Source of the DNA: Methylobacter sp.
GTDB taxonomy: Bacteria > Pseudomonadota > Gammaproteobacteria > Methylococcales > Methylomonadaceae
Direction of reading: 5' to 3'
DNA length: 64,000 nucleotides
NCBI GenBank assembly: GCA_030679035.1
Contig: JAUXTH010000116.1
Location: 1 to 64,000, forward strand
The notes below the pieces were generated by a model that worked only from the letters and a program-made list of their open reading frames with translations, was not told the origin of the DNA and searched no databases. A program made the position numbers and the translations under genes. Shown here piece after piece: positions 1 through 64,000 of this stretch. Within the stretch, counting starts at the first letter, position 1. Each line of letters starts with the position of its first letter.

Positions 1-170
1 TGAGCAAGCCGGTGATCTCGGTGCATCCCGATATGGACATCCGTTATTGCTCGCGCTTATTTGCCAACTATAATCTGGTCAGGGCGCCGGTCGTTGAAAA
101 CAACAAGATTATCGGCATGGTCAGCCCGAATTCATTGGTGCTGGATGGGATGTACAGGGCTTTTCAATAA
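1..170 (+). CDS. CBS-domain protein, C-terminal fragment
   Basis: The reading frame is open from base 3 to a TAA at 168-170 and the rest of the gene lies outside the window. The 55 visible residues include VRAPVVENNKIIGMVS, the typical second half of a CBS motif, in which a conserved hydrophobic strand is followed by a G-x-V/I segment. CBS pairs usually bind adenosyl ligands and regulate an attached or partner protein. The N-terminal domain is not visible, so the full function cannot be named. Confidence 0.6.
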   Translation, partial: SKPVISVHPDMDIRYCSRLFANYNLVRAPVVENNKIIGMVSPNSLVLDGMYRAFQ

Positions 171-174
171 AACC

Positions 175-265
175 AAGGTTCAAGGTTCAAGGTTCAAGGC
201 GAAAGGCGAAAGGCGAAAGGCGAAAGGCGAAAGGCGAAAGGCGAAAGGCGAAAGGCGAAAGGCGA
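175..265. repeat. Tandem heptamer array: 3 x AAGGTTC then 10 x AAGGCGA
   Basis: Thirteen perfect 7-bp units follow one another, three of AAGGTTC (175-195) and ten of AAGGCGA (196-265), starting just after the stop of the CBS gene. Because 7 is not a multiple of 3 the array is open in several frames on both strands, but those frames encode only low-complexity repeats and are not taken as genes. Such an array may vary in copy number by slippage. Confidence 0.9.
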
Positions 266-277
266 AAAAATTGCGCT

Positions 278-380
278 GGTTCCCAAGCTCCTGCTTGGGA
301 ACCCAGACTGCGAAGCTCCAGCTTCGCGAGACAGGAAGCTGGAGCTTCCTGCACCGAATTCCCAAGCTGGAGCTTGGGAA
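278..380. repeat. Cluster of four short hairpin palindromes
   Basis: Four perfect hairpins follow one another: GGTTCCCAAGC with a 4-nt loop (278-303), GCGAAGC (310-327), CAGGAAGC (332-351) and TTCCCAAGC (359-380). All have tetraloops of the type TCCT, TCCA or TGGA. The first and fourth share the stem TTCCCAAGC. They resemble the CAAGC-TCCA-GCTTG intergenic palindromes common in some proteobacterial genomes. They lie directly before dsbB and could act as a terminator or mRNA stabiliser. Confidence 0.85.
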
Positions 381-414
381 CTAGCAATAAACTTTTTTAT
401 AACGGCGGTTGAGC

Positions 415-927
415 ATGTTGAAATCATTAAAATTTAATTCAAGAATCTGGTTCTTTCTTGGCTTCCTCGGTTGTGTCTTTTTGCTGGCTATGGGGGCTTA
501 TTTCCAATTTGTCGGCGGCCTGGATCCTTGCCCGTTGTGCATTTCCCAGCGCATTGCCATTTTGCTGACCGGCTTGGTTTTTTTAAGCGCCGCGATCCAT
601 AATCCTGGTCAGGGCGGCGTGACGGCTTATGCCATTGCAGGCGCGGTTACGGCGTTGTGCGGCGCGGCCATTTCAACCCGGCATGTCTGGATACAGCACT
701 TGCCCCCTGATAAAGTGCCGGAATGCGGCCCCGGCCTGGAGTATGTGCTGCAAAATTTCCCGTTGTTTGAAACGGTCAAGTTAATGCTCAGCGGCACCGG
801 GGATTGCGCCAAGGTGGACTGGACAATGTTGGGATTCAGTATGCCTGCCTGGACATTGCTGGCCTTTTTGATGCTGGCAACTTTAAGTTTGCTGCAAATC
901 TGGAATTATAAAGAGGCGGATCGCTAG
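415..927 (+). CDS. dsbB: Disulfide bond formation protein DsbB
   Basis: DsbB is an inner-membrane quinone reductase that reoxidises periplasmic DsbA. The 170-residue product has four hydrophobic segments. The first periplasmic pair is C39 and C42 in DPCPLC, and the second pair is C104 and C131, nearly the same positions as in E. coli DsbB. The ATG at 415 is chosen; an in-frame TTG at 409 would add two residues. The gene stands alone, preceded by a hairpin cluster and followed by a 90-bp gap before a sensor kinase. No dsbA is in view. Confidence 0.93.
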   Translation: MLKSLKFNSRIWFFLGFLGCVFLLAMGAYFQFVGGLDPCPLCISQRIAILLTGLVFLSAAIHNPGQGGVTAYAIAGAVTALCGAAISTRHVWIQHLPPDKVPECGPGLEYVLQNFPLFETVKLMLSGTGDCAKVDWTMLGFSMPAWTLLAFLMLATLSLLQIWNYKEADR

Positions 928-1017
928 GGCATTGGCTCTAATGTTTCCCGGTTATGACAGTACGGGGGAGGCGCTTAAGCTATACTGAAAATCAATATTT
1001 CATTCTACATCTGACAC

Positions 1018-4000
1018 ATGCAAGCACTGATTGACCTTTTTGGGCTTAAAGACCTGATTCCTCATGGCTATTGTCTGTCGTGGAGCCCCGTATTACTCTG
1101 GTTAAACGTCATCACCGATCTGCTGATGACGCTTTCCTTTTACTCCATTCCGTTGATGCTGGTTCATTTTATCCGGCAGCGTAAAGACGTGCCTTATTCA
1201 TGGTTGGTTGCCATGTTTGCCGGGTTTATTGTCGCCTGCGGCACCATGCATTTACTGGCGGTTATCACGATCTGGATACCGCTATATTGGCTGGACGGCT
1301 TGCTTAAAGGTTTTACGGCGGTTCTTTCGGTTGCCACCGCCGTGTTGATGCTACGGGTTATTCCTCGCGCCTTGTCTTTACCCAGTTACGCACAACTGCA
1401 AGCCGAGATACAACAAAGAAAAACCGCAGAGGAGGCGCTACGTGTCGCCAATGTTGCGTTGCAGAAAAATAGCGCGCGTACACAACTGCTGTTGGACTCG
1501 GCGCTGGATGGCATCGTCAGTATGGATCATAACGGTAACGTAATAGGCTGGAATAACCAAGCCGAGCATATTTTCGGTTACTCCGCCGAGCAGGCAGTAG
1601 GACGCGAATTGGCAGAGTTAATCGTTCCTCCGGCTTATCGGGAACAACATCGGCAAGGCTTATCGCGATTTATGACGACGGGCGCATCAAACATTATAGG
1701 CGAGCGTTTGGAGATCACGGGGTTGAATGCCGGAGCTTTTGAATTTCCAATCGAGCTGACTGTCAGTGCTCTGGGACAAAAAGACGACTATTCTTTTAGC
1801 GCTTATGTTCGCGATATTACCGAGCGCAAGAAGGCAGAGGCGGCGCAGCAGGAAGCCTTGGACAGATTACAGAAAATAGCCAGCCAGCTGCCCGGCGTAG
1901 TGTTTCAATTTCGCTTGCGTGCCGACGGCAGTTCCTGTCTTCCCTACGCCAGTAAAGTGCTGCACGACATTTACCGCATCGATCCCGAAGAGGTCAGAGA
2001 TGATGCGGCAAAGGTGTTTGGCGTTGTCCATCCGGACGATCTGGATGGGCACCTGGCTTCCATTCATGCCTCGGCGCGTGATTTAAGCCCGTGGCGCAAT
2101 GAATATCGCCTTAGGTTTGCCGATGGCACAGAACGTTGGTTATTCGGCAATGCCTTGCCGCAACGCGAACAAGACGGCTCGGTACTTTGGCACGGCTTTG
2201 TGACTGATATTACCGAGCGCAAACAGATGGACGAGAAACTGCGCGACAGCGATGCCTTTAATGCCAGCATACTTGACTCGTTGACCTCGCACATCGCCGT
2301 GCTGGATGCGCAGGGCGTTATTGTTGCCGTTAACAACGCATGGCGGCAGTTTGCCAAAGAAAATGGCCTATCCGAATCCGGGCAGGATATGCTGGGAGTT
2401 AATTATCTGGACGCGTGTAAGGGTGCCTTTAATCAAGCTTATGGCGATGAAGCGAACACCGCTCAGGCCGGTATAATGGCGGTGCTGGCGGGCGAGCTGA
2501 AAACATTTTATTTAGAGTATCCTTGCCACTCACCCAATCAGCAACGCTGGTTTCAGATGTATGTGTCGCCATTGCAAGGTTCACGTCCCGGGGTTGTGGT
2601 CAGTCATAAAAACATCACCGAGCGTAAAAAGGCGGAAGAGGTTGCCCGGGCGGCCTCTCAATACGCTCGCAGTCTGATTGAAGCGAGCTTGGATCCATTA
2701 GTGACGATCAGCGCCGAGGGCAAGATCACCGACGTCAACACCGCCACGGAACAGGTGACCGGCGTGGGTCGAGACAATCTGATCGGCAGCGACTTCGCGG
2801 ACTATTTCACCGATCCCGAGAAAGCGCGCGCAGGGTATCGACAGGTATTCTCGCAGGATTTTGTGTTCGATTACCCGCTGGCTATTCGCCATGTGTCCGG
2901 CAAGGTCACCGACGTACTCTATAACGCCAGCGTTTACCATGATCGCAATGGCAACACGCTTGGCGTGTTCGCCGCAGCGCGCGACATCACCGAGCGCAAA
3001 GTAATGGAAGATGAGCTAAAAGCCAGTGAGGCAAAATTCCGCTCGATTATTGAGGTTTCGCCGATACCGATGGCGATGAATGATGAGCGGCTGAACGTTA
3101 CCTTCCTGAATTCGGCGTTTGTGCAAGCCTTTGGCTACTGCATCGATGATATTCCCACTTTGGAGGACTGGTGGCCGAGAGCTTATCCTGACCCCGACTA
3201 TCGGGACTGGGTCAAGACGACTTGGAAAACGACATTGGAAAAAGCCAAGCAGGAGCAGACCGACTTTCCGCCAATGGAAGTGGCTGTTCGCTGCAAGAAC
3301 AACAGCATTAAAATTGTGTTGGCGACCGCCGTTACGATTAAGCATGATTTTGCGGGCATGAATTTAGCGATACTGTACGATATTACCCAGCTTAAACAAA
3401 TTGAAGCCGAGCTTACCCGATCCAACGCTGAGCTAGAACAATTCGCCTATGCGGTATCCCATGATATGCGCCAGCCGCTACGCATGGTGACCAGCTATTT
3501 ATCGCTGATTGAAGACGCATTGACCGGATCATTGAATGAAGAGACGCAACAGTTTCTCGATTTTGCGGTTAACGGTGCAAAGCGTATGGATGCGATGATT
3601 TTGTCATTGCTGGATTATTCGCGGATAGGGCGTAAATTTGAAGCCAAAATACAGCTCAGCAGCAAGGCCTCTTTGGATGAGGCGCTGGCTTTTCTTAATC
3701 CCGAACTGAGTGCTTGCGGCGGCGAAATCAAAGTGACCGGCGATTGGCCCGAATTGTTCGCCAGCCGTGATGAGTTAACGCGTCTGCTGCAAAACCTGAT
3801 CGGTAATGCGCTTAAATATCACGAAGAAAATAAACCTCCGCAGGTCCATATTCATGGAAAAATCAGCGCCGAATCATTACGGGTAGAAGTGCGCGATCAG
3901 GGTATCGGTATCGAGCCGAGTCAAATGGATAGGTTGTTTAAGGTGTTTTCGCGTTTGCAGGCGCGCAGTCGCTTTGACGGTACCGGCGTCGGCTTGGCCT

Positions 4001-4119
4001 TGTGCCGTAAAATTGTCGAACATCACGGCGGAACCATTGGCGTAGAATCGGCGGGCGAAGGACAGGGCTGTGTGTTCTGGTTTGAATTGCCCATTGTGAA
4101 AGCTGCAAATTCGGAATAG
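1018..4119 (+). CDS. Ethylene-receptor-like multi-PAS sensor histidine kinase
   Basis: A 1033-residue membrane kinase. Three membrane helices (about residues 29-52, 61-83, 90-113) align without gaps to the ethylene-binding domain of plant ETR1 as I recall it. D34, P45, I71, C74 and H78 match ETR1 D25, P36, I62, C65 and H69, and the segment FIVACGTMHLL contains the Cu(I)-binding Cys and His. ETR1 Y32 corresponds to F41, with Tyr next to it. About five PAS/PAC units follow (roughly 150-805), several ending in DITERK. Then comes a phytochrome-type dimerisation helix, SHDMRQPL, with phospho-acceptor H815, and an ATPase domain with NLIGNALKYH, DQGIGI and GTGVGLAL. There is no attached receiver; a free receiver is encoded two genes downstream. 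Ethylene or a similar small ligand is an inference from the domain. Confidence 0.85.
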   Translation: MQALIDLFGLKDLIPHGYCLSWSPVLLWLNVITDLLMTLSFYSIPLMLVHFIRQRKDVPYSWLVAMFAGFIVACGTMHLLAVITIWIPLYWLDGLLKGFTAVLSVATAVLMLRVIPRALSLPSYAQLQAEIQQRKTAEEALRVANVALQKNSARTQLLLDSALDGIVSMDHNGNVIGWNNQAEHIFGYSAEQAVGRELAELIVPPAYREQHRQGLSRFMTTGASNIIGERLEITGLNAGAFEFPIELTVSALGQKDDYSFSAYVRDITERKKAEAAQQEALDRLQKIASQLPGVVFQFRLRADGSSCLPYASKVLHDIYRIDPEEVRDDAAKVFGVVHPDDLDGHLASIHASARDLSPWRNEYRLRFADGTERWLFGNALPQREQDGSVLWHGFVTDITERKQMDEKLRDSDAFNASILDSLTSHIAVLDAQGVIVAVNNAWRQFAKENGLSESGQDMLGVNYLDACKGAFNQAYGDEANTAQAGIMAVLAGELKTFYLEYPCHSPNQQRWFQMYVSPLQGSRPGVVVSHKNITERKKAEEVARAASQYARSLIEASLDPLVTISAEGKITDVNTATEQVTGVGRDNLIGSDFADYFTDPEKARAGYRQVFSQDFVFDYPLAIRHVSGKVTDVLYNASVYHDRNGNTLGVFAAARDITERKVMEDELKASEAKFRSIIEVSPIPMAMNDERLNVTFLNSAFVQAFGYCIDDIPTLEDWWPRAYPDPDYRDWVKTTWKTTLEKAKQEQTDFPPMEVAVRCKNNSIKIVLATAVTIKHDFAGMNLAILYDITQLKQIEAELTRSNAELEQFAYAVSHDMRQPLRMVTSYLSLIEDALTGSLNEETQQFLDFAVNGAKRMDAMILSLLDYSRIGRKFEAKIQLSSKASLDEALAFLNPELSACGGEIKVTGDWPELFASRDELTRLLQNLIGNALKYHEENKPPQVHIHGKISAESLRVEVRDQGIGIEPSQMDRLFKVFSRLQARSRFDGTGVGLALCRKIVEHHGGTIGVESAGEGQGCVFWFELPIVKAANSE

Positions 4120-4194
4120 AAATGCGATCCATCGTGTCTCTGCAACGCTTCCTGTCATGCGAATCTGGAGCTTGGAAACAAGCGTAAAAAAATA

Positions 4195-6330
4195 ATGAAA
4201 CTATTTGCCAAGCGTTATTTGCGATTCATGCCGCCCTGGCTGCTGTTACTGATGGGTTTGTTCGGTACAGGGCTTGCGGGCTATTGGGTAAAACTCGATA
4301 TAGAACAGGATGAGCATCGCAAGTTTGCTTCTTATTGCTATGAAGTCCGATTAAAAATAGCGGCAAGGCTAGACTCCCATAAACAGACCTTGTTGGGAGG
4401 CGCCGCGTTGTTTGATTCATCACAGGTCGTGACGCGCCAGGAATGGCATAATTATGTTCAGCGTTTACGCAGTGATGAACATTTTAACGGCATTCAAGGG
4501 ATGGGTTTTGCAGCCTGGGTTCCGGCTGAGAAATTGGCCGCACACCAGGCGCAACTGCGCGCAGAAGGTTTTCCTGAGTATACGGTTCGTCCTGAAGGTA
4601 AACGCGATGCTTATACCGCCATCATTTTTTTGGAACCCTTTGAAGGACTTAATTTACGCGCCTTTGGTTATGATATGTATTCCGAACCGGTGCGCCGTGC
4701 GGCAATGGAACAGGCGCGAGACGAAAATACGACCAGCCTGTCGGGCAAGGTGACTTTAGTACAGGAAACGACTGAAAATGTGCAGGCGGGTACCTTGATG
4801 TATGTGCCTGTCTATCAAAAAAAACAGCCTATCGATACCGTTGAACAGCGTCGTGCCGCATTATTGGGTTGGGTGTACAGCCCTTTTCGTATGGGTGACT
4901 TGCTTGATAATCTGGTGCCTGATCTGAAACCAAATGTTGACGGCAAGACAGTAGCTCATGTGCATTTGCGCGTTTATGACGGGCGCGCTGTGCAGGCGGA
5001 AAAATTGCTGTATAACAGCGCAGAACCGTCTTATGTCGAAAGCGGCCATCCCTCGCCGATCATAGAAATAGCAATCGGTTTTAATGGCGCGGTGTGGACA
5101 TTGCAGTTCGAGCAGGTTGCCGGCGCAGAGGGCGGTATCGATTACAGCAAGCTGTGGATTGTTCTGGGAGGGGGAGTCCTCAGTAGTTTTCTGTTGTTTT
5201 TGCTGTTGCGTTCTTACCTTAATATGCGTGTCAACGCCGTTAAGATGGCTGATGAATTGACGGCACAGTTGCGTGAGAGTGAGCAGCGTTTCCGGTTGTT
5301 GGCGGATTCAGCGCCGGTGCTGATCTGGCTGGCGGGTACGAATAAACGGTGTTACTACTTTAATAAAAGTTGGCTGGAATTTACCGGGCGTCCTCTGGAA
5401 CAGGAACAAGGCATCTGTTGGATAGACTACCTTCACCCTGACGATTATCAACACTGCCTTGATGCTTATACAGCGGCATTTGATCGGCGGACAAGCTTTT
5501 CGATGGAATGCCGTTTGCGCCGCCATGACGGTGAATATCGCTGGCTGATCAATACCGGCGTTCCCCGCTACACCGACGATAAAAATTTTCTCGGCTACAT
5601 CGGGTCCTGTGTGGACATCACTGAGCGGAAGCAAATTGAGGAAAGGCTGGCGCGCGCGCATGCTGAACTGCAACAGTTTACGCATATCGCCGCACACCAT
5701 TTGCAAGAACCGGCGCGGCGACTGGTGAGTTTTGTACAACGCTTGCAATCACAGATACCAACAGATCAGCTAGACGAGGATGTTACCGCGTCGTTGCACT
5801 TTATTGAACAAGGTGCGACGCGGCAAAGCGCTCTGGTGCGCGATATTCAATTGTATCTTGCCGCCGACCAGCCGCGCGGTACGATGGAGGAGACTGCCGT
5901 TGAGGATGTTATTGCTAACCTGTTGAAGCAGAGGGTATCGCTAATGCGCGAAACGGGGGCGCAGGTAGATTGCAATGATATTCCTTCCGCTTATATCGAC
6001 CGCCCCCGTCTGAAAGATATTTTCAGTATTCTGCTGGACAACGCTCTGTACTACCGCCATCCTACGCTTACGCCGCAAATACGGATTACTAGCGAATTGA
6101 AGGCGGGACGAGTCATTTATCGCGTTGCCGATAATGGCATCGGTATTCCGGCAGAATACCGGGAGCGCGTTTTTGGGGTGTTTGAGCGGTTGCAGGTGCA
6201 TGACGATCAAAATTCCACGGGTATCGGCTTGGCAATTGTCCGGCGTATTGTTGAAAGCTGTGGCGGCACTGTGTCGTTGCAGGAAACACCGGGCGGCGGC
6301 GCCACTGTTTTATTTGATTTGCCTGGATGA
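4195..6330 (+). CDS. CHASE-domain PAS sensor histidine kinase
   Basis: A 711-residue membrane kinase. A transmembrane helix near residues 12-32 is followed by a periplasmic CHASE domain (about 60-320), recognised by the LEPFEGLNLRAFGYDMYSEP segment and by VYQK, and a second helix near 325-345. One PAS/PAC domain (about 360-480) ends in DITERK. The dimerisation helix has the phytochrome-kinase pattern HHLQEPAR, with H501 the likely phospho-acceptor and His in place of the usual Asp after it. The ATPase domain has NALYYR, DNGIGIP and GIGLAIV. CHASE domains bind small extracellular ligands; the ligand here is unknown. A free receiver starts 48 bp downstream and is a plausible partner. Confidence 0.85.
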   Translation: MKLFAKRYLRFMPPWLLLLMGLFGTGLAGYWVKLDIEQDEHRKFASYCYEVRLKIAARLDSHKQTLLGGAALFDSSQVVTRQEWHNYVQRLRSDEHFNGIQGMGFAAWVPAEKLAAHQAQLRAEGFPEYTVRPEGKRDAYTAIIFLEPFEGLNLRAFGYDMYSEPVRRAAMEQARDENTTSLSGKVTLVQETTENVQAGTLMYVPVYQKKQPIDTVEQRRAALLGWVYSPFRMGDLLDNLVPDLKPNVDGKTVAHVHLRVYDGRAVQAEKLLYNSAEPSYVESGHPSPIIEIAIGFNGAVWTLQFEQVAGAEGGIDYSKLWIVLGGGVLSSFLLFLLLRSYLNMRVNAVKMADELTAQLRESEQRFRLLADSAPVLIWLAGTNKRCYYFNKSWLEFTGRPLEQEQGICWIDYLHPDDYQHCLDAYTAAFDRRTSFSMECRLRRHDGEYRWLINTGVPRYTDDKNFLGYIGSCVDITERKQIEERLARAHAELQQFTHIAAHHLQEPARRLVSFVQRLQSQIPTDQLDEDVTASLHFIEQGATRQSALVRDIQLYLAADQPRGTMEETAVEDVIANLLKQRVSLMRETGAQVDCNDIPSAYIDRPRLKDIFSILLDNALYYRHPTLTPQIRITSELKAGRVIYRVADNGIGIPAEYRERVFGVFERLQVHDDQNSTGIGLAIVRRIVESCGGTVSLQETPGGGATVLFDLPG

Positions 6331-6377
6331 AGATTGCCGGTTTTGAGGCAACTGAACACTGAATAAGAGATTTTATA

Positions 6378-6833
6378 ATGAACGAACCCCTTAACTCTCA
6401 CTTCGTTGAAATTTTACTGTTGGAAGATGAACCCTCGGATGCGTATCTGGTAAAGATGGCGTTAAAAGAAGGTAAGGTTCTTGCTCACTTGCATCATGTG
6501 GTTGACGGGCGCGAGGGGCTGGATTTTTTAAACAAAACGGAAAAATATACCAATGTGCCGCGCCCGGATTTGATTTTTCTCGACCTTAACATGCCGCGCA
6601 TGAACGGCAGCGAATTTTTAACCGCCATCAAGGCCGATGAGCGTTTTAGCGGCATTCCTGTGGTGGTGTTGACGACCTCCGATTTTGAAAAAGACGTCAT
6701 CTGTTCTTATCAGCTCGGTGCGGCCGGGTATATCACCAAGCCTATGGATATGCCGCAGTTTATTAAGGCCATACAGCAGATTGGCGAGTATTGGTTTAGC
6801 CTGGTACGTTTGCCGCAAGGTTGCAAGCCATGA
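6378..6833 (+). CDS. Single-domain response regulator, Rcp1 type
   Basis: This 151-residue protein is essentially only a receiver domain. The acidic pocket is E16/D17, the phospho-acceptor is D69 in FLDLNMPRMNG, and T100 and K121 complete the switch. The DLNMPRMNG motif and the insert before D69 are typical of Rcp1-like receivers that pair with phytochrome-type kinases, the type encoded by the two upstream genes. There is no output domain, so the phosphate is probably passed on or read by protein contact. Its stop overlaps the start of the diguanylate cyclase in an ATGA, so the two are translationally coupled. Confidence 0.9.
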   Translation: MNEPLNSHFVEILLLEDEPSDAYLVKMALKEGKVLAHLHHVVDGREGLDFLNKTEKYTNVPRPDLIFLDLNMPRMNGSEFLTAIKADERFSGIPVVVLTTSDFEKDVICSYQLGAAGYITKPMDMPQFIKAIQQIGEYWFSLVRLPQGCKP

Positions 6834-8110
6834 ACCGACTCGAAGCGATTCGGGTGTTGCTGGTAGAAGATGAAGCCGGTGATGCGCATCTGGTAAAAAT
6901 GAAATTGAGACAGGCGCAGTGTGGTCGTTTTGAGGTAACCTGGGCTCAATCATTGATTGAAGCACAACGATGTTTGGCAGCCTCGCCTTTTGATGTGATG
7001 CTGCTGGACTTGTCATTACCTGATTCAGAAGGTTTGGCAACTATTCACAGCGCGCGAGTCATGGCGATGGGTACTCCTATTGTGGTACTCAGCGGACGCG
7101 GCGATACCGATTTTGCGCTGACCGCACTGGAGGCGGGAGCTTTGGATTACATGGTCAAGGGTGATTTTGGTTATGACGGCTTGGCGCGGGTGGTCCGTTA
7201 CGCGCTGTTGCGGACCGAAATGGAGGCGCGTAACAATTTACTGATAACCGCATTGGAAGCGGCGGCTAATGGTGTTGTTATTACCGATAAAGACGCAATT
7301 GTTATCTGGGCTAATCCCGCTTTTGGCCGATTAACCGGTTACAGCCCGGAAGAAGCGGTGGGTCATAAGCCGAATGAATTGATAAAATCCGGGGTACAGA
7401 ATAAAGAATTTTATCAGGACATGTGGGCAGATCTTCTGGCCGGTCGACATTGGCGTGGCGAATTGATTAATAAGCGTAAAAATGGCAGCTTGTATCATGA
7501 GGAACTCAGCATTGCACCGGTAAAAAACGGCGCAGGCGAAATTACCCATTTTATCGGCATTAAAGAAGATATTACCGAGCGTAAGGAGATGGAAGCGCAA
7601 TTGCAAAAACTTGCCAGCACCGATCCCTTGACCGGGTTATTCAACCGCCGTGTGTTTTTGGAGCAGCTGGAACAAGAAGCAGCGAAAGTAGCACGTTTAA
7701 CCCATTATTCAGTGGTGTTGTTAATGCTGGATTTGGACTTTTTTAAACGAATTAATGATACTTTCGGCCACGACACCGGCGATGCAGTGTTAAAGACGTT
7801 TGCAGAAATCGTACGTAATAACTCGCGGGCCATTGATGTGCCTGCGCGTTTGGGTGGTGAAGAATTTGCTATCTTGTTGTCAGGCGCTGACAAAAAAGAT
7901 GCACTGTCAATGGCGGAACGCTTGCGTCAACAGGTTTCAGAGATCGTTATCGATCATGAAGCTGGCCCGGTGCAAATTACTGTCAGCATCGGTGCCGCTG
8001 CTTTATTGGCTGATGATAAGAATGGCGAAGCCGTGCTGCATCGTGCAGATGCGGCTCTGTATGAAGCTAAAGACAGAGGGCGTAATCAAACCTACTGGTC
8101 TTGTTTTTAG
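6830..8110 (+). CDS. Diguanylate cyclase with receiver and PAS domains
   Basis: A 426-residue cytoplasmic protein, likely to make cyclic di-GMP from two GTP. The receiver (about 1-120) has E13/D14 and phospho-acceptor D60 in LLDLSLPDSEG. A PAS/PAC domain (about 135-255) ends in DITERK, and the GGDEF domain (about 260-420) has an intact active site, GGEEF, at 342-346. RAID five residues before it fits the RxxD inhibitory site for product feedback. The ATG at 6830 overlaps the previous stop (ATGA) and is preferred to an upstream TTG. The gene ends the signalling block and gives it an apparent c-di-GMP output. Confidence 0.92.
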   Translation: MNRLEAIRVLLVEDEAGDAHLVKMKLRQAQCGRFEVTWAQSLIEAQRCLAASPFDVMLLDLSLPDSEGLATIHSARVMAMGTPIVVLSGRGDTDFALTALEAGALDYMVKGDFGYDGLARVVRYALLRTEMEARNNLLITALEAAANGVVITDKDAIVIWANPAFGRLTGYSPEEAVGHKPNELIKSGVQNKEFYQDMWADLLAGRHWRGELINKRKNGSLYHEELSIAPVKNGAGEITHFIGIKEDITERKEMEAQLQKLASTDPLTGLFNRRVFLEQLEQEAAKVARLTHYSVVLLMLDLDFFKRINDTFGHDTGDAVLKTFAEIVRNNSRAIDVPARLGGEEFAILLSGADKKDALSMAERLRQQVSEIVIDHEAGPVQITVSIGAAALLADDKNGEAVLHRADAALYEAKDRGRNQTYWSCF

Positions 8111-8178
8111 CCGATTAATAGTGGGCCTTCATCGGCGCGAATTGTCGCCATACAAAAAGTTCTCATTGGATAAATAGT

Positions 8179-8985
8179 ATGAAAAATATTTTATTAGTGC
8201 TTTTGCTGGCTGGCAGTTTTTTATCGTCGCAAGTTGCAGCAAAGTCAAACTCCTTACATCAGGCAATCGCAGGAAATCAGCGATCTGCAGAGCATAAGCA
8301 GCGGGATAAATACCGGCATCCACGGCAAACGTTGGAGTTTTTTGAGGTCAAGGATAACATGACAGTCGTCGAAGTCTGGCCTGGCGAAGGTTGGTACACG
8401 GAAATTCTGGCGCCTTATCTAAAAGATCACGGCAAATTGTATGCCGCGCATTTTTCAGCCGATGCCGACCAGCCTTATTTTAAAAAGAACCTGCATGCGT
8501 TTGTTGAAAAAATAAAAAGCCGGCCGAAAGTTTACGGAAAAGTTGAATTAACCGTATTGCAGCCGCCAAAATTTTTGCAGATAGCGCCTGAGGCTTCAGC
8601 TGACCGGGTTCTGACGTTTCGCAATGTGCACAACTGGATGAAAAGCGACCAGGCCGCAGCGGTATTCAATGCGATGTACAAGGCATTAAAGCCCGGCGGG
8701 ATTTTAGGCGTCGTCGAGCATAGGAACTCAACCTTAAAGTCGCAGGACCCTAAAGCGGAATCCGGTTATGTCACCGAGGACTATGTGATTGCGTTGGCCA
8801 GAAACGCGGGCTTTGAGTTTTTAGGGAAAACTGAAATCAATGCCAACAGCAAGGATACCAAGGATTATCCCGAAGGCGTCTGGACTTTGCCGCCGGCTTT
8901 AAAGCTCGAAGATAAAGACAGAAAGAAATATTTGGCTATTGGCGAAAGCGACCGGATGACGATTAAATTCATCAAGCCCCGGTAA
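8179..8985 (+). CDS. Exported class I methyltransferase-like protein
   Basis: A 268-residue protein with a clear signal peptide, MKNILLVLLLAGSFLSSQVAA, so it is probably periplasmic. The mature part keeps the SAM-fold motif I as VVEVWPGEGWYTEILAPY, followed by a LKPGGILGVVEH strand typical of motif post-III. It matches the family of exported predicted methyltransferases (COG4798-like). SAM is not known to be present in the periplasm, so the reaction and substrate are unclear. It is a single gene ahead of an AT-rich gap. Confidence 0.7.
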   Translation: MKNILLVLLLAGSFLSSQVAAKSNSLHQAIAGNQRSAEHKQRDKYRHPRQTLEFFEVKDNMTVVEVWPGEGWYTEILAPYLKDHGKLYAAHFSADADQPYFKKNLHAFVEKIKSRPKVYGKVELTVLQPPKFLQIAPEASADRVLTFRNVHNWMKSDQAAAVFNAMYKALKPGGILGVVEHRNSTLKSQDPKAESGYVTEDYVIALARNAGFEFLGKTEINANSKDTKDYPEGVWTLPPALKLEDKDRKKYLAIGESDRMTIKFIKPR

Positions 8986-9326
8986 GTTAAGCCGTCATTT
9001 TTGGGATGTGTATAGCTAAAATTTAGGGGTGTATATCTAAAAATTGTGAAGTAATCCACAAATTAGGCTGGCGTTAAAAAAAATCAAAATGCAGGTAAAA
9101 GAATAGTTAATATTTACGGAATAAACTGACATAAGATATTGATATATAAATATAATTAATTACCGCATAAAAAATGTACAAATTAACAAAACTTCAATAA
9201 AAACCGCTGGTAAGAGTTGTTAGAAAGCACTTTTCCACAAAGTTATCCACAGATTCTGTGGGTAACTCAAATAGTTTAATACGTATAATTACTTAGCCTC
9301 TAAACATCAAAAATAACTCAAACATT
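8986..9326. promoter_or_regulatory. AT-rich gap with a cluster of DnaA-box-like sites
   Basis: No gene is seen in these 341 bases. The gap is far more AT-rich than its flanks, with a run dominated by A and T at about 9100-9200. Near its right end there is a perfect DnaA box, TTATCCACA (9243-9251), a near-consensus TTTTCCACA (9231-9239) and an inverted TTACCCACA (9257-9265). A weaker TAATCCACA is at 9053-9061. A 15-bp near repeat, GTGTATAKCTAAAA, occurs at 9008 and 9029. It must also hold the priA promoter. A DnaA-controlled promoter or a replication-initiation site are both possible. Confidence 0.55.
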
Positions 9327-11555
9327 ATGGCTAAGTTGCAAGATAGGAATGAGTTGATTTTCAGGGTTGCCATTGCCGTTCCGGTTTATCGGCTGTTTGA
9401 TTATTTGGCGCCTGAAAATATCGAGCGGCTCGCTATCAAACCGGGTATTCGCCTGGAAGTGCCTTTCGGGAAAGCTAAAAAAATCGCCTTTTTAATTGAG
9501 TGCGTTCAGCATAGCGATATAGATATCGGCAAGTTAAAACGCGTCGAACGGATATTGGACGAAACACCGCTCTTATCAGTAAAAGACCTGGCGCTGCTGC
9601 ATTGGGCCAGCGGCTATTACCATCATCCGTTGGGCGAGGTTTTCAGTGCTGCGTTCCCTGTGGCGCTGCGTCAGGGCAAATCAGCTGTTATCCAGACGGA
9701 AAAACGCTATGCGTTGACGGAGTTGGGCAAGACTGTCGATACTGAGCAACTCAAACGATCACCTAAGCAAAAAAGTGTGCTGGAAAAATTTCAGGCACAT
9801 CCAAACAGCTTGTCTGAAGCGGAACTTTCCGCATGGAATCAAAATTGGCGCACTTCGGTAAAGCAACTGCTGGATAAACAGTTGCTACAACATGCCGCGC
9901 CTGGGGTTGCGGGAAAAAATGTTGAATCGATTATCAGGAACGATGCTCTGCACTGCAATCCACCGCAGCAAGCGGCGATAGATGCAGTATGTGGCAGCCA
10001 GGGGCAGTTTGGCGTTTTTTTGCTGGAGGGCGTGACCGGCAGCGGCAAAACCGAAGTGTATATGCAGATTATTCGCTCTGTGCTGGAACGGGGCCAGCAG
10101 GTGTTGGTGTTGTTGCCGGAAATTACCCTGACCCCCCAGCTCGAAGATCGGTTCCGGCAACGGTTTAACGTGAGCATTGCGATTTCCCATTCCAAATTGA
10201 CCGACCGGCAGCGAGCCGGTGCCTGGCTTAAAATGCAGCGGGGCGAATGTTCGATTTTATTGGGCACCCGATCCGCCCTGTTTACGCCGTTAAAAAATCC
10301 CGGCTTGATTATTCTCGATGAAGAGCATGACGCCTCGTTCAAGCAGCAGGAAGGCTTTCGTTTTTCGGCCCGCGATGTCGCTGTGGTGCGCGGCAAGCTG
10401 TTAAATATTCCGGTATTGCTGGGTTCTGCGACGCCTGCGCTGGAGAGCCTGCATAACGTCGATAACAAACGTTACCGTTTGCTGCATCTGCCGGAGAGGG
10501 CGGGCAATGCAACAGCACCGGTCTTGCAGCTGTTGGACATCAGGAACAAACGAATGCAGGAGGGACTGTCTGAAGCGTTGGTTGCGGAGATGCGCAAAAC
10601 CTTGGCGAAAAATGAACAGGTGTTATTGTTCCTGAACCGGCGAGGCTTTGCGCCGACCCTGATCTGTCACGGTTGCGGCTGGGTTGCGCGTTGCCGGCGC
10701 TGCGATGCCAATCTGGTAATTCATTACGATGAAGGGATATTGCGTTGTCATCATTGCGGGCAGGAACAACGCTTGATCAGGCAGTGTCCCGCCTGCAAAA
10801 CCGGGGAATTGACGCCGCTGGGACTGGGTACCGAGCGGGTGGAAAAGGTGCTGGCAGAACTATTTCCTGACAAAACGATTGTGCGCCTGGATCGGGATTC
10901 CACTCAACGCAAAGGCTCGTTGGAAAATTATTTGCAGCAAATCAATCAGGGCGCAGTGGATATTATTCTGGGTACGCAAATGCTGGCGAAAGGCCATCAC
11001 TTTCCCAATGTGACGCTGGTGGCGATTCTGGATGTGGATAGCGGCCTGTTCAGCATTGATTTTCATGCTCCCGAAAAACTGGCGCAAATGATTGTGCAGG
11101 TTTCAGGGCGCGCCGGGCGTGCTGAAAAGCCCGGCAGGGTCATCATGCAAACCCGGCAGCCGGAGCATCCGTTGTTAACGACGCTGATCGCTCAGGGTTA
11201 TAACAGTTTTGCCAGAACCGCGTTGGCGGAGCGCAAAGAGGCGTCATTGCCGCCGTTCAGTTATCAAGCGTTATTAAGGGTGCAGGCCTTGGATGCCGAG
11301 ATGCCGAAGCTGTTTCTGCATGCGGTTGCCGAGCTGGCGCGGGAACACAGTAAAGGCCACACCCATATTTTGGGGCCGGTTGCCGCGCCGATGGCTCGGC
11401 GTGCGGGGCTATACCGCTATCAATTGCTGTTTCAGAGCAGCAGGCGGCCGGAGCTGCATGCGTTGTTGGATGTGCTGATGCCGAAAATTGAAAAACTCAA
11501 GCAGGCAAAAAAAGTGCGCTGGTCGCTGGATGTCGATCCGGTGGATTTGTATTGA
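9327..11555 (+). CDS. priA: Primosomal protein N' (replication restart helicase PriA)
   Basis: PriA recognises stalled or repaired forks and reloads the replicative helicase. The 742-residue product has the N-terminal 3'-DNA-binding domain, Walker A GVTGSGKT at 235-242, the DEEHD box, and the zinc-binding insert with paired cysteines (CHGCG, CRRCD, CHHCG, CPAC) around residues 445-490. The helicase motif VSGRAGRA is near 590. Length is usual for the family. Transcription probably starts in the AT-rich DnaA-box region just upstream. Confidence 0.97.
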   Translation: MAKLQDRNELIFRVAIAVPVYRLFDYLAPENIERLAIKPGIRLEVPFGKAKKIAFLIECVQHSDIDIGKLKRVERILDETPLLSVKDLALLHWASGYYHHPLGEVFSAAFPVALRQGKSAVIQTEKRYALTELGKTVDTEQLKRSPKQKSVLEKFQAHPNSLSEAELSAWNQNWRTSVKQLLDKQLLQHAAPGVAGKNVESIIRNDALHCNPPQQAAIDAVCGSQGQFGVFLLEGVTGSGKTEVYMQIIRSVLERGQQVLVLLPEITLTPQLEDRFRQRFNVSIAISHSKLTDRQRAGAWLKMQRGECSILLGTRSALFTPLKNPGLIILDEEHDASFKQQEGFRFSARDVAVVRGKLLNIPVLLGSATPALESLHNVDNKRYRLLHLPERAGNATAPVLQLLDIRNKRMQEGLSEALVAEMRKTLAKNEQVLLFLNRRGFAPTLICHGCGWVARCRRCDANLVIHYDEGILRCHHCGQEQRLIRQCPACKTGELTPLGLGTERVEKVLAELFPDKTIVRLDRDSTQRKGSLENYLQQINQGAVDIILGTQMLAKGHHFPNVTLVAILDVDSGLFSIDFHAPEKLAQMIVQVSGRAGRAEKPGRVIMQTRQPEHPLLTTLIAQGYNSFARTALAERKEASLPPFSYQALLRVQALDAEMPKLFLHAVAELAREHSKGHTHILGPVAAPMARRAGLYRYQLLFQSSRRPELHALLDVLMPKIEKLKQAKKVRWSLDVDPVDLY

Positions 11556-11611
11556 GGGTTAAGAAGTTTTCACCGCGAAGAAAAACCGTAACTACTCAGC
11601 CATCAAATGCA

Positions 11612-11704
11612 ATGGAACGCAGATGACACAGATGAATATGATTAACGCGGATAATTCAAAAAAATTTTATTTGATCTTAATTATCCGCGTCATCAGCGTT
11701 CCAT
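11612..11704. repeat. Long inverted repeat, ATCCGCG family (copy 1)
   Basis: Outer arms ATGGAACGC (11612-11620) and GCGTTCCAT (11696-11704) and inner arms GCGGATAATT (11647-11656) and AATTATCCGC (11679-11688) form a long interrupted hairpin. It fills the gap between the convergent genes priA and bamD. Related elements lie at 25413-25508 and 29568-29676, also between convergent genes. A role as a two-way transcription barrier is plausible. Confidence 0.8.
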
Positions 11705-11706
11705 GC

Positions 11707-12546
11707 CTACTTTTCTAAGCCGATAAAATCCCAAACCTGATGCGAAAAGGTTGAGTCTTTACGTTCAGGCACCGGCGGACCATTCGGATAGTTAAGCTCA
11801 TAGACGCGAGTGGTATCTTTGGCAAGATCGGGTAGTTCAAGCTTGGTGTAGGCCTCCTGCATAATTTGCAATGCAAAGGGAACAGCCGGCGTGCGCTGGT
11901 ATTTGTCAACGACGGTAGACGCCCGGTTGATCGCGGCTACATAAGCCTTGCGTTTCATGTAAAAGCGGGCGACGTGGATTTCATGCATCGCCAGATTGTT
12001 TTTAAGCGCAATCATGCGCTGTTGGGCATCGGCTACATATTTGCTTTTGGGGAATCTGCGGATCAGTTCGGAAAAATTGTCATAGGCGTCTCGGGCAGTC
12101 CCCGGATCGCGTTGCGAAGTATCGGTAGGCAGGAAACGGTCGATAAAGCCGATACCGCGATTGTAGTTGACCAGGCCTTTTAAATAATAAGCATAATCGA
12201 CGCTGGAGCTGCGCGGGTTGATTTTGATAAAGCGGTCTGCGGCGGCGATAGCGCCTTCAGGATCGCTGTTTTTGTAATACGCGTAAGCGACATCCAGCTG
12301 GGTTTGAGCGGATTCATCGCCAAAGGGGTAACGGGATTCGAGCGCTTCGTAGAGCTTGATGGCCTTGTCGTAATTGCCGCTATCAAGCGCCGTTTTGGCT
12401 TGATCGCGAAACTTTCCGGCATTCCAGTCGGCATATTCGTCTTCGGTGTCGGAATCGCCGGAGGCGAGGCTTTTAAGCGTCTCGCAGCCTTGAAGAGACA
12501 GGCCTAAACAACAGATAAATAAAAATTTAATTAAAATTAATCGCAT
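11707..12546 (-). CDS. bamD: Outer membrane assembly lipoprotein BamD
   Basis: BamD is the essential lipoprotein of the BAM complex, which folds beta-barrel proteins into the outer membrane. The 279-residue precursor has a lipoprotein signal ending LSLQGC, with C21 to be lipidated. The mature part is TPR-like: repeats around AYYKNSDPEGAIAAADRFI, YYLKGLVNYNRG and the FSELIRRFPKSKY helix are characteristic. It is divergent from rluD, an arrangement found in many gammaproteobacteria. Confidence 0.95.
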   Translation of the reverse strand: MRLILIKFLFICCLGLSLQGCETLKSLASGDSDTEDEYADWNAGKFRDQAKTALDSGNYDKAIKLYEALESRYPFGDESAQTQLDVAYAYYKNSDPEGAIAAADRFIKINPRSSSVDYAYYLKGLVNYNRGIGFIDRFLPTDTSQRDPGTARDAYDNFSELIRRFPKSKYVADAQQRMIALKNNLAMHEIHVARFYMKRKAYVAAINRASTVVDKYQRTPAVPFALQIMQEAYTKLELPDLAKDTTRVYELNYPNGPPVPERKDSTFSHQVWDFIGLEK

Positions 12547-12666
12547 AGTGCTAACGACACGCTGTAATATAAGGGGTTTTTCTCGCCGGATTTAACTGCG
12601 ATACTTGAGATGGCTTGAGTATCTTGCGAGTATAACTTAACAATGGGTTAATCAGAAGAACTTGTT

Positions 12667-13611
12667 ATGACGAGATTATCGGCAGAAGTGCCATTTGAAA
12701 TGGCCGGCATGCGATTAGATCAGGTGCTGGCGGAACTGTTTACAGATTATTCGCGCAGCAAGCTGCAAACTTGGGTTAAAGCCGGGCGGGTGCAGGTCAA
12801 CGGTTTAACCCTTAAGCCTAAAGACAAGCTTGAGGGCGGCGAAACGATAGAGTTGGATGCGGAGGCGGAGATAGTAGTCATCGCCGAGCCTGAGTCTATC
12901 CCGCTGGAAATTGTTTTTGAAGATGAAAGCCTGCTGATTGTGAATAAACCGGCAGGATTGGTGGTACATCCGGCGATTGGGAACTGGAACGGAACGCTGC
13001 TGAACGCGTTGCTGAATCATGACCCCAATCTGGAAACCTTGCCCAGAGCGGGCATCGTGCACCGGATCGATAAGGAAACCAGCGGACTGTTGATGATTGC
13101 AAAAACCTTGCAAGCCCATAACAGTCTGACCAGTCAGCTACAGGACAGGGCTATTACCCGCGAATATCTGGCCATTACCCGAGGCCGCATGACCGCAGGC
13201 GGCACCGTTGATGAACCGATCGGCAGGCATCCTACCGACCGCAAACGCTATGCGGTCAGGGAGAATGGCAAATTTGCCGTGACTCACTACCGGGTCGGCC
13301 AGCGCTTTACCCGCCATACCCTGGTTCAGGTCAAGCTGGAAACCGGCCGCACCCATCAAATCAGGGTACACATGGCGCATATCCGTTTTCCGCTGTTGGG
13401 CGATCAGGTTTATGGCGGACGCTTCCAAATGCCGCCGGATTGCAGCGAGCAGCTGGAAAAAGAATTGCGCAGTTTCAAACGGCAGGCCTTGCATGCGGCA
13501 AAATTGGGCTTGCAGCATCCCGTTACCGATGAGTATTGCGAGTGGGAACAACCGCTGCCTGACGATATGACCCGATTGCTGGAAGCATTGGCGGACAATG
13601 AACGGGATTAA
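12667..13611 (+). CDS. rluD: 23S rRNA pseudouridine synthase RluD
   Basis: RluD converts U1911, U1915 and U1917 of 23S rRNA (E. coli numbering) to pseudouridine. The 314-residue protein has an N-terminal S4 RNA-binding domain (about 12-80) and the synthase domain with the catalytic motif HRIDKETSG, where D135 is the nucleophile. GRTHQIRVHM closes the active site. It overlaps pgeF by 14 bp, so the pair is cotranscribed. The RluD-PgeF order is conserved in gammaproteobacteria. Confidence 0.95.
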   Translation: MTRLSAEVPFEMAGMRLDQVLAELFTDYSRSKLQTWVKAGRVQVNGLTLKPKDKLEGGETIELDAEAEIVVIAEPESIPLEIVFEDESLLIVNKPAGLVVHPAIGNWNGTLLNALLNHDPNLETLPRAGIVHRIDKETSGLLMIAKTLQAHNSLTSQLQDRAITREYLAITRGRMTAGGTVDEPIGRHPTDRKRYAVRENGKFAVTHYRVGQRFTRHTLVQVKLETGRTHQIRVHMAHIRFPLLGDQVYGGRFQMPPDCSEQLEKELRSFKRQALHAAKLGLQHPVTDEYCEWEQPLPDDMTRLLEALADNERD

Positions 13612-14332
13612 GCACTGGCTGACCCCGGACTGGCCTGCACCGGCCAACGTCCATGCCGCGACTACGTTGCGTACCGGCGGGGTCAGTTGCGGCGCTTACG
13701 CCAGCCTTAATCCGGCCCTGCATGTGGGCGATGATGCTGACTTGGTTGAACAAAATCGCCAGATAATTAAAGAGTCGCTGGGCTTGCCCTGCGAACCGAT
13801 TTGGTTGGATCAAATACATAGTAATCGGGCGGTGCCAGCGGTAATAACAGAACCCTTGCAACAAGCCGATGCCAGTTATACGGCTGAGCCTGGGGTTGTG
13901 TGTGCGGTGTTGACGGCGGACTGTTTGCCGCTACTGGTTTGCACGGCTGACGGTAGTCAAGTGGCCGCTATTCATGCCGGTTGGCGTGGCTTGCTGGCCG
14001 GAGTGATCGGCAATACGGTAAGCGCAATACAAAATAGCGATTTGTTGGTATGGCTGGGGCCTGCAATCGGCCCAGACTGCTTTGAAGTAGGCGCTGAAGT
14101 GCGGGATGCTTTTCTGGAGAAATCGGCCGCATTCATCACGGCTTTTAAACAGCACAGCAACGGCAAGTGGCTGGCGGATATTTACCAGCTGGCCCGAATC
14201 GATCTGGCTATGCTGGGTATCGATAAGATTTACGGCGGCGGTTTTTGTACCGTTACCGAACAGGAACGGTTTTATTCCTATCGCCGGGATAAACAAACAG
14301 GGCGTATGGCTACGCTGATTTGGAGAGAATAA
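13598..14332 (+). CDS. pgeF: Purine nucleoside phosphorylase / PgeF-type laccase-domain protein
   Basis: This 244-residue YfiH/PgeF family protein carries the family signatures TLRTGGVS near the start, TADCLPLL and HAGWRG in the middle and CT-x9-FYSYRRD at the end. The conserved Cys and His bind a metal. In E. coli the protein edits cytoplasmic peptidoglycan precursors in which Ser replaces Ala; purine phosphorylase activity is also reported in the family. The start overlaps the end of rluD. Confidence 0.88.
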   Translation: MNGIKHWLTPDWPAPANVHAATTLRTGGVSCGAYASLNPALHVGDDADLVEQNRQIIKESLGLPCEPIWLDQIHSNRAVPAVITEPLQQADASYTAEPGVVCAVLTADCLPLLVCTADGSQVAAIHAGWRGLLAGVIGNTVSAIQNSDLLVWLGPAIGPDCFEVGAEVRDAFLEKSAAFITAFKQHSNGKWLADIYQLARIDLAMLGIDKIYGGGFCTVTEQERFYSYRRDKQTGRMATLIWRE

Positions 14333-14335
14333 AGA

Positions 14336-15160
14336 GTGAGTTTACTGATATTAATTATCATCTTCACCGCGGTTGGCGGCGTTTTAAGCGTTATGGCGGC
14401 TGCGGTTTTCCTGTTGTTGCCGGATCATCGCAGGGCTGCTGTGCTTCCGCATGGGATCAGTTTTGCGATTGGGGCATTATTGGCTGTCGCCTTTTGGGGT
14501 TTGATTCCCGAGGCATTTGCAAAAATTAAACCTGAGCAGTTTCAAGCTTTATCCGGAACCATTTTAGCGGGCGTGCTCGGTTTTTTTGTGCTGGAAAAGT
14601 TGCTGATCTGGCGGCATTGTCATTCCGGCGATTGCGAGGCGCATGGCGATGAAGAGGAGCACGATCATAGTCACGGGCATAGCCACAGTCACGGCACGGC
14701 CAAGTCGGCAGGTGCATTGATTATTCTCGGCGACGGTATCCACAATTTTGTCGATGGGGTTTTAATCGCGGCCGCGTTTTTGACCGATGTGCAATTGGGC
14801 ATAGTCACCAGTCTGGCCGTTGCAGCGCATGAAATTCCTCAGGAAGTCGGCGATTTTGCGATTTTGCTGCACAGCGGTTATTCCAAAAGCAAAGCGCTTT
14901 TTTACAATATGCTCGCCAGCTTGACCACGGTGTTGGGTGGCGTGTTGGCGTATTTCGGGCTGGAAGACTTGCATGACAGCCTGCCGTATTTCCTGGCGTT
15001 GGCGGCCTCAAGCTTTATTTATATTGCGGTAGCCGACTTGATCCCGTCATTGCATAAAAAGACCGACATGAAAACATCATTGCAGCAGATCGCGTTGATT
15101 GCTATGGGGGTGTTGTTGATCTGCTCATTGCATGGTATTGCGCATAATATGGAAGTTTAA
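14336..15160 (+). CDS. ZIP-family divalent metal transporter
   Basis: A 274-residue integral membrane protein starting at a GTG with GGAGAG upstream and only three bases after pgeF. It has about eight membrane segments. A long His-rich cytoplasmic loop lies near residues 96-118 (alternating His with Ser, Asp, Gly). The metal-binding helices carry GDGIHNFVDG and AAHEIPQEVGDFA, the ZIP helix IV and V signatures. Zinc or iron uptake is likely; the ion cannot be decided from sequence. Confidence 0.9.
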   Translation: MSLLILIIIFTAVGGVLSVMAAAVFLLLPDHRRAAVLPHGISFAIGALLAVAFWGLIPEAFAKIKPEQFQALSGTILAGVLGFFVLEKLLIWRHCHSGDCEAHGDEEEHDHSHGHSHSHGTAKSAGALIILGDGIHNFVDGVLIAAAFLTDVQLGIVTSLAVAAHEIPQEVGDFAILLHSGYSKSKALFYNMLASLTTVLGGVLAYFGLEDLHDSLPYFLALAASSFIYIAVADLIPSLHKKTDMKTSLQQIALIAMGVLLICSLHGIAHNMEV

Positions 15161-15315
15161 GCGGCAGGCGCAAAGTGCGGGCAGGGCAACGTAAAGCTTA
15201 TCAGTATGGCATCGTTGGTTGGTGTCTTGTTTTTCCCGAATTTTTTAATGAGAATACGAAAAAACCAAGATGAATTTTGTCATGATTTATGGTTAACCAA
15301 CTGGAGAATAATGCG

Positions 15316-15909
15316 ATGGCCCAACAACATCAATCTGAAAGCATTTTCATGACTGAAGAGGAATATCTGCAAAGCGAGCTGACGTCTGAAGTCAAGCGCG
15401 AGTATATCGACGGTCAGGTTTATGCCATGGCAGGAGCCAAGCACAACCATAATTTTATTTCAATGAATATTGCCCGTGAATTTAGCAATCATCTTAAAGG
15501 TACGCCTTGTGCCGCTTTCATGGCAGACACCAAGGTGCGTTTAGGGAAAAATTATGTTTACCCCGATGTGCTGGTGGATTGCGGCAAAATGTCCGGCGAT
15601 GATTATTTTTCAACATCTCCGGTAATAATTGTTGAAGTGTTGTCTAAATCAACCAGAATGTGCGATACCACAACAAAGCTTATCCAATACATTAATTTAC
15701 CCTCTTTAAAAGAGTATGTATTGATAGAGCAGGACTTTGTTTCTGTGCAAGTGCTGCGTAAAAGCAATCACTGGCAGCCGGAATATTTTTATCTTGGCGA
15801 TAGGGTTAGTTTTGAGTCTATCGGCTTAACGCTGACGGTTGAAGAAATTTACGACCGCGTTGATAACGCCGATATGACTGAATTTAGGCAGGGTATCCAA
15901 AACAGTTAA
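15316..15909 (+). CDS. Uma2 family protein (DUF820 restriction-like nuclease fold)
   Basis: A 197-residue protein starting at the ATG 15316, which has GGAG at the right distance; an upstream TTG-type start is less likely. It has YLQSELTSEVKREYIDGQVYAMAGAK and the nuclease-fold residues D of YPDVLVDC, E of IIVEVLSKSTR and the K of the following segment. Uma2 proteins adopt a PD-(D/E)XK fold and are abundant in cyanobacteria and some methanotrophs. Their role is unknown. It opens the accessory island. Confidence 0.8.
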   Translation: MAQQHQSESIFMTEEEYLQSELTSEVKREYIDGQVYAMAGAKHNHNFISMNIAREFSNHLKGTPCAAFMADTKVRLGKNYVYPDVLVDCGKMSGDDYFSTSPVIIVEVLSKSTRMCDTTTKLIQYINLPSLKEYVLIEQDFVSVQVLRKSNHWQPEYFYLGDRVSFESIGLTLTVEEIYDRVDNADMTEFRQGIQNS

Positions 15910-15919
15910 TCATAAGCTC

Positions 15920-16020
15920 GTAGAGCAACGCAGGAGCAGTTGCCGAGCAAACTGCTAATCATTTCCACAATACCGATGTCAGTCTTGCGTAGTTGCGGTG
16001 GATTGCCTATGGCGAATCCC
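15920..16020. repeat. Fragments of palindromic repeat elements
   Basis: Bases 15920-15947 match, with small differences, the segment 50324-50352 inside ddlB (GTAGAGCAA, GGAGCA, TTGCCGAG). A second imperfect hairpin, GTGGATTGCC facing GGCGAATCCC, lies near 15998-16020. No coding capacity is supported here. The region looks like a pile-up of repeat fragments downstream of the Uma2 gene. Confidence 0.6.
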
Positions 16021-16037
16021 CTTACAGCTTTAGCCTT

Positions 16038-16823
16038 TTACGGGTTTATAAATGTCTTGGCAAATCCCTTATCTAGCAGCATATCGTTGTCACTTAGGAA
16101 ATTAACCAGATTTTTATATTCATCACGGTAAAAATCACGCAAAACATCAGATGATTTCTCGTACTCTTTGAAGTAGCATAGAAGGTTGGTTAAATCGCTC
16201 TCAATTAATCTTGTTGTTAAAAATGCCAGCGTTGTCTCATTCTTGGAAAGACTCAATAAAGCGGGTAAATTACCCGGAGAAATATTGCTGTTTTTCCGTA
16301 CAAAATCAATAAACGTGAATGAATCCCTTACAGGAACTTTTTGGTAGTTATAGTCTATTCGAGCAACAAGTTTTTCGATAATACGGTATAAATCGGTACG
16401 CTTGGACTCATCTTGAAAATGTTGGACTTGTTGTTGCGCCGCATCAGCTGTTTTGGTCAGTTCTTCTCGAGTGAGCTTTAGTTCATCACGTGAAACGGTC
16501 AAAGCTTCACTTGATATGTTAAGCGCCCGCATTTGAATATTAATTGTCCATAGTAATGCTACGAAGGCAAGCAAACTAAAAAACGGACTAAGTACTCCAC
16601 CTACATAGCCGCCAAATGTTCCCCAGTCTATTGATTTTTTACTAAACCCATCCCTAATATGTCCCTCATAAGCATAAACATTGCTCCAAAACATCCATAG
16701 GGTAAAACCAATACCTAAGATAGCTATCAATCCAACAAGCCATAGTATCCATTTGCTGGGCTGCGACGGGGCCGCGCCTTTATCTTTCCGAATAGTATCT
16801 TGTTGAGATTCTGTGATTGTCAT
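16038..16823 (-). CDS. Membrane protein, putative phage abortive infection (putAbiC-like)
   Basis: A 261-residue protein with two membrane helices (about 25-46 and 72-95). The second is preceded by WGTFGGYVGGVLSPFFSLLA, a pattern I associate with the putAbiC family of putative abortive-infection proteins. A coiled coil (about 95-150) rich in Glu, Lys and Gln follows, then a soluble C-terminal domain without recognisable catalytic motifs. It lies beside two toxin-antitoxin pairs. Defence is inferred from family resemblance and context. Confidence 0.55.
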   Translation of the reverse strand: MTITESQQDTIRKDKGAAPSQPSKWILWLVGLIAILGIGFTLWMFWSNVYAYEGHIRDGFSKKSIDWGTFGGYVGGVLSPFFSLLAFVALLWTINIQMRALNISSEALTVSRDELKLTREELTKTADAAQQQVQHFQDESKRTDLYRIIEKLVARIDYNYQKVPVRDSFTFIDFVRKNSNISPGNLPALLSLSKNETTLAFLTTRLIESDLTNLLCYFKEYEKSSDVLRDFYRDEYKNLVNFLSDNDMLLDKGFAKTFINP

Positions 16824-16860
16824 TGGATTGCTAAAATATCAGAGTAGTGAATAAATTAAA

Positions 16861-16907
16861 GTTCGATAGGCCGGGCAACTTCTTCTCGTTGCCCGACATT
16901 TTGGCTC
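16861..16907. repeat. 47-bp direct repeat with internal hairpin, left copy
   Basis: The segment contains CCGGGCAAC and GTTGCCCGA, which form a hairpin, and is about 85% identical to 17573-17619. The two copies bracket the higA-higB pair. It may be a REP-like palindrome, or mark the ends of an inserted cassette. Confidence 0.75.
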
Positions 16908-16932
16908 AACGACAAATTCCAGTTTTTCTCTA

Positions 16933-17214
16933 TTACGCCGCTTCCAGCGCAATATGCACTCGTTGACCAAGAGCAGTGGCGATGTTCACTAGGGCATCCA
17001 GAGAAAACCGAGACACGCGACCACGCAACAGGTCGTTGATGCGTGGCTGGGTAACTCCGCAGTGGGTTGCGGTTTCGGCTTGCTTCCAGTCATTGGTCTT
17101 AATAATGACTGTTATTTGTCGCATCAATTCGGCTCGCGCCCTAAGGTTGGCAGCCTGTTCCGGCGTGTCGGCAATCGCATCCCACACGCTGCTAAAGGTT
17201 TCGATATTGGTCAT
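16933..17214 (-). CDS. XRE-family antitoxin (HigA-like)
   Basis: A 93-residue DNA-binding protein with a Cro/XRE helix-turn-helix: WKQAETATHCGVTQPRINDLLRGRVSRFSLDALVNIATALG. It matches HTH antitoxins of RelE/HigB-type pairs with toxin-first order. Its ATG overlaps the stop of the upstream toxin reading frame (ATGA). It would bind its own promoter and neutralise the toxin. The antitoxin is intact, while the toxin frame lacks a normal start codon. Confidence 0.85.
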   Translation of the reverse strand: MTNIETFSSVWDAIADTPEQAANLRARAELMRQITVIIKTNDWKQAETATHCGVTQPRINDLLRGRVSRFSLDALVNIATALGQRVHIALEAA

Positions 17215-17537
17215 GGTTTGCCTCTTAAAAGTTCAGCATAGCGCTTACTGGCTAGCTCGACATCGTGCTTAGTAGTCGCCTGTGTTTTTTTCTGAAAAGC
17301 GTGCAACACGTAGACGGCATCTGCTAGCCTAGCTGTGTAGATCACTCGAAAAATACCTGTGTCGTCCCGCAAACGGATTTCTTCAACGCCTTTACCGATA
17401 GCAGGCATCGGTTTGTAATCGTCTGGATATTCACCGTGCTGTACCTTATCAAGTTGGTATCCGGCATCTTGCCTGACATCCTCGGGAAATTTCCGTATGC
17501 ACTTGAGCGCATCTCCAAGGAAATATATTTGCTTTAT
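17211..17537 (-). pseudogene. HigB/Gp49-like toxin, full frame without a standard start codon
   Basis: The frame encodes a RelE-superfamily phage Gp49-like toxin: FLGDALKCIRKFPEDVRQDA, then EIRLRDDTGIFRVIYTARL and YVLHAFQKKTQ, 109 codons from 17537. The codon where family members start is ATA (17535-17537), preceded two codons earlier by a TAA. There is no ATG, GTG or TTG until the ATG at 17406-17408, which would remove the first 43 residues. A G-to-A change in the original ATG is the simplest explanation. Rare initiation at ATA cannot be excluded. The 3' end couples to the antitoxin. Confidence 0.65.
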
Positions 17538-17572
17538 GAGTTAATTATATCTAATTGGATATAATCGAACAA

Positions 17573-17619
17573 GTCCGATAGGTCGGGCAACTTTTTGTCG
17601 TTGCCCGATATTTTGAGTC
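17573..17619. repeat. 47-bp direct repeat with internal hairpin, right copy
   Basis: Second copy of the repeat at 16861-16907, with the hairpin GTCGGGCAAC facing GTTGCCCGAT. It lies between the toxin frame and the end of hepT. Confidence 0.75.
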
Positions 17620-17639
17620 TTGTAGGCTGCGCATCCGCA

Positions 17640-18032
17640 TTACTCTGGCTTATCAGTGCCGTGGACATCATTTCTTTCATTATCGGCATTTTTAAAAATA
17701 TCGGGCAATCTTTCCAGCAGTTGCGGCAATGCCGTCTGCACCGTATCCCAAACGACATCAAGGTTAATTTCGAAATAGCCATGCGCGATGCGGTTACGCA
17801 TGCCCTTCATGCTTCGCCAAGGTATGTCGGGATGCAGATCGAGGAATTGCTCGTAGTCTTTGAGCAATTTGGTGGCAGCCTCGCCAATGATGACGAGATT
17901 TAAAATCACCGCTTGTTGAGTCCGCTTATCGACAAGGAAGTCATTCTTATCCAGCCCTTCTGTATACTCGCATGCCTGCTGTGCGGCTTCGAGCATATGC
18001 TCTAAATAGTCGGGAAGACGGTTTTCACTCAT
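17640..18032 (-). CDS. hepT: HepT-like toxin (DUF86, HEPN fold)
   Basis: A 130-residue HEPN protein. The RX4HXY active site is seen as R79, H84 and Y86 in RNRIAHGY. It pairs with the MntA nucleotidyltransferase encoded immediately upstream, with a 4-bp ATGA overlap. In characterised pairs MntA adenylylates the tyrosine of this motif and so silences the RNase or tRNA-targeting activity of HepT. The pair is stand-alone and likely mobile. Confidence 0.88.
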   Translation of the reverse strand: MSENRLPDYLEHMLEAAQQACEYTEGLDKNDFLVDKRTQQAVILNLVIIGEAATKLLKDYEQFLDLHPDIPWRSMKGMRNRIAHGYFEINLDVVWDTVQTALPQLLERLPDIFKNADNERNDVHGTDKPE

Positions 18033-18319
18033 ATCAAGCGGGCTTCAGCAAGCACCTGATCGCGGAACTTCGGCGGCAGATCGCCGGGCGTCCGCAAATC
18101 AACCGTAACGCCAAGCAGTTCTTCCAGTTCAATTTGTAAGCCGCCAAGGTCGAATAAGGTGGTGCCGGGTAATGCATCTACCAGCAAATCAAGGTCGCTG
18201 CCGTCCCGGTCGTCTCCATGCAGGACGGAACCAAACACGCGAGGGTTTGCCGTGTGGAAGCGGTTCGCCGCCTCGCGCACAGCATTTCGTTTCAAGTCAA
18301 GCGCAATGGAAGGTCTCAT
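18029..18319 (-). CDS. mntA: MntA-like nucleotidyltransferase antitoxin
   Basis: A 96-residue minimal nucleotidyltransferase. The signature GSX10DXD is present as G30-S31 through D42-L43-D44. It belongs to the MNT family that modifies and neutralises HepT. The gene precedes and overlaps hepT in the usual order and is transcribed away from pgm's promoter side. Length is normal for the family. Confidence 0.88.
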   Translation of the reverse strand: MRPSIALDLKRNAVREAANRFHTANPRVFGSVLHGDDRDGSDLDLLVDALPGTTLFDLGGLQIELEELLGVTVDLRTPGDLPPKFRDQVLAEARLI

Positions 18320-18385
18320 AGGTTAAACATATCAGCCTAGACACAAGTACGCAAACAATTTGCGGTTATGTTAAAAACACTGCCT

Positions 18386-20029
<1,644 letters not shown>

Positions 20030-20093
20030 TTAATTCGACAATTAACCTGGTGGACTAAAGTACACCAAAACTCTTATCTAGTGTAGATCAATT

Positions 20094-20636
20094 ATGTTGC
20101 GAATTTATTTATTGCTATGTTGCAGTTTTTTTTCTTTTGCTGTTACCGCGGACGATGATGTCTGGCTTTTGGTGGATACCAAAGCCCTCACCATTGAGGT
20201 AAAAAAAGGTCAGCAGACTCTTGAAACCTTAAATGATATTGCCATTGGACAAGGTGGTGCGGGGTTTAAAAACCATCGGGGCGATAACGTCACTCCTTTT
20301 GGAAGTTACAGGATAGGTTGGGTTGGCGAACAAAGTAATTTTCGGAAGTTTTTCGGTTTAACTTACCCGTCCGCAGAGGATGCCCAAAAAGCCCTGAAGG
20401 AGGGTGTTATTAATCAGGTGGCTTATAACAGCATCATAACCGCTCATCGGGCGCATCAAGTGCCGCCGCAAAATACACCTTTAGGCGGTCGGATCGGCAT
20501 TCATGGCCTGGGACGAGCGGATGAAAAAATTCATAAATCGATGAATTGGACGCATGGTTGTATCGCATTAACTAACGGCCAGATTGATCATTTGAGTCAT
20601 TGGCTGGATAAGGGAACAGTGGTAAAAATAAAATAA
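20094..20636 (+). CDS. L,D-transpeptidase, YkuD domain
   Basis: A 180-residue exported protein with a signal peptide of about 19 residues ending FAVTA. The catalytic motif is H137-G138 followed by H154-G155-C156 (THGCIALTN), with C156 the nucleophile. Such enzymes make 3-3 crosslinks in peptidoglycan or attach Braun-type lipoprotein to it. The next gene, 84 bp away on the same strand, encodes an Lpp-type lipoprotein, which suggests the attachment role. No LysM domain is seen. Confidence 0.9.
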   Translation: MLRIYLLLCCSFFSFAVTADDDVWLLVDTKALTIEVKKGQQTLETLNDIAIGQGGAGFKNHRGDNVTPFGSYRIGWVGEQSNFRKFFGLTYPSAEDAQKALKEGVINQVAYNSIITAHRAHQVPPQNTPLGGRIGIHGLGRADEKIHKSMNWTHGCIALTNGQIDHLSHWLDKGTVVKIK

Positions 20637-20720
20637 AGCTGGAAAATAAATTTAAAACAGTGCACAATTTAAATTAGTAAGCGTTTTTTTTGTAGTAATA
20701 ACTTTGAGAAGGAAAATAAG

Positions 20721-20978
20721 ATGAAAAAAGTAATGAAATTATCTATGGTTGCCATGGTTGCTTTATTGGCTGTTGGTTGTGCAAGCACTTCTGATATCGA
20801 AAACCTGCAATCACAAGTTGATGGCTTGAAAACTTCTGTTGCTCAAGCGTCTGCTGATGCTGCTTCTGCTTCTTCACAAGCTGCTGCTGCTGAAGCTGCT
20901 GCTAACCGTGCAGCTCAGTATGCTCAAGACACAAACAGCAAACTGGACAGCATGTTCAAAAAATCAATGATGAAATAA
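20721..20978 (+). CDS. Lpp/OprI-type major outer membrane lipoprotein
   Basis: An 85-residue precursor. The signal ends LLAVGC with C20 lipidated. The mature 66 residues form an Ala-rich heptad-repeat helix (IENLQSQVDGLKTSV onward) expected to trimerise, ending in a lysine (KSMMK) that could be joined to peptidoglycan as in Braun's lipoprotein. AGAAGGAAAATAAG precedes the ATG. A strong terminator follows. It is likely highly expressed, judging from the good ribosome site and the terminator. Confidence 0.88.
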   Translation: MKKVMKLSMVAMVALLAVGCASTSDIENLQSQVDGLKTSVAQASADAASASSQAAAAEAAANRAAQYAQDTNSKLDSMFKKSMMK

Positions 20979-21001
20979 ATCATCTCTGATTTGAAAATAA
21001 A

Positions 21002-21034
21002 AAGCCCGGTGGGATTCCACCGGGCTTTTTTTTT
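21002..21034 (+). terminator. Rho-independent terminator after the Lpp-type gene
   Basis: AAGCCCGGTGG (21002-21012), a GATT loop and CCACCGGGCTT (21017-21027) form a perfect 11-bp stem followed by a run of nine T. It lies 23 bp after the lipoprotein stop and separates it from ribF. Confidence 0.95.
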
Positions 21035-21118
21035 GAGTGCTTGATTGAGTTGTGCGGATTTGAATCCAAGCCCCGCTTACCCATGGTAGAATAGACCCTT
21101 TTTGAATCCATCATATTC

Positions 21119-22096
21119 ATGCGTTTAGTTAGAGGGTTATCTCATTTAGAACCGTTAGAACACGGTTGCGTACTGACGATTGGAAATTTTGACGGCCTGC
21201 ACTTAGGTCATAAAGCCGTAATAGAAAAGCTGGCTGAGCGGGGCAAGGCACTTGGTCTGCCAGTTGTCGTTATGACTTTTGAGCCGCAACCGCTGGAATA
21301 TTTCCTGGGTGAAAATGCACCGTCACGGTTGATGCGCATGCGCGAGAAAGTGATCCGGTTTTCTGAATTGCCCGTTGATGATTTATTGATATTGCGATTT
21401 AATCAACACTTTGCCGACTACGATGCCGAGCAGTTTATTGAAGATGTTTTGGTGCAAAAACTGAATGTAAAGCATCTGGTGGTCGGAGATGATTTTCATT
21501 TTGGTAAGGCCAGACGCGGTAATTTCGCGCTGCTCAAGGACAAGGGCAAGAAATTCGGTTTTGATGTCGAAGATACCGGGTCTTACCAAGTCGCCGGTCT
21601 TCGAGTCAGCAGCACCCTGATCAGGGATGCGCTAGGCGATGGCGATTTGGCGCTGGCTGAAAAACTACTCGGATGCCGTTATTCGGTTTGCGGACGTGTG
21701 GCGCATGGCGACAAGCGCGGGAGAACCATCGGCTATCCCACCGCCAATATACAGATGTTTAGAAAAAACACCCCGGTTAACGGCGTGTTTGCCGTGACCA
21801 TGACCGGTATTGATGGACGAGAATTTGAAGGTGTCGCGAATGTAGGCACCCGGCCCACGGTTGATGGCGGGTCGAAAGTTATACTGGAAGCGCATTTGTT
21901 CGATTTTGATAAAGAAATTTACGGACGTTATGTGGAAGTGCATTTCAAACAAAAGATCAGGGATGAAATGCGATTTAAGACACTGGATGAGCTTAAAGTC
22001 CAGATTGTAAAAGATGTGGCTGAGGCCAAAGCCGCGCTTAGCTCCCAGCACGCTTGCGGCATACACACCCTCCCTGGTGATAAAAATTTTTGCTGA
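21119..22096 (+). CDS. ribF: Bifunctional riboflavin kinase / FAD synthetase
   Basis: RibF makes FMN and then FAD. The 325-residue protein has the adenylyltransferase domain with [14 protein letters not shown] and the VSSTLIR motif (about 15-180), and the kinase domain with [11 protein letters not shown] and [10 protein letters not shown] (about 185-305). The last 20 residues, rich in His, Cys and Pro, are unlike other RibF tails and span a short palindrome (CACCCTCCCTGGTG), so the tail may be repeat-derived. It leads the ribF-ileS-lspA group. No FMN riboswitch is seen upstream. Confidence 0.95.
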
Positions 22097-22107
22097 GTGA
22101 AATTGCT

Positions 22108-24939
22108 ATGACGATGGATTATAAAAAAACACTGAATTTACCCAACACTGCGTTTCCGATGAAAGGCAATCTGGCCCAACGTGAGCCGGAACGCCTGAAA
22201 AAATGGAACGAAGCGGATCTGTATAACAAAATCAGGCAGGAGTTTGCCGGAAGACCCAAGTTTGTTCTGCATGACGGCCCTCCGTATGCTAACGGCGAAA
22301 TTCACATCGGCCATGCGGTCAATAAGGTGTTAAAAGACATCATCGTTAAATCTAAATCGTTAAGCGGCTTTGATGCGCCTTATGTGCCGGGCTGGGATTG
22401 TCACGGTTTGCCGATTGAATTACAGGTAGAGAAAAAAATTGGCAAGGCGGGCGTTAAAGTTTCTCCAGCCGTGTTCCGCAAAGCCTGCCGCGAATATGCC
22501 GGTAAACAGGTCAATATACAAAAAGAGGCCTTTATCCGGCTGGGTATTTTAGGCGATTGGGAGCATCCGTATTTAACGATGGATTTTGCCTTTGAAGCAG
22601 ATATTGTGCGCTCGTTGGGCAAGATCAGCCAGAACGGTCACATAGCAAAAGGCGCCAAGCCGGTGCATTGGTGTACCGATTGCGGTTCTGCATTGGCTGA
22701 AGCGGAAGTCGAGTATGAGGACAAACATTCGCCTGCGGTTGATGTGCGTTTTCAGGTCGTTAATGAAGACGGATTTTTGAGCCATTGCCATCATGTGCCT
22801 GAGCATGAAGGTTCCGGCCCATTATCGGTGGTGATCTGGACAACCACGCCGTGGACATTGCCGGCAAACCAGGGCGTCGCGTTAAACGCTGATTTTGAAT
22901 ATGCCGTGGTGCAATGCGAAAAAGACGGTAACAAAGAGCGTCTGGTTGTTGCCGAAGCTCTGCTTAAAGATGCGATGCTGCGTTACGACATCGAAAATTA
23001 TCATGTCATCGCCTATTGCAAAGGCTCCGAGCTGGAGCATCAATTATTGCAACATCCTTTTTACGACCGGCAAGTGCCGATCATTCTGGGCGACCACGTT
23101 ACCACCGAAGCCGGTACCGGTGCGGTGCATACAGCGCCGGGACACGGTCAGGACGACTATGTGGTTGGCTTGAAATACGGCTTGCCGGTCGACAACCCGG
23201 TCGGCAATGACGGCGTTTTCCTGCCGAACACGGAAATCTTTGCCGGTGAACATGTGTTCAACGCCAATGCTCACGTCTTGGAAGTGTTGGAACAACAAGG
23301 CAAGCTGCTGCATCACGTCGCGATACTGCACAGCTATCCGCATTGCTGGCGGCATAAAACCCCGATTATTTTCCGGGCCACGCCGCAGTGGTTTATCTCG
23401 ATGGATAAAAACAGACTGCGCGAACAGGCGCTGAATGAAGTCAAGCGCGTGGCTTGGATTCCCGAATGGGGGCAGGCGCGTATCGAAAGCATGATGGAAG
23501 GCAGGCCTGACTGGTGCATCTCCCGTCAGCGCACCTGGGGCGTACCGATCACGTTTTTCGTCCATAAAGAAACTGGCGAGTTGCATCCGCGCACGGCCGA
23601 ATTGGTTGAGCAAGTGGCCCAGCGCATCGAACAACAAGGCATAGAAGCCTGGTTTGAACTGGAAGCGGCCGAATTGTTGGGCGATGAGGCCGAGCATTAC
23701 GAAAAAATGACCGATACGCTGGATGTCTGGTTCGACTCCGGCGTGACCCACGCTTGCGTGTTGGAAAAGCGCGAGCAGTTGCACTTTCCGGCCGATTTGT
23801 ACCTGGAAGGCTCCGACCAGCATCGCGGTTGGTTCCAGTCATCGTTGCTGGCTTCGGTCGCGATGAATGAGGTTGCGCCTTACAAGGCCGTGTTGACGCA
23901 TGGATTTACCGTCGATGCCGACGGCAAGAAAATGTCCAAATCAAAGGGTAATGTGGTTGCCCCGCAATCGGTCATGAAAGACCTGGGCGCGGATGTGTTG
24001 CGTCTCTGGGTTGCATCGACCGATTATCGCGGCGAGATGAGCGTATCGGATGAAATTCTACGACGCACCTCTGACGGTTACAGACGCCTTAGAAATACCG
24101 CACGGTTTTTATTGTCCAATCTGGATGATTTCGACCCGGCGCAACATGCCGTCGAAGATAAAGATTTGCTGGCGCTGGATCGCTGGGTGGTGGACAGGGC
24201 GTTCGCATTGCAGGAAGAAGTTAAAACCGCTTACGAAACGTACCAGTTTCAGCATATCTACCAAAAAGTGCATCATTTTTGCGTGATCGATCTGGGCGGG
24301 TTTTACCTGGACATCATCAAAGACCGTCAATACACCGCAAAAGCCGACGGTTTGGCACGGCGTTCGGCGCAAACCGCGATGTACCATGTGCTTGAAGCCT
24401 TGACCCGCTGGCTGGCGCCGATCATCAGTTATACGGCTGATGAAATCTGGCAATACCTGCCGGGCGAGCGTAGCGAGTCGGTGTTTTTGGAAACCTGGTA
24501 CCAGGGGCTGGTCACGCTGGATGACGATGCCGTTTTGAATCGTGAATTCTGGCAAAAAGTTATGGCCGTTCGAGCCGTTGTCGGTAAGGAGCTGGAAAAA
24601 AGCAGAGCCAAAGGCGACATCGGTTCCTCGCTGAATGCGGAACTCGAATTGTACTGTAATGCCGAGTTTTTTGATGACTTGAACCGGTTGTCGGATGAAC
24701 TGCGCTTTATCTTTATTACTTCCAATGCCACAGTCATGGCTGAAGGCAATGCGCCAGAAGACGCCATTCAGACTGAAATCGACGGCGTTAAATTAAGAGT
24801 CGTCGTTTCCGAACATGAAAAATGCGTGCGCTGCTGGCACCAACGGCCCGAGGTGGGTAAACATTCAGAACATCCCGAACTGTGCGGCCGTTGCGTGGAA
24901 AACGTCGCGGGCGATGGCGAGCACCGGCATTATGCGTGA
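22108..24939 (+). CDS. ileS: Isoleucyl-tRNA synthetase
   Basis: Charges tRNA-Ile and edits misactivated valine. The 943-residue class I enzyme has the HIGH box ([12 protein letters not shown], near residue 65), the CP1 editing domain with [10 protein letters not shown] and DDYVVG, and KMSKS near residue 608 ([11 protein letters not shown]). A C-terminal zinc finger follows (CVRCWH with CGRCV). The ATG at 22108 is preferred to an upstream TTG. It starts just after ribF and overlaps lspA. Confidence 0.97.
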
Positions 24940-25411
24940 TTTCGTTATGCTGAAATGGCTATGGCTGTCGCTGCTGGCGGTCATTCTGGATCAAGCGAGC
25001 AAGCTTGCTATAGCGGGTTCCATGCACTTGTACCAATCGATTGAGATCATGCCGTTTTTTAAGCTGACTTATGTGCACAATCCCGGCGCGGCATTCAGTT
25101 TTCTAAGCGAAGCAGGTGGTTGGCAGCGCTGGTTTTTCGCCGGATTGGCGTTGGCGATCAGCGCGGTCATCGCGGTCTGGCTGACCCGCTTGAAAAAGCA
25201 TGAAACCTTGCTGGCGGTGGCTTTGGCGCTGGTTCTGGGCGGGGCTGTCGGCAATTTGATTGATCGGCTGGCTTACGGCTATGTGATCGATTTTCTCGAT
25301 GTTTATTATGACACTTGGCATTGGCCCGCTTTTAATATCGCAGACTCCGCGATTACCTTGGGTGTGATGTTAATGCTGGCGGAATCGTTCGGCTTGAAAC
25401 GGTCGGATTAA
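24932..25411 (+). CDS. lspA: Lipoprotein signal peptidase (signal peptidase II)
   Basis: LspA cleaves the signal peptide of prolipoproteins after lipidation, so it serves BamD, LpoA and the Lpp-type protein of this window. The 159-residue protein has four membrane helices. The family motifs are [33 protein letters not shown] and FNIADSAI, with the catalytic Asp pair in the last two. The ATG 24932 overlaps ileS by 8 bp; ATG 24947 is a possible alternative. fkpB and ispH, often next, are absent here. Confidence 0.95.
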
Positions 25412-25412
25412 T

Positions 25413-25508
25413 AATAGAACGCGGATGACGAAGATTAGGCGGATTAACGCAGATAACCCAATAAAAATCTTATCTAATCATAATTATCTGCGTCATCCGC
25501 GTTCTATT
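25413..25508. repeat. Long inverted repeat, ATCCGCG family (copy 2)
   Basis: Perfect 18-bp arms AATAGAACGCGGATGACG (25413-25430) and its complement (25491-25508) enclose inner arms around GCAGATAA and TTATCTGC. It fills the gap between the convergent genes lspA and ampD, like the copy between priA and bamD. Confidence 0.9.
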
Positions 25509-25519
25509 TTTTCAATTAA

Positions 25520-26062
25520 TTACTTCAATAACCCTAAAAGCCTTTGCCAGTCAAACGATGCGCCCGGATCGGTTTTTCGTCCGGGCGCAATATCACTATG
25601 CCCGGTAATGCGTTGCGTCGATAGTTTGGGATAAGCTTCAAGCAAGGCGCGAGTCACGGCGGCGAGCTGCTCATATTGCCGGTCGGTATAGTCAATATAT
25701 TCAGTACCTTCAAGTTCTATGCCGATAGAAAAATCATTACACCGTTCCCGGCCTTGATAGGTCGACTTTCCCGCATGCCAAGCGCGCTTATCAAAGGGCA
25801 CATACTGAACACAACTCCCATCGCGTTTAATCAGCAAATGTGCCGATACTTTGAGTTGATAAATTTCTTTAAAATAGGGATGTTCGTCCGGACCAAGCCG
25901 ATTGCAAAACAGCCTGTCTATATAATCAGTGCCGAACTCGCCGGGCGGAAGGCTGATGCAGTGGATAACCAGCAATGAAATATCCGCAGGCTCAGGCCTT
26001 TTATCACAGTTTTGTGACGGAGTTTGGGGAATTTCGGTTAACCGGTGTTGGCTTATTTTCAT
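25520..26062 (-). CDS. ampD: 1,6-anhydro-N-acetylmuramyl-L-alanine amidase AmpD
   Basis: AmpD is a cytoplasmic zinc amidase that recycles anhydro-muropeptides. The 180-residue protein has VIHCISLPPGEFG with the first zinc-ligand His, HLLIKRDGSCVQYVPFDKRAWHAG, GIELEG and the C-terminal GHSDIAPGRKTDPGASFDW, which gives the other zinc ligands and the catalytic Lys region. Length and motifs are those of true AmpD. Monocistronic, convergent with lspA. Confidence 0.95.
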   Translation of the reverse strand: MKISQHRLTEIPQTPSQNCDKRPEPADISLLVIHCISLPPGEFGTDYIDRLFCNRLGPDEHPYFKEIYQLKVSAHLLIKRDGSCVQYVPFDKRAWHAGKSTYQGRERCNDFSIGIELEGTEYIDYTDRQYEQLAAVTRALLEAYPKLSTQRITGHSDIAPGRKTDPGASFDWQRLLGLLK

Positions 26063-26154
26063 GGCTTAGTCAAAGAAGTAAAAACGGAAACACAGCACAG
26101 TATTAGGGGTAAATGTGCATATTATTAGTCATAACATTACTTGGGGGATAGGCT

Positions 26155-28248
26155 ATGACTAATTTATTTTTAAATGACAGCGGATATATCGCTATGGATG
26201 ATAGGCCGCAAATAAATTCAGGATTGGGACAATCGAATAAAGCCCGGGTTTTCGCCAGTGTTAAGCCGGTTTTTTTTCAGCATTTTGAACAAGCGGTTGA
26301 TGACTGTTGTATGCGGATTGATCTTGAATTCGGCTTGCAGTTAGGCAAAGACCGCGAAAAAATGAGCAAAGATCAATACATAAAGCTGCTGGAATATCTT
26401 CGCTCTGTTCGGAAAGATATAAAACAGGATTATTTGTGTAAAATTAACGATAGTTTTGGCGACACTGACCGGAAAACGGCAAATAACCAAAGTGGGCAAT
26501 TGGACTTTTCTAAAGTCTCGCTAATCAGCGATGACACAGTAAAAGAAAACCATGCGATTGCTGAAATTATCCGCCAGTGTGAACATTTATTTTATGAGGA
26601 ATTAACCAGCCTTAATCATACTCAGCTTGCAATCCAGTCGGGCAAACAATCGATTGCCGACAGTCAAAGTCCGATATTTCCGGGGAAGTTGGTTCGCGCC
26701 TTGGTTGGGGTTGTTAAGCAGCTGAAATTAAACGCAGATGCAAGAATTGCGTTGTACAAGGCATTTGAAGTCAATGTGTTTAGTCAGCTGGGGTTTATTT
26801 ATCGCGAAATCATTAAGCGGTGCGAAACCGCTGGCCCTAAGCAGCTGTATGTGGTTAGCGAGATCAAGGAAGAGATTGATCCGGCTCCTGCAAGCGCCGA
26901 ACAGCCAAGTGCGGAGTTTAGGCTGTTGCAGAAAAAACTGGAGCTATGGCGATTTGTCCAATTTCCTTCCTCATACGACCCAATTTCAGTTAGCGGAAAC
27001 GCATTTTTTGAACATTTTGAAATAAAAAACGCCTTGCAGGTTCTTCGGCAATTTAGCGATGATTCAGGTCAGGGTGATAAGAAGCTGCCTTTGAAATTGC
27101 GGGCGCTTAAAAAACTGGAGGAGCTGAACTTTAGTGGCAGGGTCAAAAATCTGGCCAAAGATGATGAAGACGTACTGGATTTGGTGGCGTTAATTTTTAA
27201 TAAAATAGCCGAGGACGAATTGATTCAGGATGCTGTAAAAACAGAGGTTCTACAGCTGGAAATTCCGCTGGCGGCGGCCTCTTTAGGGCGGTACAGCGTT
27301 TTTACAAATGGCGGCAATCCTGTCAGGCAGTTGCTTGATGATTTGTTTGCAGCCGGGATGTTTTTAAATACGGATGACCATGACGCCGTGTTAATACAGG
27401 AGCGTGTTGCAAGCGCAGTTAAGAAAGTGACCAAAGTGGGCGGCTTCGAGTTTTCCGGCTGGGCGGCAGAGGCGGACGAGTTTTCGAACTATCTGGGTAA
27501 GCAAAAACAGTCCAGTAAGAGCATCGAGGAGAACACCAAGCAGTGTATGATAAATCAACAAGCCTTGGCGTCGAGTCGGAAAACAGTCGTTGCAGCCATT
27601 GAAAACAGCCTGAAAGGCAAAGCTCTGCCGGTAGCGATAGTCGAGTTTCTGCGCGATGTTTGGTCGGAGGTCTTGCTGGATGCTTATATGGGCAAGGAGC
27701 AGCAGCCAGAGCAGTGGGAAAAGTCGATTCAGGCCATGGATGAGCTGATTGTAAGCGTGATGCCCCCGGCGGATGACCATCAAAGAAAGCAGGTATTAAA
27801 AGTATTGCCGGGGCTGATTGCAGAATTGAGGAAGGGCTTGAAGCAAATCTCATATGATAAAGCTGCGCAGGCGAAATTTTTTAAAGATCTTGCGGTATGG
27901 CATATTATCTTGATGGATAAAAAGGGAAAAACGGCTAAAGACTGTGTCATAGCTGTTCAATACGATAAAATAAAAGCGCTGGTAATTGCTGACGACAGCG
28001 CGGAGCAGGCTGGGAATATTGCCGAGCAAAGCTGGGTTGCATTCATCTCGGAAGCCGGAAAGCAATGGGGCAAGATGCTTTGGAAAGATGCCGGAAACAT
28101 GCTGTTTGTCGGCAAAAATGGAATGAAAATGTTTGAAATCCAAGCGGACGAGCTGGCAGAAAAGCTGCGGATGGGGCAGGCTGCCATTGTTAAGGTTAAT
28201 GAAAAAACGATCACCGAACGGGTGCTGACAGAATTAATAGGCTTATGA
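26155..28248 (+). CDS. DUF1631 family protein
   Basis: A 697-residue soluble protein without signal peptide, matching the DUF1631 family of gammaproteobacteria. Recognisable parts are the N-terminal FFQHFEQAVDDCC segment, FPGKLVRALVGVVKQL and the C-terminal WVAFISEAGKQWGKMLWKDAGNMLFVGKNG. The function is unknown; some family members are wrongly named thymidine phosphorylase. GGGGGA lies upstream of the ATG. It overlaps nadC by 4 bp, so the two are coupled. Confidence 0.75.
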   Translation: MTNLFLNDSGYIAMDDRPQINSGLGQSNKARVFASVKPVFFQHFEQAVDDCCMRIDLEFGLQLGKDREKMSKDQYIKLLEYLRSVRKDIKQDYLCKINDSFGDTDRKTANNQSGQLDFSKVSLISDDTVKENHAIAEIIRQCEHLFYEELTSLNHTQLAIQSGKQSIADSQSPIFPGKLVRALVGVVKQLKLNADARIALYKAFEVNVFSQLGFIYREIIKRCETAGPKQLYVVSEIKEEIDPAPASAEQPSAEFRLLQKKLELWRFVQFPSSYDPISVSGNAFFEHFEIKNALQVLRQFSDDSGQGDKKLPLKLRALKKLEELNFSGRVKNLAKDDEDVLDLVALIFNKIAEDELIQDAVKTEVLQLEIPLAAASLGRYSVFTNGGNPVRQLLDDLFAAGMFLNTDDHDAVLIQERVASAVKKVTKVGGFEFSGWAAEADEFSNYLGKQKQSSKSIEENTKQCMINQQALASSRKTVVAAIENSLKGKALPVAIVEFLRDVWSEVLLDAYMGKEQQPEQWEKSIQAMDELIVSVMPPADDHQRKQVLKVLPGLIAELRKGLKQISYDKAAQAKFFKDLAVWHIILMDKKGKTAKDCVIAVQYDKIKALVIADDSAEQAGNIAEQSWVAFISEAGKQWGKMLWKDAGNMLFVGKNGMKMFEIQADELAEKLRMGQAAIVKVNEKTITERVLTELIGL

Positions 28249-29075
28249 CAGAACAGTTGAAAACGATAGATATAACACCCTTCCTCGAAGAAGACATCGG
28301 TTCCGGAGATATAACCGCGGCGATCATTCCTGAAGCGATGATCGCTGAAGCTGAAGTGGTTACCCGGGAAGACATGGTGCTTTGCGGCCAGGCTTGGTTT
28401 GACGCGGTTTTTAAAGCGTTGGATGCCGGCGTTAAAATCGACTGGCTGGCGGCAGAAGGCAAGGCCGTCGGCAAAGATACGGTTTTATGCAAACTCAGCG
28501 GTGCGGCCAGAGGATTGTTGACCGGCGAGCGCACCGCGCTGAATTTGCTGCAAACCTTGTCGGCAACGGCAACGGTTGCCAGGCAATATGCCGATGCGGT
28601 TTCCGGCACGGGCTGCAAGGTGCTGGATACCCGAAAAACCATTCCGGGCCTGAGAAATGCGCAAAAATATGCGGTCGCGTGTGGCGGTTGTTACAACCAT
28701 CGGATCGGCTTGTATGACGGGGTCTTGATCAAGGAAAACCACATTATAGCGGCAGGCTCCATAGCCAATGCAATCCGGTCTGCACGTGAGTTGACTTCGG
28801 TTCCGGTGGAAGTGGAGGTCGAATCCATGCAGGAATTTCAACAGGCTGTCGCCGCAAAGCCTGACCGGATCATGCTGGATAATTTCAGTTTTGAAGACAT
28901 GGTCGCAGCGGTAAAATTAAATGCCGGGGCCATAGAGCTTGAGGCTTCCGGCAATATCGATCTGGACAATATCAGGGTAGTTGCCGAAACAGGCGTCGAT
29001 TATATTTCGATCGGCGCATTAACCAAGCATGTCAGGGCGGTCGATTTATCGATGCGCATTAAGCTGGTGCATTAA
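28245..29075 (+). CDS. nadC: Quinolinate phosphoribosyltransferase (carboxylating)
   Basis: NadC converts quinolinate and PRPP to nicotinate mononucleotide in NAD synthesis. The 276-residue protein has GERTALNLLQTLSATAT, DTRKTIPGLRNAQKYAV, GGCYNHRIGLYDGVLIKENH and the barrel motif LDNFSFEDM, and SIGALTKH near the end. The ATG overlaps the DUF1631 stop in an ATGA. The next gene starts one base after its stop. Confidence 0.96.
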   Translation: MTEQLKTIDITPFLEEDIGSGDITAAIIPEAMIAEAEVVTREDMVLCGQAWFDAVFKALDAGVKIDWLAAEGKAVGKDTVLCKLSGAARGLLTGERTALNLLQTLSATATVARQYADAVSGTGCKVLDTRKTIPGLRNAQKYAVACGGCYNHRIGLYDGVLIKENHIIAAGSIANAIRSARELTSVPVEVEVESMQEFQQAVAAKPDRIMLDNFSFEDMVAAVKLNAGAIELEASGNIDLDNIRVVAETGVDYISIGALTKHVRAVDLSMRIKLVH

Positions 29076-29076
29076 C

Positions 29077-29559
29077 ATGATTGAAAACCCGGAGACATTG
29101 GTCAAACAGATCAGTCACGGCGTTTATGTGATTGGCGTTGGTGTCGGCGAGCGTCAAAACGCCTTTACAGCGGCCTGGGTGATGCAGGTGTCTTTCGATC
29201 CGTTGTTACTGGCGATCAGCATTAATCCCGAGCATTATTCTTATCAGTTGTTGCAGGAAAGCGGCGTTTGCACGGTGAATGTTCTGGGGCGGGATCAGTG
29301 TGCGCTAGCCGAGCATTTTGGCCGATCCGCTCCAGATAAGATGGCCGGATTCCAGTGGCAGCAAGCCGAAACCGGAGCGCCGGTTTTATCCGAAAGCTTG
29401 GCTTATTTTGACTGTCAGGTCAGCCATTATGCCGATGCGGGCGATCACAAAATCGCCGTCTGCAAAGTGGTTGCAGCTGCAACGCTTAATCAGGGGCGAC
29501 CGTTGTTGTACAGCCAGACCGGTGATATGGACGGCAGTAGTGAACTATTCAATAGTTAG
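29077..29559 (+). CDS. Flavin reductase-like FMN-binding protein
   Basis: A 160-residue split-barrel flavoprotein of the flavin reductase family: GVYVIGVGVGERQNAFTAAWVMQVSFDPLLLAISINPEH is the FMN-binding core and GVCTVNVLG follows. Members reduce FMN or supply reduced flavin to a partner monooxygenase, but no partner is visible. The ATG at 29077 is one base after the nadC stop, so it is cotranscribed with nadC. Confidence 0.85.
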   Translation: MIENPETLVKQISHGVYVIGVGVGERQNAFTAAWVMQVSFDPLLLAISINPEHYSYQLLQESGVCTVNVLGRDQCALAEHFGRSAPDKMAGFQWQQAETGAPVLSESLAYFDCQVSHYADAGDHKIAVCKVVAAATLNQGRPLLYSQTGDMDGSSELFNS

Positions 29560-29567
29560 GGAAATAA

Positions 29568-29676
29568 CACACGGATGACGCAGATTGGACGGATTTGCGC
29601 GGATTTTTACAAGCCATTTGTTATGTGCTTTTTAATCAGTGTTTATCCGCCAAAATCCGTGTCATCCGTGTTCTAA
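29568..29676. repeat. Long inverted repeat, ATCCGCG family (copy 3)
   Basis: Imperfect arms around ACACGGATGAC (29570-29580) and GTCATCCGTGT (29661-29671) are separated by a long loop that contains GCGCGGATTTT and TTTATCCGCC. It lies between the convergent flavin reductase and GlcD-like genes, the same setting as copies 1 and 2. Confidence 0.8.
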
Positions 29677-29689
29677 TTTTAAATAGAAC

Positions 29690-31096
29690 CTAAACCAGCG
29701 GAAACATCTTATCGGGATTCAGTATGCCGTTCGGGTCGAATTGGCGCTTAATGTTGCGCATCAGTTCCAAGGAATTTGCATCCAGTTCCCGGTCAACAAA
29801 ATCCCGCTTTTCAATGCCCACACCATGCTCGCCGGACAGCGTGCCGTTTAACGCCAACACCAACGAAAAGATTTCATCCAGGCAAGCATGGGCTTTTTTG
29901 CCTTGCTCAGGTTCATCGGGATCGAGCAATAAATTCACATGGATATTGCCGTTGCCCGCGTGACCAAAGTTAATAATGGGCAGGTCGTATTTTTTTGAAA
30001 GCTCGCCCAGCCCCGCTATCAACGCAGGCATTTCGGTAACCGGAACCACCACATCTTCATTGATTTTTTTCGGTGCCACTTTGCGCAACGCCGGAGATAA
30101 AGCTTTCCGGGTCTGCCAGAGCGCTTTAACTTCCGCTTCGGTTTGAGCCAGCCGGATGTCCAAAAGGCCATCATTTTTGGCGGCAGCAGCCACTTTCTCG
30201 GCAGCCGTATCCAGGCCTTCCAATTGTCCGTCGACTTCGATCATTAACATCGCGCCCGCATGTTCGGGCAGATCGGATTCCGAATATTGCCGGATCATAT
30301 CGATTGCATTGCCGTCGATAAATTCCAGTGCACAGGGAATGACCGGTTGCGACATGATAGAGGAAACCGCCTTGGCCGCATCGAAAACGGAATTGTATAT
30401 GGCCCTCAGCGTTTTGGTAGCCTCCGGTAGCGGCGTCAGTTTTAACGTTGCCTGGGTGATAATCGCCAGCGTGCCTTCCGAGCCGATTATCAGCCGGGTC
30501 AGGTCATAACCGACCACGCCTTTGCTGGTATGAACGCCGACGCGGATTTCCTTGCCGGCACCGGTGACGGCGCGGAGGCCCAAGGTGTTTTCCCTGGGTG
30601 TACCGTATTTTACCGTCCTGGGCCCTGCGGAGTTGTAGGCCAAATTTCCGCCTATGCTGCAAAAAGCGGCGCTGGTCGGGTCGGGCGGCCAGAAAAACCC
30701 CTTCTCTTTGACGATGTCCTGCACCTGCTGGTTTGTCATGCCCGGTTCTACAATTATGTAGCGGTTATCGGGAGAAAACTCGACCAGCTTGTTCATGCGT
30801 TCCAACGATACAATCAGTCCGCCTTTGAGCGGGGTGGTGGCGCCGGTTGTGCCGGTGCCGCGTCCTCTGGCGGTCAGTGCAATTTTGAACCGGTTGCAGG
30901 CGTTAACGGCGTCGACGACTTGCTCATGCGTGGTCGGAAAAACCACAGCTTGAGGCAGCACATGGCGGCGGCTGTTGTCATAGCCGTAAGTCCAGCAATC
31001 TTCAGGCGCGGTTAAAAGGGCATCGCGAGAAAATATCTCAGCAAGCAGCTTTAAGAAATCTTTGGGCAAGGGGGCTATATTAGTCAAGGTATTCAA
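29690..31096 (-). CDS. FAD-linked oxidase, GlcD / D-lactate dehydrogenase type
   Basis: A 468-residue FAD enzyme. The FAD-binding PCMH domain has TARGRGTGTTGAT, PDPTSAAFCSIGGNLAYNSAG and GSEGTLAIITQATLKL. The C-terminal domain has FGHAGNGNIHVN and GEHGVGIEKR. It fits GlcD or D-lactate/D-2-hydroxyacid dehydrogenases; the substrate cannot be chosen from sequence and no GlcE or GlcF partner is present. No ATG is available near the start; TTG 31096 (or TTG 31087) is used, after a stop seven codons upstream. The start lies inside the dolP remnant. Confidence 0.85.
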   Translation of the reverse strand: MNTLTNIAPLPKDFLKLLAEIFSRDALLTAPEDCWTYGYDNSRRHVLPQAVVFPTTHEQVVDAVNACNRFKIALTARGRGTGTTGATTPLKGGLIVSLERMNKLVEFSPDNRYIIVEPGMTNQQVQDIVKEKGFFWPPDPTSAAFCSIGGNLAYNSAGPRTVKYGTPRENTLGLRAVTGAGKEIRVGVHTSKGVVGYDLTRLIIGSEGTLAIITQATLKLTPLPEATKTLRAIYNSVFDAAKAVSSIMSQPVIPCALEFIDGNAIDMIRQYSESDLPEHAGAMLMIEVDGQLEGLDTAAEKVAAAAKNDGLLDIRLAQTEAEVKALWQTRKALSPALRKVAPKKINEDVVVPVTEMPALIAGLGELSKKYDLPIINFGHAGNGNIHVNLLLDPDEPEQGKKAHACLDEIFSLVLALNGTLSGEHGVGIEKRDFVDRELDANSLELMRNIKRQFDPNGILNPDKMFPLV

Positions 31097-31263
31097 AGAC
31101 CGTAATGATTTGATTTACGTCGGATTCATGCATGGCAATCCCTGCCATGCACCCTTTGGGTGAATGCAAATTTGCTCCAGGCAAATGTGTGGTGTCTTGC
31201 CGCGTCAATGGCCGCAGCGCCTTCGTTTCTATGCACCAGCAGCAGTAACAAAAGTTTTTTCAT
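31080..31263 (-). pseudogene. Remnant of a dolP-like (BON-domain) lipoprotein gene
   Basis: Three bases after diaA an ATG opens a frame beginning MKKLLLLLLV, like a lipoprotein signal, but the sequence then degrades and stops after 45 codons. In a different frame the segment ending at 31080 encodes SDVNQIITVFEYLD and a stop, which looks like the end of a BON-domain protein. The middle of the gene is missing and three mini-palindromes (31131-31186) occupy the join. DolP normally follows diaA in the lpoA-yraN-diaA-dolP order and supports outer membrane integrity. Assignment rests on position and the two ends. Confidence 0.5.
31131..31186. repeat. Three consecutive mini-palindromes
   Basis: CATGGCA-atccc-TGCCATG (31131-31149), CACCC-ttt-GGGTG (31150-31162) and ATTTGC-tccag-GCAAAT (31170-31186) follow in a row. 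The style of short stems and 3-5 nt loops is that of the mosaic repeats elsewhere in the window. They sit where the body of the dolP-like gene is missing. Confidence 0.75.
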
Positions 31264-31266
31264 GGC

Positions 31267-31857
31267 CTAGCCGCCGAATAATTGATGGTCGATCAAGTCG
31301 CACAAGCAATGGGTAATCAATGTGTGCGCTTCCTGAATGTGTATGCTGGAGTTTGACGGTACGCGAATCTCTATGTCGGTTTCATGCAGCAGCGGCGCAA
31401 TCATGCCGCCATTGCTGCCGGTCAGCGCGATTACAGAGATGTCTTTATCATGTGCGGTGGTAATGGCTTTGGCGATATTGGCCGAATTGTTGCCGTCGGT
31501 GTAGGCGACCAATATATCGCCGCTTTGCCCTAAAGCCCTGAGCTGTTTGGCGAAAATATCATCGCAATGATAGTCGTTGGCTATCGCGGTGATGGTGGTT
31601 GTGTCAGTGGTCAAGGCGATGGCGGGCAACGAAGGCCGGTCGCGTTCGTATTGGTTAAGCATGGCCGATGACAGCAACTGGGCGACGGCCGCCGAACGGC
31701 CATTGCCGCAGGTGACGATTTTTTTATCATTAAGCAGGGTTGCAACCAAGCGTTGCGAGGCAAACTCGATCAGTTCGCCGAGGCTGACCATCGTATTTTG
31801 CTGGGTTTGGATGCTGGTTGTGAAATGGTTGATTATGCGATTTTGTAGTAGGCTCAT
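31267..31857 (-). CDS. diaA: DnaA initiator-associating protein DiaA (SIS domain)
   Basis: A 196-residue SIS-domain protein of the DiaA/GmhA family. It has CGNGRSAAVAQLLSSAML, SGDILVAYTDGNNSANI and AHTLITHCLCDLID. DiaA tetramers bind DnaA and promote timely initiation at oriC, whereas GmhA is a heptose isomerase. The position between yraN and a dolP remnant, downstream of lpoA, favours DiaA. Confidence 0.85.
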   Translation of the reverse strand: MSLLQNRIINHFTTSIQTQQNTMVSLGELIEFASQRLVATLLNDKKIVTCGNGRSAAVAQLLSSAMLNQYERDRPSLPAIALTTDTTTITAIANDYHCDDIFAKQLRALGQSGDILVAYTDGNNSANIAKAITTAHDKDISVIALTGSNGGMIAPLLHETDIEIRVPSNSSIHIQEAHTLITHCLCDLIDHQLFGG

Positions 31858-31920
31858 GGCGAACGATTATAAAGGCTATCATCAGCGCCTGCGACAGTTT
31901 TTACTTTAACAGGTTGAAGG

Positions 31921-32286
31921 TTAAAACGCATTTTGTATCCAGTCGATGTTGCCATTGCCGGAAATGGCGATCACGTCAAAGCGAATGGGACGGTCGGTTT
32001 TTTGGGCGGCGAGGTAAATATGGGTTGCCGCGATGATGCGGGATTGTTTGGCGCGGGTGATGCTTTCAGCGGCGCTGCCGTATTTATCGGTTTTGCGGAA
32101 GCGGACTTCGACAATAACCAGCGTCTGCTTATCGGTCATGATTAAATCGAGTTCGCCCTGTTTGCAGCGGAAGTTCCGGCTTACCGGTTTGAGTCCCTTC
32201 TCGATCAGGAAGCTGTGGGCTTGTTCCTCGGCGCTTTCGCCGCGAAGTAAATGTTCTGCTTTGGCTTTTAGCTTAGTAAACAGCAT
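31921..32286 (-). CDS. yraN: YraN family protein (UPF0102, predicted nuclease fold)
   Basis: A 121-residue protein with the restriction-endonuclease-like pattern of the family: AEEQAHSFLIEKGLKPVSRNFRCKQGELDLIM gives the conserved GELDLI, and VIVEVRFRK gives E-x-K-like residues. Its cellular role is not established. It overlaps lpoA by 14 bp and is cotranscribed with lpoA and diaA, as in E. coli. Confidence 0.9.
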   Translation of the reverse strand: MLFTKLKAKAEHLLRGESAEEQAHSFLIEKGLKPVSRNFRCKQGELDLIMTDKQTLVIVEVRFRKTDKYGSAAESITRAKQSRIIAATHIYLAAQKTDRPIRFDVIAISGNGNIDWIQNAF

Positions 32287-34282
32287 TGTTAATAGGTGTC
32301 GGAGCGGTGCGTTCGTAATCCCCGCTTATCTCAGGCTGCCCGGCCGTAAACTTGGCGCAGATAAGCTCTCGCCGGATGCGCTGGTCGGAGGTCAAGGACA
32401 GGTTCCCGGTAGCGCCGGGATAGGTATTGATTTCCAAAGAATCCAGACGTGTCGCCAGATTGTAGGCATCAATGCCCATTGCAATCAGCCGTAAATAAGA
32501 GCTGGGAAATTGCTTCCAGGTTTCTTTTAGCGTATCCATGCTGAGTTCTCCCTGATAGGCTTTATTGAATAACCACGGTGTGTCGCAGAAAATAATTTTA
32601 TTGAGGTCGGCATCCAGCGATGCGTTGACTTGTCCGGTGTAAACGGTAGGCATTGCATAAACGGGGAGGTCACCGGCCTGATAAAACTGTAGTTGGGGAT
32701 TGATGGAACGCGCCTCTGGGCTATAGGCGCTTAGCAATATCGCATCAGCATCCTGCCGTTTTCTCGGGGTGTATTTTATTCCAGGTATCAACGCCAGGAT
32801 TTTATTGTAACGTTGCTCGCTTTCATCCAGGTTCAGCAGTTTTTGAATCGGCGCTGAAAAGTCGGTTTCTTTCGGGTTATAGGTTTGGGTTTCCAGGATA
32901 GTGCCGCCCTGGTTTTGCCAGTCTTCCGTTAAATAATTGGCGATGCGTTTGCCCGGCGCGTTGTCAGGAATCAATAGTAGCGCTTTTTGATGTCCGTCCA
33001 TCCTTGCTTTATGGATGAGTTGCTCGGTGTCATCCAACGGACTGAGGCTGAATTGGTAGAGGCGGTTTTTTTGTAGGCCGGGTATGTGATTCAATGCCAG
33101 CACTGGTGTGTTGAAGCTAGCCGTATCGGCTAGGCTTTGGATCTGCTCTTTAGCCAGCGGGCCGATGATCAATTGCGCGCCTTCTGCTACAGCTTGGTTG
33201 TATAAGGCTTGCGGCGTCGATTGTTCGCTGTCGTAAAGGCGGATTGTGGGCTTGGAGGCCTTATCCGCATGATCGTAGGCGGCCATAAACCCGGCGCGGA
33301 TGGCTTTGCCTGCCTGGGCAAAAGTTCCTGACCCGGGCAATAAGAGTGCGATTGCTTTGGCTTGCGAGAGGGTATTGACCTGTGCGTCCTGCGGACTATT
33401 GAGGAAGCTTAAGTCGGCAGGATGGGCAGGATAAGTTGCGCGCCATTGGCTTATTTGGGCATTAAAATCAGGCTGGTTTAAATATTTTAAAATCTTGGCT
33501 AACGACAGCCAGCCGGATAAGACATCTGTTTGGCTGCTCTGCAAGGCGGCGTCAGGCAACAGACGCAATGCTTCAAGTATGGCGGCCTGATTTTTTTCGA
33601 GCTCAGCGTGAGACGAGATTAACGGGTGCAGTTCGATTCTGGATTTAGCGCCTTCAAGCAGGTTACCGGTCAATGAAAACGCAAAGGCCTGCGATTGAAA
33701 ATATTTAATCTGGTTGTCCAGGTTCAACTGTTGCGGTTGAATTTGCGCCAGGCTGTCAATGGCCTGTTCGGCTTCGCCAAAGCTGAGCAGGATCTGTGCG
33801 TAAAGCAGGCGCAGCTGGGCGCGTTGCTCGGATGACAGATCGTTGGGATTAATCGCATCGGCAGCCTGTTTGGCGGTATTGCCGTCGCCTGCCAGGATTA
33901 AGGACTCGATGGACTGTAGGCGCTGCTGATTTTGTTCGGAAAACGATGGGCTTGGCCGCATCGGTTCCATACCGATTGCGGCACTTCTGACCTCCATGGA
34001 TGGAGGAAATGCCGAGGACTGCCGGGAGCCGTCTCGGCCACCATCCCTGGCGGTCGCGGATTGCTGGTATAATTCCGCCATCGGTGCCGGCTGGTCGTTT
34101 CTTATCAAGGGTTGCGTTATCAGCGCTTCTTGATCAGGCATGGCGCTTTGCGATAATTGCTCCTGCATTACCCTACCTCCTGCATCCATGACAGTCGTGG
34201 CGGGCGTGGGCGCGCAGCCGGAAAAAAACACTAGTCCGGGAAGCAGGGCGCATAACAATGGCGGCTTATAATTGGGTCGCAT
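32273..34282 (-). CDS. lpoA: Penicillin-binding protein activator LpoA
   Basis: An outer-membrane lipoprotein that stimulates PBP1A. The 669-residue precursor has a signal ending FFSGC (C23 lipidated), an N-terminal TPR-like domain (about 110-300) and a periplasmic-binding-protein-like C-terminal domain (about 310-630; ALLLPGSGTFAQAGKAIRAGFMAA, IIGPLAKEQ). Residues about 29-113 are a low-complexity linker largely encoded by mosaic palindromic repeats (33945-34063 and 34153-34198) also found in ddlB, ftsQ and ftsI. The gene is divergent from rsmI across only 30 bp. Confidence 0.93.
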   Translation of the reverse strand: MRPNYKPPLLCALLPGLVFFSGCAPTPATTVMDAGGRVMQEQLSQSAMPDQEALITQPLIRNDQPAPMAELYQQSATARDGGRDGSRQSSAFPPSMEVRSAAIGMEPMRPSPSFSEQNQQRLQSIESLILAGDGNTAKQAADAINPNDLSSEQRAQLRLLYAQILLSFGEAEQAIDSLAQIQPQQLNLDNQIKYFQSQAFAFSLTGNLLEGAKSRIELHPLISSHAELEKNQAAILEALRLLPDAALQSSQTDVLSGWLSLAKILKYLNQPDFNAQISQWRATYPAHPADLSFLNSPQDAQVNTLSQAKAIALLLPGSGTFAQAGKAIRAGFMAAYDHADKASKPTIRLYDSEQSTPQALYNQAVAEGAQLIIGPLAKEQIQSLADTASFNTPVLALNHIPGLQKNRLYQFSLSPLDDTEQLIHKARMDGHQKALLLIPDNAPGKRIANYLTEDWQNQGGTILETQTYNPKETDFSAPIQKLLNLDESEQRYNKILALIPGIKYTPRKRQDADAILLSAYSPEARSINPQLQFYQAGDLPVYAMPTVYTGQVNASLDADLNKIIFCDTPWLFNKAYQGELSMDTLKETWKQFPSSYLRLIAMGIDAYNLATRLDSLEINTYPGATGNLSLTSDQRIRRELICAKFTAGQPEISGDYERTAPTPINNAVY
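33945..34063. repeat. Mosaic palindromic repeat inside lpoA (block 1)
   Basis: Bases 33954-33987 match ftsQ 51512-51545 at 31 of 34 positions and contain the palindrome ATCGGTTCCATACCGAT. Bases 33988-34039 match the complement of ddlB 50239-50291 at about 48 of 53 positions and contain CCTCCATGGATGGAGG. A third palindrome, GCCACCATCCCTGGCGG, follows. The frame of lpoA stays open throughout. Confidence 0.85.
34153..34198. repeat. Mosaic palindromic repeat inside lpoA (block 2)
   Basis: AATTGCTCCTGCAT and TACCTCCTGCATCCATG are shared with the copy downstream of rnpB (35650-35780). The block encodes LpoA residues just after the lipidated Cys, in the disordered linker. Confidence 0.7.
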
Positions 34283-34312
34283 CTTTTTAGGGTTTTCAAG
34301 TGAGAGTATCGA

Positions 34313-35164
34313 ATGTCAAGTGAATGCGGCAAATTATACGTTGTTGCTACGCCGATAGGTAATTTAGCAGATATTACCTTCAGGGCGGTTGAGATATTAA
34401 AACAGGTCGATTTGATCGCAGCAGAAGATACCCGGCATGTAAAAATGCTGTTACAGCATTATGGCATCAGCAACAAATTGATTTCATTGCACCAGCATAA
34501 TGAAGACAAGGCATCGAGTGGATTGCTGGACAAGCTACGCGAGGGCTTGTCGATTGCGTTGGTTTCCGATGCCGGAACGCCGCTGTTAAGCGATCCCGGT
34601 ATGCCGCTGGTCAAAATGGTCAAGGAGGCCGGCGTCGATGTGGTGCCGGTGCCGGGCGCTTGCGCGTTGATTGCGGCTTTGTCTGCGGCGGGGTTGCCGG
34701 TCACCCAGTTTACGTTTGAGGGCTTTTCACCGCGCACCTCGTCGGCCAGAAAAGCCTTTTTTAGCGAGCGCTTAATGCGTCCTACCACCTGGGTGTTTTA
34801 TGAATCCAGTCACCGAATTTTGGCGTCATTGCAGGATATGGCCGAGGTTTTGCCTTTGGATCGGCAGATCGTCATTGCCAGGGAGCTGACCAAGCTGCAC
34901 GAAACCATCGTCAAAACCAGTTTGGCCGAAGCGCTTAAGTTGGTCGAACAGGATGCCAACATGCGGAAAGGCGAGTTTGTGGTGATTGTCGACGGCGCGG
35001 CTGTCGACAAAAAAGAACAGATTATTACGCCGGAGCAGGAAAAAATATTGCGCGTGTTATTGGGTGAATGCTCTATCAAGACCGCAGTTGCGATGGCCGT
35101 GGAAATTACCGGCGTCAGGAAAAAACTGTTGTATCAGGCAGCGTTGGATATGGAAAAGGCTTAG
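34313..35164 (+). CDS. rsmI: 16S rRNA 2'-O-methyltransferase RsmI
   Basis: RsmI methylates the ribose of C1402 in 16S rRNA; RsmH of this window methylates the base of the same nucleotide. The 283-residue tetrapyrrole-methylase-fold protein has YVVATPIGNLADITFRA, AEDTRHV, SDAGTPLLSDPG and PGACALIAALSAAGLP. Length is standard. It is divergent from lpoA, as in E. coli, and precedes rnpB. Confidence 0.96.
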   Translation: MSSECGKLYVVATPIGNLADITFRAVEILKQVDLIAAEDTRHVKMLLQHYGISNKLISLHQHNEDKASSGLLDKLREGLSIALVSDAGTPLLSDPGMPLVKMVKEAGVDVVPVPGACALIAALSAAGLPVTQFTFEGFSPRTSSARKAFFSERLMRPTTWVFYESSHRILASLQDMAEVLPLDRQIVIARELTKLHETIVKTSLAEALKLVEQDANMRKGEFVVIVDGAAVDKKEQIITPEQEKILRVLLGECSIKTAVAMAVEITGVRKKLLYQAALDMEKA

Positions 35165-35252
35165 TATTTCCGTTAATGTTGTTTTTGGTGTATTTGTGGT
35201 CTGATTTTTGCTTATAGAAATGTGGTTTGCATATCGTATTGCCGAGGATATG

Positions 35253-35261
35253 TGATATACT
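35253..35261 (+). promoter_or_regulatory. Extended -10 promoter of rnpB
   Basis: TGATATACT gives an extended TGN motif joined to a near-consensus -10 (TATACT, 35256-35261), 12 bp before the first paired base of the RNA. No good -35 is seen at the normal spacing, which fits an extended -10 promoter. Confidence 0.6.
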
Positions 35262-35272
35262 AAACGCTGAAA

Positions 35273-35616
35273 GAGTCGGCTGAGCAGTCGCTGTTTTATC
35301 GCAAGATAAGATGGAGGAAAGTCCGGGCTCCACTGGGCAGGGTGCCAGGTAACGCCTGGGAGGCGTGAGCCTACGGAAAGTGCCGCAGAAAATATACCGC
35401 CTGTCACTTGTGACCGGTAAGGGTGAAAAGGTGCGGTAAGAGCGCACCGCGCAACTGGTAACAGGAGTGGCATGGTAAACCCCACCCGGAGCAAGATCAA
35501 ATAGAGGGACAGACGCGTGGCCCGCGCGGTTCCTGGGTAGATTGCTTGAGCTGCAGGGTGACTTGCAGCCTAGATGAATGACTGTTCTCGACAGAACCCG
35601 GCTTACAGGCCGACTC
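35273..35616 (+). ncRNA. rnpB: RNase P RNA, bacterial type A
   Basis: This is the catalytic RNA that matures tRNA 5' ends. Helix P1 is formed by GAGTCGGC (35273-35280) and GCCGACTC (35609-35616). The conserved CR-I core GATGGAGGAAAGTCCGGGCT is present near 35309, and the 3' part has the AGAGGGACAGACGCG type core and GGCTTACAGGCC before P1. The size of 344 nt fits type A. The 3' end runs into a repeat cluster. Confidence 0.95.
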
Positions 35617-35649
35617 TTTCTTCCTTATTTCCGAGTGTTTTTCGCTCGG

Positions 35650-35780
35650 TATCCGGCAATTGCTCCTGCATCGCCTAAAGCGCCTACTTTTGGTGCTCTA
35701 CCTCGGCAACCGCTCCATGCGTTGCTCTATCTCCCCCATCCTTGGGGTCGTACCTCCTGCATCCATGCAGTTGTCGCTGT
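35650..35780. repeat. Mosaic palindromic repeat after rnpB
   Basis: A string of short palindromes, including CCCCATCCTTGGGG and CTGCATCCATGCAG. Bases 35702-35759 match the complement of 50295-50352 inside ddlB at 53 of 58 positions, and other parts match lpoA. No protein is supported here. The rest of the 486-bp gap up to mraZ (35781-36015) shows nothing recognisable beyond AT-rich sequence before the mra promoter. Confidence 0.85.
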
Positions 35781-36015
35781 ATCGCTAAAAACTGCCAGCT
35801 AATTATTGCGATGGTATCTTTGATTTAGCTCTCATTTTGCTCAAAAATGCTGAAACCTTTCGCCAGCCTCACACTTAAAGTACTTTCTCACTAAGACCAA
35901 TTAACGTTCTGATAAAATATGGGAATTATTTTGCCATTTATTCGGTAGAGATATTCTCTGTTGATTATGATGTAAGTCATTGGTGAAAAAGAAAGAATTT
36001 AAGGTGAAATCATTC

Positions 36016-36044
36016 TTGACTAGGGGTTGTTTGAAATCTATAGT
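36016..36044 (+). promoter_or_regulatory. Sigma-70 promoter of the dcw cluster
   Basis: TTGACT (36016-36021) and TATAGT (36039-36044) are separated by exactly 17 bp. They lie 60 bp before mraZ, and the -10 runs into the MraZ boxes, so repression by MraZ would block initiation. Confidence 0.8.
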
Positions 36045-36100
36045 GGGTATAAGTGGTAAAAAGTGGAAAGAAATGGTTTTTTGGGGAAATCTGGGGTGAG
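36041..36100 (+). promoter_or_regulatory. MraZ operator: 10-bp-periodic TGG boxes
   Basis: Six successive decamers each carry TGG or GGG at the same phase: TGG at 36044, 36054, 36064 and 36074, then GGG at 36084 and 36094. The first four read AGTGGG, AGTGG, AGTGG, AATGG. MraZ of other bacteria binds direct GTGG-type repeats with 10-nt spacing upstream of its own gene. The last box overlaps the mraZ ribosome site GGGGTGAG. Confidence 0.8.
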
Positions 36101-36102
36101 TC

Positions 36103-36570
36103 TTGTTTCGAGGCATTAGTTCAATCAATTTAGACGGCAAAGGACGTCTTGCAATTCCTACCCGTTACCGGGAGGAGCTACAGGATTGTTGCGAGTGCCA
36201 GATGGTTGTGACGGTTGCTGTCAATGAGCGCTGTGTTGGTGAGAACGGCTGTTTGTGGCTGTATCCGATGCCTGAGTGGGAGAAACTCGAACAAACGATC
36301 AGTAAATTACCTACCTTAAATAAAATGGCCGGCAAGCTAAGACGATTTGTTATCGGTAATGCATCCGAATGTGAAATGGATGGGCAGGGCCGATTGTTGC
36401 TGCCGGAAAAATTGAGAACATTTGCCAATGTGGACAAAAAAATTGTCCTGATTGGTCAGCTGAATAAATTTGAGCTGTGGAATGAGGAAGCCTGGGGACT
36501 GAAGGAAACCGAATGGCTGGATGGTGACGATAACGAAGGGTTGGAAGATTTAGGCTCCTTATCCTTTTAA
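36103..36570 (+). CDS. mraZ: Transcriptional regulator MraZ
   Basis: MraZ is an AbrB/SpoVT-fold regulator that represses its own operon, the dcw cluster. The 155-residue protein has both half-domain signatures: LDGKGRLAIPTRYRE near the start and MDGQGRLLLPEKLR near residue 85. The start is a TTG at 36103 behind GGGGTGAG, overlapping the operator. It is the first gene of the cluster, 16 bp before rsmH. Confidence 0.95.
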   Translation: MFRGISSINLDGKGRLAIPTRYREELQDCCECQMVVTVAVNERCVGENGCLWLYPMPEWEKLEQTISKLPTLNKMAGKLRRFVIGNASECEMDGQGRLLLPEKLRTFANVDKKIVLIGQLNKFELWNEEAWGLKETEWLDGDDNEGLEDLGSLSF

Positions 36571-36586
36571 TGCGGGAGATTTGTTA

Positions 36587-37513
36587 GTGGAACATTTGCC
36601 CGTCATGTTTGCAGAAGCATTGCAGCAGTTGGCTATAAAAAAAGACGGTATTTATCTGGATTGTACGTTTGGTCGGGGTGGGCATAGTCAGGGGATCTTA
36701 AAGTTGCTGGGGCCAGATGGACGATTGTTGGCTTTTGACCGGGACTTGGATGCGATTAGCTCTGATTATGCGCAGGCCATGCTGGAAGACAAGCGGTTTA
36801 TGCTCAAGCATACACATTTTTCTGAGCTGGAAAGTTTAGTCGCCAGTGAGGGTTTGACGGGAAAAGTTGATGGAATTTTGATGGACTTGGGGGTGTCGTC
36901 GCCGCAACTGGACAACCCTGAGCGAGGCTTTAGCTTTTTGCGCGACGGGCCGTTGGATATGCGGATGGATGGCACCACAGGCGTTACCGCAGCACACTGG
37001 CTGGCTAATGTTGATGAAAAGGAATTGGTTAAGGTTCTATTTGAATACGGCGAGGAACGGTTTGCTCGGCGCATAGCTCACGCGATTGTTGAACGAAGAG
37101 TTGAAACGCCCATTACCACAACCCGAGAGTTGGCGAAGTTAATTGAAGACGTAATACCGGTCAAAGAGAAGCACAAACATCCGGCAACCCGCAGTTTTCA
37201 GGCGATCCGTATCGAAATCAACAGAGAGCTGGATGAGTTAAAAGATGTTTTGGAGCAGTCCGCCAGGGTTTTGAAACCGGGAGGGCGCTTGGTGGTGATT
37301 TCTTTCCATTCGCTGGAGGATCGTATCGTCAAGCGCTTTATCAGGGCTGAGTCCGGCGCCAAATATAACCCCGGCAAGTTGCCCATTAAAGAAGTCGATA
37401 TAACGAAGGGTATCCTGAAGAAAACAGGTAAAGCCCTGAAAGCCGGGCCGCAGGAAATTGCTCAAAATGCTAGGGCGCGAAGCGCAGTCATGCGAGTAGC
37501 CGAGAGAGTTTAA
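36587..37513 (+). CDS. rsmH: 16S rRNA (cytosine-N4) methyltransferase RsmH
   Basis: RsmH (MraW) makes m4C1402 in 16S rRNA. The 308-residue protein has HLPVMFAEAL, the SAM-binding DCTFGRGGHS, LMDLGVSSPQLD and FSFLRDGPLDMRMD, and SFHSLEDRIVK near the end. A GTG at 36587 with GGGAG 8 bp upstream is preferred to a TTG two codons earlier. Second gene of the dcw cluster. Confidence 0.96.
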   Translation: MEHLPVMFAEALQQLAIKKDGIYLDCTFGRGGHSQGILKLLGPDGRLLAFDRDLDAISSDYAQAMLEDKRFMLKHTHFSELESLVASEGLTGKVDGILMDLGVSSPQLDNPERGFSFLRDGPLDMRMDGTTGVTAAHWLANVDEKELVKVLFEYGEERFARRIAHAIVERRVETPITTTRELAKLIEDVIPVKEKHKHPATRSFQAIRIEINRELDELKDVLEQSARVLKPGGRLVVISFHSLEDRIVKRFIRAESGAKYNPGKLPIKEVDITKGILKKTGKALKAGPQEIAQNARARSAVMRVAERV

Positions 37514-37780
37514 ATGGTAAGTCGCTATTTAGAGGGAGGGCTGATATTGGTGTTATTGATCTCGGCTCTGGTCGTGATTTACAGCAAGTACCATTCGCGA
37601 TTAATTTTTATCGAGATCCAAAAGCAGGAGCGGGCGCTGGATCAGTACGAAGTGGAATGGGGTCAACTGCAACTGGAGCTGACAACCTTGGCAGAACAGA
37701 ATCGGGTGGAGCAGGTGGCGCGGAACCAGCTGAAGCTGGTTATGCCGGCGCGGGAAAAAATTATTTATATAAAGCCGTAA
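37514..37780 (+). CDS. ftsL: Cell division protein FtsL
   Basis: An 88-residue bitopic membrane protein: one helix (about 9-26) and a short periplasmic coiled coil with leucine spacing (LDQYEVEWGQLQLELTTLAEQNRVEQVARNQLKLV). It forms the FtsQLB complex that activates septal synthesis by FtsWI. It abuts rsmH and ftsI with no gaps. Confidence 0.92.
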   Translation: MVSRYLEGGLILVLLISALVVIYSKYHSRLIFIEIQKQERALDQYEVEWGQLQLELTTLAEQNRVEQVARNQLKLVMPAREKIIYIKP

Positions 37781-39559
37781 ATGATACATTTTCAAGGCAA
37801 ATATAGGGCTCACGGCAAAGGCGGCAGTTTTGCAGGTCGGTCGCATCGGTTCTCTGCCGATGGCGACATTACCGCCCTCCATAACAGCCGAAGGAAAATG
37901 GTCGTCGTTTTTATAATGGCTTGTATGGCGGTGTTGGTGGGCCGTGCGGTCGATTTGCAGGTACTGAATAAACAGTTTCTAAAAGATCAGGGCGACATGC
38001 GCCATGTCAGCGATGTGTCGGTTTCGGCATACCGGGGCATGATAAAAGACAGAAATGGCGCGCCGCTGGCAATCAGTACTCCTGTCGAGTCCATCTGGAT
38101 GAATCCGCAAGAGCTAGACTTGGCAAAAAAGGATGAAATCAGGCAAGTTGAAAAACTGTTGAATTTGTCGAAAGGAAAGGTTGCTGAGCTGGTTAAAGGT
38201 GATGCGCACAGGCAGTTTGCTTATATTGCTCGCCAAATCAGTCCGGTGGTTGCCGAGCAGGTAAAGGCATTGAAGCTTACGGGCATTTATTTCGAACGGG
38301 AATTCAAGCGGTTTTATCCTGCCGGAGAGGTTTCGGCGCATTTAGTCGGATTTACCGATATTGACGATGTAGGTCAGGCCGGGCTGGAGTCGGGATATGA
38401 AAGGTCATTAAAAGGAATTCCGGGCAGCAAGCGGGTTATCAGGGATGGGCAGCGTCGAATTATTGAGGATGTAGAAAATATAAAAGAGCCGGTTGCAGGC
38501 AAGAATCTGGAGTTAAGCATTGATCAGCGCATCCAGTATCTCGCGTATCGGGAGTTGCAGCTGGCGGTTAATCAGCACAAGGCGAAATCAGCGGCACTGG
38601 TGGTATTGGATGCAAAGAGCGGGGAAATTTTGGCGGCAGTCAATCAGCCGTCATTTAACCCGAATACCCGGAAGAGTTTAAAGGAAGCCCTGTACAGGAA
38701 CAGGTCGATAACCGACGTCTTCGAGCCGGGATCAACGGTCAAGCCGTTTGTAGTCGCAGCCGCCTTGGACGGAGGCTATGTCAGTCCGAACGAAGTTTTT
38801 GAAACCCACGGGTTTTATCAGGTCGGAAGTCATGTGGTTAAGGACGTGCACAATTACGGGGCTCTGGATTTGACAGGCGTGCTGAAAAAATCCAGCAATG
38901 TGGCGGTCAGTCAGATGGCATTGAGAATGCCGCCGGAATACTTTTGGGGAATTTACAATAAGCTGGGTTTTGGCGTTGCAGCAGGCTCCGGTTTCCCTGG
39001 AGAAGCCAGTGGGAGCATGCTGGATTACCAAAGCTGGCGTGAATTCGACAGGGCGACGTTGTCCTTCGGTTACGGCGTGAGTACATCGGCGTTGCAGTTG
39101 GCAAGAGCTTATACGGCATTGGCGGATGACGGCATTTTGCACTCGGTCAGCTTGCTAAGACGGGATGAAGATGTAGACGGGCAACGGGTGTTTACAGCCA
39201 AGACCGCCAAGCGAGTCAGAGCCATGATGGAAACGGTGTTAATGAAAGACGGTACCGCATACGAGGGCAGGGTCGACGGCTACAGCGCCGCCGGCAAGAC
39301 CGGGACGGTAAAAAAAGCCGGTGTGGGCGGGTATATCGAGAAAAGTTATTTTTCAGTTTTTGCAGGCATGGCTCCGGCAAATAATCCGCGATTGATTGTC
39401 GTGGTCATGGTTGATGAGCCTTCTGCGGGGCAATACTACGGCGGGATCGTCTCGGCACCGGTGTTTTCCAAAGTCATGGCGGGAGCCTTGAGGATGTTGG
39501 AGGTGGCTCCCGACCAGCAGGACAATATGCCTATCTTGTTGACGCGGCAAGGTTCATAA
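37781..39559 (+). CDS. ftsI: Septal peptidoglycan transpeptidase FtsI (PBP3)
   Basis: Class B penicillin-binding protein that crosslinks septal peptidoglycan. The 592-residue protein has a membrane helix (about 40-60), the pedestal domain with RGMIKDRNGAPLA, and the transpeptidase with SXXK in GSTVKPF, SXN in SSNVAVS and KTG in AGKTGTVKK. The cytoplasmic N-terminus (residues about 18-35) is encoded by a repeat segment (37833-37885) related to parts of lpoA and ftsQ. Confidence 0.96.
   Translation: MIHFQGKYRAHGKGGSFAGRSHRFSADGDITALHNSRRKMVVVFIMACMAVLVGRAVDLQVLNKQFLKDQGDMRHVSDVSVSAYRGMIKDRNGAPLAISTPVESIWMNPQELDLAKKDEIRQVEKLLNLSKGKVAELVKGDAHRQFAYIARQISPVVAEQVKALKLTGIYFEREFKRFYPAGEVSAHLVGFTDIDDVGQAGLESGYERSLKGIPGSKRVIRDGQRRIIEDVENIKEPVAGKNLELSIDQRIQYLAYRELQLAVNQHKAKSAALVVLDAKSGEILAAVNQPSFNPNTRKSLKEALYRNRSITDVFEPGSTVKPFVVAAALDGGYVSPNEVFETHGFYQVGSHVVKDVHNYGALDLTGVLKKSSNVAVSQMALRMPPEYFWGIYNKLGFGVAAGSGFPGEASGSMLDYQSWREFDRATLSFGYGVSTSALQLARAYTALADDGILHSVSLLRRDEDVDGQRVFTAKTAKRVRAMMETVLMKDGTAYEGRVDGYSAAGKTGTVKKAGVGGYIEKSYFSVFAGMAPANNPRLIVVVMVDEPSAGQYYGGIVSAPVFSKVMAGALRMLEVAPDQQDNMPILLTRQGS
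37833..37885. repeat. Mosaic palindromic segment in the ftsI N-terminus
   Basis: Bases 37839-37872 align with ftsQ 51512-51545 at about 28 of 34 positions and in the same reading frame, giving SHRFSADGD in FtsI and SHRFHTDSD in FtsQ. It contains the palindrome ATCGG...CCGAT. Homology by repeat insertion is likely because FtsI and FtsQ are otherwise unrelated. Confidence 0.65.
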
Positions 39560-39560
39560 C

Positions 39561-41063
39561 TTGGTATCTACAAGGCTGAAAGATTTATTAAGCGGGCTGG
39601 TTTCGCTTCCGGATCAGGACGATAGACCGGTTACTGGCTTGGCGTTGGATAGCCGGGCGGTGCTTGGCGGTGATGCGTTTATTGCGTTGGCCGGTGCCAA
39701 GCAGCATGGCTTGGCGCATGTTGAACAGGCTATCAATAATGGAGTCTGCGCGGTCATTTTCGATCCGGCCGGGGGTGGCCTGCTGTTGGCAGAGGCTTCG
39801 CAATGTAGCGGTTCAAACCATGTGCCGATGATCGCAGTGGAAAACCTGGGCTTAAAGCTGGGCGAGCTGGCCGCGCGTTTTTATGGCGATCCATCCCGGT
39901 CTATGACGGTGATCGGCATTACCGGCACGAATGGCAAAACATCGTGCAGTCAGTTTTTAAGCCAGATGCTCGATGATTGCGGAATTATCGGGACACTCGG
40001 CTGGGGAGAATGGGGCAAGCTCAACAAGACGCTGAACACTACGCCCGATGCGCTGGCTATTCAGAAAATACTGGCTGAATTACTAAAGAATAAAAAACAC
40101 ACCGTGGCGATGGAAGTTTCCTCGCATGGCTTGGAGCAAGGCAGGGTCAACGGAGTGATGTTTAAAGGCGCGGTATTTACCAATATCAGCCGCGATCACC
40201 TCGATTATCACGGCACGATGGACGCTTATGTGCAGGCCAAGCTGGCGCTGCTGAAAACACCGGGTTTAGCTTTCGCGGTGGTGAATTTGGATGATGCATA
40301 CAGCGGACAGATTATTGCCGCTGTGTCCGAAGCAGTGCAGTTATGGCAATTTAGCGTCAACGGAAAAACAGCGGATTCAGGCGAGTGTGTTAATGCAGAA
40401 AATATACTGCATAAAACCGATGGCATCGAATTTGATCTGCGTTGGCAAGATCAGCTGAAGCGGGTGAAAGTGCCGCTTTACGGCGACTTTAATGTAGAGA
40501 ATGTCCTGACCGTTTTGACTGTCATGTTGGCCATGGGTATTTCGTTGGATGATGCGGCTAAAAGATTGGGGCATATAAAACCGGTTGATGGACGGATGGA
40601 GCGATTTGGCGGCAAAACCGATCCATTGATATTTGTCGATTATGCCCATACACCAGATGCCTTGGACAAGGTTTTATCCAGCATGCGCAAGCATTGCAAA
40701 CAGGCTTTATGGGTGGTTTTCGGTTGTGGCGGCAACAGGGATACCGGTAAGCGCCCGCAAATGGGAAAAATTGCCGAACACTGGGCGGATCATGTGGTGA
40801 TTACCGATGATAACCCGCGTTACGAAAACGGACTGGATATAGTGAATGATATTTTGGCCGGATGTAGAACAGCGAAGGTTGAGGTCATTCAAAACAGAGA
40901 ACAGGCGATACAAAAAGTCATAACACAAGCCGCAGTAAATGACTGTGTTGTGATTGCAGGCAAAGGCCATGAACAATATCAGGAAATCAACGGTGTACAA
41001 CTACCATTTAGCGACAGGCAGGTGGTGATGGAAGCGTTAAAAATGAGAACAGAAAACCTGTGA
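39561..41063 (+). CDS. murE: UDP-MurNAc-tripeptide synthetase MurE (meso-DAP adding)
   Basis: MurE adds meso-diaminopimelate to UDP-MurNAc-L-Ala-D-Glu. The 500-residue protein has the ATP loop GITGTNGKTS, the carbamylated-Lys region and the DDNPRYENG motif; DNPR marks the meso-DAP-specific enzymes. No ATG is near the start, so the TTG at 39561, one base after the ftsI stop, is used. It overlaps murF by 4 bp. Confidence 0.95.
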   Translation: MVSTRLKDLLSGLVSLPDQDDRPVTGLALDSRAVLGGDAFIALAGAKQHGLAHVEQAINNGVCAVIFDPAGGGLLLAEASQCSGSNHVPMIAVENLGLKLGELAARFYGDPSRSMTVIGITGTNGKTSCSQFLSQMLDDCGIIGTLGWGEWGKLNKTLNTTPDALAIQKILAELLKNKKHTVAMEVSSHGLEQGRVNGVMFKGAVFTNISRDHLDYHGTMDAYVQAKLALLKTPGLAFAVVNLDDAYSGQIIAAVSEAVQLWQFSVNGKTADSGECVNAENILHKTDGIEFDLRWQDQLKRVKVPLYGDFNVENVLTVLTVMLAMGISLDDAAKRLGHIKPVDGRMERFGGKTDPLIFVDYAHTPDALDKVLSSMRKHCKQALWVVFGCGGNRDTGKRPQMGKIAEHWADHVVITDDNPRYENGLDIVNDILAGCRTAKVEVIQNREQAIQKVITQAAVNDCVVIAGKGHEQYQEINGVQLPFSDRQVVMEALKMRTENL

Positions 41064-42448
41064 AAATGATGCTGAGTGACTGTGCCGAATGTGTGCAGGG
41101 GCTGCTGGTTGGGGACGATGTTGAAGTCTCATCAGTCAGCATCGATACGCGGGCGATAAAGCCAGGCGAGCTTTATGTTGCGATTAAAGGCGATAATTTC
41201 GACGGCAATGAGTTCGTGGGCATAGCCGAGCAAGCAGGTGCTGCGGCAGCCATTGTGCATAAAGGCGTTACGGTAAGCATACCGCATATCGTGGTTGACG
41301 ATACCCGCCTAGCCTTGGCTGAACTGGCGGGTGCATGGCGGAACAAAGCGTCGGCGTCGGTCGTCGGCATTACCGGCAGTAACGGCAAGACCACCGTCAA
41401 GGAAATGGTGGCGGCCATATTGGGTATCAATGGAAATACCTTGTTTACCCAAGGCAACCTGAATAATGACATCGGCGTACCCTTAACCTTGTTGCGCTTG
41501 AACGAACAACATCGGTATGCCGTTATCGAGATGGGCGCAAACCATCCGGGCGAGATTGAATACACCAGTCGCTATGCGCAGGCGGATGTTGCGATCATCA
41601 CCAATGTGGGGCCTGCGCATATAGAAGGTTTTGGCAGCGTTGACGGCGTCGCCAAGGCCAAAGGGGAAATAATCGAGACTCTTAAGCAAGACGGCGTGGC
41701 TGTGCTTAATCGCGATGATGATTATTTCGACTACTGGCAAATGGTAGCTGGAACAAGAAAAGTCATATCGTTTGGTATCGATGAACGAGCGGATGTTAAA
41801 GCGCATTCCGTTAAAACGGAAATTATTAGCCATGCGTTCGCCACGACTTTTGAGCTGGCGACCGCAAAAGGCGAGTTGACGGTAAAACTAAAGCTTGCCG
41901 GCCGGCATAACGTTGTCAACGCATTGGCGGCAACTGCGGCCTGTATGGCGATGGGCATTGATCTGCAACAGATAAAACAGGGACTGGAAAGCGTAAAGCC
42001 GGTCACCGGGCGATTGCAGCCGTTGGTAAGTCGTTTAGGCAATATTGTTATCGATGATACCTATAACGCCAATTCAGCTTCATTGAAGGCGGGACTGGAT
42101 GTGCTGGCTGGCTGTGAAGGGAAACGCTGGCTGGTGTTAGGGGCTTTTGGCGAATTGGGGCCTGAGAGTCCAAAAATACACGAACAAATGGGTGAATTAA
42201 TCAAATCAAGTGGTGTCGCGCGTCTCCTGGCTATAGGTTCTGATGCCCGAAATACTGTAAAGGTTTTTGGCAAAGGAGCCGCTTTTTTTGATACTCAAGA
42301 TGAGTTGATTGAAGCGTTAAAACAAGAACTCAAAGGCGATGAAGCAATTTTGATCAAAGGGTCAAGGGCTCAGCGCATGGAAAATGTAGTGGCCGCGCTG
42401 GTTGAAAGCTTCCGCTCCTGCTCACGCGCCTTACCTACATCCATGTAG
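41060..42448 (+). CDS. murF: UDP-MurNAc-pentapeptide synthetase MurF
   Basis: MurF adds D-Ala-D-Ala to the UDP-MurNAc-tripeptide. The 462-residue protein has [43 protein letters not shown] and [11 protein letters not shown]. The GTG start overlaps the murE stop (GTGA); an ATG two codons later is also possible. The final residues [13 protein letters not shown] are encoded by a palindrome-bearing segment (42409-42450) and look added to the usual C-terminus. Confidence 0.95.
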
Positions 42449-42450
42449 GC
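42409..42450. repeat. Palindromic segment at the murF 3' end
   Basis: The segment contains CCTACATCCATGTAGG, like CTGCATCCATGCAG after rnpB, preceded by CGCTCCTGCTC. The murF stop codon lies inside it. The similarity is short, so membership of the mosaic family is probable but not certain. Confidence 0.5.
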
Positions 42451-42468
42451 ATAATTTCAGGATATAGA

Positions 42469-43551
42469 ATGTTACTTTATTTTGCAGATTACTTAATGAC
42501 CTTTGATGGCGGATTCAGGGTATTCCATTACCTGACCTTTCGCGCCATTCTTGGAGCCTTAACCTCGCTGATGATTTCTTTTATGATCGGGCCGGTCATG
42601 ATCAGGAAATTAAGCAGCAACAAGATCGGGCAAAGTATTCGCGAGTTGGGGCCCCAATCGCATTATGAGAAGAAAGGCACACCCACCATGGGCGGAACCT
42701 TGATACTGGTTGCCATTGCATTCAGCACTCTGTTGTGGGCGGATCTGAGCAACCGCTATATCTGGGTCATTTTATTAGTGACTCTGGGTTACGGCATCAT
42801 CGGTTTTATCGATGATTACAGAAAAGTCGTCAAGGGTAACAGCGACGGGTTGTCGGCAAAAGCCAAATATTCCTGGCAATCGGTCATAGGCTTAATGGCG
42901 GCAGTTTTCTTGTATAAAACCGCAATACTGCCGGCGGAAACGCAATTGATAGTCCCGTTCTTTAAGGACGTCATGCTGGATATGGGCTGGTTGTATATAG
43001 TGCTGACCTATTTTGTGATTGTTGGAACCAGCAACGCCGTCAACCTGACTGATGGTTTGGACGGACTGGCGATTATGCCGACCGTGATGGTTGCGACTGG
43101 TTTGGGGATTTTTGCTTACTTATCCGGCCATGTGACCTTCTCGCAATATCTGGCGATACCCTATTTGCCCAATGCCGGGGAACTGATCGTATTTTGCGCC
43201 GCTTTGGTCGGAGCGGGACTGGGCTTTTTGTGGTTTAACGCCTATCCCGCGATGGTGTTCATGGGCGATGTCGGCGCGTTGGCGCTGGGCGGCGCTTTGG
43301 GCGTTTTGGCGGTGCTGGTCAGGCAGGAAATCGTGTTGATGATTATGGGTGGTGTCTTCGTCATGGAAACGGTGTCGGTGATTATTCAAGTGGCCTCGTT
43401 CAAAATGACCGGAAAACGCGTCTTTCGGATGGCGCCGATACACCATCATTTTGAATTGAAAGGCTGGCCGGAACCTCGCGTTATTGTGCGCTTCTGGATT
43501 ATTACAGTCATCCTGGTGTTGATTGGCTTGGCTACTTTGAAACTGAGATAA
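42469..43551 (+). CDS. mraY: Phospho-MurNAc-pentapeptide translocase MraY
   Basis: MraY transfers phospho-MurNAc-pentapeptide to undecaprenyl phosphate, making lipid I. The 360-residue protein has ten membrane helices and the family motifs [18 protein letters not shown] (catalytic Asp pair), [30 protein letters not shown] and HHHFE ([13 protein letters not shown]). Length is identical to E. coli MraY. Confidence 0.97.
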
Positions 43552-43554
43552 GAA

Positions 43555-44964
43555 ATGGATAGTGCAGCGATTACAGCATTATTGAAAAAGAATTTTGCAC
43601 TGGATCCGCAAACGGCCAAGGTGCTGGTCGTGGGCTTGGGCGACACGGGAATTTCGGTTGCGCATTATTTGCAAAGCTTAGACTTTAAATTCGCCATTAT
43701 CGATAGCCGCGTCAAGCCGCCGATGATGGATGAGTTTTTTCAGCAAATGCCCGATACGCCGGTATTTACCGGCGGTTTTGACGAGGCGGCGTTTAAGGTG
43801 GCGACGCATCTGGTGGTCAGTCCCGGCGTATCGCTGAATGAACAGGCGATCATAAAAGCCGTTGCCAATGGCTCGAAAATAGTCAGCGATATTGACCTGT
43901 TTGCCTGTTCAGTCGATGCGCCGATTGTTGCGATCAGCGGCTCCAACGGCAAAAGCACCGTGACGACTATGCTCGGTGAAATGGCAAAAGCGGCGGGAAT
44001 GGAAGTAGGCGTAGGCGGGAATCTGGGCACACCTGCACTGGATTTGCTGGCGTTAAATGCGCAGCTTTACGTGCTGGAATTATCCAGTTTTCAACTGGAG
44101 CGTACGTCAGCCCTGAATGCGGCGGCTGCGACGGTGCTCAATGTCAGCGCCGATCATCTGGACAGGCATGCCGATTTAGCCGAATACGCACGGGAAAAAC
44201 AAAGGGTTTTCAGGGGCGACGGCGCCATGATCATCAATATCGATGATCCTGTTGTCAATACGATGCGGGATGCTCTTAGGAAGACAGTCACCTTCTCGAT
44301 TAACAAGAAAGCCGATTTCCACCTTGCGTTCGAAGGCGAGACGGAATATCTGATGCACAACGAGTCGTGCCTGATGCCACTGGCTGAATTGCCGCTTGAA
44401 GGCAGGCATAACGCGGCTAATGCCTTGGCCGCATTGGCCTTGGGCGTGGCTGTGGGCTTGGATGAACAGATCATGTGCGATGCCTTGCGCAAATTTAAAG
44501 GGCTGAGCCACAGGATGCAGCGCGTCGCAGAGATTCGCGGGGTCACCTGGGTTAATGACTCGAAAGCAACCAACATCGGCGCTTGCGTCGCCGCTTTGCA
44601 GGGCTATGCGCGCAAGGTGATTTTGATTGCCGGCGGCGATGCGAAAGGCGCCGATATGAATGAATTGACGCCTGCGATCAAGGAAAAAGCAAAAAGCGTG
44701 GTGTTGATGGGCAAGGATGCGGGCTTGATAAAACAAGCCCTGAACGGCTGCGTTCCGGTCTATTCCGCAGGCAACATGGTAGAAGCGGTGCAGATTGCCG
44801 CGAGCCTTGCCGATGCCGGCGAGAGCGTGTTGCTGTCTCCTGCCTGCGCCAGCCTTGATCAATATAAAAATTACCAGGATCGGGGCGAAAAATTTACCAA
44901 GGCGGTGCTGGCGCTGGTTGACCGCGCTGCATCGCCAAAAACGCCCTTTATGGCGACCATATGA
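43555..44964 (+). CDS. murD: UDP-MurNAc-L-alanine:D-glutamate ligase MurD
   Basis: MurD adds D-glutamate to UDP-MurNAc-L-Ala. The 469-residue protein has a Rossmann-type UDP-binding start (VLVVGLGDTGISVAHYL), the ATP loop ISGSNGKSTVTTM, ELSSFQLE, NVSADHLDRH and the C-terminal VNDSKATNIGA. A run of 20 or so residues precedes the usual start region; the ATG 43555 is 4 bp after mraY. Standard place in the cluster. Confidence 0.96.
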   Translation: MDSAAITALLKKNFALDPQTAKVLVVGLGDTGISVAHYLQSLDFKFAIIDSRVKPPMMDEFFQQMPDTPVFTGGFDEAAFKVATHLVVSPGVSLNEQAIIKAVANGSKIVSDIDLFACSVDAPIVAISGSNGKSTVTTMLGEMAKAAGMEVGVGGNLGTPALDLLALNAQLYVLELSSFQLERTSALNAAAATVLNVSADHLDRHADLAEYAREKQRVFRGDGAMIINIDDPVVNTMRDALRKTVTFSINKKADFHLAFEGETEYLMHNESCLMPLAELPLEGRHNAANALAALALGVAVGLDEQIMCDALRKFKGLSHRMQRVAEIRGVTWVNDSKATNIGACVAALQGYARKVILIAGGDAKGADMNELTPAIKEKAKSVVLMGKDAGLIKQALNGCVPVYSAGNMVEAVQIAASLADAGESVLLSPACASLDQYKNYQDRGEKFTKAVLALVDRAASPKTPFMATI

Positions 44965-44989
44965 ACAATCAGCAACGCCGGGAGCACTA

Positions 44990-46141
44990 ATGAAAGCACG
45001 GGCTGGGCGATTTCATTTTGATTCGGTATTGCTTTTCGTGAGCATCAGTTTACTGCTGATCGGCTATGTGATGGTGGCATCCGCATCATTGCATCTGGGC
45101 ATAAAACTGGCCGGAGACGGTTTTTATTATCCGATCAGGCAGTTGATGCATATCGGCTTGGGGCTGATTTTCGGCGGCGGCGTGGCGGCAGTCCCGATGC
45201 GGGTCTGGGAACAGAATGGCCCCCGGTTGTTTTTAGTCGGATTGCTGTTATTGATTATCGTGTTGATCCCCGGCTTGGGCGTAAAGGTAAACGGCAGCGT
45301 GCGCTGGCTGTCGTTGGGCGGAATCAGGATACAGGTATCCGAAGTGGTTAAGTTTTTTTCCGTCATTTATATGGCCGGGTATGTCACTCGATATCAGGAG
45401 TCGGTGCAGAACGCGGCTTTTGGGCTGCTCAAACCGCTGGGGCTGTTTTCGGTGGCCAGCCTGTTGTTGTTGTTGGAACCGGATTTCGGCTCGGCCGTCG
45501 TGATCATAATGATAGCGATGGGCATCATGTTTTTAGCCGGCGCGAGATTATCGCAATTTATTGTACTGCTGCTGGTAATTGGCGTACTGGCCATGTTGCT
45601 GGTTTATTTTTCGCCTTATCGTCTGGTTCGGGTCACCAGCTTCATGGATCCTTGGGCTGATCCGTTGAAAAGCGGATTCCAGTTAGTCCAGGCGCTGATT
45701 TCGTTCGGGCGCGGGGAGTGGCTGGGCGTAGGCTTGGGCAGCGGCGTGCAAAAATTATTTTATTTACCCGAAGCCCACACGGATTTTCTGTTCTCGGTGA
45801 TCGGTGAAGAATTGGGTTTCCTGGGCGTGATTACCGTGATTGGTTTATTTGCGTTGTTGGTCTGGCGCGCTTTTGCAATCGGCTTGGCCGCCGAACAGGC
45901 AGGTCAACGGTTTTCCGCATTTGTCGCTTATGGCTTGGGGATTTGGTTTGGCTTTCAGTCGTTCGTCAACATGGGTGTCAATATGGGCGTTTTGCCGACT
46001 AAAGGCCTGACCCTGCCGTTGATGAGTTATGGCGGCGGCAGCATGATGATCATGTGCTGTGCTGTTGCACTGCTATTCCGGGTGCAAAGCGAAGTTGCCG
46101 AACTCAATGGCGGAGCATCAAAGAGAAGTCGTCATGGGTAA
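44990..46141 (+). CDS. ftsW: Septal peptidoglycan polymerase FtsW
   Basis: A SEDS-family glycosyltransferase that works with FtsI at the septum. The 383-residue protein has about ten membrane helices and the SEDS signatures LLEPDFGSAVVI, GFQLVQALISFGRG, YLPEAHTDFLFSVIGEELGF and KGLTLPLMSYGGGSMM. The ATG 44990 with GGGAG upstream gives the normal length. It overlaps murG by 8 bp. Confidence 0.96.
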   Translation: MKARAGRFHFDSVLLFVSISLLLIGYVMVASASLHLGIKLAGDGFYYPIRQLMHIGLGLIFGGGVAAVPMRVWEQNGPRLFLVGLLLLIIVLIPGLGVKVNGSVRWLSLGGIRIQVSEVVKFFSVIYMAGYVTRYQESVQNAAFGLLKPLGLFSVASLLLLLEPDFGSAVVIIMIAMGIMFLAGARLSQFIVLLLVIGVLAMLLVYFSPYRLVRVTSFMDPWADPLKSGFQLVQALISFGRGEWLGVGLGSGVQKLFYLPEAHTDFLFSVIGEELGFLGVITVIGLFALLVWRAFAIGLAAEQAGQRFSAFVAYGLGIWFGFQSFVNMGVNMGVLPTKGLTLPLMSYGGGSMMIMCCAVALLFRVQSEVAELNGGASKRSRHG

Positions 46142-47237
46142 AAGCATCGTCATTATGGCTGGCGGAACCGGCGGACATGTGTTCCCGGCGCTGGCGGTGG
46201 CGCAAGAGTTGATCGAAAAAGGCTGGCAGGTTAGCTGGCTGGGCACGCAGAAAGGACTGGAAGGTCGCGTGATACCGGAACAAGGCATAGAGATCGACTG
46301 GTTATCGGTTGCCGGTGTCCGGGGCAAAGGCTGGCTGTCGAAAATAACCGCTGTATTTTTGTTGATCAAGGCCTGCATTCAGGCAATGAAAATATTACGG
46401 CAGCGCAAACCGGATGTGGTGTTGGGAATGGGTGGTTTTGTCGCGGGGCCTGGCGGACTGATGGCAAAACTATTAGGCATACCGCTGATCATTCATGAGC
46501 AAAATCGGGTGCCGGGAACCACCAACCGATTGTTGGCCCGCATGGCCAACCAGGTATTGGAGGCATTTCCTGACAGCTTTGATAAAAAGCTTAATGCCAA
46601 ATTCACCGGAAACCCGCTCAGAAAACAGTTTACAAAATCTGCTGTAGGGGTATCCCTTGTGGATACCCATGCGATACGCGAACAATGGACACCCACAAGG
46701 GGTGGCCCTACAGAATCGAGGATTAACATTCTGGTCGTTGGCGGCAGCCAGGGAGCTCAGGTATTGAACGAAGTTGTGCCTGAGGCACTGGCCGAATTAA
46801 ATAATGTAGAAGTAAGGCACCAAACCGGCGCAGCCATGCAGAAGCAAGTCGAGAGCCGGTATAAAGAATTAGGCGTGAACGCGGAAGCCCAGGTCTTTAT
46901 AGAAGATATGGTGTCGGCCTATCAATGGGCGGATCTGGTGATTTGCAGATCCGGCGCAATGACCGTCAGCGAAGTGGCGGCAGCTGGGGTTCCGGCCATT
47001 TTTATACCGTTGCCGAATGCGATAGACGATCATCAAACAGCCAATGCCCGGTATTTAACCGATGCCGGTGCAGGGCTGCTGTTGATGCAAAAAGATTTGA
47101 ACGCAGCAACGCTGGTAGAACACATAACAAAGGTACTGAAGCAATTGGATGTAATGAGTAAAACAGCAAAAGAATACGCACGCTTGGATGCAACGGAAAT
47201 CGTTGCCGGTGTTTGCATGGCCGAGGCGGGATTATGA
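46134..47237 (+). CDS. murG: UDP-GlcNAc:lipid I transferase MurG
   Basis: MurG adds GlcNAc to lipid I, making lipid II, on the inner face of the membrane. The 367-residue GT-B enzyme has [39 protein letters not shown] and [20 protein letters not shown]. Between NPLRKQF and INILVVGG the domain linker is longer than in E. coli MurG; residues about 170-193 are encoded by an inverted repeat at 46641-46713. Both domains otherwise look intact. Confidence 0.95.
46641..46713. repeat. Inverted repeat embedded in murG
   Basis: The imperfect arms start CTGTAGGG and end CCCTACAG, with CCCTTGTGG facing CCACAAGGG. This is the TAGGG-CCCTTGTGG intergenic repeat type; a half-like fragment, CTGTAGGGATAGC, also occurs near 61776. 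It encodes the inter-domain linker of MurG in an open frame. Confidence 0.85.
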
Positions 47238-47290
47238 CAAATCGACAGGAATGGCGATTTGCACGCACGCCAGTGCGCCCGCAGGGTGGC

Positions 47291-47306
47291 GTACAGGGAG
47301 GTACGC
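47291..47306 (+). promoter_or_regulatory. Ribosome site of murC in a hairpin loop
   Basis: CGTAC-AGGGAG-GTACG places the murC Shine-Dalgarno (GGGAG) in the loop of a perfect 5-bp stem ending two bases before the ATG. Another short palindrome, GCACGCCAGTGC (47265-47276), precedes it. It may be a repeat fragment supplying the ribosome site. Confidence 0.5.
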
Positions 47307-47307
47307 A

Positions 47308-48768
47308 ATGACCTTTTCTAAAACCCAGATGCAGACCCAGGCATTAGGCGGAGTCGACCGGATACATTTTGTCGGCATAGGCGGCACCGGGATGAGCGGC
47401 ATTGCAGAGGTGCTGTCGAACCTGGGTTATCACGTCTCGGGTTCGGACATCAAAGAAAGCGCGGTGACCCAAAGATTGGCCGGTCTCGGCGTGGCCATCA
47501 ACATCGGGCATAAACGGGAAAATATAGCCAAGGTCGATGTGGTGGTCGCTTCCAGCGCCATAGACCGCAGCAATGAAGAAATAGACGAAGCTTATATTCA
47601 ACGGGTACCGGTCATTCCGCGCGCGGAAATGCTGGCTGAGTTGATGCGTTTTCGGTTCGGCATTGCCGTAGCCGGAACCCACGGCAAGACCACAACCACC
47701 AGTTTGACTGCAAGCGTTCTGGCCGAAGGCGGACTTGATCCCACTTTTGTGATCGGCGGGCGCTTAAACAGCGCAGGTAGCAATGCCAAATTAGGCTTAG
47801 GCAATTACCTGGTTGCCGAAGCTGATGAAAGCGACGCGTCATTTTTATATTTGCAGCCGATGATGGCCATCGTCACCAATATCGACCAGGATCATATGGC
47901 GACCTATGAGGGCAGTTTTCAGCGCTTAAAGGATACCTTTATCGAGTTTCTGCACCATCTGCCGTTTTACGGGTTGGCGGTAATGTGCTTGGATGATGAA
48001 GGTGTCAGGGAGATCCTGCCGAGAATATCCAAGCCGGTAACGACTTATGGCGTCCATGAAGATGCCGATGTGCGCGCGGTCAATATCAAGCAAGAGGGCA
48101 TGCATACCTCTTTTGAAGTGTTACGCAGAGGCGACTATCCGTCGTTGCATGTCACCTTGAATATGCCCGGCTGGCATAACATGCTCAATGCGCTGGCAGC
48201 GATTTGCGTCGCCAGCAAACTGGCGGTCGATGATGCAGCCATTATCAGGAGCCTGGGTGGATTTAAAGGCATAGGCAGACGCTTTCAGATTAACGGCGAT
48301 TTGCCGATGGGCCCGGGCAAACTGACTTTGGTTGATGATTACGGTCATCATCCGCGCGAGATTGCTGCGACGCTTGAAGCCTTGCGTCAGGCTTGGCCGG
48401 ATCGGCGTAAAGTCATCGTTTTCCAGCCGCACCGATATACCCGCACCAGAGACTTATTTGAAGATTTCGTACAGGTGCTGTCAACCGTTGACGTGCTGAT
48501 CCTGATGGACGTTTATTCGGCAGGCGAAACGGCGATTCCCGGCGCGGACGGCAGGGCATTAAGTCGGGCCATCCGTATACGCGGACAGGTCGATCCGGTG
48601 TTTGTCGAAAACTGGGAGGAATTGCCGCAAATATTGGCAGGCATCGTCTTAGCCGATGATGTGCTCTTGACCATGGGAGCGGGCAATGTCGGGCAGATTG
48701 CCGCCCAGTTGCCGCAGTCGTTGGCTGAGGCATTGCAGGATAAGATCTCAACTGGAAATGATCTATGA
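47308..48768 (+). CDS. murC: UDP-MurNAc:L-alanine ligase MurC
   Basis: MurC adds L-alanine to UDP-MurNAc. The 486-residue protein has the UDP-binding [17 protein letters not shown], the ATP loop [32 protein letters not shown] and [10 protein letters not shown]. The ATG 47308 follows GGGAGG and gives the usual length. There is a 70-bp gap to murG, unusual within this compact cluster, and a 4-bp overlap with murB. Confidence 0.96.
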
Positions 48769-49637
48769 AAGGTCAATTGCTAAAACATGAAAAACTGGCG
48801 AAGTACACCAGTTGGCGCATTGGCGGCCCTGCGGATCAGTTGTACATCCCGCAGGATCGGCAAGACCTGATCGAATTTATAAAGACGCTGCCGGATTCCG
48901 AGCCGGTGTTCTGGATGGGGTTGGGCAGCAATTTACTGGTCAGGGATGGTGGTATACGCGGCACGGTGGTTAACACCAAGGGCCGGTTAAAAGAGATGGG
49001 CTTGACCGATGACGGTTCAGTTTATGTTGAAGCGGGCGTCCCCTGCGCACATGTGGCGCGTTTTTGCGGGGAACGGGGCTTGATCGGTGCGGAGTTTTTG
49101 GCGGGCATACCCGGAACCATGGGCGGAGCCTTAAAAATGAATGCAGGGGCTTTCGATGGAGAAACCTGGGCTATTGTTAAAAGCGTGGACATGCTGGACA
49201 GGTCGGGAAAGGTCACGCAGAGAAAGCCTGAGGATTTCAAGATAAGTTACCGGTCGGTCATGGGATTTGAAAACGAATGTTTTCTATCCTGCCTGCTGAC
49301 TTTGCAGCAAGGCGATACGACAGCGAGCCAGCAGAAGATTAAAGGCTTATTGGAAAAACGGGGGGCGACGCAGCCGACCAATCAGCCCAGTTGCGGGTCG
49401 GTATTTAAAAACCCCCAAGGCGATTATGCGGCGCGGTTGATAGAGCAAGCCGGTTTGAAAGGCTATGCGATAGGCGGTGCGTGTGTGTCGGAAAAACATG
49501 CGAATTTTTTAATCAATACCGGCAATGCGACGGCAGCGGACATCGAGGCTCTCATTCAATATGTCCGGGACAAGGTTGAGCAACAATACGGAGTGGTCTT
49601 ACAGACCGAGGTTTGTATGGTAGGTGTAGCAATATGA
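48765..49637 (+). CDS. murB: UDP-N-acetylenolpyruvoylglucosamine reductase MurB
   Basis: An FAD enzyme that reduces UDP-GlcNAc-enolpyruvate to UDP-MurNAc. The 290-residue protein is of the short type: the FAD segment [66 protein letters not shown] with the catalytic Ser region, and a C-terminal Glu in LQTEVCMVG. Overlaps murC and ddlB by 4 bp each. Confidence 0.95.
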
Positions 49638-50713
49638 AAGCATTGGCGTTAAATAAGCCTGAACAGTTTGGCCGTGTCGCGGTACTGATGGGCGGTTCGG
49701 CGGCGGAAAGGGAAGTCTCGTTAAGAAGCGGGGCGGCTGTTTATGAAGCCTTGAAAAATAAAGGCGTGGATGCGATTGCCGTTGATGTGACAGGCAGTCC
49801 GATTGACGCGTTGGCAGGGCTAAAGATCGACCGGGTATTTAACATTATCCACGGACGCGGCGGCGAAGATGGCGTGCTGCAAGGGGTGCTTGAAGTGCTG
49901 GGGATACCCTATACCGGCAGCGGCGTGATGGCGTCGGCACTGACCATGGATAAGCTTAGAACCAAGTTGTGCTGGCAGGGTTACGGTCTGATCACGCCCA
50001 AGTGGTGTTTATTGCAAGACGAAACCGATCTTGATGCCTGCATAGCAAAACTGGGTTTTCCGGTTATCGTCAAACCGGCGCAGGAAGGCTCCAGTATCGG
50101 TATGAGCAAGGCGACAAACCGGGATGAGTTGCAAAAAGCATTGGCCGTGGCGGCACAATATCGCTGCGATGTTTATGCCGAGGCCTGGGTTACCGGTAAG
50201 GAATATACCGTTGCAGTATTGGCTGGGGACGACTGCATGGCCGCGACTGCTCCCGGCAGTCTTGCGGCATTTCCTCCATCCATGGAGGTCAGATCAGGAG
50301 GTACGACCCCAGGGATGGGGGAGGTAGAGCAATGCATGGAGCAATTGCCGAGAGTAATGCATGGAGCAATTACCGAGGCGCTGCCGGTTATTAGGCTGGA
50401 AACCCCAAATGCATTTTACGATTACGAAGCCAAATACCAGGCGACGACAACGCAATACCATTGCCCTTGCGGCCTGAGCCAGGAGCAGGAACAGTTGCTA
50501 AGGGATTTGGCGGTAACGGCCTGCAAGGTGGTTGGCGTTAAAGGTTGGGGACGGGTGGATGTATTTATCGACGACTTAGGGCAGTATCAGTTGATTGAAG
50601 TGAATACGGTTCCCGGCATGACCGACCACAGCTTGGTGCCGATGGCGGCGAGACAGGCGGGTATGGATTTTGAGGAATTGGTCTGGCGCATTCTGGAAAC
50701 CAGTTGCGGGTAA
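49634..50713 (+). CDS. ddlB: D-alanine-D-alanine ligase with a repeat-encoded insert
   Basis: Ddl joins two D-alanines for the peptidoglycan stem. The 359-residue ATP-grasp protein has VLMGGSAAEREVSLRSG, HGRGGEDG, PVIVKPAQEGSSIGMSK, YDYEAKYQ and EVNTVPGMTDHSL. It is about 48 residues longer than usual. The extra part (bases 50234-50377) lies between TVAVLAGDD and ALPVIRLETP, which read together normally when it is removed, and is built from mosaic repeats found elsewhere in the window. The frame and all visible active-site motifs are kept, so the enzyme is probably functional. Confidence 0.94.
   Translation: MKALALNKPEQFGRVAVLMGGSAAEREVSLRSGAAVYEALKNKGVDAIAVDVTGSPIDALAGLKIDRVFNIIHGRGGEDGVLQGVLEVLGIPYTGSGVMASALTMDKLRTKLCWQGYGLITPKWCLLQDETDLDACIAKLGFPVIVKPAQEGSSIGMSKATNRDELQKALAVAAQYRCDVYAEAWVTGKEYTVAVLAGDDCMAATAPGSLAAFPPSMEVRSGGTTPGMGEVEQCMEQLPRVMHGAITEALPVIRLETPNAFYDYEAKYQATTTQYHCPCGLSQEQEQLLRDLAVTACKVVGVKGWGRVDVFIDDLGQYQLIEVNTVPGMTDHSLVPMAARQAGMDFEELVWRILETSCG
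50234..50377. repeat. 144-bp mosaic palindromic repeat inserted in ddlB
   Basis: The insert is exactly 48 codons. Bases 50239-50291 match the complement of lpoA 33988-34039, 50295-50352 match the complement of 35702-35759 after rnpB (53 of 58), and a 22-bp unit is directly repeated with one change (50331-50352, 50356-50377). It includes CCTCCATCCATGGAGG and CCCCAGGGATGGGG palindromes. Confidence 0.9.
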
Positions 50714-50737
50714 TGGTAGATGACCGGTAATTATTTG

Positions 50738-50808
50738 GCCACAGATGAACACGGATTATACGGATTGCTTGTGCAGTTTATCCGTGCTCATAAGTGTTCA
50801 TCTGTGGC
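50738..50808. repeat. Inverted repeat between ddlB and ftsQ
   Basis: Perfect 15-bp arms GCCACAGATGAACAC (50738-50752) and GTGTTCATCTGTGGC (50794-50808), with inner CACGGATTATACGGAT. Its sequence is related to the ATCCGCG-type repeats at 11612, 25413 and 29568. Unlike them it lies within an operon, 9 bp before ftsQ. Confidence 0.88.
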
Positions 50809-50817
50809 TGAACATTT

Positions 50818-51579
50818 ATGAAGGCCGTAGCAAAAATCATATTCACCGTATTGCTGTTGGCTGGACTGGTTTGGATGGCGGGTGTTGGCGTCAAGCGTAT
50901 CCCGATTAAATATGTGCGTACCGAAGGGGTTTTTCAATACCTCAGCAAGGACGAGATAAAAACGGCTTTGCAGCCCTTGGTGATGACCGGTTTTTTCGAT
51001 GCCGATATGCAGGCCATACATCAGGCGGTTTCGGAATTGACCTGGGTGGATACCGTTACGGTCAAACGGGTCTGGCCCGATGCGATTGACATAAAAATAC
51101 GCGAAAAGAAGCCCTATGTGCGCTGGGGTCAACAAAGACTGGTCAGCGCACGGGGCGAGATTATTACACCGAAAAACATAGAACCGTTTAAGACCTTACC
51201 GATATTGCAAGGACCCGAATTGCAGCAGGTAAAGACGTTGGAAATAATGAAGGGTGTTAACACGGCATTAGCCGATCAGTCGATGAAAATGGCGGAGTTT
51301 ACGATTAATGACCGGTGGGCGTGGAAGATCAAATTAACAACAGGTTTGGAAATACTGTTGGGACGAAATGAACAGCTAAAGAAGTTACAGCGTTTTTTAA
51401 AAACGCTGGAAGTACTAGGACAAGAGCAGGTTGAGAAAATAGCAATAGTCGATTTGAGGTATCCCAATGGCTATGCGGTTTCATGGAAACCGGGAACTGA
51501 AGAAATCGACTGGTCGCATCGGTTCCATACCGATAGCGACACTTCCACCATCCTTGGTGGTCGGAAGAATAATGGCTGA
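50818..51579 (+). CDS. ftsQ: Cell division protein FtsQ
   Basis: FtsQ is a bitopic divisome protein that recruits FtsL and FtsB. The 253-residue protein has a membrane helix (about 8-25), a POTRA domain (IKYVRTEGVFQYLSKDEIKTAL through WVDTVTVKRVWPDAIDIKIREKKPYVRW) and the beta domain ending VDLRYPNGYAVSWK. The last 24 or so residues (SHRFHTDSDTSTILGGRKNNG) are encoded by a mosaic repeat segment at 51511-51570. The ribosome site follows a long hairpin. Confidence 0.93.
   Translation: MKAVAKIIFTVLLLAGLVWMAGVGVKRIPIKYVRTEGVFQYLSKDEIKTALQPLVMTGFFDADMQAIHQAVSELTWVDTVTVKRVWPDAIDIKIREKKPYVRWGQQRLVSARGEIITPKNIEPFKTLPILQGPELQQVKTLEIMKGVNTALADQSMKMAEFTINDRWAWKIKLTTGLEILLGRNEQLKKLQRFLKTLEVLGQEQVEKIAIVDLRYPNGYAVSWKPGTEEIDWSHRFHTDSDTSTILGGRKNNG
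51511..51570. repeat. Mosaic palindromic repeat at the ftsQ 3' end
   Basis: Contains ATCGGTTCCATACCGAT and CCACCATCCTTGGTGG. Bases 51512-51545 match lpoA 33954-33987 at 31 of 34 positions. It encodes the C-terminal tail of FtsQ. Confidence 0.85.
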
Positions 51580-51632
51580 ACCTCAACGTGAAACAGATGG
51601 TTAATTGGAAAAGTTAATGCAGAGTAAACAAA

Positions 51633-52859
51633 ATGGCTAAAAAAACAGAGCGTAATTTAATAGTCGGGCTGGACATCGGCACGTCAAAGGTCGCCGCTAT
51701 TGTTGGAGAGCTCAGCAGTGATGGCAATATAGAAATCATCGGCATTGGCTCAACACCATCGCGAGGCTTGAAAAAAGGCGTCGTGGTGAATCTGGAATCG
51801 ACCGTGCAATCCATACAGCGTGCTATTGAAGAGGCTGAATTAATGGCAGGATGCCAGATCAAGTCGGTTTATGCGGGCATTGCGGGCAGTCATATCAGAA
51901 GCCTTAATTCTCACGGTATCGTGGCTATTAAGGACAAGGAAGTGACCCAGTATGACATAGACAGGGTGATCGATTCGGCCCGCGCCGTGGCAATTCCTGC
52001 GGATCAGAAAATTCTGCATATTCTGCCGCAGGAGTTTGTGATCGATCTTCAAGAAGGCATCAAGGAGCCTATCGGGATGTCGGGCATTCGGCTGGAGGCC
52101 AAGGTGCACATGGTCACCGGCAGTGTCAGCGCGTCGCAAAATATCGTCAAGTGCATCCGGCGCTGCGGCCTGGAAGTCGAGGACATTGTGCTGGAGCAAT
52201 TGGCATCCTGCAATTCGGTGCTGACCGAAGATGAAAAGGAATTGGGCGTTTGCCTGATCGATATTGGCGGCGGCACTACGGATATCGCGATTTTTGTCGA
52301 GGGCGCGATAAAGCATACCGCAGTGATTCCGATAGCGGGCGATCAGGTGACCAATGATATTGCAGTCGCACTGCGGACGCCGACGCTGAATGCCGAGGAC
52401 ATCAAACGCAAATATGCCTGCGCTTTAACGCAGTTGGCGAATGTTGATGAGGTTATTGAGGTGCCCAGTATCGGCGACAGGGCGCCACGCAAGATTTCAA
52501 CGCAAAATCTGGCTGAGATTATTGAGCCTCGCTATGAAGAGTTGATGCTTCTGGTTCAATCGGAACTAAGACGTAGCGGATTTGAAGAATTGATTGCCGC
52601 CGGGATTGTGTTAACGGGCGGCAGTTCGAAAGTAATGGGATTGATCGACTTGGCGGAAGAGATTTTCCATATGCCTGTGCGGATGGGCGGACCGCAAAAT
52701 GTGACAGGGTTAACCGAGGTGGTTAAAAACCCGATCCACTCCACAGGGGTCGGATTGTTAATGTATGGCAAAGATCACCAGGGTGTGGGCAGAAGCATTG
52801 ATTCTGACGGCCCCAGCGTGTTCTCAAGAATGAAGAACTGGTTTCAGGGTAATTTTTAA
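51633..52859 (+). CDS. ftsA: Cell division protein FtsA
   Basis: An actin-like ATPase that tethers FtsZ to the membrane. The 408-residue protein has VGLDIGTSKVAAIVGE (phosphate 1), the 1C subdomain, CLIDIGGGTTDIAIF (phosphate 2), GIVLTGGSSKVMG (adenosine) and a C-terminal amphipathic helix, SRMKNWFQGNF, for membrane binding. Lies between ftsQ and ftsZ as usual. Confidence 0.97.
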   Translation: MAKKTERNLIVGLDIGTSKVAAIVGELSSDGNIEIIGIGSTPSRGLKKGVVVNLESTVQSIQRAIEEAELMAGCQIKSVYAGIAGSHIRSLNSHGIVAIKDKEVTQYDIDRVIDSARAVAIPADQKILHILPQEFVIDLQEGIKEPIGMSGIRLEAKVHMVTGSVSASQNIVKCIRRCGLEVEDIVLEQLASCNSVLTEDEKELGVCLIDIGGGTTDIAIFVEGAIKHTAVIPIAGDQVTNDIAVALRTPTLNAEDIKRKYACALTQLANVDEVIEVPSIGDRAPRKISTQNLAEIIEPRYEELMLLVQSELRRSGFEELIAAGIVLTGGSSKVMGLIDLAEEIFHMPVRMGGPQNVTGLTEVVKNPIHSTGVGLLMYGKDHQGVGRSIDSDGPSVFSRMKNWFQGNF

Positions 52860-52890
52860 TAATTTTTGTAATAATTAAGGGGCAACGGTT

Positions 52891-54066
52891 ATGGCTATGA
52901 AATACGAATTAATGGATATGAGTAACGAACATGCGGTCATCAAAGTTATCGGTGTTGGCGGCGGCGGCGGCAATGCAGTCAGTCACATGGTCGGTAATCT
53001 TGTCGAGGGTGTTGAATTCATCTGTGCAAATACCGATGCACAGGCATTAAGAAAGCTAAACATTGATACGATAATCCAGTTAGGCGTCGAATTAACCAAG
53101 GGATTGGGTGCAGGCACCAATCCTGAAGTCGGCAGAATGGCGGCAGACGAAAACAAAGAGCGCATCAGAGAAGTTTTGCAGGGCGCTGACATGGTGTTCC
53201 TGACTGCCGGCATGGGCGGCGGCACCGGCACTGGAGCGATTCCGGTGATTGCCGAAATTGCCAGAGGCATGGGCATACTGACGGTTGCCGTGGTGACCAA
53301 ACCTTTTTCATTTGAAGGCAAAAAGAAACTGGCAACTGCGGAGCAAGGCATAGCAGAGCTTGAAAGGTTCGTAGACTCCTTGATCATCATTCCGAATCAA
53401 AAATTATTGCCGGTACTGGGCAACGATGTGTCTTTGATCAATGCATTTAAAGCGGCTAATGACGTGTTATTGGATGCCGTACAGGGCATTACCGAACTTA
53501 TCGTTCATCCAGGCATGATTAACGTCGATTTTGCCGATGTCAGAACCGTGATGTCCGGCATGGGGGCTGCGATTATGGGCACAGGTTCGGCAAAAGGCGA
53601 ATACCGGGCGCGGGAAGCGGCTGAGAAAGCCATTGCCTGTCCATTGCTGGAAGACATTAATTTACAAGGTGCGCGCGGTATTTTGGTGAATATTTCTGCC
53701 GCAGACATGGGTATAGCCGAGTTTGATGAGGTCGGTAATATTGTTCACGAATTTGCTTCGGAAGATGCAGTTATCAAAATCGGCATGTCTATTAACCCTG
53801 AGTTGGGCGATGAGATTAAAGTGACTGTGGTGGCTACAGGCATGGGCTTGCCATCCCGAGTGGTTAAACTTGCGCCCAAAGCATCGGTCGGGTTCATGAA
53901 TCAAAATGTGGCTGGTGAAGCCAATTATGAAGGCCTGGATAAACCTACGGTTATGCGTCAAAACAAAACCGAAGGCAGAGAAACGCGTTTTGGCGCCCAG
54001 CCGAAAAAAGACATGGATTTAGATTATCTGGATATTCCAGCTTTTCTAAGACGTCAAGCTGACTAG
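52891..54066 (+). CDS. ftsZ: Cell division GTPase FtsZ
   Basis: The tubulin-like protein that forms the Z ring. The 391-residue protein has VGGGGGNAV, the tubulin signature GGGTGTG at 109-115, the T7 loop NVDFADVRTVM and the conserved C-terminal peptide LDIPAFLRRQAD that binds FtsA and ZipA. ATG 52891 is used; ATG 52897 is possible. Confidence 0.98.
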   Translation: MAMKYELMDMSNEHAVIKVIGVGGGGGNAVSHMVGNLVEGVEFICANTDAQALRKLNIDTIIQLGVELTKGLGAGTNPEVGRMAADENKERIREVLQGADMVFLTAGMGGGTGTGAIPVIAEIARGMGILTVAVVTKPFSFEGKKKLATAEQGIAELERFVDSLIIIPNQKLLPVLGNDVSLINAFKAANDVLLDAVQGITELIVHPGMINVDFADVRTVMSGMGAAIMGTGSAKGEYRAREAAEKAIACPLLEDINLQGARGILVNISAADMGIAEFDEVGNIVHEFASEDAVIKIGMSINPELGDEIKVTVVATGMGLPSRVVKLAPKASVGFMNQNVAGEANYEGLDKPTVMRQNKTEGRETRFGAQPKKDMDLDYLDIPAFLRRQAD

Positions 54067-54154
54067 TGAGTCCAAGTACAAAGGATTCAGTCTTCGGGTC
54101 TGATTGTGGTAAAATTTGTGTTTTTTGCCCTCTTTACTTAGCGTTATTTATTTT

Positions 54155-55078
54155 ATGATTAAACAGCGAACTTTAAAAAACACAATCAGGGCAACAGGTG
54201 TAGGTCTGCACACGGGCGATAAAGTTTATTTAACTTTACGCCCGGCTGAGGCGAATACCGGAATTAAATTTCGCAGAGTCGATTTGGATACGCCGGTGAC
54301 CATTGACGCAACGCCCGAAAATGTTGGCGAAACCGTACTGTCGACAACGCTGGTTGCAGGCGATGTCAAAATATCAACCATCGAGCATCTGCTTTCGGCT
54401 TTTGCCGGATTAGGCATAGACAATGCAATTATCGATGTCAGTGCCGCAGAGGTTCCGATTATGGATGGCAGCGCAGGGCCTTTTGTCTTCCTGTTACAGT
54501 CGGCGGGAGTTGAAGAGCAAGATAGTCCGAAGCAGTATATCCGTATAAAGCGCAGCATAAAAGTTGAGGATGGCGACAAATGGGCGGCTTTTGAGCCATT
54601 TGAAGGCTTCAAGGTTACTTTTACGATTGATTTTCAACACCCGGCTTTTGAGGAGCATGTAAAAACCGCCACGATGGACTTTTCGTCGACTACTTTTGTC
54701 AAGGAAGTGAGTCGGGCCAGGACTTTCGGCTTCATGAAAGATATTGAAATGTTGCAGAAAAATAACCTGGCGTTGGGCGGGAGCCTTGAAAATGCGATTG
54801 TGGTCGATGATGATAAAGTTATCAACGAAGACGGTCTGCGCTATGCGGATGAATTTGTTAAACATAAAATTCTTGATGCGATAGGCGATTTATATCTCTT
54901 AGGGCATAGCCTGATAGGCGAGTTTACCGGCTATAAATCGGGCCATGGCTTGAACAATAAATTACTGCGCGCTTTATTGAATGATAAGGACGCCTGGGAA
55001 ATGGTCACCTTTGACGATGAAGAAAATGCCCCGATTTCCTTTATGCGTTCGGCGGAATCACCCAGGTCTGCTGCATAA
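54155..55078 (+). CDS. lpxC: UDP-3-O-acyl-GlcNAc deacetylase LpxC
   Basis: The committed zinc enzyme of lipid A synthesis. The 307-residue protein has [18 protein letters not shown], the first zinc His in [30 protein letters not shown], and [15 protein letters not shown] with the other ligands, plus [17 protein letters not shown] 54155 is chosen by alignment; longer frames upstream are not supported. It closes the dcw cluster and overlaps dciA, on the other strand, by 21 bp. Confidence 0.97.
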
Positions 55079-55531
55079 GGCCGACAGCTTTGCCAGCGTT
55101 GCACTCAGTTTCTGCAGCGACAGTTTCAATTGCTCATCCGAAATGGTGAGACTCTGATCATGGATCAGCGCTATTTTTTCTGCCGAGGGAATGATCGGCG
55201 TCCGTTCGGGTAGAGATGTTGCAGACAGCACCTCTACCCTCACTTTAATCTGCATAATCGAGACCGACTCCCGGGTTACCGGAGCGATAGCAGCGAGAAT
55301 CGCGCTGTTGTAAAAGCGCAGTTGGGAAGCCCAGGCGGCTGTGTCGGTATAAACCAGCAGTTTCTTGCCGTTAATAACGCAGTGCACCGCATGTTCGGCT
55401 AGCCCTGCCGGCAACACCTCATGAATCCGCTGCAGAACCCGTTTTTGCTGATCAATCTGGCTATAAAAGTGAGCGATGGTGCGGTTCGGGAACGATAGCG
55501 CCGCTTTGAAGGGAGTTGGTTTTTTTGCCAT
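55058..55531 (-). CDS. dciA: DciA-like protein (DUF721), replicative helicase loader
   Basis: A 157-residue DUF721 protein. The domain core is [43 protein letters not shown], which fits the KH-like fold of DciA. DciA is the ancestral loader of DnaB in bacteria lacking DnaC. It often sits next to lpxC or secA in gammaproteobacteria; here it is convergent with lpxC and secA is not present. Confidence 0.8.
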
Positions 55532-55695
55532 AAGTATTCGTCTGTCAATGCGGGTCGAAAAGTCTTACCGGGTTATTGGTTTATCCGGCATAGTGGGATA
55601 TAGTTGGTTCCAGTAAGGGAATAAGTCGCTGTAATGTAATAATTCGTCAGTATCATATCCACAAACATCCAGAAAGATAAAGCCAGGGAGATAAA

Positions 55696-57489
55696 GTGAG
55701 ACAGTTTATTCGTGGTATCGCAGAAAACAATCATTATCAGGCAACGCATTTGTTGCAAATTCTAAGGCAAATCCAATCCCGTTATCATTATATCCCGGAA
55801 CCAGCAATAGAGCAGCTGTCCGAGTTGCTAAGCATTCCCCGGCCGCAAATCATCAGCGTCATTGAATTCTACAGTTTTTTCCATCTGATCCCCAGAGGCC
55901 AATATGAGCTGTTGATCAGCGATTCCATCACCGATCATATGCTGGGCAAGAAAAGCCTGCTTGATTATCTGGCGAATAAGCTGGGTGTTGCGGTTGGCGA
56001 AGTCAGGGAAGATGGAGTGGTCAGCCTGGATAACACGTCATGTACTGGCATGTGCGATCAAGGGCCCGCCGGTTTGGTAAACGGCTATGCATTGACCCGG
56101 CTGGATCATTCCACAATTGATAAAATCGCAGCGTTGATTAATCAACAAAAACCGCTGGACGAATGGCCGAACGAGTTATTTCAGGTCGATGATAATATCT
56201 ACAAATCCGGTTTATTGCTGGACCAGCAGATTGAGCAAGGCGCGGCGCTTAAATCGGCCTTTAAACGGGGACTCAAGGAAACGCTGAAAGAAATTGACTA
56301 CTCGGGTTTGCGGGGTCGTGGCGGAGCCGGATTTAAAACGGCGATCAAGTGGCAATTTTGTTCTGAAGAACAACAGTCTGTGCGTTACGTGGTGTGTAAT
56401 GCCGATGAGGGCGAGCCCGGTACGTTTAAGGATAGGGTGCTGTTGAATTCTTATGCGGACCAGGTTTTTGAAGGCATGACCGTGTGCGCCGCGATTATCG
56501 GCGCTAAGCAGGGCTTTTTATATTTGCGCGGCGAGTATTTGCATCTACAAGATAAGCTGCAAAGCATTTTGGATCAGCGCCGTCAAAATGGTTTGCTGGG
56601 TAACAATATTTTGGGCGCAGGCTTGGATTTCGATATTGAAATCTGTCTGGGTGCAGGCGCTTATATTTGCGGTGAAGAATCCGCGTTGATCGAATCGCTG
56701 GAAGGCAAAGCCGGTATTCCGCGCAACCGTCCGCCTTATCCCGTCACGCAGGGCTATTTGGGCAAACCGACCGTAGTCAATAATGTGGAAACATTCCTGG
56801 CTGCTGCCGGTATTGCAGTCAATGGCGGTGACTGGTTTGCCAATATCGGCACCGAAAAATCAAAAGGCACCAAGATACTCAGTATCAGCGGTGATTGTGC
56901 GCATCCCGGCATCTATGAATATCCGTTCGGCACGACAATTCAGACTATTCTAAATGACTGCGGCGCGGACGATGTGTTGGGTGTCCAGGTAGGCGGGCCG
57001 TCGGGAACTTTTATTTCCAATCAGGAATTCGACCGCAAACTGGCTTTTGAGGATTTGGCTACCGGCGGATCATTCATTATTTTCAACTCCAGTCGTAACA
57101 TTCTCGACATGGTTCATAACTTTACGCATTTTTTCGCCCATGAAAGCTGTGGATTTTGTACGCCATGCCGGGTAGGCACTTCGTTGTTGCAAAAGCAGAT
57201 CGATAAGATTGTCGAAGGTCACGGCTCGGCGGGCGATGTGGTTGCGTTGGAAGAATTGTGTCAGCTGGTCAAAAACTATAGCCATTGTGGCTTGGGCCAA
57301 ACTGCTGCGAATCCGATATTAACAACGCTGGAACGCTACCCCGATTTGTACCAAGACCGACTAAAAGAAATCAGTTATGAACCGGGATTCGATTTGGATG
57401 GTGCGCTGGAAACAGCGCGGCGCATGGCGAATCGGGATGATGCCGGAGCGCATTTGGCCCAGACTCAGATGGAGAGCGAACATGAGTAA
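55696..57489 (+). CDS. hoxF: NAD-reducing hydrogenase diaphorase subunit HoxF
   Basis: HoxF transfers electrons between NAD(H), FMN and iron-sulfur clusters in the bidirectional hydrogenase. The 597-residue protein fuses a NuoE-like part (about 1-150) to a NuoF-like part. Only one Cys pair, SCTGMCDQG, is visible in the NuoE part; the first pair of NuoE is absent. The NuoF part has RGRGGAGFKTAIKW, NADEGEPGTFKDR, GAGAYICGEESALIESLEGK and a 4Fe-4S site SCGFCTPCR plus SHCGLG. A GTG start behind GGGAG is used. It is the first gene of the hydrogenase operon; no hoxE precedes it. Confidence 0.95.
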   Translation: MRQFIRGIAENNHYQATHLLQILRQIQSRYHYIPEPAIEQLSELLSIPRPQIISVIEFYSFFHLIPRGQYELLISDSITDHMLGKKSLLDYLANKLGVAVGEVREDGVVSLDNTSCTGMCDQGPAGLVNGYALTRLDHSTIDKIAALINQQKPLDEWPNELFQVDDNIYKSGLLLDQQIEQGAALKSAFKRGLKETLKEIDYSGLRGRGGAGFKTAIKWQFCSEEQQSVRYVVCNADEGEPGTFKDRVLLNSYADQVFEGMTVCAAIIGAKQGFLYLRGEYLHLQDKLQSILDQRRQNGLLGNNILGAGLDFDIEICLGAGAYICGEESALIESLEGKAGIPRNRPPYPVTQGYLGKPTVVNNVETFLAAAGIAVNGGDWFANIGTEKSKGTKILSISGDCAHPGIYEYPFGTTIQTILNDCGADDVLGVQVGGPSGTFISNQEFDRKLAFEDLATGGSFIIFNSSRNILDMVHNFTHFFAHESCGFCTPCRVGTSLLQKQIDKIVEGHGSAGDVVALEELCQLVKNYSHCGLGQTAANPILTTLERYPDLYQDRLKEISYEPGFDLDGALETARRMANRDDAGAHLAQTQMESEHE

Positions 57490-58201
57490 AACAATTACTA
57501 TCGATGGCAAAACCATCCCTTTTGAAGACGGCCAGACCATTATGGATGCCGCGATGGCGGCAGGTGTCTACATCCCGCACTTATGTCATCAACCGGAATT
57601 TACTCCGCATGGCAGCTGCAAGCTATGCACGGTCAAAGTCAACGGGCGCAACTGTTCTGCCTGTACCTACCCGGCAATGGACGGTCAGGACGTGCTTAAT
57701 GAGACCGAAGAGTTGATTGAAGACCGGAAGAGAATCACCCAGATGCTATTTGTGGAAGGTAATCATTTTTGCCCGTCCTGCGAAAAAACCGGTAACTGCC
57801 AGCTGCAAGCCGTTGCTTATCATTTGAACATGCTCGACAACCATTTTCCGCTGTTTTACCCGGATCGGGAAGTGGACGCCTCTCACCCCGAAGTGATGAT
57901 CGACCATAACCGCTGCATTTTCTGCACGCTGTGCGTCCGCGCAAGTCACGAAAAAGACGGTAAAGACGTGTTTGCAATCAGCGGGCGCGGTATTCACAAA
58001 CATTTGATCGTCAATGCCGAAAGCGGCTTGCTGAAAGATACCGACGTGGCAGCGACGGATCACGCGGCGCACATTTGCCCTACCGGCGCAATTCTGATCA
58101 AGCGCACCGGTTACCAAGTGCCGATCGGCCAGCGCATTTACGATCATCAACAAATCGATCAAGTAAGTTTAGCCACGGAGCATCCTAAGCATGGCGAATA
58201 A
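57482..58201 (+). CDS. hoxU: NAD-reducing hydrogenase diaphorase subunit HoxU
   Basis: An iron-sulfur electron conduit between HoxF and HoxY, related to the N-terminus of NuoG. The 239-residue protein has a 2Fe-2S ferredoxin domain (HLCHQ, CKLCTV, CSACTYPA), the His-liganded cluster site NHFCPSCEKTGNC and a 4Fe-4S site with CIFCTLCVRASHE and CPTGA. ATG 57482 overlaps hoxF by 8 bp, and the end overlaps hoxY by 11 bp. Confidence 0.95.
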   Translation: MSKTITIDGKTIPFEDGQTIMDAAMAAGVYIPHLCHQPEFTPHGSCKLCTVKVNGRNCSACTYPAMDGQDVLNETEELIEDRKRITQMLFVEGNHFCPSCEKTGNCQLQAVAYHLNMLDNHFPLFYPDREVDASHPEVMIDHNRCIFCTLCVRASHEKDGKDVFAISGRGIHKHLIVNAESGLLKDTDVAATDHAAHICPTGAILIKRTGYQVPIGQRIYDHQQIDQVSLATEHPKHGE

Positions 58202-58730
58202 AATTAGAGTAGCGACAACATCGCTGGCAGGCTGCTTCGGCTGTCACATGTCTTTTCTGGATATAGACGAACGGATGCTGCAACTGGCCGAAGTCGTGGA
58301 GTTCGATCGCTCACCGATTACCGACATAGAGCATTGCACCAACTGCGATATAGGCCTGATTGAAGGCGGCGTGTGCAATTCCGAAAACGTGCATGTGCTT
58401 AGGGAGTTTCGCAACAACTGCAAAATCCTGGTTGCGGTCGGCGCCTGCGCGATTAACGGCGGACTGCCCGCGATGCGCAACCATATTCCTCTAGAAGAAT
58501 GCCTGAACGAGGCTTATCTGGACGGTATCGGCGTGGAAAACCCGAAGATCCCCAGCGATATAGAATTACCGTTGCTGTTGGACCAAGTGCATCCGATTCA
58601 TGAAATCGTCAAAATCGATTATTACTTGCCCGGCTGTCCGCCGTCGGCGGACGTGTTCTGGAAATTCCTGACCGATTTGATCGAAGGGCGTGAACCTTCA
58701 TTACCTTATGAGTTGGTTCATTACGATTGA
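58191..58730 (+). CDS. hoxY: NAD-reducing hydrogenase small subunit HoxY
   Basis: The small subunit of the [NiFe] hydrogenase module, carrying the proximal 4Fe-4S cluster. The 179-residue protein has the ligands C15 and C18 (SLAGCFGCHMSFLD), C86 (VAVGACAINGGLPA) and C149 (YLPGCPPSAD). There is no Tat signal, so the enzyme is cytoplasmic, as in group 3d. In other operons hoxH follows directly; here a toxin-antitoxin pair intervenes. Confidence 0.95.
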   Translation: MANKIRVATTSLAGCFGCHMSFLDIDERMLQLAEVVEFDRSPITDIEHCTNCDIGLIEGGVCNSENVHVLREFRNNCKILVAVGACAINGGLPAMRNHIPLEECLNEAYLDGIGVENPKIPSDIELPLLLDQVHPIHEIVKIDYYLPGCPPSADVFWKFLTDLIEGREPSLPYELVHYD

Positions 58731-58757
58731 GTGACTTCAATAACTGAGAGGAAAACC

Positions 58758-58991
58758 ATGTACACGGTTTATAAAATCAATGCCGATGAGTTAAACGAAA
58801 ATTTTATCGCATCCATCAAGGCGCAGTTTCAACACAAAGATATTGAGATTGCCATTTGCGAAACGGCGCAAGCTGAACAGGATGAAACCGATTATTTATT
58901 GAGCGATCCCGCTAATAAAGCGCGTCTATTAGGAGCGATAGACAATGTAAAAAAGGGTAAATTGGTAACTGCCCATTTAAACGATCTGTAA
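58758..58991 (+). CDS. yefM: YefM-like antitoxin inside the hox operon
   Basis: A 77-residue Phd/YefM-type or RelB-like protein: a short N-terminal dimer domain and an acidic middle, then LLSDPANKARLLGAIDNVKKGKLVTAH, a pattern seen in YefM-type C-termini that wrap the toxin. GAGAGGAAAACC precedes the ATG. Its stop overlaps the toxin start by one base (TAATG). Family assignment is supported mainly by the clear YoeB partner. Confidence 0.8.
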   Translation: MYTVYKINADELNENFIASIKAQFQHKDIEIAICETAQAEQDETDYLLSDPANKARLLGAIDNVKKGKLVTAHLNDL

Positions 58992-59251
58992 TGAATATTG
59001 CTTTTGAACAAGATGCTTTTGAGGATTTTACTAGCTGGGCAAGCGAGGATAAAAAACTCTATAAACGTCTTGTTAGCCTGATTAAAGAAACTACGCGAAA
59101 TCCATATACAGGCTTGGGAAAACCTGAAGCCTTAAAGCATGAGTTACAAGGTTATTGGTCGCGCCGCATTAATGATGAGCATCGCTTGGTGTATAAAGTT
59201 GAAGCCGATAGACTGATTGTTATTAGCTGTAAGTATCATTATAAAAAATAA
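58991..59251 (+). CDS. yoeB: YoeB-like mRNA interferase toxin inside the hox operon
   Basis: An 86-residue RelE-superfamily toxin. The E. coli YoeB catalytic residues E46, R65, H83 and Y84 are found at the same positions here (GKPEAL, EHR, KYHYKK). YoeB cleaves mRNA in the ribosomal A site. Order and overlap with the antitoxin are normal. The pair lies on the operon strand between hoxY and hoxH, so hox transcription would also read it. Confidence 0.9.
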   Translation: MNIAFEQDAFEDFTSWASEDKKLYKRLVSLIKETTRNPYTGLGKPEALKHELQGYWSRRINDEHRLVYKVEADRLIVISCKYHYKK

Positions 59252-59268
59252 CAAATACGAGAATTATT

Positions 59269-60768
59269 ATGTACGAACATTTAGAAACAGCTGAAAACCG
59301 GGACAGTTTAAAACGCGTTGTCGTCGATCCGGTTTCGCGTGTTGAAGGGCACGGCAAAGTCACTTTATTGTTGGATGCGGATAATAAAGTCCAGCAAGCT
59401 AGGTTGCATATCGTTGAATTTCGAGGCTTCGAACGATTCATTCAAGGCAGGCCGTATTGGGAGTTGCCGGTTTTAGTGCAGCGGTTATGCGGCATCTGTC
59501 CGGTCAGTCATCATCTGGCCGCTGCCAAAGCCATCGACCAACTGGTCGGTATCGATCCTGAAAACCTGCCTGTTTCGGCCGACAAATTAAGGCGTCTGCT
59601 GCATTTCGGGCAAGTGCTGCAATCCCACGCCCTGCATTTCTTTCATTTATCCAGCCCGGATTTGCTGTTCGGCTTTGAGAGCGACATCAGCAAGCGTTCG
59701 GTTATCGCGGTATTGGCTGAGTATCCAGAAATCGGCGTACAGGGCGTAAAACTGCGCAAATACGGCCAGGAAGTCATTCGCATGGTGTCGGGCAAACGTA
59801 TTCACGGCACCGGCGCGATTGCAGGCGGCATGAATAAATCGTTGAGCAAAGCCGAACGCGACTATCTGCTGGAAGATATCGACCAGATGATAACCTGGGC
59901 GGAAGGTTCGGTTGCGCTGATAAAAAAAGTGCATTGCTCCAATCTGCCTTATTACGATGAGTTTGCCACTATACGTACCAATTATTTGGGATTGACCAAA
60001 CCGGACGGCGCACTGGAGCTTTATCACGGCGGTATCCGCGCCAAGAATGAGCACGGCGAAACCCTTATGGATCACATCGATTATTGCAAATATAACGATT
60101 ATATCCATGAAGAAGTTCGCTCATGGACGTATATGAAGTTTCCGTACCTGCTGTCACTGGGGCAGGAACAAGGCTGGTATCGGGTCGGGCCGTTGGCGCG
60201 GGTCAATAACTGCGACTACATCGACACCCCGTTGGCGGAAGCCGCTCGTGTCGAGTTTAAAGCGCACAGCAGCGAAGCGATGGTGCATAGCACCCTGGCG
60301 TTTCACTGGGCGCGCTTGATTGAAGTCCTGCATTGCGCCGAAAGCATTAAAGAGCTGCTCAACGACCCCGACATCATGGGTCATGATTTGGTGGCGCAAG
60401 GCGAAAAGCGTTATGAAGGCATAGGTGTGATTGAAGCGCCGCGCGGCACCTTGTTTCATCACTATCAAGTCGATGAAAACGACATCGTCACCAAAGCCAA
60501 CCTGATCGTTTCGACCACCAGCAATAACATGGCGATGAATGAATCGGTGCGGCAAGTGGCGGCAGAATATCTATCAGGCCGGGAACTGACCGAACCCTTG
60601 TTGAACAACCTGGAGGTGGCGATACGCGCTTACGATCCTTGTTTGTCCTGCGCGACCCATGCGGTAGGCAAAATGCCGCTGCAACTTGAGCTGGTTGATG
60701 CCGAAGGCAAGCTGATCGATAAGCTTATCAAACACGGCGACGGTCAAATCGAGCGGGATAATGCCTAA
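59269..60768 (+). CDS. hoxH: NAD-reducing hydrogenase large subunit HoxH
   Basis: The catalytic [NiFe] subunit. The 499-residue precursor has the L1 motif RLCGICPVSHH with C74 and C77, and the L2 motif DPCLSCATH with C458 and C461; H464 is the usual last residue after maturation. About 35 residues (from A465) form the tail that HoxW should remove. RVEGHGKVTLL near the start is typical. It starts 17 bp after yoeB and overlaps hoxW by 8 bp. Confidence 0.96.
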   Translation: MYEHLETAENRDSLKRVVVDPVSRVEGHGKVTLLLDADNKVQQARLHIVEFRGFERFIQGRPYWELPVLVQRLCGICPVSHHLAAAKAIDQLVGIDPENLPVSADKLRRLLHFGQVLQSHALHFFHLSSPDLLFGFESDISKRSVIAVLAEYPEIGVQGVKLRKYGQEVIRMVSGKRIHGTGAIAGGMNKSLSKAERDYLLEDIDQMITWAEGSVALIKKVHCSNLPYYDEFATIRTNYLGLTKPDGALELYHGGIRAKNEHGETLMDHIDYCKYNDYIHEEVRSWTYMKFPYLLSLGQEQGWYRVGPLARVNNCDYIDTPLAEAARVEFKAHSSEAMVHSTLAFHWARLIEVLHCAESIKELLNDPDIMGHDLVAQGEKRYEGIGVIEAPRGTLFHHYQVDENDIVTKANLIVSTTSNNMAMNESVRQVAAEYLSGRELTEPLLNNLEVAIRAYDPCLSCATHAVGKMPLQLELVDAEGKLIDKLIKHGDGQIERDNA

Positions 60769-61261
60769 ACCGGTCTTGCTGTTCGGTTACGGCAATCTCA
60801 GTCGCGGCGACGATGCGCTGGGGCCGTTGCTGCTCGAATACGCCGAAACTCATTGCGACTTGGATGATATTGAAATACTGACTGACTTCCAGTTGCAAAT
60901 CGAACATGCGCTGGATCTGGAAAACAGGCGGCTGGTGTTGTTTGTTGATGCGTCTGTAGCCTGCGTCAATGCGTTTGATTTTGCGGTGCTTGAACCTGCC
61001 AGGGATAAAAGCTATACGACTCACGCGATGAGCCCTGCGGCGGTTTTGGATGTGTATCAATCGATCAAAAAGCAAACGCCGCCGCCGTGTTTTTTGCTGA
61101 GCATCAAAGCCGAGAAATTCGAATTGGGCGATGGTTTAAGCGCGAATGCCGAAACTAATTTAGTTGAAGCATGTTCGTTTGCAGGACGCTTGTTAAGCAA
61201 TCCCGAACTTGATTTCTGGCTGAAACAGGTAAATGCCGCCGAGTCATGCCTGCTAACGTAA
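60761..61261 (+). CDS. hoxW: Hydrogenase maturation protease HoxW
   Basis: The endopeptidase that cleaves the HoxH tail after nickel insertion. The 166-residue protein has the family start LLFGYGNLSRGDDALGPLLLE, whose Asp residue is one nickel-sensing ligand, and VDASVACVNAFDFAVL with the second acidic site; a His in THAMSP is a likely third ligand. It immediately follows its substrate gene. Confidence 0.93.
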   Translation: MPKPVLLFGYGNLSRGDDALGPLLLEYAETHCDLDDIEILTDFQLQIEHALDLENRRLVLFVDASVACVNAFDFAVLEPARDKSYTTHAMSPAAVLDVYQSIKKQTPPPCFLLSIKAEKFELGDGLSANAETNLVEACSFAGRLLSNPELDFWLKQVNAAESCLLT

Positions 61262-61266
61262 ACTTT

Positions 61267-61349
61267 GTAGGAGCGGGCCATGCCCGCGATATTTTGGCTA
61301 CAATTATTCACATTTACGCGCCCCGGTCGCGGGCATGGCCCGCTCCTAC
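61267..61349. repeat. Perfect 23-bp inverted repeat between hoxW and hypA
   Basis: Arms at 61267-61289 (starts GTAGGAGCGGGCCATG) and 61327-61349 are exact complements separated by a 37-bp spacer. This GTAGGAGCGGG-CCCGCTCCTAC type is a widespread intergenic repeat. It would form a strong RNA hairpin within the operon and could partly terminate or protect the transcript. Confidence 0.92.
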
Positions 61350-61397
61350 GAGGTTATTGGCTTTAAGTCGACAGCATTGCATGGCACAGGGATAGCC

Positions 61398-61739
61398 ATG
61401 CATGAGCTCTCCCTCCTTGAAAACGTCAGGGAAATCCTGGAAAACCATGCCCTGAGCCAGAACTTCAACAAGGTCACCCAAGTGACCCTGGAAATCGGCA
61501 AGCTTTCCAGCGTGGAGCCGGATGCGTTGCGCTTCGGTTTCGACGTGGTGATGAAAGATTCATTGGCAGAAAATGCCGAATTGATAATTTCCGATATAGC
61601 GGGATTGGGGGTTTGCCGGCAATGTGGGCTACAATTCGAATTGGAAACTTCGCATGATCCTTGTCCCCATTGCGCCAGCCCTTTTGTTAAAATCATTCAG
61701 GGCGCGGAAATGAAAATTAAAGACTTGATTGTTATCTAA
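61398..61739 (+). CDS. hypA: Hydrogenase nickel incorporation protein HypA
   Basis: HypA delivers nickel to the hydrogenase large subunit together with HypB. The 113-residue protein starts MHELSL, where the amine and H2 bind nickel, and has the zinc site C73, C76, C89 and C92 (VCRQCG, DPCPHCA). ATG 61398 is required for the MHE start; a longer upstream frame runs through the inverted repeat and is rejected. Confidence 0.95.
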   Translation: MHELSLLENVREILENHALSQNFNKVTQVTLEIGKLSSVEPDALRFGFDVVMKDSLAENAELIISDIAGLGVCRQCGLQFELETSHDPCPHCASPFVKIIQGAEMKIKDLIVI

Positions 61740-61757
61740 GCAAGCAAAAGAGTTTTT

Positions 61758-61886
61758 ACCACGAAGAGCATGAAGCTGTAGGGATAGCAACGTGCATCCC
61801 ATACCCATCAACTTAAGACATTTCACCACGAAGGCACGAAGAACAACCAAAGTAAAAGTTTCGTGCTCTTCGTACCTTCGTGGTGA
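61758..61886. repeat. ACCACGAAG-type inverted repeat between hypA and hypB
   Basis: Arms TCACCACGAAGGCACGAAGA (61823-61842) and the near-complement at 61867-61886 differ at one position. A third arm-like copy, ACCACGAAGAGCATGAAG, is at 61758-61775, followed by CTGTAGGGATAGC, which resembles one arm of the murG repeat. The gap is otherwise empty. Confidence 0.8.
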
Positions 61887-61923
61887 TTTAAAAAAATACT
61901 TACACTCTTACAGGTCACTATTT

Positions 61924-62697
61924 ATGTGCGGAATATGCGGTTGCAGCCAACCCGGCAAAATTAACAAACTCCAGCCTGTAAGCGGGCGAGTTCATCAGCA
62001 TGACCACGATCACGATCACGGTCATCACCATCACGACGCAGAGCGGCTGATTAAAGTCGAGCAAGACTTGCTCAGTAAAAACAATGCCTACGCGGGGCAA
62101 AACAGGACGTATTTTCAGCAGCACAATATTTTTACGTTGAATCTGGTTTCCAGCCCCGGTGCAGGAAAAACCACGTTGCTGGTTGAAACCATTAAAGTCT
62201 TAAAAGACCGCTTTCCTATCGCCGTCATCGAAGGCGATCAGCAAACCGAGCATGATGCGGATCGAATCAGGGCCACCGGTGTGCCCGCGTTGCAAATCAA
62301 CACCGGCCGGGCCTGTCATCTCGATGCGCACGGCATCGGTCATGCAATCCAGGAGCTGGGCGTACAAGCCAACAGCCTGCTGGCTATAGAAAATGTCGGC
62401 AACCTGGTCTGCCCGTCTTCATTCGATTTGGGCGAAGCGCATAAAGTCGTGGTGTTGTCAGTGACCGAAGGCGACGATAAGCCGCTCAAATATCCGGACA
62501 TGTTTCATGCGGCAGACTTGATGATCATCAATAAAACCGACTTGCTGCCTTATGTCGATTTTGATGTGGAGCGTTGTATTAATTACGCCCGGCAGGTCAA
62601 CCCCGACATACAGATCATTCAGTTGTCATCGACCAAGGGCGATAATTTTTCAGCTTGGACAGATTGGCTAGCCGGGCATGTTAAGCTGGAAGCTTAA
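61924..62697 (+). CDS. hypB: Hydrogenase nickel GTPase HypB
   Basis: HypB is the GTPase that drives nickel insertion. The 257-residue protein has the N-terminal high-affinity nickel site MCGICGC (C2, C5, C7), a His-rich stretch (about 24-37) for nickel storage, and the GTPase loop SSPGAGKTTL at 76-85, EGDQQTEHDA and NKTDLLPY. It ends the hox operon in this window. hypF, hypC, hypD and hypE must be elsewhere. Confidence 0.95.
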   Translation: MCGICGCSQPGKINKLQPVSGRVHQHDHDHDHGHHHHDAERLIKVEQDLLSKNNAYAGQNRTYFQQHNIFTLNLVSSPGAGKTTLLVETIKVLKDRFPIAVIEGDQQTEHDADRIRATGVPALQINTGRACHLDAHGIGHAIQELGVQANSLLAIENVGNLVCPSSFDLGEAHKVVVLSVTEGDDKPLKYPDMFHAADLMIINKTDLLPYVDFDVERCINYARQVNPDIQIIQLSSTKGDNFSAWTDWLAGHVKLEA

Positions 62698-62709
62698 GAG
62701 TTGTGCGGC

Positions 62710-64000
62710 TTAATTACAAACCCGCTTAACCGGAAAATGGCAGCTAAACTGGCTGCCCTTGCCCAATTCGCTGGCGATGCTTAACTTGGCATCGTGCCGC
62801 ATCAGTACATGTTTAACGATAGCCAAGCCTAGCCCTGTGCCTCCCACCTTCTTTTTGCGCTTGACCTCAGACCGGTAAAATCGTTCGGTAACGCGAGGAA
62901 TATCGGCCGCAGCAATGCCTTCGCCCTGATCTTCAACATCCAGCACGATGCTGTCGTTGGCTCGATACCAGCGCACTTTTACCACGGAATCTTCCGGCGA
63001 ATATTTAAGCGCATTGCCCAGCAGGTTGGTGAAGGCGCTACGCAATTCCTGCTCTTCGCCAGTGATATGCACATCGGTTTCCAGACTCAATTCGATCCGG
63101 GCGGGAATGTTGCCAGCAAGAGGTAGGTCGGGAGCGGAAGCTTTGTTGTGCAAGGTCTCCGCTTCCTTGCAAATCTGGCTTAATAAAGCCGGGATATTAA
63201 CGCACTCGGTTTTCTTCTGCTGGGTTTCCAGACGGGTCAGCAACAGCAAGTCGTCGACCAGGTGCTGCATGCGCTCGGTTTGCCCCTGCATTTGCTGGAA
63301 CGAGGTGGTCAATAACGGTGATTCGCCGTCATCCATGTCCTGCAAGGTTTCCAGATAACCTTTCAATACGGTCAGAGGGGTTCTGAGTTCATGCGACACA
63401 TTGGCCACAAAATCTTTGCGCATCCGTTCCATTTTTTTCAGCTGCGTCACGTCCTGGGCCAATAACAGGCGCAAGCCGGCGCCATAGGTGATAATTCGCA
63501 CGGCCAGCGTGATGCGATGGTTGACCGGCGAAGGCAAGATGACGGGTTCGCTATAATTCCCCGATTTAAGATAGCGGATAAATTCAGGGAAACGAATCAG
63601 GTTGGGGATGCGCTGGCCTTTATCCGATTGCTGCAAGCCGAAAACTTCCCTGGCCGCTTTATTCGCCCACTCAATCTCGTCATTGGAGCCCAAAACGACG
63701 GCGGCATCCGGTAACGCTTCGGTGGACTGGCGAAACTGGTCAACCATTTTGCCCAGTTTCTTTTTGCGTTTTTTTTCGTTCTTTTTGATGCGGTAAACAT
63801 GGTAGTAAATTTCTTCCCAGACGCCTGATGTCTTTGGATATTTAGCCCTGCCCCCGGTTCTTATCCATTTTTCAAAGCGGTTAATTTGGAACAGTTGGCG
63901 CATTAACATGCCCAGCGTCAACGCCAGCGTCAAGGGCATAAAAAGCCCGGTTAAGCCGCCCGCTATCGACACTGCTAAAAACAGCAGTAATCCGGTAATG
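62710..64000 (-). CDS. phoR: Phosphate regulon sensor kinase PhoR, 5' end outside the window
   Basis: The frame is open to the window edge, so the N-terminus is incomplete; a GTG at 63972 is internal to an ongoing membrane segment. The visible part has a hydrophobic N-terminus, a linker, a PAS domain (ALPDAAVVLGSNDEIEWANKAAREVFG), the H box FVANVSHELRTPL and ATPase motifs NLLGNALKYSPE, DQGEGI and GTGLGLAIVKH. The layout without a periplasmic sensor fits PhoR. phoB would be expected beyond the window. It converges with hypB across 12 bp. Confidence 0.88.
   Translation of the reverse strand, partial: ITGLLLFLAVSIAGGLTGLFMPLTLALTLGMLMRQLFQINRFEKWIRTGGRAKYPKTSGVWEEIYYHVYRIKKNEKKRKKKLGKMVDQFRQSTEALPDAAVVLGSNDEIEWANKAAREVFGLQQSDKGQRIPNLIRFPEFIRYLKSGNYSEPVILPSPVNHRITLAVRIITYGAGLRLLLAQDVTQLKKMERMRKDFVANVSHELRTPLTVLKGYLETLQDMDDGESPLLTTSFQQMQGQTERMQHLVDDLLLLTRLETQQKKTECVNIPALLSQICKEAETLHNKASAPDLPLAGNIPARIELSLETDVHITGEEQELRSAFTNLLGNALKYSPEDSVVKVRWYRANDSIVLDVEDQGEGIAAADIPRVTERFYRSEVKRKKKVGGTGLGLAIVKHVLMRHDAKLSIASELGKGSQFSCHFPVKRVCN

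Follow-up and report, generated by a model that had tools for sequence, protein, structure and literature searches.

What is the stretch of extra codons that lies directly after ...TVAVLAG in the ddlB gene of a Methylobacter draft genome (4.79 Mb in 216 contigs, with an estimated contamination of 2.52%), and how did it come to lie there in frame? The gene was analysed within a window, by which we mean the whole 64-kb stretch of DNA under study, and its open reading frame, insert included, is found on the plus strand at 49634–50713 with matches to the N- and C-terminal Pfam domains of D-alanine--D-alanine ligase (Dala_Dala_lig); the start codon is assumed at 49634, the longest ORF being 49613–50713. 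The closest named relatives of this ddlB are those of two Methylobacter tundripaludum strains (80 and 79% identity), and the top Foldseek matches of the modelled window protein are DdlB structures, with that of P. aeruginosa first (TMt 0.93). The columns that are invariant across 36 Ddl sequences, some of which are presumably catalytic residues, are kept in the window protein, as they must be by definition, the protein itself being in the alignment. A search of its own genome gave a single ddl match (E <= 0.001), hence no second ddl was detected at this threshold, together with three matches to the insert peptide alone, and the plasmid records searched held partial ddlB relatives at most.

Comparison with relatives gives the insert a length of 147 bp, or 49 codons, in frame, and places it best at 50230–50376 on the plus strand, with an ambiguity of about 4 nt; an earlier note on this DNA had correctly seen an in-frame extra segment here, and its size of 144 bp (48 codons, 50234–50377) has to be adjusted. 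All 12 aligned named relatives lack the 147 bp in ddlB, as do all 22 other genomes of the genus, and in 21 of these 22 the two Ddl halves match at most 3 nt apart, that is, with nothing at the insert site. In the one other genome, G011 (locus L191), a single 48-bp unit of the type here called B occupies the same nucleotide position as the 147-bp insert. The copies that had been noticed elsewhere were recovered, namely that after rnpB at 35702–35759 on the minus strand (53/58 positions, 91.4%) and that in lpoA at 33986–34040, likewise on the minus strand (92.9% over 56 columns), and a whole-genome search with a 164-bp query added many more, giving 44 matches (40 of 120 first-look candidates scored). 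An insert shared by the relatives and found in no other copies, which the earlier note had named as the outcome that would speak against its view, is thus the opposite of what the genomes hold. The sites without insert, the other copies and the frame kept in genes support its reading of the insert as an element, mobile or copied, that can lie in a coding sequence while leaving it unbroken and that resembles the Rickettsia palindromic elements (RPEs) in behaviour.

The insert had also been described as a palindromic repeat, of which the repeat nature stands and the single palindrome does not: a default inverted-repeat search found no such palindrome and no inverted arms around ddlB, and the predicted DNA fold of the insert region consists of four hairpins (z -4.1); the insert is a nested set of two-hairpin units. 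Three recurring unit types can be distinguished, namely A and C, both of 51 nt, and B, of 47 or 48 nt, and a 102-nt form corresponds to a C unit nested within an A unit. In the predicted DNA folds, A, B and C each form two hairpins, one at the head and one at the tail, the latter with a bulge of one base, and have unpaired ends; the hairpin folding of four unit sequences gives z-values from -2.4 to -5.6, and one base pair of the tail reads C-G in 80 of 142 units and T-A in 56. The 47- and 48-nt B forms differ by one base within a hairpin loop. Five of the six frames are open in each unit consensus, which is not unusual for a single unit (mononucleotide shuffles, P 0.13 to 0.27).

Dissection against the 48-bp unit of G011 resolves the ddlB insert into an outer B unit on the plus strand that is interrupted twice. 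Its first piece (50230–50240) is followed by a C unit on the minus strand, which lies in the head of the outer B (50241–50292; the 51-nt consensus plus 1 nt, 94.2% identical to C over 52 columns), then by the middle piece, which lacks one base relative to G011 (50293–50303, plus strand), an inner B unit of 48 nt (50304–50351, plus strand; 89.6% over 48) and the last piece with the tail hairpin (50352–50376, plus strand), so that the composite sums to 11+52+11+48+25=147. The insert keeps the frame because the missing base of the outer B, relative to G011, and the additional base of the C unit, relative to its consensus, cancel. The lone B unit in G011 at the ddlB site suggests that the insert grew by nesting, in an order of events that we infer from the dissection.

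About eight element stretches are present in the 64-kb window, the rnpB and lpoA copies included. Within lpoA, which lies on the minus strand, an A unit with a nested C (about 102 nt) occupies 33954–34056 on the plus strand and makes the gene 102 nt longer than in seven of eight compared relatives, and a B unit at 34155–34197 (minus strand) corresponds to 48 bp that L187 and others do not have. One or more B units occupy the intergenic DNA that follows rnpB, at 35702–35771 (minus strand, by unit matches), and the portion of ftsI that encodes the N-terminus has a degenerate A unit (37839–37882, plus strand), seen as a 51-bp insert against L184 and others. Two further stretches on the plus strand were assigned by unit match, namely an A unit close to the 3' terminus of ftsQ (51512–51563; the automatic length of 41 is unreliable) and a partial B unit past the end of the ORF at 15289–15909 (15920–15947). 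The window also contains other short repeat pairs that are unmatched to the units (16859–16903 / 17571–17615 and 61261–61289 / 61327–61355).

The repeat copies are no chance matches. With as many as 3 mismatches allowed, a 28-nt pattern of the B head is found at 73 places in the own genome, and a scan of the same type found 102 copies in M. tundripaludum SV96 (G021), with none in either genome when the pattern was reversed; the figure of 73 is a floor, since the ddlB and lpoA units of the window itself escape the pattern. The B head pattern is present in 103 of 201 sampled genomes and in 20 of 29 genera of the taxonomic family, these genome-wide and family-wide counts covering B units only. 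In the flanks of L014, L015 and L018, some intergenic B units adjoin a different repeat, of the CCCGGCAGGGATTGCCGGGATCC type.

The cell-wall and division regions of the window and 20 relatives were compared (21 regions, leaving out G016 and G019 and including two short ones, L197 with 5.2 kb and L189 with 10.8 kb), and units were located in lpoA, murE, murF, murG, murB, ftsI, ftsQ and ddlB at varying sites. There are 58 merged element matches in these regions, 54 of which overlap homologous stop-to-stop ORFs (homologues of lpoA, rsmH, ftsI, murE, murF, murD, ftsW, murG, murB, ddlB or ftsQ); some of the matches, chiefly at murB, precede the start codon, as the ORFs were taken from stop to stop, and a few of the 54 overlaps also touch a spurious opposite-strand 'lpoA' ORF. 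After a wider merge, some relative has less or nothing at the site in 52 of 54 re-merged intervals, the comparator in at least some of these cases having a shorter element rather than an empty site. Ungapped length differences were measurable in 49 of the 54 intervals and are multiples of 3 in 42, most commonly 51 (14), 48 (8) and 102 (5), and the seven others (23, 23, 41, 41, 50, 59 and 92) fall at the 3' ends of ftsQ and murF and ahead of the murB start; the automatic unit boundaries behind these figures are unsure, because several of the 42 (12, 15, 21, 36, 39, 42, 63, 66) are not unit lengths and 7 of 49 are not multiples of 3.

Several other features were observed. The N-terminal part of murG in L182 (before 10596) and L184 carries another repeat, of the CCCCCTTTGAAAAAGG type, and in G014:C56 and G015:C53 (L194, L195) the ddlB match lies in a 596-codon open frame that would fit a murB-ddlB fusion. 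B units with an ATG carry GGAGG, 7 nt and ATG, that is, a ribosome-binding-like signal and a start codon; this signal is found in 20 of 73 own copies and 29 of 89 SV96 copies, and is followed by an ORF of at least 60 codons in 4/20 and 5/29, respectively. The murB gene of six relatives (L186, L189, L190, L191, L193, L198) could start inside a B unit.

Occupancy of individual sites is patchy. On a tree of 20 regions, whose deep nodes are weakly supported, ten sites need 32 changes, against ten if each had been gained once and cleanly (occupancy was assigned by hand, and the murB site and one lpoA site are unscored). At prlC, 3 of 23 genomes (own, G021 and G001; 15 loci read) are occupied at the identical nucleotide. 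Such same-site recurrence is compatible with re-insertion directed to the site, with precise loss and with exchange of DNA among species, which leads to the alternative that survives best: the units would be old and would have been in genes before the genus split, with the patchiness coming from later near-precise loss or allele exchange and with little mobility at present. This alternative disputes recent movement rather than the nature of the element, and overlaps with the explanation that we prefer. It draws on the recurrence of exact sites in non-sister species, on variants that murE and murF copies have in common, and on the A units, which are somewhat more alike across species at one site (mean distance 0.149 within sites, 48 pairs) than between sites (0.187, 142 pairs), a difference that leans slightly toward shared descent without settling descent versus re-insertion; furthermore, at two of the ten sites (ftsW and murE internal) one gain and two losses cost no more steps than repeated gains, or one more. 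However, with a single gain, two of the ten sites would require nine losses and ddlB five, where the own genome and L191 are occupied, whereas L198, the close sister of L191, and L182 and L187, the sisters of the own genome, are empty. With the weak deep nodes tempering this count, an old and now largely immobile set of units is possible, yet we consider it doubtful.

The lengths of the B units bear on what happens within genes. All 73 own copies were read, of which 11 lie in recognised genes and 62 elsewhere, the host genes being, as we take them from their sequences, prlC, gloA, recC, an ABC ATPase, cydD-like, sagB-like, gmhA, flgI, fliK, hypF and ShlB-like. The unit is 48 nt long in 10 of the 11 genic copies and 47 nt in one, whereas the other 62 comprise 14 of 48 nt, 39 of 47 nt and 9 that differ (Fisher p=1.1e-4). 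In SV96, where 89 of 102 copies were read, 10/10 copies in genes are 48 nt, and the other 79 comprise 21 of 48 nt, 47 of 47 nt and 11 that differ, one being a murF composite; by sequence recognition, leuS and prlC of SV96 also contain units. Pooled, genic B units are 48 nt in 20/21, and elsewhere 47 nt prevails in 86/121 (35 being 48 nt; Fisher p=7e-9), to be read with the fact that a genic call requires the frame to be open; this requirement works in favour of 48 nt and excludes the stop frame by itself. For this reason, the finding that no gene copy uses the TAG frame was dropped as evidence. A mere artefact of open-frame gene calling was rejected as the source of the 47/48 contrast, as a frame-blind scan gave few exceptions, namely the gene ends L020 and L263 (both 48 nt), the weak cases L283 (own genome) and L365 (SV96), and IS3-type copies of SV96, the weak cases and the IS3-type copies all being 47 nt. 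With the IS3 copies counted as genic (table 20, 4, 35, 83) p is 1.3e-6, and it is 2.2e-6 after adding all left-out rows, that is, L380 and L329 (48 nt) and L403, L027 and three IS3 copies (47 nt). Since genic copies are mostly 48 nt while 47 nt dominates elsewhere, the B units within genes are probably translated, as far as copy lengths can tell.

The IS3-type copies are from SV96, where frame-breaking 47-nt B units lie at the orfA/orfB junction of transposase genes that we assign to the IS3 type by sequence recognition (L353 near 1816, L326 near 1500 and, with weaker scores, L331 near 1500), the position being similar in two or more different elements. Another copy, in L286 near 2019, is a reversed B unit in the part of a FlgI-like protein that lies at the N-terminus and resembles a signal peptide.

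In the AlphaFold model of the window Ddl (36 sequences, mean pLDDT 80.5), residues 200–242, between the strands at 188–197 and 245–249, have a pLDDT below 50 and the rest is well modelled, so that the insert would form a disordered beta-turn loop; its low confidence is partly expected, because the other alignment rows have no insert. If the insert is translated, it could have been retained for some benefit that the extra peptide brings to Ddl, and with this agree the 18 of 21 gene copies that run in the direction of the gene (binomial p=0.0015) and the intact frame of the Ddl insert despite its two changes. The direction bias can, however, also be obtained by removal of harmful versions, like peptides occur in unrelated proteins (by sequence recognition prlC, leuS, hypF, gloA, recC and others), 21 of the 22 other genus genomes do without any ddlB insert, and the model gives the insert no structure, which together make a useful peptide very unlikely. 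Still less probable is a normal protein from which the insert has been removed by RNA splicing or ribosome bypass. Hairpins are predicted in the insert, and short hairpin elements within genes are bypassed by ribosomes in some mitochondria, yet removal would render length irrelevant, against the 48 nt of nearly all copies in recognised genes and the two cancelling one-base changes in Ddl, and RNase P is the sole Rfam match in the window at gathering thresholds, with no intron found. Assembly error or contamination, at which the draft state and the contamination estimate of the genome might hint, can practically be dismissed, as the ddlB frame is open on both sides of the insert, G011 has a unit at the same position and a three-contig relative behaves alike.

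Relatives lack the 147-bp segment in ddlB, copies of its units are many, the frame is kept in genes and occupancy of the same site varies across the genus. We regard it as highly likely that the ddlB insert consists of small, non-autonomous mobile elements of about 47-52 nt nested within one another, translated as a tolerated disordered loop and frame-filtered by selection. Such elements would multiply in Methylobacter and its relatives, a B unit would have entered ddlB at a beta-turn, and a C unit and a second B unit would then have come to lie within the first B. The protein would tolerate the translated insert as a disordered loop on its surface, and selection would purge frame-breaking, mostly 47-nt, insertions from needed genes, while 48- and 51-nt insertions stay.

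As to how the units move, our suggestion is more tentative and stands outside this confidence: a single-strand Y1 transposase (IS200/IS605- or RAYT-like) may act on them in trans, in view of the imperfect hairpins of the tails and of insertions with no clear duplication of the target. We take these two traits, together with GTAG by the B tail and a favoured A/G junction, to resemble the single-strand Y1 route. At the murG and rsmH sites, the insert measures exactly 48 nt and no duplication was seen, and among 136 B copies, whose flanks are not independent because some copies share them, A precedes the unit in 74% and G follows it in 86%, leaving a 1-bp duplication possible. Y1 genes are present in all 23 genus genomes; of 40 Y1 loci examined from larger lists, three have an element match and none is flanked on both sides, compared with 89 element matches in 391 kb in the 21 cell-wall and division regions.

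A broader proposition, which we think rather unlikely in its entirety, is that of a mobile family of 16-17 codons in which a one-base loop change (47 to 48 nt) yields a coding-compatible form, which repeatedly enters and precisely leaves the same essential-gene sites and grows by nesting, and in which about a third of the copies carry GGAGG and an ATG seven bases on. If true, a whole bacterial family would have in these elements a natural source from which new loops and N-termini of proteins arise. Since empty sites, nested stages and both length forms occur together in Methylobacter, the movement of an element, the filtering by selection and the creation of usable loops become testable there. 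In-frame mobile hairpins are best known from intracellular Rickettsia; here they lie in essential cell-wall genes of a free-living genus with cultured members.

Elements of this kind are already known, and it is the unit family, its build of two hairpins per unit, the loop switch between 47 and 48 nt and the repeated occupation of sites that appear to be new within the literature searched. No such elements are reported for Methylobacter, methanotrophs or Methylococcales among the literature matches listed (titles and abstract openings; subscription papers fell outside the scope), and 'methylo' is absent from the main text of PMC3733652, PMC2229807, PMC10969869 and Nunvar 2010 (PMC2817692). According to these sources, RPEs are 105-146 bp long with 12-bp terminal inverted repeats (PMC2229807), a guanylate kinase with an RPE is translated and active (Abergel 2006, told in PMC2229807), RPE sequences of R. 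conorii end in CGTC (PMC3733652), RPE and Neisseria elements are fused in frame (Delihas 2007; PMC2229807), and RPEs are unusually frequent in genes (2024 MITE review; PMC10969869). The Methylobacter units are like RPEs in being small repeated hairpin DNA that lies in frame in unrelated protein genes and has intergenic copies, with in-frame insertions absent from relatives in ddlB and prlC, both with empty relatives, and by recognition in further genes. In contrast to RPEs, they are 47-52 nt long with two separate hairpins and unpaired ends, they end in CGAC and CCGA, and their host is a methanotroph genus that is not intracellular; the likeness is one of behaviour. Self-splicing introns gave no Rfam match in the window, and the units show no terminal inverted repeats and no clear target site duplication of the classic MITE kind.

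Intragenic REPs with GTAG or CGTC ends are described in several species including R. conorii, with dimers or groups in ORFs coding 20-30 residues and clusters 43-82, and with REPs at about the same recB site in two Xanthomonas species (Di Nocera 2013; PMC3733652). The B unit partly resembles the GTAG type, with GTAG one base before its imperfect tail hairpin and a 3-nt end, and its many copies lie mostly outside recognised genes (62/73) with some within (11); the A and C units have no GTAG there, every Methylobacter unit has an additional head hairpin, and among the 40 Y1 loci examined no Y1 gene flanked by units was seen. In Neisseria (PMC2229807), a 107-bp open-frame species of the Correia/NEMIS elements lies inside genes, transposase genes included, and a 155-bp species that contains stops is nearly confined to intergenic DNA. 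This genic versus intergenic length split is much like that of 48 versus 47 nt in Methylobacter, whereas the Neisseria elements have 24-bp terminal inverted repeats and a target duplication, and the forms found here differ by one loop base. The best reading of the Methylobacter units is that of non-autonomous hairpin elements which behave like RPEs and intragenic REPs, without all the defining features of either.
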